The notes under the pieces were generated by a model. The model had not been told where the DNA came from. It was given only the letters and a program-made list of their open reading frames with translations, and did no database searches. This document shows positions 1 to 35,932 of a stretch of 35,932 nt of DNA, piece by piece; positions within the stretch are counted from its first letter, which is position 1, and every line of letters starts with the position of its first letter. Made by a program: the position numbers and the translations under genes. This DNA comes from Candidatus Kaelpia imicola. Lineage in GTDB: Bacteria; Omnitrophota; Gorgyraeia; Kaelpiales; Kaelpiaceae. The stretch lies in the NCBI GenBank assembly GCA_030765505.1, contig JAVCCL010000004.1, positions 1 to 35,932 on the forward strand. The letters run 5' to 3'.

Positions 1-710
1 TAAATCTGATATTTTCTATTATAACTCCATTAGGCTGGCTTCAGAGATGTCCTACCTATAAAGAGCAGATAAGCGAATTAAAGGAGAAAGATCTTAGTAC
101 GCATGGTTTTCTTGGATATCCCGTGCTTCAAGCTGCTGATATCTTGCTTTATAAAGCAGAGAGAGTTCCTGTAGGCGAAGATCAGCTGCCGCATTTAGAA
201 TTAACGAGAGAGCTGGTGAGAAGGTTCCATTATCTATTCGGTAAGAATATTTTTCCTGAACCAGAAGCTTTACTTACAAAGAGTTCGAAGCTTTTGGGTT
301 TAGATGGGCGTAAGATGTCCAAAAGTTACAGTAATTCCATTGCTTTAGCTGATAAGAGTGATGTTATAAAAGAGAAAGTCAGAGGAATGTTTACAGATCC
401 TCAAAGAATAAAACGCCAAGATCCGGGAAGACCCGAAGTCTGTAATGTTTATAAATATTATGAGCTGTTCTCTCCTGATAAGGTTGCCGATATTGGCAGA
501 GAATGCAGAGAGGCTAAGATAGGATGCGTTAGAGACAAAGAGAGGCTCGCAGAACTGCTCATCAATTACCTTAAACCGTTTCAGAAAAAAAGAGAGGCTA
601 TAGACTTCGATGTGAGCTACCTCAAAAAACTGCTTAAAGAGGGAGCTAAGAAAGCTAAACAAGTTGCTCAGAAGACGATTTCTGAGGTTAGAGAGGCTAT
701 AGGTCTATGA
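1..710 (+). CDS. trpS: Tryptophanyl-tRNA synthetase, 5'-truncated by window edge
   Basis: Charges tRNA-Trp with tryptophan in the cytoplasm (class I aminoacyl-tRNA synthetase). The frame is open from base 3, so the gene begins upstream of the window and about 235 C-terminal residues are visible. PVLQAADILLY is the family's central motif and GRKMSKS is the class I KMSKS loop; both match TrpRS rather than TyrRS. The N-terminal HIGH motif is missing only because of the window edge. A GTG at 123 lies inside the conserved GYPVLQAAD stretch and is not a real start. The stop overlaps the scpA start by 4 nt (ATGA), so the two are probably translationally coupled. Confidence 0.95.
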   Translation, partial: NLIFSIITPLGWLQRCPTYKEQISELKEKDLSTHGFLGYPVLQAADILLYKAERVPVGEDQLPHLELTRELVRRFHYLFGKNIFPEPEALLTKSSKLLGLDGRKMSKSYSNSIALADKSDVIKEKVRGMFTDPQRIKRQDPGRPEVCNVYKYYELFSPDKVADIGRECREAKIGCVRDKERLAELLINYLKPFQKKREAIDFDVSYLKKLLKEGAKKAKQVAQKTISEVREAIGL

Positions 711-1462
711 ACGATTACAAGGTAAGACTTAAGATTTTTGAAGGTCCGTTGGATCTATTGCTCTATTTGATTAAAAAAAACGAAGTAAGTATCTATGATA
801 TACCTATTGCCGAAATAACAAAGCAGTACTTGGAGTATCTTAAGCTGATGCAGGATTTAGACCTTGATATTGTTGGTGATTTTCTTGTTATGGCCGCGAC
901 GCTGTTATATATAAAATCACGAATGTTATTGCCCCAAGAAGAGGTGGTCTTGGATGAAGAGATACCCGACGATGACCCGAGAGAGGAGCTTGTTAATCGA
1001 TTGATGGAGTATAAGAAATTTAAAGAGGCGGCAGGTCTGCTTAAAGATAAAGAGGAAGAAGGGAGTGAGGTTTTTAAAAGATACCTATCTCGGTCAGATA
1101 TTGATTTAACGCAGAGCGAAGATCCCCCTTACGAAGGTTTTGAAGCCAGCATATTTGATCTAATATCTGCCTTTACAGAGACTCTTAAGAACATACCTAA
1201 GGAGGATTTCAAAGTTGTTTTGGATGAAGAGCATACAGTAGAAGAGAAGATGGAGTTTGTAATCTCTCTCTTGGATCAAAAAGGGGTTATCTATTTCAAT
1301 AATATCTGGGGTAGGATAAGAAGCAGGATTGAGGCAGTAGTTTTCTTTCTATCATTATTGGAGCTGATAAGATTGAAAAAGATTATAATAAGGCAGATTG
1401 GTCTTTTTGGAGAGATCAAGATATTTAAACCACTACCGGTCTTAGATAGCGATGGAAAATAA
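707..1462 (+). CDS. scpA: Segregation and condensation protein A
   Basis: Kleisin subunit of the bacterial SMC-ScpAB condensin, which links the SMC heads and helps compact and segregate the chromosome. The N-terminus carries the kleisin signature FEGPLDLLLYLIKK, followed by an acidic helical middle and a C-terminal winged-helix region around residues 175-245. At 251 aa it has the normal family length. It starts in a 4-nt overlap with trpS and overlaps scpB by 11 nt, the usual arrangement of these two partners. The smc gene is not in the window. Confidence 0.95.
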   Translation: MNDYKVRLKIFEGPLDLLLYLIKKNEVSIYDIPIAEITKQYLEYLKLMQDLDLDIVGDFLVMAATLLYIKSRMLLPQEEVVLDEEIPDDDPREELVNRLMEYKKFKEAAGLLKDKEEEGSEVFKRYLSRSDIDLTQSEDPPYEGFEASIFDLISAFTETLKNIPKEDFKVVLDEEHTVEEKMEFVISLLDQKGVIYFNNIWGRIRSRIEAVVFFLSLLELIRLKKIIIRQIGLFGEIKIFKPLPVLDSDGK

Positions 1463-2003
1463 AGCCGAAACAAAAAGTGTAATTGAGGCACTTCTCTTTG
1501 TTGCTGATAAGCCGCTCTCGATAGAACAGATAAAAGCCGTCATGGAAGCCGACAGATCGGAGATTAAGTCAAATATAGAAGAGTTAAAGAGAGAGTATGA
1601 GTTAAAACATAGTTTCAGAATTCGTGAGGTTGCAGGGGGGTATCAGCTTGTAACAGACCCTATCTATGCTCGTTGGCTTAGAAAATTTTTTCAAGGTGGA
1701 CGTAAGGGAGGACTCTCTAAAGCAGCGCTTGAAACTCTTGCAATAGTTGCTTATAAGCAGCCTATTACAAAACCAGAGATGGAGCAGATTAGAGGGGTTG
1801 ATGTTGATGGGGTTATGAGGAAACTACTTGAGAAAGGTTTGGTTAAAATTATCGGCAGGAAGAGTGTTATCGGTAGGCCGCTAATGTACGCAACTACTAA
1901 AAGGTTCTTGGAGTATTTTGGGTTAAACTCTTTGGAGGAGCTGCCCGATTTAGATAAATTTGTAGAAATGGAGCAAGAAGAGAATGAAGATAATCGAGAT
2001 TAG
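1452..2003 (+). CDS. scpB: Segregation and condensation protein B
   Basis: Winged-helix partner that dimerises and binds ScpA in the SMC condensin complex. The sequence shows the ScpB opening (IEALLFVADKPLSIEQI) and the conserved core with LETLAIVAYKQPITKPEMEQIRG split over residues 95-117, then a GRPLMYATT segment in the second winged helix. At 183 aa it is typical in length and has a short acidic tail. It overlaps scpA by 11 nt and pheA by 20 nt. It ends with TAG, one of five ordinary genes in this window to do so. Confidence 0.95.
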   Translation: MENKAETKSVIEALLFVADKPLSIEQIKAVMEADRSEIKSNIEELKREYELKHSFRIREVAGGYQLVTDPIYARWLRKFFQGGRKGGLSKAALETLAIVAYKQPITKPEMEQIRGVDVDGVMRKLLEKGLVKIIGRKSVIGRPLMYATTKRFLEYFGLNSLEELPDLDKFVEMEQEENEDNRD

Positions 2004-3045
2004 AAAAAAGATTGACGATCTAGACAAAAAAATAGTCAATCTTCTTAACAGGAGAGCAAGGTTAATAACGGACATCGGCAAAATTAAAAGGAAGAATAAT
2101 AAGAGTATCTATGTTCCTGAAAGAGAGAGAGAAGTTTATAAGAAAATTAAAAGCTATAACAAGGGGCCGATACCTGGAGAGTATCTTGAGCACATATATC
2201 GCGAGGTAATGTCTTCTTCTCTGGCGATTGAAAAAGAGATAACCGTAGCCTTCTTAGGTCCTAAAGCCACCTTCACACAACTGGCCGCTCTCAAAAAATT
2301 TGGTTTTTCAGTTAGATATATAGAGTGTAGCGTAATAACTGATATTTTTAATGAAGTAGAGAAAGGCAATGCAGATTTTGGAGTTGTCCCAATCGAGAAT
2401 TCGTTTGAAGGTGCTGTAAATCATACCCTGGATATGTTTATTGACTCAGAATTAAGTATCTGCTCTGAGATATATCTAAAGATAACCCATTATCTTCTGT
2501 CAAAGTCAAAAAGTGTTAAAGAGCTAAAGAAGATATATTCCAAGTCTGAAGTCTTCGGCCAATGTAGGAAGTGGTTAGAGAGCAATGCTCATGGAATTGA
2601 TATTGCTGAGGTCTCTTCTACTGCCAGAGCTGCTCAGATAGCGGCAGGAGAGAAAGGGTCTGGGTGTATAGCCAGTAAAATGGCCAAGGATATTTATGGT
2701 TTAAATATGATTGCATCTTCAATTGAAGATGCTCCTTGTAATGTAACAAGGTTTTTAGTTATAGGGGAGACTCTGGCCCAGCCTACGGGTAGAGATAGAA
2801 CATCCGTAGTCTTTTCTGTTAAAGATAAGATCGGAGCCTTACATGCAATGCTTCTTCCTTTTAAGAGGCATGGTATTAACCTGACAAAGATAGAGTCCCG
2901 TCCTTCGAAGAAGAGAGCCTGGGACTATTATTTCTTTGTTGATTTAGAAGGACATTGCAAAGATGCTAAAGTAGCTAAGGCCTTGGCTGAACTTTCTGAT
3001 GTAACTTTTAGCCTGAAGATATTAGGTTCTTATCCAAGAGCTTAA
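1984..3045 (+). CDS. pheA: Bifunctional chorismate mutase / prephenate dehydratase (P-protein)
   Basis: Converts chorismate to prephenate and prephenate to phenylpyruvate, the committed steps to phenylalanine. Three domains are visible: an AroQ-type chorismate mutase helical domain (residues 1-84, with IRKKIDDLDKKIVNLLNRR), a prephenate dehydratase domain starting at VAFLGPKATFTQ near residue 88 and containing the catalytic NVTRF motif, and a C-terminal ACT domain with GALHAML and ESRP motifs that normally binds phenylalanine for feedback inhibition. The start lies inside scpB with AAGAAGAG just upstream, giving a 20-nt overlap. It is followed by a hisC-like aminotransferase, DAHP synthase and tyrA, an aromatic amino acid block. 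Confidence 0.95.
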   Translation: MKIIEIRKKIDDLDKKIVNLLNRRARLITDIGKIKRKNNKSIYVPEREREVYKKIKSYNKGPIPGEYLEHIYREVMSSSLAIEKEITVAFLGPKATFTQLAALKKFGFSVRYIECSVITDIFNEVEKGNADFGVVPIENSFEGAVNHTLDMFIDSELSICSEIYLKITHYLLSKSKSVKELKKIYSKSEVFGQCRKWLESNAHGIDIAEVSSTARAAQIAAGEKGSGCIASKMAKDIYGLNMIASSIEDAPCNVTRFLVIGETLAQPTGRDRTSVVFSVKDKIGALHAMLLPFKRHGINLTKIESRPSKKRAWDYYFFVDLEGHCKDAKVAKALAELSDVTFSLKILGSYPRA

Positions 3046-3058
3046 GAGATATGTTGAT

Positions 3059-4165
3059 ATGGATGTTGAGAAGCTGATAAAAAATGCAACAAGAGAGGCT
3101 AGGCCTTATAAACCTGGCAAACCTATAGCTGAAGTAAAAAGAGAGCTTGGACTTAAAAAGGTTTATAAATTAGCTTCAAATGAAAACCCTCTGGGGCCTT
3201 CGCCTCAAGCTATAGCTGCTATAAAGAGAGTCTCAGCAGGTATAAATCGCTACCCTGAATCAGGCTGCTTCTATCTTAAAAAACGATTGGCTGAGATTTA
3301 TAACCTTGAACCGGATAATTTTATAGTAGGCAATGGTTCCGATGAACTAATAGCTTTAGCACTAAGGACTTTTTTGAATCCCGGAGATGAAGTCATAGTC
3401 TCTAAACCTACATTTTTGATGTATGAGTTCTACTCTATAATAGAAGGGGCAAATCTAAGGATAGTTCCTATGAGGAATTTTAAATATGATTTAGATGCCA
3501 TCTTAGGTGCTGTAACAGATAAAACGAAGATAATCTTTATTGCAAACCCTGACAATCCTTGCGGAACTTATATTGCAAAAGATGAGCTGGAAAAATTTAT
3601 AGATAGATTACCTGATAGTATTATCCTTTTTCACGACGAAGCTTATTATGAGTTCATGCAGATGGATGACTATCCGGATCTATTTAGGTATATCGAAGAT
3701 AAGCCAGTTATTATGACCAGGACTTTTTCTAAAGTTTACGGTTTGGCCGGTCTAAGAATAGGTTACGGTATAGCGGATAAAAGAATAGTTGAATATATGA
3801 ATAAGGTTAGAGATCCTTTCAACGTTAACTCTTTGGCTCAGGCTGGAGCATTGGCCGCTTTAGACGATAGAGATTTTGTTAAAAAAGTTGTTAAGTTGAC
3901 CAAGGAAAATAGAGAATATCTTTTCAAAGAGTTTGAGCGTTTGGGCTTGAATTATGTCAAATCTTATACTAATTGCATAATTGTTGAGATTGGAGAGAGG
4001 GCTCAGGATCTATCAGGTTATCTCCTAAGAGATGGAGTTATAATAAGAGATATGTCTGCCTGGGGTCTCAATAGATATATAAGGGTGAGTGTTGGGCTCA
4101 AAGTCGAGAACAGAAAGCTTGTTAGGCTTTTAGAGGAATTTATAAAAAAGGAGATTAAAAAATGA
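3059..4165 (+). CDS. hisC: HisC-family aminotransferase (histidinol-phosphate / aromatic)
   Basis: PLP-dependent fold type I aminotransferase of the HisC family, 368 aa. SNENPLGPSP near residue 40, the HDEAYYEF motif (Asp193) and the Schiff-base lysine in TRTFSKVYGLAGLRIGYG (Lys225) are all present. HisC converts imidazole-acetol phosphate and glutamate to histidinol phosphate, but members of this family often also transaminate phenylpyruvate and 4-hydroxyphenylpyruvate. No other histidine gene is in the window, and this gene sits between pheA and the DAHP synthase/tyrA genes. I therefore infer it acts, at least in part, as the final aromatic aminotransferase. The family call is firm; the substrate is not. 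Confidence 0.88.
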   Translation: MDVEKLIKNATREARPYKPGKPIAEVKRELGLKKVYKLASNENPLGPSPQAIAAIKRVSAGINRYPESGCFYLKKRLAEIYNLEPDNFIVGNGSDELIALALRTFLNPGDEVIVSKPTFLMYEFYSIIEGANLRIVPMRNFKYDLDAILGAVTDKTKIIFIANPDNPCGTYIAKDELEKFIDRLPDSIILFHDEAYYEFMQMDDYPDLFRYIEDKPVIMTRTFSKVYGLAGLRIGYGIADKRIVEYMNKVRDPFNVNSLAQAGALAALDDRDFVKKVVKLTKENREYLFKEFERLGLNYVKSYTNCIIVEIGERAQDLSGYLLRDGVIIRDMSAWGLNRYIRVSVGLKVENRKLVRLLEEFIKKEIKK

Positions 4166-5175
4166 TTATTGTTCTTAAACCGGATATCACCAAAGAGGAG
4201 ATTGATCATCTAACAGAGAAGATTAAATCCTGGGGCCTGACGCCGATGATATCAAGAGGTGTAGAGAGGTCTATTGTAGGAGTTATAGGCGAAGAGGATG
4301 TTTTGCGTAGCCAGCCATTGGAAGCATTTCCGGGCGTCGAGAAGGTTATCCCGATTCTGGCACCATATAAGCTTGTGTCCAGAGAGTTCAAGTCTGAGAA
4401 TACTGTGATAGATATAAAAGGCATCTGTATTGGAGGTAAAAAGATAATAAATATGGCCGGTCCTTGTTCAATAGAGAGTTATGAACAGTTAAAGAGCACT
4501 GCTGAACATACCAAGAGATTAGGTGCTCAGATTTTAAGAGGCGGGGCTTTTAAACCCAGAACGTCTCCTTATAGTTTTCAGGGACTAGGGGAGGAGGGCT
4601 TAAAGATGTTAAGAGAGATTGCCGACAATCTTGATATGGCTGTTGTCACAGAGATTATGGATCCCAGAGACCTGGCGCTTCTTGAGAAATATACGGATAT
4701 TATTCAGGTTGGTGCTAGAAATATGCAGAATTTTACATTACTTAAGGAGGTTGGACAGTCTAGAAAACCTGTTCTCCTGAAGAGAGGTATAAGCGCGACT
4801 GTAAAAGAGTTTTTGATGGCGGCTTAGTATATACTCTCAGGAGGCAATTTTCAGGTTATGCTCTGTGAGCGGGGCATTAGAACTTTTGAGACTGCAACAA
4901 GGTTTACCTTGGATATCAATGCTATCTCGGTTATAAAACAGAAATCACATCTTCCGGTTATAGTCGATCCTTCTCATGGTACAGGTAAATGGAATTTAGT
5001 GGCTCCTGCAGCAGCAGCTGCGATTGCGGCTGGAGCTGACGGATTAATAGTCGAAGTTCATACTAGCCCTGAAGATGCTTTCTCTGATGGAGAGCAGTCA
5101 TTGCTTCCGGAAAAATATTCTGAGATGATGGATCTTATTGGTTCAGTTGCCAAGGCTGTGGGCAGAGAGATATGA
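4162..5175 (+). pseudogene. aroF: 3-deoxy-7-phosphoheptulonate (DAHP) synthase interrupted by an in-frame TAG
   Basis: DAHP synthase condenses phosphoenolpyruvate and erythrose 4-phosphate in the first shikimate step. Residues 1-70 form a ferredoxin-like N-terminal domain as in the Thermotoga-type enzyme. The barrel follows, with NMAGPCSIESYEQL, GGAFKPRTSPYSFQGLG, TEIMDP, QVGARNMQN and LLKRGISAT. At codon 222 the frame meets TAG (4825-4827), then resumes without any shift as [21 protein letters not shown] and continues through DPSHGTGKW to a TGA at 5175. The family normally has Glu at the stop (AAEYILSGGN), so GAG to TAG is a one-base change. If read literally, a 221-aa fragment (4162-4827) is made and lacks part of the active site. 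The internal ATG at 4858 would give only a useless C-terminal piece. Both junctions with hisC and tyrA are 4-nt overlaps. Confidence 0.85.
4825..4827 (+). other. In-frame amber codon inside the DAHP synthase gene
   Basis: The reading frame on both sides of this TAG is the same and aligns without gap to the conserved family sequence. The residue expected here is glutamate (GAG), so one transversion accounts for it. No frameshift, stem-loop or SECIS-like structure is apparent around it. TAG also ends scpB, aroA, mreB, mreD and the radical SAM gene in this window, which argues against genome-wide reassignment of UAG. Confidence 0.85.
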
Positions 5176-6011
5176 GCAGGAAATTTAATAGAGTAGTCAT
5201 AATCGGAGTCGGTCTTATAGGAGGTTCATTAGCCGGAGCCATAAAGAAGAGCGGAATTGCTAAAGAGGTTGTAGGTTATTTCAGGAGAGAGAGTTCGTTA
5301 AAGAGAGCGAAAAGACTTAAGATGCTAGACAGTTACTATAGAGATTTAGACCAAGCTGTTTCAGGCTCAGATTTGATTATATTGACAACACCTGTTTATA
5401 GCATAATGGGTATTGGAAAAGCGATTAAAGGTTCTCTTTTAGACGAAGCTCTTATAATGGATGCCGGGAGTACTAAGAGAGAGATAGTAGCTGAGCTTAC
5501 CAGGCTCTATCCTGAGAATTATCTTGGTGTTCATCCTATTGCCGGATCAGAAAAAAGAGGAGTAGAATATGCAGATCCGGAGCTTTTTAAAGATAGAGTT
5601 GTAATCCTGACTCCTACAAAAAAGACTTCAATTGCAGTTCTCGGAAAACTAAAATTATTTTGGAAAAGTGTAGGAGCCAAGATAGTTATTCTTAATCCCG
5701 AGACTCACGATAAGATACTCTCTAAAGTAAGCCATCTCCCGCATCTTTTGATGTACTTGTTGCTGGAAAGCGTAACTAAAGAGGATTTGAAATTTGCTTC
5801 TAGCGGTTTTCATGATGCAACACGAATAGCAGCTTCTGATAGTAAGATTTGGAGCGATATCTTTTTATCTAACAGGAAAAACATCGTTAAAGATATAGAT
5901 AATTACATTAAGAAGTTGCTTAAGTATAAAAATTTTATAGAGAAGGGTTTTGAAAAAGAACTCCAATCTTCTATAGCTGATGCAGCTAGTAAAAGAAGGC
6001 AGCTTGGGTGA
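5172..6011 (+). CDS. tyrA: Prephenate dehydrogenase
   Basis: Oxidatively decarboxylates prephenate to 4-hydroxyphenylpyruvate, the tyrosine branch after PheA's mutase step. An N-terminal Rossmann fold with GVGLIG (residues 12-17) binds NAD(P). The [10 protein letters not shown] motif marks the substrate-binding segment and KVSHLPHLL the helical dimerisation domain. At 279 aa the protein is the core enzyme without a C-terminal ACT domain, so tyrosine feedback may be weaker than in longer relatives. It overlaps DAHP synthase by 4 nt (ATGA) and cmk by 4 nt (GTGA). An arogenate preference cannot be excluded from sequence alone. Confidence 0.93.
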
Positions 6012-6682
6012 AAGCCAAAGAGGTAATCACAATAGATGGTCCTGCCGGTTCTGGTAAAAGTACTGTTGCAAAATTAGTTGCCAAAAGGTTAGGTCTTAAC
6101 TATCTTGATACGGGAGCAATGTACAGGGCTCTTACCTGGGCTTCTCTTAAAGCTAATATCGATTTTTCCAACAATAATGCCATTCTATCTGTAGCAGAAG
6201 GTATAGATTTAAATATCTCCTATCAGAATGGAAAGTCGAGCGTCTACCTCAAAGGAGAAGATATATCGGATGCAATAAGACTCCCCTTAGTCAATGAGAA
6301 TATATCAAGGGTTTCAGAGGTTTCTGAGGTTAGAGGTATCATGGTTTCAAAACAACGGGAGCTGGCTAAGGGCGGGGCGGTTGTAGAAGGACGGGATATT
6401 GGGACAGTAGTCTTTCCTGATGCAAAGTATAAATTTTATATCGATGCTGATTTCGATATTAGGGTAGAAAGAAGATATAGAGAGATGCAGGCAAAGGGTC
6501 TGAATATATCCAGGGATGATGTGAGTATGGATCTCTCTAAGAGAGATATCAGTGATAAGAATAGACTTCATGGACCTCTAATGAAAGCAGAAGATGCAAC
6601 AGCTATAGATACAACAGGGATCTCTATAGATGAGGTTGTTGATAAGATACTCTCTTATCTTGGAGAGAGGGATGGTTCTTAA
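6008..6682 (+). CDS. cmk: Cytidylate kinase
   Basis: Phosphorylates CMP and dCMP with ATP in pyrimidine salvage. A P-loop GPAGSGKS lies at residues 11-18, followed by LDTGAMYRALTW, the EGRDIGTVVFPDA motif, and an RRYREMQAKG lid-type segment. At 224 aa it has the normal length. The GTG start overlaps the tyrA TGA stop (GTGA). It opens a cmk-plsC-ispH-rpsA block with an order familiar from Firmicutes, where ispH and rpsA may even be fused. Confidence 0.95.
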   Translation: MKAKEVITIDGPAGSGKSTVAKLVAKRLGLNYLDTGAMYRALTWASLKANIDFSNNNAILSVAEGIDLNISYQNGKSSVYLKGEDISDAIRLPLVNENISRVSEVSEVRGIMVSKQRELAKGGAVVEGRDIGTVVFPDAKYKFYIDADFDIRVERRYREMQAKGLNISRDDVSMDLSKRDISDKNRLHGPLMKAEDATAIDTTGISIDEVVDKILSYLGERDGS

Positions 6683-7259
6683 TAGATTCTTAAGCCTAAT
6701 AAGTCTTCTTATTTCTAAAGTGTTGTTCTTGTTGTGTATTGAGGGTAAGAATAATATTCCTACAGGAGGAGCTGTTATAATAGCCAGTAATCATGCAAGC
6801 TTTTTGGATCCCATCTTGTTAGGTGCAGCTTCAAGGCGTGTACTAGCTTTTGTGGCTAAAGAGGAGTTGTTCTGCTTGGGGCTTTTTTCAAAGTTAATAT
6901 CAAGCGTAGGTGCATTTCCTATTAAAAGAGAGGCTCTATCTAAGAGTACTATCAGACAGGCTCTCAGGCTTCTAAGAGAAGGCAGGGCTCTTGTGGTATT
7001 TCCCGAAGGCAGCAGGTCTAAGAATGGTGAGATAGGCAAAGGAGAGTCTGGAGCGGTCTGGCTTGCGAAAACAACAGGAGCTCTTATAGTGCCTTCGAGG
7101 ATATCTGGAACAGATAAGGCCTGGGGTGTTAATAGCACTACAGTTCGTCCTTATCCGGTTAAGGTTGTTTTTGGAAAGCCTTTAGAGTTCTCTGATTTAG
7201 AAGGAGAGGATTTAGGTAGTATGTCAGATAGTCTAATGGAGAGAATAAAGAGGTTATGA
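6672..7259 (+). CDS. plsC: 1-acyl-sn-glycerol-3-phosphate acyltransferase
   Basis: Transfers an acyl chain to lysophosphatidic acid to make phosphatidic acid at the inner membrane. The HX4D catalytic motif (His41 to Asp46, in SNHASFLDP), the FPEGSRS motif and the downstream VPSRISGT segment are all present, and the N-terminus is a hydrophobic helix. I chose the ATG at 6672, which has GGAGAGAGG immediately upstream, over an ATG at 6630 in the same frame that lies deep inside cmk. It overlaps cmk by 11 nt and ispH by 4 nt. The resulting 195 aa fits small PlsC proteins. Confidence 0.92.
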   Translation: MVLNRFLSLISLLISKVLFLLCIEGKNNIPTGGAVIIASNHASFLDPILLGAASRRVLAFVAKEELFCLGLFSKLISSVGAFPIKREALSKSTIRQALRLLREGRALVVFPEGSRSKNGEIGKGESGAVWLAKTTGALIVPSRISGTDKAWGVNSTTVRPYPVKVVFGKPLEFSDLEGEDLGSMSDSLMERIKRL

Positions 7260-8110
7260 ATATAGAGATTGTTAAGCCTTGCGGTTTTTGTGCAGGAGTA
7301 AAGAGAGCCATAGATTTAGTTCAGGATGCATTGAGAAGTTATAAGTCGGTATATTGCTTGGGAGAGTTGATTCATAATGAGACAGTAGTCTCCTGCTTAA
7401 AAAAAGAAGGGCTTATTGTTATTAAAGATCTCTCTGAGCTTAAAGGTAGAGATCTCTTTAATTCTGCGGTGGTCATAAGAAGTCACGGGGCAAAAAAAGA
7501 GGTTTATGATTTCTTGAAGAACCACGATATTGCTATTGTAGATGCGACCTGTACTATTGTTAAGAAGATACAGAGTCTCTGCCAAAAATTTAGTAGAGAT
7601 GGTTGTAATACGATAATATTTGGAGATAAGCTTCATCACGAAGTTCAATCCTTAATGGACTATTGCGATGGGAAAGTAAACGTTGTAGCTATCATAGAAG
7701 ATGTCAGCGAAAATACAGCTTTAGATAACTCTATTCTTATAAGTCAGTCGACTAAGGACGAAAAACAGTTGATAGGTCTCTATAAACAGCTTTTTAAAAG
7801 AGGTTTGCCAAAATCCAATTTTTATAATACAATATGTTCTGATATAAAGACCAGACAGAAAGAGCTTGACTCTTTAGCGGACAGAGTAGATCTGGTTTTA
7901 GTGTTAGGGAGTAAGCAGAGTGCCAATACAGCTAATCTGTTCTCTATAGCAAAAGAGAGGTGCAGCAGGAGCTTTTTGGTTTCTGACTTAAATGAACTTC
8001 CTGAAGTTGAAATAAGTGAGTCTGGCGATATTGCTATTGTAACTGGTGCTTCAACTCCTTATAATTTTTTAAATTCTGTTACAGAGAGAATCAAAAATCT
8101 ATATAAATGA
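7256..8110 (+). CDS. ispH: 4-hydroxy-3-methylbut-2-enyl diphosphate reductase
   Basis: Last enzyme of the MEP isoprenoid pathway, making IPP and DMAPP from HMBPP with a [4Fe-4S] cluster. The three cluster cysteines appear in family context: Cys12 (CGFCAGV), Cys99 (DATCTIVKKIQ) and Cys194 (TICSDIKTRQKEL). IRSHG and the C-terminal GSKQSANTANL and TGASTP motifs are also present. It has 284 aa, the usual length. The start overlaps plsC by 4 nt, and the next gene, rpsA, begins 10 nt after its stop. Confidence 0.96.
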   Translation: MNIEIVKPCGFCAGVKRAIDLVQDALRSYKSVYCLGELIHNETVVSCLKKEGLIVIKDLSELKGRDLFNSAVVIRSHGAKKEVYDFLKNHDIAIVDATCTIVKKIQSLCQKFSRDGCNTIIFGDKLHHEVQSLMDYCDGKVNVVAIIEDVSENTALDNSILISQSTKDEKQLIGLYKQLFKRGLPKSNFYNTICSDIKTRQKELDSLADRVDLVLVLGSKQSANTANLFSIAKERCSRSFLVSDLNELPEVEISESGDIAIVTGASTPYNFLNSVTERIKNLYK

Positions 8111-8120
8111 GGTGAATAGC

Positions 8121-9983
8121 ATGACAGAAGGAAAAGAGAAGATTGATATTGGCAGCGGAGAGGAAGATTTTAAAGATAACCTTGACAGGTTATATGAAGA
8201 GAGCTTCCAACAGCTTAAAGAAGGTTCTATTGTAAAAGGTACAATTATACATGTTAAAAATAATATCGTGCTCTTGGATCTACATTATAAGGCAGAGGGT
8301 ATTCTTCCTAAGGATGAGTTTCTGGATTCATCTGAGATTGATATCGGTAAAGAGGTTGAGGTCTATGTATCTAGCTTAGAGAACGAAGAAGGTTTGGTTG
8401 TACTTTCCAAGAGACGGGCTGATAAGATTCTTGGCTGGGAGAAGATAAACAAGGATTATAAGGAAGGCGATGCTGTTAAAGGTAGAGTGGTTAAAAAAGT
8501 AAAAGGTGGACTGATTGTAGATATCGGTGTAGAGGCTTTTCTTCCAGCATCTCTCGTAGATATCAAAGGTATTCCGGAATTGGATGCTATGATAGGAAAG
8601 ATAATCGATTGTAAGATTGTATCTATTAACATTAAGAGAAAAAATGTGGTCATCTCCCGTAAGGAATATTTAATGGCTGAGATGGGACAGAAGAAGGAAG
8701 AGTTGTTGAGTAAGATAAATGCTGGTGATATTGTTGAGGGTATAGTTAAAAATATAACCGACTATGGAGCCTTTATAGAGATAGATGTGGTTGATGGTTT
8801 GCTCCATATATCAGATATGAGCTGGGGAAGAATTAACCATCCTTCAGAACTTTTGGCGGTGGGTGATAAAGTTAAAGTTAAGATCTTAGATATCGATGAT
8901 GAGCATCAGCGTGTCTCGTTAGGTCTTAAACAACTAAGTGCTGATCCATGGGAAGAGGTAGAGAAGAAATATTCTTTAAGTTCTCAGATTAAAGGGAAGA
9001 TAATAAACATTCTTCCTTACGGTGCTTTTGTCGAACTTGAACCCGGAATTGAAGGTTTTATTCACGTCTCTGATCTCTCTTGGACAAAGAAGATAAGAGA
9101 TGCTCATGAGATGTTTGTTATAGGGGATATAATAGAGGCGATAGTTCTCTCTGTTGACTTAAGTAGAAGAAGGATAACTCTGGGCATAAAACAGCTAGAG
9201 CAGGATCCCTGGGAAGAGATAGAATCTAAATATACTCTTGATTCTACTCTCAACGGTAAAGTCACTGGTTTTAATGAAGATGGAGCTTTCGTAGAGATAG
9301 AAGATGGTATTGACGGCTTTATCTCTAAAAATGATCTATCTTGGACCAGGCGCATAAACCATGCTTATGAGATTTTAAAGAAGGGGCAGAAGTTGGAGTT
9401 AAAGATAATAGGTATCAATAATGCTTTTAGGCAACTTATCCTGGGGTTGAAACAGCTTAAGCCTGATCCCTGGCCTCAGATAGAGGAGAAGTATAGGCCT
9501 GGTACCGTTCTCGAGGGTGAAGTTACGAGCATATTTCCTTTCGGAGTTTTTGTACAACTCGAGGAAGATTTAGAAGGTTTGCTTCACATTTCAGAGGTAG
9601 GTAAAAAATCAGATACTTTACAAGACGGGTTCAATCCGCAAGACAGAGTAGAGGTTGTTGTTTTATCTATTGATAAAGATAAGAAGCAGATAAGATTAAC
9701 TTTAAAAGATAGTGATGAACCTTTAAATTCAAATGAGGTTTTAGAGGCTGAAGATGATTTAAAAGTTAGCTCTAAGGAAGTTCCCGAAGAAGATGTAAGA
9801 GTTGACGATTCTGAATTTATTCAGTTTGAAGAGGAAGCAGAAGAGGTTTCTGAAGAAGTTGAGGAGAAACTAGAAGAATCTTCTGGAGAGGGAGAGGTTA
9901 AAGAGGAACCAGAAGAAGATTCTAATCAAGGAGAGATTCAGGAGGAAGCAGAAGAGGCTTCTGATGAAAAAAGAGATGAATAA
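8121..9983 (+). CDS. rpsA: 30S ribosomal protein S1, six S1 domains plus acidic tail
   Basis: RNA-binding ribosomal protein that helps load mRNA on the 30S subunit. Six S1 (OB-fold) repeats can be read, at about residues 34-99, 115-181, 202-269, 287-356, 374-443 and 461-529. Domains 3 to 6 carry the strong G(A/V)F(V/I)-x-(L/I)-x6-G-(L/F)-(L/I)-H-(I/V)-S pattern, with domain 5 slightly divergent. The last 90 residues are a low-complexity Glu/Ser-rich acidic tail. I chose the ATG at 8121 because GAGGTGA sits six bases upstream; a GTG at 8112 lies within that Shine-Dalgarno. The 3' end overlaps tyrS by 20 nt. Confidence 0.94.
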
Positions 9984-11166
9984 CAAGATTGCCCCTGATG
10001 AGCAGTTAAAGATAATCAAAAGGGGTTTAGATGAGCTGATTACAGAAAAAGATCTTCTTAAAAAGATAGAGGCTTCATACAGCTCCAATAAGCCTTTAAA
10101 TATTAAAGCAGGATTTGATCCCAGTGCACCCGATTTACATTTAGGTCATATGGTGCTTCTTAAAAAACTCAAAGATTTTCAGGATTTAGGCCATAGAATC
10201 TATTTTTTAATAGGCGATTTTACAGCTCGGATAGGTGATCCAAGTGGGCAGAGAGAGATTCGGCCTCAATTAACCAAAGAAGAGGCCAAGCGGAATGCCA
10301 AAACTTACAAGAGACAGATATTTAAAGTTCTTGACCTCATGGAGACTAAGGTTGTCTTAAATTCAAAATGGCTTGAAAAGATGAGCTTTGAAGATGTCTT
10401 AAAGCTTAGCTCTCACTATACGATTGCTAGAATTCTCGAGAGAGATGATTTTATGTTGCGCTATAAGGAGGGTAAGCCGATATCCTTAACAGAGTTTCTC
10501 TATCCTTTGATTCAGGGTTATGACTCTGTTGTTTTGGAGGCTGACATAGAGATAGGCGGAAGAGATCAGAAGTTTAATCTTCTTGTTGGGCGTGAGCTTC
10601 AGCGGAATTATGGGCAGAGCCCCCAGGTTATAATTACTCTGCCTATATTGGAGGGTACGGATGGAGTACAGAAGATGTCTAAAAGTCTGGATAACTATAT
10701 TGCTTTGGAAGATTCGGCCAAAGATATCTTTGGTAAAGTTATGTCTATACCCGATAGCCTTATTTCAAGATATGCAGAGCTGCTCACCATGCTGGATTTG
10801 GAAAATTTAAACAGATATGCTGCACGTGATGCCAAACTTATGTTGGCTAGAGAGATTGTTGCAATATTCTACGGTAAGAATAAAGCGAGAGATCAAAGGG
10901 ATAATTTTATCAAAGTTTTTTCTAATAGAGAGATTCCTGAAGAGATTGAGGAGTATAAAGTTGATACCGAAACATGGATAGTAGATTTGATAGTAGATAG
11001 CGGTTGTGCTGTGAGCAATTCTGATGCTAGGCGCTTGATAAAACAGGGTGCCGTGACTCTGGATTCTATCAAAGTAGAGGATAAAGGTTTTCAGATAGTA
11101 GAGCGGGGCGAGTATATTCTTAAGGTAGGGAAGCATAGGTTTAGAAAAATAATTTTTAAAGATTAA
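9964..11166 (+). CDS. tyrS: Tyrosyl-tRNA synthetase
   Basis: Class I synthetase that charges tRNA-Tyr. [15 protein letters not shown] carries the HIGH-type motif (residues 59-62) and [10 protein letters not shown] the KMSKS loop (237-241). A C-terminal S4-like RNA-binding domain spans about residues 335-400 ([18 protein letters not shown]). At 400 aa it is normal. The ATG at 9964 has GAGG six bases upstream; a second ATG four codons later is also possible. It starts inside the acidic-tail codons of rpsA, so its translation may be coupled to S1. No T-box-like leader is present. Confidence 0.95.
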
Positions 11167-11169
11167 ATC

Positions 11170-13011
11170 TTGTATTCCCAAAATTTTCCTTTTACTGAAA
11201 AAAGAGTAATATCTCTAATCAATCCTGTAATTGATAATCCTTTTGTATTTCTTGAAAGCGTATCTTCTGATTCTGACAATCAAAGGTCTTTTCTTTTTAA
11301 TAATTTTGAGGATTTCTTGGTTTTTAATCCAGAAGATAACCTGGATGATTTTTTTGCAAAAGTTGAAGATTTTTTAACAAAAGGTTTCTGGCTCTGCGGT
11401 TTTTTCTCATATGAGGCAGGGTATTTTTTTGAAGAATCATTAAAGGGGTTGTATAAATCAAAGACTGCCTTTCCTCTTATATGGCTGGGTGTTAGCAGTG
11501 AGCCTATAATTATTGATCACAGCTATAAAGATAAATCATTACTCTCTGATTCCCCTGCAGATTTAAGTTATAAAATGGTAGGGTTTAAGCCAAGCATCAA
11601 AGAGAAAGAGTATGATAGTTCTATTGCCAAGGTAAAAAAATATATCGAAGAAGGCCGGACCTATCAGGTGAATTATACTTTTAAGTATAAATTTGATTTC
11701 AGGGGAAGTGTTTTAGGTCTATATCTTAATTTACGCAGGAGTCAGCCAACATCATACAGCGCTTTTATTAATACCGGCGAGAACAATATCATATCTCTTT
11801 CACCGGAACTCTTTTTTAAGATGTCTAAAGATAAGATTTTGACTAAACCAATGAAAGGTACTATTTCTCGAGGTTTCTCAAATTTAGAGGATAGAGATAG
11901 AGAGAACTGGTTAGCTCAAGATATTAAAAACCGTTCTGAAAATCTCATGATAGTTGACTTATTAAGAAATGATCTAGGCAGAGTTTCTTGTACGGGAAGC
12001 GTTAAGGTTGAAAATTTATTTCAGGTTGAAAGATACCGTACTTTATATCAGATGACATCTACTGTGACAGGAACTTTAAAAAAGAATAGCGACTATATAC
12101 AGCTGTTTAAATCTCTATTTCCGTCGGGTTCTGTTACCGGAGCTCCCAAGATAAGTACGATGAAGATAATAAAAGAACTGGAGAAGGAGCCGCGTAATAT
12201 ATATACAGGTTCAATTGGTTATATTTCGCCAAATAGAGAAGCATGTTTCAATGTAGCGATAAGAACTATTCTATTGGATAAAAATAAGGCTGAGATGGGT
12301 GTTGGAGGCGGCATTGTATATGACTCTTTAGATAGGGCTGAATATAGAGAGGCTATTCTTAAAGCGGATTTTTTAAGAAAAGATTTTTCTAGTTTTAATT
12401 TGATAGAGACTATGCGTTGGGATAGAGGCAAAGGGTATTATCTTATTGAAAGGCATATAGATAGGATATTCAATTCAGCGGTATATTTTCAGATTCCTCT
12501 AGATGTCAGAATCTTAAAAAAGAGATTATCTGAGCTTGAGAGGGAATTTAAAGAGAATAAATATAGAGTGAGATTAACTCTTGATATGGAAGGCAATATT
12601 AAAACAGAATTCAGCATATTGGAAGATCTTAATTCTTTTATTAAGATTAAGATTAGTTCTACCAAGATAGACCCTGAGAATATTTATTTATATCATAAGA
12701 CTACTCAACGGGATATTTATGATAAGGAGAGGAGGAAGGCTCTTAAAGAGGGCTTTTTTGATATTATCTATACAAATATCAAAGGTCAGATTACTGAAGG
12801 GGCTATCAGTAATATATTTCTCCTTCTGGATGGCCAACTTTATACGCCTCCTGTAAGATGCGGTTTGTTGCCGGGAATTTTAAGAGAGCATCTGTTGGTT
12901 AAGGGTAGCACAAAAGAGAAGATCCTTCACAGAGACGATCTTTACTTGGCAGATAAGGTATACATAGCTAATTCTCTTAGAGGTTTAATGATAGTAAATG
13001 GTATAGTTTGA
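11170..13011 (+). CDS. pabB: Fused aminodeoxychorismate synthase component I / aminodeoxychorismate lyase
   Basis: The N-terminal part (about residues 1-385) is a chorismate-binding PabB domain with TYQVNYTFKYKF, SLSPELFFK, KPMKGTISRG, NLMIVDLLRNDLGR and PSGSVTGAPKI motifs. The C-terminal part (about 395-613) is a PabC-like fold type IV PLP lyase (FNLIETMRWDRGKGYYLIERH and EGAISNIFLL). Together they would make 4-aminobenzoate for folate; the glutaminase subunit PabA is not in the window. The start is a TTG at 11170, 3 nt after tyrS and with no clear Shine-Dalgarno, so the exact start is uncertain. PabB-PabC fusions of this size are known in many bacteria. Confidence 0.9.
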   Translation: MYSQNFPFTEKRVISLINPVIDNPFVFLESVSSDSDNQRSFLFNNFEDFLVFNPEDNLDDFFAKVEDFLTKGFWLCGFFSYEAGYFFEESLKGLYKSKTAFPLIWLGVSSEPIIIDHSYKDKSLLSDSPADLSYKMVGFKPSIKEKEYDSSIAKVKKYIEEGRTYQVNYTFKYKFDFRGSVLGLYLNLRRSQPTSYSAFINTGENNIISLSPELFFKMSKDKILTKPMKGTISRGFSNLEDRDRENWLAQDIKNRSENLMIVDLLRNDLGRVSCTGSVKVENLFQVERYRTLYQMTSTVTGTLKKNSDYIQLFKSLFPSGSVTGAPKISTMKIIKELEKEPRNIYTGSIGYISPNREACFNVAIRTILLDKNKAEMGVGGGIVYDSLDRAEYREAILKADFLRKDFSSFNLIETMRWDRGKGYYLIERHIDRIFNSAVYFQIPLDVRILKKRLSELEREFKENKYRVRLTLDMEGNIKTEFSILEDLNSFIKIKISSTKIDPENIYLYHKTTQRDIYDKERRKALKEGFFDIIYTNIKGQITEGAISNIFLLLDGQLYTPPVRCGLLPGILREHLLVKGSTKEKILHRDDLYLADKVYIANSLRGLMIVNGIV

Positions 13012-13044
13012 CAGAGCTATATCGCTTAGGTAGAATTAGTAACA

Positions 13045-13722
13045 ATGATTTCAAAAAATCTTAATTTAATAAGAGAGAAAATAGAAAAAACATCTCTAAA
13101 TAGTAATAGAGTTTCTGATTCTATTAGGTTAGTTGCTGTAACGAAGAATGTAGAGGTAGAGAAGATAAGAGAGGCTTCTTCTTTAGGGATTTCAGATATT
13201 GGAGAGAATCGTATTCAGGAAGCAAGAAGTAAACTGGATGACTTGAAAAGTCTCAATCTCTGCTGGCATATGGTTGGACATCTCCAGACCAATAAGGTAA
13301 AATATGCTGTCGATATTTTTGAATATATACACTCTTTGGATAGTATAAAGCTGGCTGAAGAGATAGATAGGTGTTCCAGAATTAAGAATAAATATCAAAA
13401 AGTATTTATAGAAGTAAATACTTCCGGAGAAGAGACGAAGTTTGGTGTTAGCGAAGATAACATAGAAGCTTTTGTCAATAGAGTAGTAGAGTTTAAACAG
13501 TTAGATTTAATGGGTTTTATGACCATCGCTCCTTTTACAGATGATAAGGATGTAATCAGGGAGTCTTTCAGAAAGCTTAGAATTATAAGGGATGATATGA
13601 GTAAAAAGTTGAATAGAAAACTCCATCTTTCAATGGGTATGAGTGATGACTTTGAGATTGCAATTGAAGAGGGAGCTGATTTTATAAGATTGGGCAGAGT
13701 AATCTTTGGAGAGAGAGAATGA
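13045..13722 (+). CDS. yggS: YggS/PLPBP family pyridoxal phosphate homeostasis protein
   Basis: PLP-binding protein with an alanine racemase-like barrel but no known catalytic role; it buffers PLP and affects amino acid homeostasis. The PLP lysine is Lys34 in RLVAVTKNV. GENRIQEARSK, WHMVGHLQTNKVK, NTSGEETKFGV and the C-terminal LSMGMSDDFEIAIEEGADF and RLGRVIFGER motifs are intact over 225 aa. It overlaps proC by 4 nt. Its place beside proC, yggT and, further on, ileS and lspA matches a common conserved neighbourhood. Confidence 0.94.
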   Translation: MISKNLNLIREKIEKTSLNSNRVSDSIRLVAVTKNVEVEKIREASSLGISDIGENRIQEARSKLDDLKSLNLCWHMVGHLQTNKVKYAVDIFEYIHSLDSIKLAEEIDRCSRIKNKYQKVFIEVNTSGEETKFGVSEDNIEAFVNRVVEFKQLDLMGFMTIAPFTDDKDVIRESFRKLRIIRDDMSKKLNRKLHLSMGMSDDFEIAIEEGADFIRLGRVIFGERE

Positions 13723-14504
13723 ATGTTGGAATTATTGGTTTAGGGAAGATGGGTGAGGCTATAGCTAAAGGATTAATGAACTCAAAGGGTTATAGAGTAT
13801 ATTTTAACGAGTCTGATGGTAAGCGATGCAAAGAAATAACGGATAAATACAGAAGATTGAAATATCTTGACATCGAGCAGCTCATAGATTCATCTTCCGC
13901 TATTATACTGGCGGTTAAACCTCAAGATTTAAAAGAGCTTTTGAATAAGATTGGCCGTGTTTTAAAGAGAGATAAGCTCTTTATCTCAATAGCAGCTGGA
14001 GTCTCTATAAATTTTGTACAGAATGAAGGTTCTTTAGAAAAGGTGGTTAGAGCTATGCCGAATATGGGTGCCTTAGTGGGAGAATCTTTTACAGCTCTCG
14101 CTTATTCAGAAAAAGTTAGTAATAGAGAACTTGAGTTAGCTAAGAAGATATTTGCTAACATAGGAGATGTTGAAGTATTAAAAGAGAATTTAATAGATGC
14201 TGTTACAGCTATATCCGGCAGCGGACCTGCTTATTTTGCCTATTTTCTTAAAGCAATTGAGGAGTCTGCGGCTGAAGTAGGCCTTGAAGATATATCTTCT
14301 AAAATTGCTCTAGATACCTTGGAAGGGGTTTTAAAAGTATTAAAAGGATTGGATATTTCAACAGATGAGCTGATTGAAATGGTCAAATCTCCCGGAGGAA
14401 CAACAGAGGCTTGTTTAGATTATTGGCAGCAGAGCGATCTGTCAGGCATTATAAAAGAGGGAATTAAAAAAGCAATCAATAAGGCAAAGGAGTTAGGGAA
14501 ATAA
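13719..14504 (+). CDS. proC: Pyrroline-5-carboxylate reductase
   Basis: Reduces pyrroline-5-carboxylate to proline with NAD(P)H in the cytoplasm. A Rossmann GLGKMG motif lies at the N-terminus, followed by the MPNMGALVGES segment, the AISGSGPAYFAYFLKAIEE motif and the C-terminal VKSPGGTTEACLDYW signature. At 261 aa it is slightly shorter than the E. coli enzyme. It overlaps yggS by 4 nt and yggT by one base (TAATG). Confidence 0.95.
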   Translation: MNVGIIGLGKMGEAIAKGLMNSKGYRVYFNESDGKRCKEITDKYRRLKYLDIEQLIDSSSAIILAVKPQDLKELLNKIGRVLKRDKLFISIAAGVSINFVQNEGSLEKVVRAMPNMGALVGESFTALAYSEKVSNRELELAKKIFANIGDVEVLKENLIDAVTAISGSGPAYFAYFLKAIEESAAEVGLEDISSKIALDTLEGVLKVLKGLDISTDELIEMVKSPGGTTEACLDYWQQSDLSGIIKEGIKKAINKAKELGK

Positions 14505-14815
14505 TGTTTATACTTGCTAATTTAATTAAGGCGGCGGCTGAGATTCTTGGTGTTCTGCTTACGATATACTATTGGCTGATCTTAGTACGTGCTTTAATAT
14601 CCTGGGTTAATCCAGACCCTTATAATCCAATAGTTCAATTTCTGCATAAAGTTACAGAGCCTGTTCTCTCTCCTATAAGAAGAATGCTGCCTTTTGGGGC
14701 TGGTATTGGAATAGATATATCACCGATTATTGCATTTTTTATAATAATGTTTTTGAGATCATTTTTAGTGAGAACATTATTGGAGATAAGCTACTATCTT
14801 AAAGGAAGTATTTAA
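14504..14815 (+). CDS. YggT family integral membrane protein
   Basis: Small membrane protein of 103 aa with two hydrophobic segments (about residues 4-30 and 68-92). Between them is the conserved YggT stretch RALISWVNPDPYNPIVQFL, followed by TEPVLSPIRRMLP. The family is linked to osmotic tolerance and, as YlmG in plastids and Gram-positives, to division or nucleoid positioning, but its biochemical role is not settled. It is coupled to proC through a TAATG junction. Confidence 0.9.
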   Translation: MFILANLIKAAAEILGVLLTIYYWLILVRALISWVNPDPYNPIVQFLHKVTEPVLSPIRRMLPFGAGIGIDISPIIAFFIIMFLRSFLVRTLLEISYYLKGSI

Positions 14816-14829
14816 AAAAGGAGTTTGGG

Positions 14830-15654
14830 GTGAAAGATTTGAGAAGAAAGATCAGCGAGGCAAGCTCTTTTATCAAAAAGAGTATTAAAATCAAACCTGA
14901 TGTAGCGGTTGTTTTAGGCTCAGGTCTGTCTGCTTTTGGAAAGAAGATTAAGAATAGTAAGAGCATAGACTATACTAATATTCCCCACTTTCCTGTTTCT
15001 ACAGTAGAGGGTCATAAGGGAGAGCTGATATTTGGGAAGGTTGGTATTAAGAATGTCGTGGTTATGGGGGGGCGGTTTCATCTCTACGAAGGCTATTCTG
15101 TCTATGAGATTTCCTACCCGGTATATGTTATGCGTGCTCTGGGTGCGAAACACCTTATAATCTCTAACGCTGCAGGCGGGATGAACCCTTGCTTCAGTAA
15201 AGGTGATCTCATGCTGATAGATGACCATATAAACCTTATGGGTCTAAACCCTCTCACTGGTCCCAACGATGATAAGCTTGGAGAGAGGTTCCCGGATATG
15301 TGCGAACCCTATAATAAGGAGATGTTAAAGCTGGCAATGGACTTAGCTTTAGATTTGAAGATAAGAGTACATAAAGGTGTCTATGTTGGCCTAACAGGTC
15401 CCAGTCTAGAAACAAGGGCAGAGTACCGTTTCTTAAGAGCTATAGGGGCTGACTGTGTAGGTATGTCTACTGTTCCTGAGGTTATCGCAGCTGTCCATTG
15501 CGGATTCAAGGTTTTAGGTATAAGCTGCATTACAGATCTATGTCTGCCTGATGCGTTGAAACCGGTAGACTTTAAAGAGATACTCAGCATTGCTGCAAAA
15601 GCAGAGCCTAAACTAGCCCAACTTGTGTACAAACTAATACCGAAGCTAAAATGA
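14830..15654 (+). CDS. Purine nucleoside phosphorylase (trimeric PNP/MTAP family)
   Basis: Phosphorolyses purine nucleosides to base and ribose 1-phosphate. LGSGLSAFG, the phosphate-site GRFHLYEGY, SNAAGGMNP, GPSLETRAEYRFLR and GADCVGMSTVPEV are classic motifs of the trimeric family over 274 aa. The base-contacting position that is Asn243 in human PNP appears here as Asp236 (SCITDLC), as in methylthioadenosine phosphorylases, while the Glu of the PNP base site is kept (Glu194). This hints at 6-aminopurine (adenosine-type) specificity. The GTG start has GGAG seven bases upstream, and the gene overlaps ileS by 4 nt. Confidence 0.9.
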   Translation: MKDLRRKISEASSFIKKSIKIKPDVAVVLGSGLSAFGKKIKNSKSIDYTNIPHFPVSTVEGHKGELIFGKVGIKNVVVMGGRFHLYEGYSVYEISYPVYVMRALGAKHLIISNAAGGMNPCFSKGDLMLIDDHINLMGLNPLTGPNDDKLGERFPDMCEPYNKEMLKLAMDLALDLKIRVHKGVYVGLTGPSLETRAEYRFLRAIGADCVGMSTVPEVIAAVHCGFKVLGISCITDLCLPDALKPVDFKEILSIAAKAEPKLAQLVYKLIPKLK

Positions 15655-18473
15655 AGGATTATAAAGAGACTTTAAATCTTCCCAGAACTAAGTTTCCCAT
15701 GCGGGGAAATCTCCCTCAGAGAGAACCTGGTTTTATTGAAAAGTGGAAAGAAAATAATTTATACGAAAATATTAAATCAAAGAATAAAGATAAGACTCCT
15801 TATATTCTTCATGACGGGCCTCCTTATGCTAACGGAAATATTCATCTTGGCCATGCCTTAAATAAAACATTAAAAGATGTAGTTTTAAGATTTAAATCTA
15901 TGACTGGACATCTTGTTAATCTTACACCTGGCTGGGATTGCCATGGTCTGCCTGTAGAACATCAGCTTATTAAAAATCTTGGGTTAAAAAAATCTGAGAT
16001 AGAATCTGTTAAGTTTCGCAAGAAAGCGAGAGATTATGCTCTTAAATATGTGGAGATTCAGAAAAAAGAGTTTCAGAGATTAGGCTGCATGGCTAATTGG
16101 GATACTCCCTATCTTACTTTGAGCCATGATTATGAAGCTGCTACTCTGCGTTCTTTGGCAGGTCTTATAAAACAAGGCTATCTCTATAAAGATGTTAAGC
16201 CTGTGAATTGGTGTATTGAGTGTGAAACTGCTTTAGCCGAAGCTGAGGTAGAATATGAGGAATGTCTATCTGACTCTATATATGTAAAGTTTGCGATCAA
16301 TAATGGTCCGGAATTAGCGGTTGATCTGAATCTCCCGAAGCGGTCTTATTTTTTAATTTGGACCACTACTCCCTGGACATTGATATCCAATGTTGCCGTG
16401 GCCCTCAGTAATGAAAAGGAGTATAGCTTTGTAAAGCTAAAAACAGAAGAGCTGCTGGTTGTCGCTTCTAAGAGGCTGCCTTTTTTAAAAGAGAGCCTTG
16501 CTTTAGAGATAGACTCTGTAATACATACTGCTAAAGGCAGGGAGCTTGAAGGTGTTAATTTAAAACATCCCTTTATAGAGCGGGAATCTAAAGTTGTGGG
16601 GGCTGATTTTGTATCCGTGGAGGAGGGTACAGGGTCTGTCCATATAGCTCCAGGCCATGGTATGGAGGATTATCTATTAAGTAAAGAGAGAGGACTTGAT
16701 ATGATCATGCCTTTAAACGATAAGGGTATATTTGAGGATGTTGGTGAGTTTTCCGGTCAACTTGTTTGGAATGCTAATGAAAAAGTAAAAGAGATACTTA
16801 AAAATAAAGGTGCACTTTTAAAAGAAGAGAAGATAGAGCATTCCTATCCTCATTGTTGGAGATGTAATTCTCCGGTTATATTCAGGGCTACATTACAGCT
16901 TTTTATGTCAATAGATAAGTTTGATCTGCGTGCTAAGCTGCTTGAAGCAACCGATAAAGTAAGATGGATTCCTGAGGCAGGCTTGCAGAGGATGAAGGGG
17001 ATGCTTCAGACACGTCCGGATTGGTGTCTCTCCCGTCAAAGATACTGGGGTGTTGCAATACCCTCTCTTAGATGCATGAATTGCAAAAACTCTGTTTTAA
17101 ATCAAGGTTTTATTCTCAATGTTGCAGAAGAGGTAGAGAAGAGAGGTGCTGATATATGGTTTGAGGAGAGTTATAAGAAATTTTTGCCCCCAGATTTTAA
17201 ATGTGATAATTGCGGTAATAAGGATGTTGATCTTTTTGAAAAGGAGAACGATATCGTAGATGTTTGGTTCGAGTCGGGAATAAGTCATCAGGCAGTGTTA
17301 AAAGATAGGTATAATTTGAGCTTTCCTGCCGATCTCTATCTTGAAGGCAGCGATCAGCATAGAGGGTGGTTCCAGACTTCTCTTATTACCGGAGTTAGCA
17401 TAAAAGAGAAGCCTCCATATAAAGCTGTTCTTACGCATGGTTTCGTGGTCGATGGTGAAGGAAGAAAGATGTCTAAATCTTTAGGCAATGTAATATCTCC
17501 GCTTAAGGTGATAAAGAGGTACGGCGCTGACGTTCTAAGACTCTGGGCTATATCGCGGGATTTCACTCAAGATCTAAGGATTTCAGAAGATATAATAAAA
17601 CAGACTGTAGAGTCTTATAGAAAGATAAGAAATACTTTTAGATTTCTTCTGAGTAATATATATGATTATGACCCCAAGAAGAATAAGGTTTCATATTCAG
17701 CTCTGGATTTAATAGATAAATGGATATATGCAGAGTCTATAGTGCTTAATGAAGAAGTTAAGTCTCTTTATGAGAATTATAAGTTTAATCAGGTATTTAA
17801 AAAGATATATCTTTTTATGAATGAGAGGCTGTCGTCTATCTATTTAGACGTTCTTAAAGACAGAATGTATACTTTTCATCCTCAAGATGAGAAGAGAAAA
17901 TCTTCTCAGACTATGATTTACTGTCTGTTGTCTATGCTGGTGAGGTTAATAGCTCCAATATTGCCTTTTACAGCTGAGGATGTCTGGGAAAACTTAGAAC
18001 TTAAAGACGAGGACGATTCAAAATGTGAGAGTATACATCTGACCTCTTTTAAAGATATGGTATTAAATCAAGAGAGTGAGGTAGTTTTGAAAGATTTCAA
18101 CAAGCTCTTTATTTTAAGAGATATTGTTATGAAGGCAATCGAGAGAAAGAGAGAGCTGGGTGAAATAGGCAGCTCTCTTGAGGCTAAGGTTAGGCTAAAA
18201 ATTCTACTGGACAATAGCTACAACTTTTTAGATAATTATAAAGCTATTTTAGCTGTACTGTTTATAGTCTCAGAGGTAGAGTTATCTAAGGCTGATAAAG
18301 CAGACAGTAATTTCAAGAGTATAGATGGTTTTGAAAGGATAGATATTATTGTTGAAAAGAGTCAAGGTAAGAAGTGTATGCGTTGCTGGAATTATACTTT
18401 CGATATTGGCGAAAACAGAAGATATGAAGATGTCTGTCTTCGCTGCGCTATGGTATTGGAGAAGATATTATGA
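15651..18473 (+). CDS. ileS: Isoleucyl-tRNA synthetase
   Basis: Class I synthetase with editing domain that charges tRNA-Ile, 940 aa. The HIGH motif is in PPYANGNIHLGHAL and KMSKS lies at residues 606-610. The CP1 editing domain (WTTTPWTL region) lies between them. The bacterial-type C-terminal zinc finger CMRCWN...CLRC is present, which is typical of the bacterial enzyme. Further Cys pairs (HCWRCN, RCMNC and CDNC) lie in the centre. It overlaps the purine phosphorylase by 4 nt and the DksA-like gene by 4 nt. Confidence 0.97.
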   Translation: MKDYKETLNLPRTKFPMRGNLPQREPGFIEKWKENNLYENIKSKNKDKTPYILHDGPPYANGNIHLGHALNKTLKDVVLRFKSMTGHLVNLTPGWDCHGLPVEHQLIKNLGLKKSEIESVKFRKKARDYALKYVEIQKKEFQRLGCMANWDTPYLTLSHDYEAATLRSLAGLIKQGYLYKDVKPVNWCIECETALAEAEVEYEECLSDSIYVKFAINNGPELAVDLNLPKRSYFLIWTTTPWTLISNVAVALSNEKEYSFVKLKTEELLVVASKRLPFLKESLALEIDSVIHTAKGRELEGVNLKHPFIERESKVVGADFVSVEEGTGSVHIAPGHGMEDYLLSKERGLDMIMPLNDKGIFEDVGEFSGQLVWNANEKVKEILKNKGALLKEEKIEHSYPHCWRCNSPVIFRATLQLFMSIDKFDLRAKLLEATDKVRWIPEAGLQRMKGMLQTRPDWCLSRQRYWGVAIPSLRCMNCKNSVLNQGFILNVAEEVEKRGADIWFEESYKKFLPPDFKCDNCGNKDVDLFEKENDIVDVWFESGISHQAVLKDRYNLSFPADLYLEGSDQHRGWFQTSLITGVSIKEKPPYKAVLTHGFVVDGEGRKMSKSLGNVISPLKVIKRYGADVLRLWAISRDFTQDLRISEDIIKQTVESYRKIRNTFRFLLSNIYDYDPKKNKVSYSALDLIDKWIYAESIVLNEEVKSLYENYKFNQVFKKIYLFMNERLSSIYLDVLKDRMYTFHPQDEKRKSSQTMIYCLLSMLVRLIAPILPFTAEDVWENLELKDEDDSKCESIHLTSFKDMVLNQESEVVLKDFNKLFILRDIVMKAIERKRELGEIGSSLEAKVRLKILLDNSYNFLDNYKAILAVLFIVSEVELSKADKADSNFKSIDGFERIDIIVEKSQGKKCMRCWNYTFDIGENRRYEDVCLRCAMVLEKIL

Positions 18474-18871
18474 ATAAAAAGTTTAACAAGCAGGAGCTGG
18501 AAAAGTTTAAAAAGATTTTAATGGACTTAAAAAAGAAAGTATCTTCAGAGATAAGACATCTAACTGAGGATAGCATCTATAAATCCCAGAAAGATGTATC
18601 TGGAGAGATATCAAGTTATACCTATCATATGGCCGACATGGCTACAGACAGCTTTGATAGAGAGTTCTCTTATGCTTTGGCCAACAATGAACAAGAATTA
18701 GTCTATCTTATAAACGAGGCTCTATCCAGGATTGATTCTGGGGAGTACGGTATCTGCGAGCTTTGTGAAAACAGCATAAAGAGAAGCCGTTTAAATGCTA
18801 TTCCATATGCCAAAAACTGTTTAGAATGCCAAACTAAAGAGGAGAAGAGGGTTAGAAGGGAAAAGAGATGA
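18470..18871 (+). CDS. DksA/TraR family C4 zinc-finger protein
   Basis: A 133-aa protein with an N-terminal coiled-coil region and a C-terminal C4 zinc finger (CELC, then CLEC 21 residues on), the layout of DksA/TraR proteins that bind the secondary channel of RNA polymerase. The usual acidic tip residues of true DksA are not obvious to me, so a role with ppGpp is not assured. It sits between ileS and lspA with 4-nt overlaps on both sides, a neighbourhood seen for such proteins in other bacteria. Confidence 0.88.
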   Translation: MNKKFNKQELEKFKKILMDLKKKVSSEIRHLTEDSIYKSQKDVSGEISSYTYHMADMATDSFDREFSYALANNEQELVYLINEALSRIDSGEYGICELCENSIKRSRLNAIPYAKNCLECQTKEEKRVRREKR

Positions 18872-19323
18872 AAAATGGCCCCAAAGGTAAGGGCCTCCAT
18901 CTTTTTCTAATAGCCATTCTGTTGGTAGCAGATCAGGCAGTAAAGACCTATTTGAGTATATTTCCCCAGGGCGAAGTTATCTGCGATCTTCTGCCCGGGT
19001 TTTTTAATATTAAAATCTTGGTAAATCCTGGAATAGCGTTTGGAATCTTAAATAATCTGTCCCAGGTATTTATATGGGTAAATACTTTTATCTTAATCTC
19101 TTTTTTAGTCTATTTCTTATTTGGTTTAAATACCAAAACTCTCTATCTAAGTTTTGCTTTAATTATAGCCGGAGCAGCTTCTAATCTCATAGATAGACTT
19201 ATCTATGGAGGAGTTGTGGACTATTTAAACTTTACTTTTTTTCCTACCTTTAATCTTGCAGATAGCTATATAACTGTAGCAATATGCTTAATGCTGAAAG
19301 ATGCCATATTTAGAAAAGAATAA
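18868..19323 (+). CDS. lspA: Lipoprotein signal peptidase (signal peptidase II)
   Basis: Membrane aspartyl protease that removes signal peptides from prolipoproteins. Four hydrophobic segments are visible over 151 aa. DQAVKTYL, NPGIAFGIL and the two catalytic aspartates in SNLIDRL and NLADSYI all match the family. The start overlaps the DksA-like gene by 4 nt and the 3' end overlaps the pseudouridine synthase by 23 nt. Confidence 0.95.
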   Translation: MKNGPKGKGLHLFLIAILLVADQAVKTYLSIFPQGEVICDLLPGFFNIKILVNPGIAFGILNNLSQVFIWVNTFILISFLVYFLFGLNTKTLYLSFALIIAGAASNLIDRLIYGGVVDYLNFTFFPTFNLADSYITVAICLMLKDAIFRKE

Positions 19324-20287
19324 CCACTCTTTTCAGTACGAAGGTTCTAATATCAGGTTGGATCAGTTTCTCTGTGGTGAGTTTAAAAATATCTCTAGAG
19401 AGAAAATCAAAAAAATAATTTATCAGAAGTCTGTTTTAGTCAATAGTAGTAATGCGGTAAAACCTTCAGATATTATTAAAGAGGGAGACAGAATAAGTAT
19501 TTTAAAAAGGGATTTTAAGGAGAAGAATATAGAGCCTAGGAATATGGATATTTCTGTTATATATGAAGATGAAGATATAGCGGTTATCAATAAACCTGCC
19601 GGTATCATTACTCACCCGCTAAGTGGGACCGATTCTGATACTCTAATTAACGGATTACTCTTTAAGTTCAATAAGCTCTCAAGTATCAATGGGTCCTTAA
19701 AGCCCGGGATTGTACATAGACTTGATAAGGATACTTCTGGTATTATGATTATTGCCAAGAACAATGAGGCTCATAACAATATAGCTGCTCAATTTAAAAA
19801 TAAAGGTATTATTAAAAATTACCTTGCCTTAGTTGAGGGTAGTGTTGAATATGATGAAGGTTTAATCTCGAGGCCTATTGGAAGGTCGAGGATTAAAAGA
19901 ACGATTATGGAGATAGATGATTCTATGGGGAGATCAGCAGAGACCTATTTTAGGGTTATTCAAAGAGTTAGCCTAAAACTCACTATTAAGTCTCAGAAGT
20001 TTTACACTTTTATTGTCCTCTCTCCTAAGACCGGGAGAACGCATCAATTGCGAGTACATATGAAACATTATGGTCATCCTCTTGTTGGAGATTCTAAATA
20101 CGGTAGGGGTTCAGATTTGATCGGCCGTCAGGCTCTGCATGCTTATCATATAAAGTTTTTCCACCCTGTGAAAAATATTCAAATGAGTTTCAAAGCTTTA
20201 TTAGCGGATGATTTTAAAAATTTGCTTTCTAAATTAGGGATAGCAAATTATAATCTTATCTTAGATAATATTATTCAGGAGGTGTGA
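19301..20287 (+). CDS. rluD: RluA-family 23S rRNA pseudouridine synthase
   Basis: Isomerises uridines in large-subunit rRNA. An S4 RNA-binding domain covers about residues 15-75, and the catalytic Asp lies in VHRLDKDTSGIMIIAK. GRTHQLRVHM and HPLVGDSKYG complete the family pattern over 328 aa. The gene position after lspA matches RluD/YlyB-type genes, but which uridines it modifies cannot be told from sequence. The start is inside lspA (23-nt overlap) and its Shine-Dalgarno is weak. Confidence 0.9.
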   Translation: MPYLEKNNHSFQYEGSNIRLDQFLCGEFKNISREKIKKIIYQKSVLVNSSNAVKPSDIIKEGDRISILKRDFKEKNIEPRNMDISVIYEDEDIAVINKPAGIITHPLSGTDSDTLINGLLFKFNKLSSINGSLKPGIVHRLDKDTSGIMIIAKNNEAHNNIAAQFKNKGIIKNYLALVEGSVEYDEGLISRPIGRSRIKRTIMEIDDSMGRSAETYFRVIQRVSLKLTIKSQKFYTFIVLSPKTGRTHQLRVHMKHYGHPLVGDSKYGRGSDLIGRQALHAYHIKFFHPVKNIQMSFKALLADDFKNLLSKLGIANYNLILDNIIQEV

Positions 20288-20288
20288 T

Positions 20289-21029
20289 ATGTTTAAGAAA
20301 ATTCTGGTTTTTATACTTGTCTTCACTATAGTAGCTGGTATCGGTGCAGGTTACTTTTTTCTTTATCAGGAGAAAGAGAGCGAGATAAGGTTGAGAAAAA
20401 ATATGGAGGTTGAGTTGGATTCGACGCTAAAGGATAGAGAGAAGATAAGAGAAGAGCTGGGTAGGATAAAAGATGATTATCAAAAGATAACTCAGGAGCT
20501 TGAGAAAGGAATGGTTAAGAATGAGGAGCTCTTGAATGAAGCAGGTAAGATGGTAACTGATTTAGATGGAGCTAAGTCGGAAATCATTGTATTGTCGCAG
20601 GAGAGAGAGGTGCTTCTCAGGAGGCTTGAGGAACAGGATGCTAAGTTAGAAAAGTACCAGATAAAGTTAAAAGATGAGATTTCAAAATCAGCAGAAAGAG
20701 AGCCTATGACAGAAGATGACAACGTGCAGCTTGAGAATATTACGGTAGACGAAGATTCTCTAGAGGCTGAACCTCTACCGGAGGGTAAGGTTACTCAAAT
20801 AAAAGCAGAGATTATGGCTTTCAATAAAGAGTACGGTTTTATCGTACTAAATAGAGGAACCAAGGACGGCGTGGAGATAGACTCTCTATACGAATTTAAT
20901 ATCAAGGGTCAATTAAAAGGAAGACTTAAGCCGGACAGAGTTTACGAATCTATGTCTGTGTTGGATATCTTAGAGGGTAGAGAGAGTATAACCGAAGGAA
21001 TGAATATAGAGATATTCCCGGAAGAATAA
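20289..21029 (+). CDS. Membrane-anchored coiled-coil protein of unknown function
   Basis: I do not recognise the family. The protein has 246 aa: an N-terminal hydrophobic anchor (about residues 5-25), a long charged heptad-like coiled coil (about 28-135), an acidic linker, and a compact C-terminal domain (about 165-246, KAEIMAFNKEYGFIVLNRG onwards) that looks beta-rich. The layout resembles periplasmic adaptor or cell-envelope scaffolding proteins. AGGAGGTGAT, a strong Shine-Dalgarno, lies directly before the ATG, one of the best in the window, so it is probably well translated. It sits between the pseudouridine synthase and aroA and shortly ahead of the cell-shape operon. Confidence 0.85.
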   Translation: MFKKILVFILVFTIVAGIGAGYFFLYQEKESEIRLRKNMEVELDSTLKDREKIREELGRIKDDYQKITQELEKGMVKNEELLNEAGKMVTDLDGAKSEIIVLSQEREVLLRRLEEQDAKLEKYQIKLKDEISKSAEREPMTEDDNVQLENITVDEDSLEAEPLPEGKVTQIKAEIMAFNKEYGFIVLNRGTKDGVEIDSLYEFNIKGQLKGRLKPDRVYESMSVLDILEGRESITEGMNIEIFPEE

Positions 21030-21046
21030 TCTTTTTATAGTCCGAT

Positions 21047-22363
21047 ATGAAAATTAAGAAGAAAAGAGAGTCTATTTCTTTTGATTCAGTGCTTACTCCT
21101 CCGCCAGACAAGTCGATATCACATCGAGGTATATTCTTTTCTGCTCTATCCAATAATAGAGTAAAGATAAGTAATTTTTTGTTTTCTCAGGACTTGCTTA
21201 GCACGATAGCTGTTTTTCGCAGTTTGGGTTTGGATATATCTGTTAAGAAGAAGGAGATTAGCATATCAGGGGTTGGACTCGAAGGATTAAAAAAGCCCGA
21301 TCAGGATCTTTATCTTGGTAACTCCGGGACTACTGCAAGGCTTATTTTGGGACTTCTGAGTGCTCAGGATTTCAACGCAACGATCGGAGGCGATGAATCA
21401 TTATCTCTGCGTCCGATGAAACGGGTTACAGAACCTCTCTCTATGATGGGAGCTAGCTTTAGAGGTAATGATGGTGCCAATTTTCTTCCAATAGAAGTCA
21501 TAGGTTCAAAACTAAAAGGTATAGATTATATTATGCCTATCTCTAGTGCTCAGGTTAAATCGGCTATCCTGATAGCGGGTCTATATGCGGAATCTTCGAC
21601 CATAATTCACCAGAAGTATAAATCCCGAGACCATACAGAGAGGATGCTTCTATCTTTTGGCGCAAACATATCGTCTAATGATTTAGAGGTAAAGATAGAG
21701 AAAACGGATAGTCTCAATGTGCTTGACTTCTCTGTTCCAGCCGACATATCTTCTGCGGCATTTTTTATTACGCTTGCGCTATTAAGTCCTGATTCAAAAT
21801 TGCTGCTTAAGAACGTGGGAGTAAATCCTACTCGCTGTGGTTTTATAGATGTCTTGAAGAGGATGGGGGCTAATATAGATATTGATCTTACTCTCGGAGA
21901 GAGAGAGTCTGCTATAGCTGAGCCTTCTGCCGATATAAGTGTATCAACCTCCAGGTTAAAAGGGGTTTATGTATCTAAAGAAGAGATTCCATCTCTTATA
22001 GATGAGCTGCCTCTTCTCTTTCTTGTTGCTTCTCTTGCAGAAGGGGATAGCTATATAGAGAGTGTTTCGGAGTTGAGGGTAAAAGAGACGGATCGAATAA
22101 ACTCTATAGTAACAAATTTAACAAAGATGGGGGCTAGGATAAAGGTTCTAGGCGAGGATGTTTTGATAAAGGGAGTGGAAGGTCTTAATAAGGCTGGCTT
22201 ATTGAGCTTCTCTGATCATAGAACTGCCATGGTCAATGTTATAGCTGCCATTTTAGCCGAAGGAGAGTCTATTATAGATTGTCTGGACTCCATAGCTATA
22301 TCCTATCCTGGTTTTATTAAAGACTTAAACAGTATCTTAGATAATTGTATTGAAATTGTGTAG
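21047..22363 (+). CDS. aroA: 3-phosphoshikimate 1-carboxyvinyltransferase (EPSP synthase)
   Basis: Transfers the enolpyruvyl group of PEP to shikimate 3-phosphate, the sixth shikimate step. DKSISHRG, GNSGTTARL, RPMKRVTEPL, SAQVKSAILIAGL, ELRVKETDRI and SDHRTAMVNV motifs are all intact over 438 aa. The N-terminus TPPPDKS replaces the more usual PGDKS, a minor variation. It lies 16 kb from the other aromatic genes but on the same strand. It ends with TAG, and a promoter for mreB follows in the 58-nt gap. Confidence 0.94.
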   Translation: MKIKKKRESISFDSVLTPPPDKSISHRGIFFSALSNNRVKISNFLFSQDLLSTIAVFRSLGLDISVKKKEISISGVGLEGLKKPDQDLYLGNSGTTARLILGLLSAQDFNATIGGDESLSLRPMKRVTEPLSMMGASFRGNDGANFLPIEVIGSKLKGIDYIMPISSAQVKSAILIAGLYAESSTIIHQKYKSRDHTERMLLSFGANISSNDLEVKIEKTDSLNVLDFSVPADISSAAFFITLALLSPDSKLLLKNVGVNPTRCGFIDVLKRMGANIDIDLTLGERESAIAEPSADISVSTSRLKGVYVSKEEIPSLIDELPLLFLVASLAEGDSYIESVSELRVKETDRINSIVTNLTKMGARIKVLGEDVLIKGVEGLNKAGLLSFSDHRTAMVNVIAAILAEGESIIDCLDSIAISYPGFIKDLNSILDNCIEIV

Positions 22364-22379
22364 ATATATTATTTGCAGT

Positions 22380-22408
22380 TTGACTTAAATAGAGCAAATT
22401 GATAAAAT
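22380..22408 (+). promoter_or_regulatory. Sigma-70-type promoter for the mreB operon
   Basis: TTGACT (22380-22385), a 17-bp spacer and TAAAAT (22403-22408), with TGA just before the -10 making it an extended -10. The expected start near 22415 is only about seven bases ahead of the mreB ATG at 22422, so the transcript would be almost leaderless. This is the clearest promoter inside the 30-kb gene run. Confidence 0.65.
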
Positions 22409-22421
22409 ATATCAGTTTATT

Positions 22422-23504
22422 ATGGCAAAGATGGACTTATTAAAAATGTGGAAAAATCTAAGCTCTCTTTATGAGGGTATAGCCTCGTCTCTCTCTTCTG
22501 ATATCGGTATAGATTTAGGTACCGCGACTACTCTTGTCTATGTTAAAGGTGAAGGAATTATTTTATGTGAGCCTTCAGTTGTTGCAATAGAGAGGAGTCA
22601 GAATCGTGTTTTAGCCGTTGGAGAAGAAGCCAAAAGAATGCTTGGCAAGACGCCTGGTAATATAGTTGCTATTAGACCTCTTCAAGATGGCGTGATAACT
22701 GATTTTGAAGTGGCTGAACAGATGTTGAGATATTTTATAACCAAGGTAAACAAGAAAAAGTTTTTACTAAAACCCCGCGTTGTAATAGCTATACCGTCTG
22801 GAATTACCGAAGTCGAAAAGAGAGCTGTCAAGGATTCAGCTCTTCATGCAGGTGCCAGAGATGTCTACCTCATAGAGGAGCCCGTTGCTGCTGCAATAGG
22901 GGTAGGGTTACCGATATATGAACCTGTAGGTAATATGGTGATAGATGTAGGTGGAGGTACTACCGAGATAGCGGTGATATCTTTAGCCGGACTGGTGCTG
23001 TCAAAGAGTATTAGAATAGGCGGGGATGAGATGGACGAAGCTATAACCCAGCATATGAAAAAGACTTACAACCTTATAATTGGAGAGAGGACAGCCGAAG
23101 ACATTAAAATAAAGATCGGTTCCGCCTATCCTTTAGAAGAAGAGTTGACAATGGAGGTTAAGGGCCGTGATATAGTCACGGGTCTTCCTAAGGCGGTACC
23201 TATAACTTCCGAAGAGGTAAGAGAGGCTATGGCTGAGCCTATTACTCAGATACTGGAGGTAACCAGATTTACCCTTGAGAGGACTCCCCCCGAGCTCTCT
23301 GCGGATTTAATAGAGATTGGAATTGTTTTAGCCGGAGGAGGTGCACTTCTTAGAGGTTTGGATCTTTTGATAACTGAGGAGACTGGCCTTCCTGTTCATG
23401 TCGCAGATGATCCTTTAACCGCCGTTGCGCTGGGTACTGGCAAGGTATTGAGTGAATTAAAATATTTAAAAAGAGTTACAGTCCAGCCCAAATTAGAATC
23501 TTAG
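22422..23504 (+). CDS. mreB: Rod shape-determining protein MreB
   Basis: Bacterial actin homologue that forms membrane-bound filaments and steers lateral wall synthesis. [20 protein letters not shown] (phosphate 1) and the downstream [18 protein letters not shown] (phosphate 2) motifs are intact, as is the [13 protein letters not shown] adenosine motif, over 360 aa. An N-terminal extension of about 25 residues before the actin fold is probably amphipathic and membrane-seeking ([12 protein letters not shown]). The ATGs at 22431 and 22446 are alternative starts; none has a good Shine-Dalgarno. It heads the mreBCD-mrdA-rodA cluster. Confidence 0.96.
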
Positions 23505-23527
23505 AAAGCTTTTGCTCTGAACAATAG

Positions 23528-24256
23528 ATGAAAAGAGGCCTGATTACAGTCTCCCTATTTATAACCCTTTTTTTCTTAAAAGGCTTTTTACAAAACACTC
23601 TGTTCCAATTATCATCAAATACTTTAAGATTACCTTTTTTTGGCATCTTGCATGAAAAAGATAGCACTTCTCAAGAAGATATAGCTCAAATATTGAGAGA
23701 GAATCAAAGTCAGGCCTGTAGAATAGAGGATTTAGAAAATGAAAATAAAAATCTTAAAAATTGCTTAGAGTTGAAAAAGAGTTTAAAAAAACCTATTGCG
23801 GCTAATATTAACTCTATAATTGAAGAAGAGTTAAGAGCTAAATTTTTAATAGACAGAGGAAGCAGAAGCGGTATGAAGAAGAATAGCGCAGCAATTACTC
23901 CTGCTGGCTTTGTAGGAATAGTTGATGATGTGGGTGTAAACTATGCCTTTGTGCTGCCTTATTTCGATCCCAGCTTTAGTATCTCTGCTCGTATATCCTC
24001 TACCAGGGAGATTGTATTGTTGGCAGGTAGAGGTAGGGGGTGCAATTTAAAGTTGCTTTACATAAATATTGATAGCGATGTTAAGATAGGTGATACAGTA
24101 GTAACTTCGGGAAAGGGTTTGTTGCCCAGGGGAATAGCTGTTGGAAGAGTAGTCAATATCTATATGCATGCTTCTCAGATGTATAAAGTTGCTGATGTTG
24201 AACCATTTGTTGATATCTCTAAAGTCGAAGATGTTTTAATAATAGTACAGGAATAA
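23528..24256 (+). CDS. mreC: Rod shape-determining protein MreC
   Basis: Periplasmic elongasome protein that activates PBP2. It has an N-terminal membrane anchor (about residues 5-24), a coiled-coil stretch (about 50-85), and the two-barrel MreC domain with RAKFLIDRGSRSGMKKNSA, TPAGFVGIVDDVG and GDTVVTSGKGLLPRGI motifs. At 242 aa it is a compact member. It sits 23 nt after mreB and shares a TAATG junction with mreD. Confidence 0.93.
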   Translation: MKRGLITVSLFITLFFLKGFLQNTLFQLSSNTLRLPFFGILHEKDSTSQEDIAQILRENQSQACRIEDLENENKNLKNCLELKKSLKKPIAANINSIIEEELRAKFLIDRGSRSGMKKNSAAITPAGFVGIVDDVGVNYAFVLPYFDPSFSISARISSTREIVLLAGRGRGCNLKLLYINIDSDVKIGDTVVTSGKGLLPRGIAVGRVVNIYMHASQMYKVADVEPFVDISKVEDVLIIVQE

Positions 24257-24696
24257 TGCTATACGCTATCTCTTTGGTTATTGCGGGAGTTTTAAAAATA
24301 TTTAGCGGAGTAGATCTGATATCTTTTATCTTTTTATATTCTCTGCTTTTTAATGATGAATTTAGTTATAATAACTTTTTGGTATCTGCTTTGGCTGCTG
24401 AGATGTTTAGCTTTTCATTTCCGGGACTCTATTCTCTCTCTTATTTCCTGCTCTATCTTGTAAAGAGATGGCAGTTAAAGATGTTCCACGGCAATAGAGT
24501 ATTCAATTTTTTATTCCTGCTTCTAGGATTTATTTCTATAAGAACTCTCTGTAATCTTTCGCTCTTAATAGGGTACAGCGCTAGCATGAAAGCCTATCTT
24601 TCGAGCTTAGCATCCAATCTGATTTTAATAATAATACTATACTTTTTACAGAATTACGTAGAAAAATGTTTTCCAAGATATACAAAACATCCTTAG
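24256..24696 (+). CDS. mreD: MreD-like integral membrane protein
   Basis: A 146-aa, highly hydrophobic protein with about four or five transmembrane segments, positioned between mreC and mrdA as MreD always is. Sequence conservation in MreD is low, so the call rests mainly on topology and place in the operon. It joins mreC by a one-base overlap, overlaps mrdA by 31 nt and ends with TAG. Confidence 0.82.
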   Translation: MLYAISLVIAGVLKIFSGVDLISFIFLYSLLFNDEFSYNNFLVSALAAEMFSFSFPGLYSLSYFLLYLVKRWQLKMFHGNRVFNFLFLLLGFISIRTLCNLSLLIGYSASMKAYLSSLASNLILIIILYFLQNYVEKCFPRYTKHP

Positions 24697-26378
24697 CTAT
24701 ATCTCTGGTACTGATTATCTTAAGAGTCTTCTATTTTCAAGTTATTAAAGGTGATTATTACCGGGAGATGAGTCTCAATAATTATCTTAGAGTTTTACCA
24801 CTAGGCGGTTATAGAGGTAATATTTTAGACCGTTATGGTAGAGAGCTTGCTGGGAATCGTTTAAGTTTTTCAATACAGGTGCTTCCCGATAGGATCAAAA
24901 ATAGGAACGAGATCTTTGAAATCATAAACAGAGAGTTTGATATTGATATAGAAGATTTAAAAAATATTTATAAGCTTAAATTTAAAGCTCCCTTTGCTCC
25001 TTTAACACTAGTCTCTGATGTTGATTTTGAAAAGGCTCTCTTTTTGAAAGAAAAATACAGGAATATCTCAGGGTTGCTTGTATCTGAAAATATCAAAAGA
25101 TATTACCCTAACAGTACTGTTGCTTCTCATCTATTAGGTTATCTTGGTGAGATCTCCGAAGACGAACTGAAAGAACTAAAATCCTACGGGTATAGATTCA
25201 GTTCTTATATTGGTAAGAGCGGAGTAGAGAAAGAATTCGAGCCTTACTTAAAAGGCAGCGATGGTGGAATGTTGGTTAAGGTTGATAATCAGGGCAGAAT
25301 CGTAGAGGTTTTAAGTCGCGAAGAGCCAAAGAGAGGGTTAGATATATATCTGACTATTGATTTGGATTTACAACAGAGGGCTGAAGAGTTGCTCTCTCCT
25401 TATACGGGGTGTTTTCTTGCTATGGATGTTGACTCAGGCGAGGTTATAACCGCGGTCAGTTCGCCTAATTTTGATCCCAATCTATTTATATCGTCGGATA
25501 ATTATAAAATCTCACAACTATTGAGTTCTAAAGAGAGACCTCTTTTGAATCGTGCTATACAGGGAGAATATCCTCTAGGTTCGGTATTTAAATTACTTAT
25601 TGCTGTTGCAGCTCTTGAGGATGATGTTATTAATCCAGAAGATAGGTTTTTCTGTCCGGGACACTTTAATTATGGAGGGCGGAGCTATAAATGCTGGAAG
25701 AGCAGCGGGCATGATTGGCAGGATTTACGTCAAGCCATAGCACATTCCTGCAATATATATTTTTATAACACAGGACTAAAGACAGGCATTAATTCTATTG
25801 CTTACCATGCGGGTCTTTTTGGTTTTGGGCAAAAGACAGGAGTCGATTTACCTTATGAGAAAGATGGGTTCTTACCGTCTCCGGATTGGAAAGCTAAAAA
25901 GGTGAAAGAGCGTTGGTACCCTGGGGATACGATCAACGTCTCTATAGGCCAGGGTTATCTCCTGGTGAGTCCTATGCAGGTCCTGCGATTTATAGCAGCA
26001 TTGGCTAATGAGGGAACTCTTTTAAAACCTAAGGTTTGCAACTCTATAAGCGGTGAGCTGGCTTATAAAAGAGAGGCTGAGAACCTTCTCTTCTCTGTCA
26101 AAAATATCAAATTTATAAAAAGAGCTATGAGAGATACGGTAAATAGCCCTACCGGTACAGGGCAGATTGCAAAGGTGGCTCCTGCTATTGCTGGCAAGAC
26201 AGGTACTGCTCAGGCAACATCGGGAAAACCGCATGCCTGGTTTGCAGGCTTTGCCCCTTATGATTCTCCCAGGATTGCTTTTTTAGCTTTTATTGAGCAT
26301 GGAGGCGGCGGAGGGTATGCAACTGCAAGGATAGCAAAGGAGTTTCTAAAGTATTATTACAAAAAGAGTGGGTTATGA
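24666..26378 (+). CDS. mrdA: Penicillin-binding protein 2 (elongasome transpeptidase)
   Basis: Class B PBP that cross-links lateral-wall peptidoglycan together with RodA. A signal anchor lies at about residues 9-26, a pedestal/dimerisation domain with RGNILDRYGRELA follows, and the transpeptidase domain carries SVFK (Ser306, Lys309), SCN (361-363) and KTGTAQ (511-513). At 570 aa the length is normal. It starts 31 nt inside mreD and overlaps rodA by 4 nt. Confidence 0.96.
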   Translation: MFSKIYKTSLAISLVLIILRVFYFQVIKGDYYREMSLNNYLRVLPLGGYRGNILDRYGRELAGNRLSFSIQVLPDRIKNRNEIFEIINREFDIDIEDLKNIYKLKFKAPFAPLTLVSDVDFEKALFLKEKYRNISGLLVSENIKRYYPNSTVASHLLGYLGEISEDELKELKSYGYRFSSYIGKSGVEKEFEPYLKGSDGGMLVKVDNQGRIVEVLSREEPKRGLDIYLTIDLDLQQRAEELLSPYTGCFLAMDVDSGEVITAVSSPNFDPNLFISSDNYKISQLLSSKERPLLNRAIQGEYPLGSVFKLLIAVAALEDDVINPEDRFFCPGHFNYGGRSYKCWKSSGHDWQDLRQAIAHSCNIYFYNTGLKTGINSIAYHAGLFGFGQKTGVDLPYEKDGFLPSPDWKAKKVKERWYPGDTINVSIGQGYLLVSPMQVLRFIAALANEGTLLKPKVCNSISGELAYKREAENLLFSVKNIKFIKRAMRDTVNSPTGTGQIAKVAPAIAGKTGTAQATSGKPHAWFAGFAPYDSPRIAFLAFIEHGGGGGYATARIAKEFLKYYYKKSGL

Positions 26379-27412
26379 ATAAAAGATTGGATATTTTGAT
26401 TTTATATGTTCTGTTAATATTTTTGATTGGGATCATGAATCTCTATAGTGCAAGTTATAATTTCTCAGGGAACTATATTATGCGGCAGGTTATATGGTTT
26501 TTAATATCTCTATTAGTGGCTTCCGGGGTATCTTTTATAGGCATTAGGCGGATTTTGAGCTTGGGATTGGTGTTCTATATCACTTCGCTTTTGCTTTTGA
26601 TTATAGTTTTGATATTACCTGCCGAAGGTGCTCATAGATGGATTAAATTCGGTTTTTTAAATATTCAGCCTTCACAGATTATGAAGTTTACACTTCCGGT
26701 ATTTCTTGTATCTGTGTTCTATTATAGTAATTTTGAGACTCTCTCTTCATTTATTATGCCGCTCTTTTTCACTCTTTTTGGGGCGATATTGATTGCTAAA
26801 GAACCGGATTTAGGCGGTTCATTAATGCTCTTTCCTTCAGTAGTTACTTTTTTTATACTTAAGAAAGCAAAATTTAGAAAAGCTTTACCTTGGATTATTG
26901 CTGCGCTAATGACAGTGCCTATTCTTTATTTGAATTTTAAGCCTTATCAGAAAAATAGAATTTTAACATTTATGAATCCTCAGCTTGATCCTTTAGGGGC
27001 AGGTTATACCTTAATACAGTCTAAGATAGCGGTAGGATCTGGAAATATTCTCGGCAAGGGGTGGTTGAATGGAGCTCAGGGGCAGTTGAGGTTTCTTCCG
27101 GAGTCTCACACGGATTTTGTATTCCCTGTCTTTGCTGAAGAGTGGGGTTTTATAGGTGTCATTGCGCTCTTAGGGCTATATTTACTTATGCTTAGGAGGA
27201 TGCATAGTATTGCCTCTAGGAAAAAAGATGGAGCTTCGGGTATACTGCTCAATCTCTTTCTTGTCACTATATCAGTTCAGATAATAGTAAATATAGGCAT
27301 GACTATAGGTATCTTTCCTATCGTAGGGTTGCCGCTTCCTTTTTTCAGTTATGGCGGGTCGGATTTAATTGTTACCGTTGTCATGATAGCACTATTTTTA
27401 AGAGATGAATAA
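26375..27412 (+). CDS. rodA: Rod shape-determining protein RodA (SEDS glycosyltransferase)
   Basis: Polytopic SEDS-family peptidoglycan polymerase that works with PBP2. The 345-aa protein has about ten hydrophobic segments. GAHRWIKFGFLNIQPSQIMK, the HTDFVFPVFAEEWGFIG motif and the C-terminal GLPLPFFSYGGSDL signature identify it. It overlaps mrdA by 4 nt (ATGA) and the radical SAM gene by 8 nt. Confidence 0.96.
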   Translation: MNKRLDILILYVLLIFLIGIMNLYSASYNFSGNYIMRQVIWFLISLLVASGVSFIGIRRILSLGLVFYITSLLLLIIVLILPAEGAHRWIKFGFLNIQPSQIMKFTLPVFLVSVFYYSNFETLSSFIMPLFFTLFGAILIAKEPDLGGSLMLFPSVVTFFILKKAKFRKALPWIIAALMTVPILYLNFKPYQKNRILTFMNPQLDPLGAGYTLIQSKIAVGSGNILGKGWLNGAQGQLRFLPESHTDFVFPVFAEEWGFIGVIALLGLYLLMLRRMHSIASRKKDGASGILLNLFLVTISVQIIVNIGMTIGIFPIVGLPLPFFSYGGSDLIVTVVMIALFLRDE

Positions 27413-29159
27413 TTATTCAGAACCTAAGGAGATAGAAGAGTTTCTTCTAAACAACCTTTCTAATGTTCAAAAGCCCGGCCGCTATATAGGCAGGGAGCAC
27501 AACAGTATAGAGAAGAATTGGGATAGTGCCTCTCTTAGGATTGTTTTGATATATCCCGATCTATATGAAATTGGAATGAGTAATCAGGGATTACGACTTC
27601 TATATGAACTTATAAATGCGAAGCCTGAATTTATCTGCCAGAGATCTTTTGCCCCTTGGCATGACATGGAGAACTTGCTTAAGAGTTCAAATCTGCCTCT
27701 ATATAGCCTTGAGAGCAAAAGACCCCTCTCTGAATTCGATATTGTTGCGTTTACACTTCAGCATGAACTAAACTATACAAATATTTTAACTATACTTGAT
27801 TTGGCAGGTTTAGATATCTTCTCTAAAGATAGAGCGGATAACCATCCTCTGATAATCGGAGGAGGTCCCTCTACATTAAACCCCGAACCTGTTGCGGATT
27901 TCTTTGATTTTTTTCTTATAGGCGAAGCAGAAGATATTATTATTCCTTTATTGGAGAGTATTTCTGCGGGACGTAAGGATGGTATCCCAAGAGAAGAACT
28001 GCTCTTTAGACTTAAGAATCAAAACTCAATCTATGTTCCCTCGCTTTATAAGACGGAGTTAACAGAAGAAGGTTTTATTGTTACCAATGTGGATAGAAAG
28101 GTCCAGAAGCATTATGTGGCTGATCTTAATAGTGTAGCGCACTCTATCAGGCCCACCGTATCTTATATCCGTACAATCCATGATAGGATAAATCTTGAGA
28201 TTATGCGGGGCTGTCCGAACTCCTGCAGGTTTTGCCAGGCAAGGGTCTATTATGGTCCGCCAAGGCAGAGAGAGATGAACAATCTTATCTCTACTGCTAA
28301 GAAGAATTACAAAAATACAGGCTATGAAGAGGTCTGCCTATCTTCACTTTCAAGCGGAGTCTATTCCGGTATAGAGGATCTGATTGATGGTTTGAGATCT
28401 GATTTTAAAGATCTAAATCTATTTTTAAGTTTGCCCTCTCTTTGGGTTAGTAAGAGCCTTATAGATAGTTTGAGCAAATTCACCGATACAAAAAGGCCTT
28501 CATTGACGTTTGCTCCTGAGGTAGGCTCTTTGAGAATGAAGGATATAGTAGGAAAATATGTTGATGAGGAGATATTGAGCGAGATTATCTCTTTTGCTTT
28601 TGATAGAGGATGGAAGAGTATAAAGCTCTATTATATGCTTGGGCTTCCCGGCCTTAAGATTGATGATTTAAAAGAGATAGTCGAATTCGTAAAAGGTCTT
28701 CTAAAGCTAAGGACAAGGAGGTCTGTAAGTCTAAAGCTTAGTTTTGCAACTTTTATTCCTAAGCCCCACACTCCTTTTCAGTGGCATCCTTTTGCATCTA
28801 GAGAAGAGGTACTGGAGCAGATTGGATTTATAAGAGATAATTTGCATAGCAGGCGTATAAAAATTGATTTCAGAGATTATGATTATTCTTTAATTGAAGC
28901 AATCTTTTCTCGGGGGGATAGAAGATTGTCATCTGTCATTTATGAGGCCTGGAAGGCAGGTGCAAGATTTGATTCCTGGGGAGGAGAATTCAATAGTGAT
29001 TTATGGTATAATGCATTTAGTAAAAAAAATATTGACATAGATAGTTATCTTAGACCGTCCTGGGGCGAGTCTTCTCTATTGCCTTGGGATTACGTAGGTG
29101 TGGACATTGATAAGAAGGATTTATGGGCAAGCCTTGAGAGTGCTAGGGCTAAATTTTAG
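27405..29159 (+). CDS. B12-binding-domain radical SAM protein (TIGR03960-like)
   Basis: A 584-aa radical SAM enzyme. Residues 40-250 resemble the B12-binding-like N-terminal domain seen in this family. The cluster motif CPNSCRFC (Cys270, Cys274, Cys277; CX3CX2C) follows EIMRG, and a TIM-barrel region continues with FAPEVGSLRMKDIVGK and KLYYMLGLPG. This matches the uncharacterised TIGR03960 family, normally encoded next to or fused with a DUF2344 (TIGR03936) partner, which is present here two genes on. The substrate is unknown. It overlaps rodA by 8 nt and ends with TAG. Confidence 0.88.
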   Translation: MNNYSEPKEIEEFLLNNLSNVQKPGRYIGREHNSIEKNWDSASLRIVLIYPDLYEIGMSNQGLRLLYELINAKPEFICQRSFAPWHDMENLLKSSNLPLYSLESKRPLSEFDIVAFTLQHELNYTNILTILDLAGLDIFSKDRADNHPLIIGGGPSTLNPEPVADFFDFFLIGEAEDIIIPLLESISAGRKDGIPREELLFRLKNQNSIYVPSLYKTELTEEGFIVTNVDRKVQKHYVADLNSVAHSIRPTVSYIRTIHDRINLEIMRGCPNSCRFCQARVYYGPPRQREMNNLISTAKKNYKNTGYEEVCLSSLSSGVYSGIEDLIDGLRSDFKDLNLFLSLPSLWVSKSLIDSLSKFTDTKRPSLTFAPEVGSLRMKDIVGKYVDEEILSEIISFAFDRGWKSIKLYYMLGLPGLKIDDLKEIVEFVKGLLKLRTRRSVSLKLSFATFIPKPHTPFQWHPFASREEVLEQIGFIRDNLHSRRIKIDFRDYDYSLIEAIFSRGDRRLSSVIYEAWKAGARFDSWGGEFNSDLWYNAFSKKNIDIDSYLRPSWGESSLLPWDYVGVDIDKKDLWASLESARAKF

Positions 29160-29188
29160 TATCTCTGAGATTAAAGGGAGGTAATAAT

Positions 29189-30298
29189 ATGGATTTTCTT
29201 AAGGGTGTTATCAAAAGAAATGAGATGGACAGTTCTTTTAAAAATCTTCTTATTGAAATGTCTCAGAATAATGCTTCCGACTTACATCTTAAAGATGGTT
29301 ATCCCCCGATCTTTAGAATAGATGGGAACCTGATGATGAGTGACCATCCCGAGCTTTCACCGGATAACATCGAGAAGATGTCTTTTAGTGTGTTGAACGA
29401 GGAGCAGAGAGAGAGGTTTAAAAGAGAGTGGGAGCTAGATTTTGCGATAGAGGTAGAAGGGGTTGCCCGCTACAGAATAAATCTCTATATTCAGAGAGGT
29501 TCTCTTGCTGCTGCTGTAAGGATGCTGCCTGCTAAGATACCTTCGCTCTCTGAGTGCGGATTAAATCAAGAGCTTATCATTGAGAAGCTCTTAAAGAGAA
29601 AGAGAGGGCTTATTCTTGTTACAGGGCCGACTGGAAGCGGGAAATCTACATCAATAGCCTCTATGATTGAATGGTTAAATGAAAATGGAACGAACCACAT
29701 CATAACCGTAGAGGATCCTATAGAGTATGTCTTTAAATCCAGGAGCTCTGTTATAGATCAGCGGGAAGTGGGAACAGATACTCACTCATTCAGCAACTCT
29801 CTAAGGCATATATTAAGAGAGGATCCCGACGTTATTCTTGTTGGCGAGATGCGTGACCTTGAGACGGTAGAGGCGGCTTTAAATATAGCTGAGACAGGCC
29901 ATCTTGTTCTTGCAACTCTGCATACTCCAGATGCAATCCAGAGTATCAATAGAATTATCGATATTTTTCCAGCACATAAACAGTCTCAGGTAAGAGTGCA
30001 GATTTCCTTTGTCCTTTTGGCAGTCCTTACTCAGCAGCTTATGGCGAAGAAAGAAGGGCCGGGCCGTGTCTTGGCGTATGAGATGATGATTGCAAATCAT
30101 GCAGTGAGAAGTATGATCAGAGAGAGCAAGGTTCATCAGATAACATCAACTCTTCAGACTGCACAGGCAGAGGGCATGAGCACTATGAACCAAAGCTTAG
30201 TTAACCTCTATTTGAAAGGTGATATAGGTTATGAGCAGGCAATGCTTCACTCTTTAGATGTTGAGGATCTTAAGAAATTAATCCAGAGAAAAGCGTGA
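29189..30298 (+). CDS. pilT: Type IV pilus retraction ATPase PilT
   Basis: Hexameric secretion-type ATPase that powers pilus retraction and twitching. Walker A is GPTGSGKS (residues 146-153). ITVEDPIEYVF (Asp box), LREDPDVILVGEMRD (Walker B), ETGHLVLATLHT (His box) and an N-terminal PAS-like domain with NNASDLHLKDG are present; 369 aa is typical. GGGAGGTAATAAT gives a strong Shine-Dalgarno. No other pilus gene is in the window. It lies between the radical SAM gene and its usual DUF2344 partner. Confidence 0.95.
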   Translation: MDFLKGVIKRNEMDSSFKNLLIEMSQNNASDLHLKDGYPPIFRIDGNLMMSDHPELSPDNIEKMSFSVLNEEQRERFKREWELDFAIEVEGVARYRINLYIQRGSLAAAVRMLPAKIPSLSECGLNQELIIEKLLKRKRGLILVTGPTGSGKSTSIASMIEWLNENGTNHIITVEDPIEYVFKSRSSVIDQREVGTDTHSFSNSLRHILREDPDVILVGEMRDLETVEAALNIAETGHLVLATLHTPDAIQSINRIIDIFPAHKQSQVRVQISFVLLAVLTQQLMAKKEGPGRVLAYEMMIANHAVRSMIRESKVHQITSTLQTAQAEGMSTMNQSLVNLYLKGDIGYEQAMLHSLDVEDLKKLIQRKA

Positions 30299-30603
30299 AA
30301 GAAGCAGTTGAATACTCGCTTATCTTTACAAAGAAGGGATTGTTGAAATTCATATCCCATCTTGATCTACTGCATCTCTTCCAACGTGTTTTAAGGCGAG
30401 CCAATATTGCAGTTTTATATTCACAGGGTTTTCATCCAATACCGAAGATTAAGTTCAATAGAGCTCTTAAACTTGGTGTAGAGAGTGATAACGAGCAGTT
30501 ATTCATAAGATTAAAAGAAGATATAGAAGAGAGTAGATTGAAAAAAGAAATAAATAAGCAGCTTCCGGATGAGATTCAGATAGTTTCTGCAACTAAGGTC
30601 TGA
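30295..30603 (+). CDS. Short TIGR03936/DUF2344 radical SAM-associated protein
   Basis: The 102 aa match the N-terminal half of DUF2344 proteins: FTKKGLLKFISHLDLLHLFQRVL and YSQGFHPIPKIKFNRALKLGV are the family hallmarks (each is longer than one motif and lies within residues 11-62). Relatives are usually about twice as long, so this is a natural short form or a truncation. After the TGA the sequence is AT-rich and turns into the tRNA promoter, with no sign of continued coding in another frame. The GTG start overlaps pilT by 4 nt. The function is unknown but it is expected to act with the radical SAM protein at 27405-29159. Confidence 0.82.
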   Translation: MKEAVEYSLIFTKKGLLKFISHLDLLHLFQRVLRRANIAVLYSQGFHPIPKIKFNRALKLGVESDNEQLFIRLKEDIEESRLKKEINKQLPDEIQIVSATKV

Positions 30604-30633
30604 TTTTTTGATTCTTTAAATTGATAAATATTC

Positions 30634-30642
30634 TGATATAAT
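30634..30642 (+). promoter_or_regulatory. Extended -10 promoter for tRNA-Met
   Basis: TGATATAAT is a perfect extended -10 (TGnTATAAT). No good -35 is found at 16-18 bp, which is common with extended -10 elements. The expected start near 30649 is about 11 bases before the tRNA. Confidence 0.6.
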
Positions 30643-30659
30643 TTGAGTTTGGTTTTTAC

Positions 30660-30733
30660 GGCGGTGTAGCTCAGTTGGTTAGAGCATACGGCTCATACCC
30701 GTATTGTCAGTGGTTCGAGTCCACTCACCGCTA
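30660..30733 (+). tRNA. tRNA-Met (anticodon CAT)
   Basis: A 74-nt cloverleaf can be drawn by hand. The acceptor stem GGCGGTG pairs with CACCGCT (one G-U at the first pair), the D arm is CTCAGTTGGTTAGAG, the anticodon stem TACGG/CCGTA carries the loop CTCATAC (anticodon CAT), and the T arm AGTGG-TTCGAGT-CCACT is followed by discriminator A. CCA is not encoded. The body closely resembles elongator tRNA-Met of other bacteria; a lysidine-modified tRNA-Ile2 is the alternative for a CAT anticodon. The recombinase gene starts about 150 bp downstream. Confidence 0.93.
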
Positions 30734-30879
30734 TAACTCTTTCATTACGAACAGGTTAGAGCTATAGAGTTGATGTAAGTTGTTGAATTATATGCACTAA
30801 TCGACCAAACTGCCGATTCTTGAGGTTAGCCTGAAAAACCCCACTAACTACTAGTGCTTTCCCGTATAGTCTAAATATT

Positions 30880-31782
30880 ATGAAGATTTCAATCTTATTT
30901 GAGGAGTTCATTGCTTTTGCGACTTTAGAAAGATGCTTAGAACCTACTACTATTGAATGGTATAAAAGAAGCCTTGCACCGCTGCTTAAGTACTTACGTT
31001 ATAAGATGCTTAAGGCAGACTTGGAGGTTTTAACCACAGAGACTCTTAGGGGCTTTTTTGTAAGCCATAGACTAAACGGCAACGCACCTAGAACAATACT
31101 TAATATTATGCAGGGAATTAAGTCGTTTTGTAGCTTTTTAGTAAAGAGAGGTTATCTCAAGGAGAACCCTTGCAATAGCCTTGAAAAGCCCAAGTTAGCC
31201 CGTAGGTTGCCTGATTTCCTAGATGAGGGGGAAGCTAAGGAGTTGTTACAAACTTGCATTAGCTTAAAGCGTAGTTATAAATCAAAGTGGTATAGAGATG
31301 TTTCTATTATTAGTATGTTTCTATTAACTGGTATAAGAAAGAGAGAGTTGCTTAATTTAAAGTTGAAGGATGTAAACTTGGATAGAGGATATATATGTGT
31401 TACAGCTAAGAACAAAGAGAGGATTGTGCCTTTAAATGATACTGTAAAAGGTTTTTTGGAAGACTACTTAAAAGTAAGGCCCAAAAGGAAAAATATCGAT
31501 TACTTATTTTTATCTACCAACAGAAAGAACTCTCCTTTAACTCAACAAGGATTGTACAATCTATTTGATGAGCTAAAGAAAAAAGTTGGATTTAAAAAGA
31601 ATGTTACTCCTCAAGTCTTGAGGCATACTTTCTGCACTTTAATGTTAAGAAATGGAGTAAACTTAAGAGATATTCAATTATTAGCAGGACATTCTGACAT
31701 ATCTACTACGGCTAGATTTTATTTAGGATGCGATGATAAACAGTTAAAAAAGGCGGTTGAAAAGCATCCATTGAATATCTAA
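30880..31782 (+). CDS. Tyrosine recombinase / site-specific integrase (XerC/D-like)
   Basis: A 300-aa recombinase with an N-terminal SAM-like core-binding domain (about residues 1-88) and a C-terminal catalytic domain. Arg153 (TGIRKREL), Lys177 (TAKNKER), Arg248 (TPQVLRHTF), His271 (AGHSDISTT) and Tyr281 (ARFYL) fit the active site. The first residue of the HxxR box is Gln245 instead of His. It has no N-terminal arm-binding domain. There is no Shine-Dalgarno; a TATAGT at 30865 would place transcription nearly at the ATG. It lies directly after tRNA-Met in the same direction, as in elements that integrate at tRNA genes, and a direct repeat begins at its stop. Confidence 0.92.
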   Translation: MKISILFEEFIAFATLERCLEPTTIEWYKRSLAPLLKYLRYKMLKADLEVLTTETLRGFFVSHRLNGNAPRTILNIMQGIKSFCSFLVKRGYLKENPCNSLEKPKLARRLPDFLDEGEAKELLQTCISLKRSYKSKWYRDVSIISMFLLTGIRKRELLNLKLKDVNLDRGYICVTAKNKERIVPLNDTVKGFLEDYLKVRPKRKNIDYLFLSTNRKNSPLTQQGLYNLFDELKKKVGFKKNVTPQVLRHTFCTLMLRNGVNLRDIQLLAGHSDISTTARFYLGCDDKQLKKAVEKHPLNI

Positions 31783-31880
31783 GGGGTTTAAAACAGTACA
31801 CTATTAAAACATTCTCTATGTAGTAGTGATGTGCTGTTAAGTTTCTATTGTTCGAATAATCAATACATAGTTTGTTAAAT
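31783..31880 (+). repeat. Direct repeat copy A, after the integrase
   Basis: Begins one base after the integrase stop with GGGGTTTAAAACAGTACAC and includes ATTCTCTATG, TAGTAGTG and TGTTAAGTTTCTATTGTT. It aligns over about 98 bp to copy C at 34134, apart from a 12-bp gap. CTATGTA and TACATAG within it form a distant inverted repeat. The end of the copy runs into the promoter of the next gene. Confidence 0.75.
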
Positions 31881-31900
31881 TGTTTAATATGTGGTATAAA
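31872..31900 (+). promoter_or_regulatory. Probable promoter of the HExxH protein gene
   Basis: TTGTTA (31872-31877), 17-bp spacer, TATAAA (31895-31900). The expected start near 31907 gives a leader of about 29 nt before the ATG at 31936, without a strong Shine-Dalgarno. Its -35 lies in the end of repeat copy A. Confidence 0.45.
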
Positions 31901-31935
31901 TTGACCAAAGAGCAAATTAAAGAGTTTCTATATTA

Positions 31936-33513
31936 ATGAAAGTGAAATACAAAATTTTATTAATTATATCAGGGTTATTATTCTCGATGCCCTGTTATGC
32001 TTTTTCATTCTTAGGAGAGAGTGTTTTTGATGGAAGTCAAGATTCCTTGCAAGGTTCTTCATTTAGTTATGAATATTTTATTGATAATAATAGTAGAGTA
32101 ATTATTGGTGAGACAGTTGAAGGGGATGGCTCAGTCGTAGAGGCGCCAATTATTTTAAATCAGGATTATAATGGACAGGATTATAATGGATATGAATCTA
32201 CAATAAACAAAACTGCCAGACCTTTAAATGAAAAAGAAATTTTGTATTTAGAGAGTATAATTACTGATTTTAAATTAGAAGAACTTCGAAGTTATAATAT
32301 AAGGGTTTTTAAGCCGAATGAAGAATCTTATGACGAGGAACAAGTTGGTGCAGCTTTCGTAGAAGCAAACACCATTGTTATTAATGATTCGTTATTTAAT
32401 AATAATACGTTGTTAGGTAAAATTGCATTTGTTAAAATTATTGTTCATGAGTTAACTCATATAAAAGATTATCAGAAATCTCCAGAAGTTTTTTTGCAAA
32501 GACAGGATTTATACTATAAAGTGCTTGTTTCAATTGATTATTCTGAAGATTTTTCGTTTGTAGAATTTAAGGATAATTTAAATAATTTTGTAAGAGCATG
32601 GGTTGAGGTAGAAGTATCAGCAGAAGCGGAAGCAATTGAATTTATTTCAGATTATATTAATGAAAAAAACATAGATTTGCTTAAAGAAGTTAATAATTCA
32701 CAAAGGCGAATAGGTGAAGTAAGAAAAGACGGGCTTGGTAATACTAATTTATCGGAAAATCTGTTTGAAGACAATCGGAGCTGTATTGAAACTTTATATG
32801 GCGTTAATGGTTTTACAGATATTCAAGGAAATGTTGATAAAGTAAAATTATTTTGGGGTATGTTTTTTGGCCATCTAAATACATATCTTCCTTCAGTTGT
32901 TGAACAAAGGCTATTATTGGCTCAGGAAGAAATAGGATTAATAGAAAAAGATGAAGGGGGTAATTGGGTTATAGGCATAGATAATGTCGGTAAAGTGTCT
33001 ATCGGTAATTTATTAAAACCCGATATATATAATACTCCAGAGGTAAAACTATTATTTGAGAATATTTTTGGATTACCAATTTCTGATTTACAAGGAGAGT
33101 TAGTAGATAGCGGGGGTGTTGACACAGGTACATTAACTATTTATCCTCATGTTTTTACAGACATAGAAAAATCACCAGCTATTTGGTTGCAGTACTATAG
33201 TGATAATACCATAGATATTAATTATGATTTTTCAAATGGTGACCGTTGGCTTGGAATTATTATGGATTTAAACCATCCATCATATTTGACTCAACATGAT
33301 AAGCTTAAATTGAGTTTTAAAGGAGACCCTGATAAATTTGAATTTAAAGTTAACGGAGAATTAATAGATATTATTAAAACTTTAGATGGTGAGTATTATT
33401 TCCAAATTGATGAGTTAATTTTTAAAATAGAGATTGCTATTAACAGAAATTACATTCAAGATGATAGTCAAGAAGGTTCATTGAAAATTAATTTTTTACC
33501 TCTAAATAATTAA
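31936..33513 (+). CDS. Secreted putative zinc metallopeptidase (HExxH), unknown family
   Basis: A 525-aa protein with a Sec signal peptide (MKVKYKILLIISGLLFSMPC, likely cleavage after CYA at residue 22). HELTH at residues 171-175 is a zincin HExxH motif, with the preceding NTIVINDSLF and GKIAFVKIIV helix typical of such sites. Glu226, Glu230 or Glu232 in VEVEVSAEAEAIEF could supply the third zinc ligand, as in gluzincins. The remaining 290 residues are not recognised; the last 130 or so look beta-rich. The gene is very AT-rich compared with the main run and is bounded by copies of a direct repeat, consistent with horizontal acquisition. Its target is unknown. Confidence 0.8.
   Translation: MKVKYKILLIISGLLFSMPCYAFSFLGESVFDGSQDSLQGSSFSYEYFIDNNSRVIIGETVEGDGSVVEAPIILNQDYNGQDYNGYESTINKTARPLNEKEILYLESIITDFKLEELRSYNIRVFKPNEESYDEEQVGAAFVEANTIVINDSLFNNNTLLGKIAFVKIIVHELTHIKDYQKSPEVFLQRQDLYYKVLVSIDYSEDFSFVEFKDNLNNFVRAWVEVEVSAEAEAIEFISDYINEKNIDLLKEVNNSQRRIGEVRKDGLGNTNLSENLFEDNRSCIETLYGVNGFTDIQGNVDKVKLFWGMFFGHLNTYLPSVVEQRLLLAQEEIGLIEKDEGGNWVIGIDNVGKVSIGNLLKPDIYNTPEVKLLFENIFGLPISDLQGELVDSGGVDTGTLTIYPHVFTDIEKSPAIWLQYYSDNTIDINYDFSNGDRWLGIIMDLNHPSYLTQHDKLKLSFKGDPDKFEFKVNGELIDIIKTLDGEYYFQIDELIFKIEIAINRNYIQDDSQEGSLKINFLPLNN
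32161..32190 (+). repeat. 15-bp exact tandem duplication in the HExxH gene
   Basis: CAGGATTATAATGGA occurs twice back to back, giving QDYNGQDYNG in the protein between the signal peptide and the metallopeptidase region. It keeps the frame and looks like a recent slippage event. Confidence 0.9.
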
Positions 33514-33525
33514 TTAGAACTACAG

Positions 33526-33558
33526 GGAGATTCTAGCTGATATCTCATCTCCATTTTT
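33526..33558 (+). terminator. Weak terminator-like hairpin after the HExxH gene
   Basis: GGAGAT (33526-33531) can pair with ATCTCC (33547-33552) around a 15-base loop, and a five-T run follows. The stem is short, so this is only a candidate. Confidence 0.35.
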
Positions 33559-33714
33559 CCCTTGGAATATCTTGCGAAAGACAGGTAACAGCAAGTAGAG
33601 ATAAAGGATGAATATTATTTAGACACCAAGTTTTCTGAATTCCAATGTTGATGAACTTAATTGGTTTTGATGATATTGTAAATAAACAAGTTAATTAATA
33701 GTGGGGGATATTTA

Positions 33715-33775
33715 GCTCCCACAGCGCTCCCATAATGCTCCCATAATTTTTCCACAACGCTCCCACAATCTCCCG
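33715..33775. repeat. Tandem GCTCCCA motif array at 11-bp pitch
   Basis: GCTCCCA starts at 33715, 33726, 33737 and 33759, exactly 11 bp apart, with a degenerate unit (TTTTCCA) at 33748 filling the gap and a TCTCCCG copy at 33769. The unit is GCTCCCAYARY. The pitch of about one helical turn puts all units on one face of the DNA, as expected for an array of protein-binding sites such as integrase arm-type sites. Confidence 0.85.
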
Positions 33776-34010
33776 ACTATAATTTAATTAAGTTATTGAT
33801 ATTAATAGACTTAAGTATAATTTTATTAAAAAGCAGACAAAATCACTCTTCTGTTGCACTATAAAAGACTATTTTTGACAAAGATATGTACAGTATAGCG
33901 CTACAACAAGCTAAACTTAGGATTAGCGAATATTTACCCCTCCTCGTACGAAACAAGCTTTTTGTTCCCTGCAGTTAACTATAGGGCTATTAGCCTGTTA
34001 GTCAATGGTA

Positions 34011-34039
34011 GGGGTTTTAAACAGTACAATATTTAAAGA
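34011..34039 (+). repeat. Direct repeat copy B (partial)
   Basis: GGGGTTTTAAACAGTACAAT and the following ATTTAAAGA match the first 29 bp of copies A and C; the rest of the repeat is missing. It lies 123 bp before copy C in the same orientation. Confidence 0.65.
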
Positions 34040-34100
34040 GCAACTTAGCGATATACCCTTGCTGTGTTTGATTTTGAGCATTACCCATATCTAGCCCTGT

Positions 34101-34120
34101 TTTGGTCACTATTTGGTCAC
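34101..34120. repeat. Paired TTTGGTCAC motif, 11 bp apart
   Basis: TTTGGTCAC occurs at 34101-34109 and 34112-34120. The pitch is the same 11 bp as in the GCTCCCA array 340 bp upstream, but the motif differs. The GGTCACTAT part resembles the arm-type consensus of lambda integrase, although this may be chance. It ends 14 bp before repeat copy C. Confidence 0.7.
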
Positions 34121-34133
34121 CAGATGACTGTAG

Positions 34134-34240
34134 GGGGTTTAAAAATAGCACAATATTGAAGTATTCTCTATGCTATACCACCATAGTAGTGTGTGTGTTG
34201 TTAAATTTCTATTGTTTGGAATTAAACACCTAGTTAAACC
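34134..34240 (+). repeat. Direct repeat copy C, before the H1-like gene cluster
   Basis: GGGGTTTAAAAATAGCAC, ATTCTCTATG, TAGTAGTG, and TGTTAAATTTCTATTGTT align in order with copy A at 31783; copy C has a 12-bp insert that forms the small hairpin CTATG...CATAG. Its end abuts the promoter at 34241, as copy A abuts the promoter at 31872. Confidence 0.75.
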
Positions 34241-34270
34241 TTGACTACTTATAATAAATAGGATTATTAT
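34241..34270 (+). promoter_or_regulatory. Promoter ahead of the H1-like gene cluster
   Basis: TTGACT (34241-34246), 18-bp spacer, TATTAT (34265-34270). Transcription would start near 34277, giving a leader of about 90 nt that contains the terminator-like hairpin at 34321 before the H1-like start. Confidence 0.55.
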
Positions 34271-34320
34271 GTGTTATCATGCCACAATGTAGTGGATATA
34301 TAATTTGGTGATTTAATATA

Positions 34321-34348
34321 GGCAACTCTAGAGAGGGTTGTCTTTTTT
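34321..34348 (+). terminator. Rho-independent terminator/attenuator in the leader of the H1-like gene
   Basis: GGCAACTCT pairs with GAGGGTTGTC-derived bases over nine pairs (two G-U) around the loop AGAG, and six Ts follow directly. It lies only 19 nt before the ATG at 34368 and five bases before its Shine-Dalgarno. It would therefore either end a short RNA of about 70 nt from the promoter at 34241 or act as an attenuator. Confidence 0.65.
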
Positions 34349-34367
34349 ATTTTAAAGGAGGTGAATC

Positions 34368-34559
34368 ATGGCAGTAAAGAAGAAAGCAGCAAAGAAGAAA
34401 GCAGCTCCGAAGAAAAAGGCTGCAGTGAAGAAAGTTGTAAAGAAGAAAGCAGCTCTGAAGAAAAAGGTTGCAGTGAAGAAAGTTGTAAAGAAGAAAGCAG
34501 CTCTGAAGAAAAAGGTTGCTGGTGGTCCAAGAGGACCAAGGCCTCCTAGAAGAAAATAA
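34368..34559 (+). CDS. Histone H1-like lysine-rich basic protein
   Basis: A 63-aa peptide made almost only of Lys, Ala and Val, with KKKAA and KKVVKKKAALKKK repeats, closed by a Gly/Pro/Arg tail (GGPRGPRPPRRK). It resembles the C-terminal tails of eukaryotic H1 and chlamydial Hc1/Hc2-type proteins, so DNA or RNA binding is likely, but low-complexity sequence alone does not prove a function. AAAGGAGGTGAATC before the ATG is a very strong Shine-Dalgarno and decides this frame. Two 48-nt tandem units encode residues 18-33 and 34-49. It is first in a cluster with the membrane and HEPN genes. Confidence 0.82.
   Translation: MAVKKKAAKKKAAPKKKAAVKKVVKKKAALKKKVAVKKVVKKKAALKKKVAGGPRGPRPPRRK
34419..34514 (+). 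repeat. Two 48-nt tandem units in the H1-like gene
   Basis: Units at 34419-34466 and 34467-34514 differ by one base near the start (GCTGCA versus GTTGCA) and each encodes 16 residues, (A/V)AVKKVVKKKAALKKK. Near identity at the DNA level suggests recent expansion, and copy number may vary between strains. Confidence 0.9.
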
Positions 34560-34580
34560 ATTTAATATAAATATGTTGAA

Positions 34581-34955
34581 ATGGATTTTAAAGAAATATT
34601 TAATATTTATAGAGAATTAAATTCTAGTGTAAGGCAAAAGATTTCAGCTCTTTCTTTAGTCGTGATGGCTGCTATATTTGTGTTAATAGACAAGGAGCTA
34701 GGGGTCAAAGATTCTTTTGTTCTTTATAAGCTTTCTTTTCTTTGTTTTGTATTTTCTTTGTTTTTTGAAATTATAAATGGGCTTTGGGCGAGTGTTCATT
34801 ATGCTAAATATATTGATGGTAAAATAGAAAGTTTAGATTTTAGAAAGAGTCGATGGGGTGTATGGACTGAAAAAGCGTTTTGGGCCATGTGCGTTTGTTT
34901 CCTTATTGGTGGGGTATTGTTTACAATTAGTATCTTTAAATTATCTCTTCCTTAA
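34581..34955 (+). CDS. Three-helix membrane protein of unknown function
   Basis: I do not recognise this 124-aa protein. It has three hydrophobic segments (about residues 20-37, 47-68 and 97-117) separated by short charged loops, with a KYIDGKIESLDFRKSRWG loop between helices 2 and 3. It follows the H1-like gene by 21 nt and precedes the HEPN gene by 8 nt on the same strand, so the last two are very probably co-transcribed. There is no Shine-Dalgarno before the ATG. The gene is far more AT-rich than the housekeeping run. Confidence 0.75.
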   Translation: MDFKEIFNIYRELNSSVRQKISALSLVVMAAIFVLIDKELGVKDSFVLYKLSFLCFVFSLFFEIINGLWASVHYAKYIDGKIESLDFRKSRWGVWTEKAFWAMCVCFLIGGVLFTISIFKLSLP

Positions 34956-34963
34956 AAAATAAA

Positions 34964-35605
34964 ATGAAAACTTTAGATGAAAAAAATATAGAATTATCGA
35001 AAATGCTTTTTTCACTTAAACATAGTATTGATTTAGAAAAGTTATTTGGATTAAATGCAGATATTATAAACAAAGTTGGAGTTGGGAAGAAGTTTTTTGT
35101 TCATATTCGAATGATTTTAAAGGAATCTTTTGTTATGAGTATATATAAAATTTTTGAGAAAGAAAAAACATATTCTTTGAACTCTATTCCTGCAATACTA
35201 GAATTAATTAAATCTAAAGAGTTAAATTGTAAGTATCCTGACTATGTAGATGAGTTTATATCTAAATATGAAAATGGCAAGAAAGGGACTAATTACATTG
35301 AAGCACTTGAAGCTATTTATGAAAGTTTTTATTCAAAACATCAGGCTTCTTTTGAGAGATATGATTATGCCAGAGATAAAGTAGTTGCTCATTCTGAATA
35401 TAAAGCTCAGAGAGATTTATTGCCTAGTCATGCAGTCATGAAAGAAGTATTATTATTTGGTGTCGATTTTAATCGTATGATATCCGAAGCATTTCTTGGT
35501 GTAGGGCCGCATCCAATAGCTAGCGATATGCAAGTGTCTTCAAGCCTATGTAGATTATTAGAAGAGCTAGGTTATAAGAATATAAAAAAGGAATTTGATA
35601 AATAA
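34964..35605 (+). CDS. AbiU2-like HEPN-domain protein (putative)
   Basis: A mostly helical 213-aa protein. The segment ARDKVVAHSEYK (Arg137 to His143) fits the Rx4-6H motif of HEPN ribonucleases, and the upstream pattern KFFVHIRMILKESFVMSIYK then SLNSIPAILELI is like the AbiU2 family, in which a helix pair precedes the catalytic RNK..AH motif. AbiU2-type HEPN proteins occur in abortive-infection and toxin-antitoxin loci. No MNT nucleotidyltransferase antitoxin is nearby; the partner here is a small membrane protein 8 nt upstream. The assignment is by eye and could be wrong. No Shine-Dalgarno is seen. Confidence 0.7.
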   Translation: MKTLDEKNIELSKMLFSLKHSIDLEKLFGLNADIINKVGVGKKFFVHIRMILKESFVMSIYKIFEKEKTYSLNSIPAILELIKSKELNCKYPDYVDEFISKYENGKKGTNYIEALEAIYESFYSKHQASFERYDYARDKVVAHSEYKAQRDLLPSHAVMKEVLLFGVDFNRMISEAFLGVGPHPIASDMQVSSSLCRLLEELGYKNIKKEFDK

Positions 35606-35648
35606 AATAAAGTGATAGTAAGTGGTAGTTTTTAGTCAGTAGTTATTT

Positions 35649-35657
35649 TGTTATAAT
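35649..35657 (+). promoter_or_regulatory. Extended -10 promoter near the right edge
   Basis: TGTTATAAT fits the TGnTATAAT extended -10 consensus; no convincing -35 is present. It would start transcription near 35664, ahead of the small frame at 35778. Confidence 0.4.
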
Positions 35658-35777
35658 AAAATGATTAAGAACGGAAATAATGTTAAAGATATAATGTTTT
35701 ATTTATGCAGGGTAAATTTTGTACTCAAAGAATTTAAAGAAAGAGTATGCTGATTTAATTATAGGAGATGATATTGT

Positions 35778-35924
35778 ATGTTTAGGGTGTCTTTAGTTTT
35801 GAATTTGCCTGTCGTTGATACGCGACGATGTTACCCAAATGTTGAGAGCCTTTCACTTAGCCATTGTATCACTGGAAACTTTGGTAATGTGATGATAGTA
35901 GAATCTGCTATCGCAAAAGCTTAG
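35778..35924 (+). CDS. Possible small or 5'-fragment ORF, 48 aa
   Basis: ATG at 35778 follows AGGAG by 11 bases and reads MFRVSLVLNLPVVDTRRCYP and on to SAIAKA before a TAG at 35922. The composition looks protein-like (SLSHCITGNFGNVMIVESAI is not low complexity), and the GN-G-N pattern loosely recalls the start of polysaccharide pyruvyl transferases. Only eight bases remain after the stop, so whether this is a complete peptide or a broken longer gene cannot be judged. Confidence 0.3.
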   Translation: MFRVSLVLNLPVVDTRRCYPNVESLSLSHCITGNFGNVMIVESAIAKA

Positions 35925-35932
35925 AATTATAC

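Follow-up and report, generated by a model that had tools for sequence, protein, structure and literature searches.

Three open reading frames of the same strand, coding for 63, 124 and 213 aa and separated by gaps of 21 and 8 nt, lie within positions 34241-35605 of the window, i.e. of the whole stretch of 35,932 nucleotides from Candidatus Kaelpia imicola that was analysed. The small tandem genes of the original prediction were all recovered, at 34368-34559, 34581-34955 and 34964-35605, and their spacing was as described there. In 1000 dinucleotide shuffles of 34241-35605, a longest ORF of at least 213 aa did not occur once, nor did a second ORF of at least 124 aa (0/1000; maximum 137, mean 46). 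The three genes are real. PDB profile searches gave chance matches only. The genes reside in an integrative element of about 9.5 kb that has tRNA-Met as its insertion site, is flanked by direct repeats of 45 bp and extends past the window end. The features are as follows:

30660..30733, plus strand: tRNA-Met (CAT), the target of integration; the left repeat is its 3' part (ARAGORN, Rfam)
30690..30734, plus strand: 45-bp attachment repeat on the left side; its second copy (98%) is at 40168-40212 of the contig
30880..31782, plus strand: XerC/D-like tyrosine recombinase, the element integrase (Pfam Phage_integrase 7.3e-36, PHROG integrase 3e-54)
31936..33513, plus strand: 525-aa cargo protein with signal-peptide-like start, secreted-type
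34279..34350, plus strand: leader comprising two hairpins, of which the second is terminator-like; a copy with 83% identity is at contig C1, position 77194
34368..34559, plus strand: H1-like Lys/Ala-rich peptide of 63 aa, a diverged copy whose core-gene counterpart is on contig C18
34581..34955, plus strand: three-helix membrane protein, 124 aa (hydropathy and AF2 single-sequence model)
34964..35605, plus strand: AbiU2-family HEPN protein, 213 aa, predicted RNase (Pfam PF18734)
35776..~35952, plus strand, cut by the window at 35932: candidate retron ncRNA (msr-msd), folding z -4.16
35968-37710 of the contig: RT-Toprim reverse transcriptase, 580 aa, of the type I-C (Ec67/Eco2) kind

A tyrosine recombinase gene beside a tRNA gene and direct repeats of the tRNA 3' end are the hallmarks of tRNA-targeting elements, and both are found here. 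Within the element, the integrase and the 525-aa protein are accompanied by the three genes and the retron, and there are also genes for a P-loop protein and for an HTH protein. Further copies of the attachment repeat occur on the same contig: 41201-41226 is an exact copy of 26 bp, and 41795-41839 is degenerate. G+C content of the island is 31.5% versus 37-38% on either flank, in agreement with the AT-rich segment noticed originally. The three genes had also been placed behind an integrase; the integrase at 30880-31782 does lie upstream, but the 525-aa ORF (31936-33513) intervenes. No close copy of the integrase was found in 197 relatives, and the 525-aa protein was matched by nothing in Pfam or PADLOC and by nothing informative in PHROG. 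The conserved core genes to the right of the element, on the tilS/ftsH/folP side, are present, and the element genes absent, in the fetched stretches of a congener and of another genus of the family, the congener's contigs breaking at the repeat so that its site is only partly resolved. The element is a recent-looking insertion and not core sequence. We are nearly certain of the identity of both the integrative element and the retron.

Repeats of the tRNA-Met 3' end are present in three genomes of the family: on the contig of the window (C4; 30690-30734, 40168, 41201 and 41795) and, on the minus strand, in loci L044 (10688, 9764, 8644 and 7192) and L043 (9351 and 8208). Between them lie mostly single-gene modules, often coding for signal-peptide proteins. 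One such repeat-flanked module, with a gene for a 206-aa protein, shares 90% DNA identity with another genus, where the order is different. The arrangement at tRNA-Met resembles an array of cassettes anchored at the tRNA, or else the product of elements accreting repeatedly. The P-loop protein of the element (417 aa, C4 38455-39708, equal to L017 8456-9709) belongs to no confident family; it could serve element maintenance or be the product of a further defence gene.

The 213-aa protein was originally predicted to be AbiU2-like and to carry a HEPN-type RDKVVAH motif, and both predictions hold. It matches Pfam HEPN_AbiU2 (PF18734) with an E-value of 1.7e-9 and 37.9 bits, the curated cut-off being 26.8. 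A held-out model, built from 12 family members with the 213-aa protein excluded, finds it in the six-frame translation (E 2.5e-9), and hhalign of its residues 13-147 with the 12 family members gives a probability of 82% (E 1e-5). The motif is intact and corresponds to R137-x5-H143, in keeping with the R-x(4-6)-H catalytic pattern; its arginine and histidine are, apart from the start, the sole invariant positions of a nine-member family alignment. Identity to the family members of the phylum is only 15-21%. The single-sequence AF2 model (pLDDT 43) is too poor to use, and no PADLOC model covers the protein. No sequence relatives were retrieved from 59 close relatives, 384 phylum genomes, plasmids, phages or IMG/VR, nor from GTDB contigs, where scans with short exact peptides make a weak test. 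The family itself matches in 18 of the 384 phylum genomes, over the cut-off in 17, and such sparse and scattered occurrence would resemble that of usual mobile toxins. Judged by its family, the protein is very likely an RNase, and it probably serves phage defence or works as a toxin. To our knowledge, the activity of AbiU2 proteins is predicted and has been little tested.

Hydropathy marks three segments of the 124-aa protein as hydrophobic, namely residues 16-44, 40-73 and 96-124, as expected of the three-helix membrane protein that had been proposed. The single-sequence AF2 model, of modest confidence (pLDDT 69), places helices at residues 3-40, 45-78 and 91-122. The protein has no recognisable relatives in the 384 phylum genomes, plasmids, phages or IMG/VR, and none stands near the 18 fetched loci that match the AbiU2 profile. 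Some fragments were considered as relatives and rejected, with E-values of 8e-4 or worse, most of them containing stops or lying inside much longer frames. Likewise rejected was the notion that AbiU2-type HEPN genes always stand beside membrane genes: their neighbours are mixed, and membrane genes are no more frequent among them than expected of a common gene class, according to an estimate with no formal control. No ribosome-binding site is evident upstream of the membrane or the HEPN gene. This shared feature, together with their tight spacing, suggests that the membrane protein might be the partner of the HEPN protein, an assignment which we regard as tentative. Its proposed role as regulator or effector is drawn from adjacency. 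HEPN domains combined with membrane segments have been described (PMC3710099), and by analogy a membrane regulator of the HEPN protein would be plausible. A search for homologous pairs of the two genes, suggested originally as a check, revealed no pair; neither gene has recognisable homologues, so confirmation by this route is not possible.

The first of the three genes had been taken as the head of a functional cluster. Its start region and coding sequence are 78% identical over 143 bp to a core gene on contig C18, and this counterpart has no membrane or HEPN gene downstream, so that the H1-like peptide is probably a captured copy and probably outside the HEPN module. HC2/H1-like models match the peptide weakly only, below curated cut-offs (PF07382, 15.8 bits versus 40; NF038053, 22 versus 80). 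We consider it likely that the peptide is a passenger or bystander and not part of the HEPN module. The single promoter assigned to the cluster fared no better. The best match, TTGACT-18-TATTAT at 34241-34270, is one of 14, shuffled sequences giving 11.7 +/- 3.2, so the promoter does not rise above chance expectation. This match is separated from the first gene by a hairpin that resembles a terminator and has a T-run (34320-34343, z -4.15). The C1 copy (83%) of the surrounding leader, 34279-34350, precedes a different ORF, and the leader is thus a repeated element of the genome that is not specific to the cluster.

Several repeats were observed in the intergenic regions. The two-hairpin leader (window 34279-34350; L018 11195-11269; L007 1076-1130, where the copy is limited to the second hairpin plus the start region) recurs ahead of unrelated ORFs and matches no Rfam family; its closest copy, at the end of a contig, follows genes for tRNA-Arg and tRNA-His. 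Another intergenic repeat, 72-89% identical, is found after the integrase gene (31783-31872) and before the H1-like gene (34011-34037 and 34131-34235). A 33-bp piece, 31869-31901, recurs on contig C1 (L018 9160-9192) ahead of a secreted peptidase-like gene.

Downstream of the HEPN gene, the 580-aa protein matches the PADLOC model RT-Toprim_I-C with 2.8e-158 over residues 25-578, and the Ec67/Eco2 protein in PDB with 7e-66. Its identity to a Herpetosiphon plasmid protein is 43% over 98%, and to Ec67 proteins of E. coli and rhizobia about 40% or less. The reverse transcriptase motifs NARNH106 (NAxxH), YADD198 and VTG260 are intact, and so are Toprim residues E369/D373, D430/D432 (DxD) and S474/E476. 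Eco2 depends on the corresponding Toprim residues for its activity against phages, and on E374/D378 for its RNase activity (PMC12405507). The candidate ncRNA has a closing stem formed by a1 (35776-35792) and, beyond the window, a2 (35936-35952), and it contains a single msr hairpin. A hairpin GTCGTTGAT..CGCGAC and the stretch AAAAGCTT are found at corresponding places before the Herpetosiphon reverse transcriptase gene as well, and a variant of this hairpin also precedes a cyanobacterial one. No known riboswitch or retron RNA of Rfam was matched. A pattern search of GTDB contigs for the reverse transcriptase retrieved nothing, yet tblastn in plasmids gave 41 records. In a relative of the same class (L054), a retron reverse transcriptase fused to a protease-like domain is encoded at 1423-3063 with an integrase upstream. 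The ORF that comes next, at 3199-3753 (184 aa), contains the motif RRAFAH and may code for a HEPN protein, without Pfam match.

These components were compared with known systems. With AbiU2 (HEPN_AbiU2, PF18734), the 213-aa protein shares a domain match above the cut-off, the R-x5-H motif and the form of a small stand-alone protein. On the contrary, the published neighbours of AbiU2, a Sel1-repeat gene and an R-M operon (PMC3710099), are not recognised in the element, none of whose genes has a Sel1-repeat or R-M match in Pfam or PADLOC. Such partners are not a strict criterion for AbiU2, the neighbours of the family being variable. The retron resembles type I-C retron Ec67/Eco2 in its full-length RT-Toprim protein, catalytic motifs and upstream ncRNA with a1/a2 stem and msr hairpin, and differs in that membrane and HEPN genes stand upstream. 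With type IX retron Kva2 the locus has in common a HEPN gene in operon with ncRNA and reverse transcriptase. Kva2, however, encodes a winged-helix protein, lacks the Toprim fusion and has a HEPN protein without the canonical motif (PMC13405049), whereas no winged-helix gene was recognised here and the reverse transcriptase is fused to Toprim. Finally, a small membrane protein beside a HEPN RNase is also found in Cas13b systems with Csx27 or Csx28, which modulate the HEPN RNase activity of Cas13b (PMC8209922). There is no CRISPR or Cas13 here, and the likeness is one of layout only.

Taken together, we propose, with a probability of about 50%, that the cargo of the element includes a complete type I-C retron and, just ahead of it, an Abi-type module, the latter composed of the AbiU2-family HEPN RNase and probably the membrane protein. 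Two defence units would then share one element. Against this proposal count the absence of relatives of the membrane protein, the missing ribosome-binding sites of both genes and the lack of a PADLOC model for the HEPN protein. The retron would act as is known for Eco2, in which the Toprim RNase is held inactive until phage activity perturbs the msDNA complex (PMC12405507). From what is known of its family, the HEPN protein probably dimerises and cuts RNA, probably tRNA or mRNA, and this activity would stop growth once phage infection releases the protein. The membrane protein, to judge by its adjacency, might anchor, restrain or trigger it, and the H1-like peptide would be a duplicated host gene riding along. 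The presence of a type I-C retron in the same element supports the defence reading better than the sequence window allowed, and in this respect the original prediction gains; the joint function that it foresaw is, for the membrane and HEPN proteins, tentative. The pairing of the membrane protein with HEPN protein and retron is seen only here, each recognisable kind being already known.

The HEPN gene could instead be a solitary toxin or Abi gene, with the membrane protein as an unrelated neighbour. Across the phylum, the neighbours of AbiU2-family genes vary and include no constant membrane partner, and the membrane protein is without relatives, both of which would fit. Spacing of 8 nt and the common lack of a ribosome-binding site are, however, features consistent with coupled translation of the two genes, and we find this explanation unlikely.

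Less probable still is a composite retron, in which the membrane protein and the HEPN RNase would belong to the retron and one complex of ncRNA and reverse transcriptase would control both Toprim and HEPN. In its favour, the HEPN gene ends 170 nt ahead of the ncRNA, the two have the same orientation and no terminator-like site intervenes, such sites being absent all the way from the H1-like gene to the reverse transcriptase gene. A precedent is type IX, where HEPN, WH, ncRNA and reverse transcriptase form one operon with a sequestered HEPN tRNase; the type IX HEPN protein lacks the canonical motif, however, which is present here (PMC13405049). Type I-C retrons are moreover complete as ncRNA and RT-Toprim (PMC12405507), and neither an AbiU2-type HEPN gene nor a relative of the membrane protein occurs in any of 20 retron-RT loci, of which 5 come from the phylum and 15 from plasmids, the latter being for the most part Ec67-like by annotation or alignment. 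That a single msDNA sensor would command two RNases, the fused Toprim and an AbiU2-type HEPN held by the membrane protein, we regard as a little more doubtful again. H1-like repeats are generic, and with the C18 counterpart of the peptide (78% over 143 bp) standing without membrane and HEPN genes, the earlier view of a three-gene unit having the peptide as its nucleic-acid-binding component is very improbable, despite the common strand, the 21-nt gap and the lack of terminator-like sites between the genes.

If the cargo is indeed a type I-C retron with an Abi-type module, its interest lies in the joint occurrence of such a retron and an AbiU2-type HEPN gene in a tRNA-borne element of a small-genome lineage. 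With its motif intact, the HEPN protein can be tested here together with a definite neighbour, and the locus represents a clean test case of whether a neighbouring HEPN RNase can couple to a retron outside type IX.
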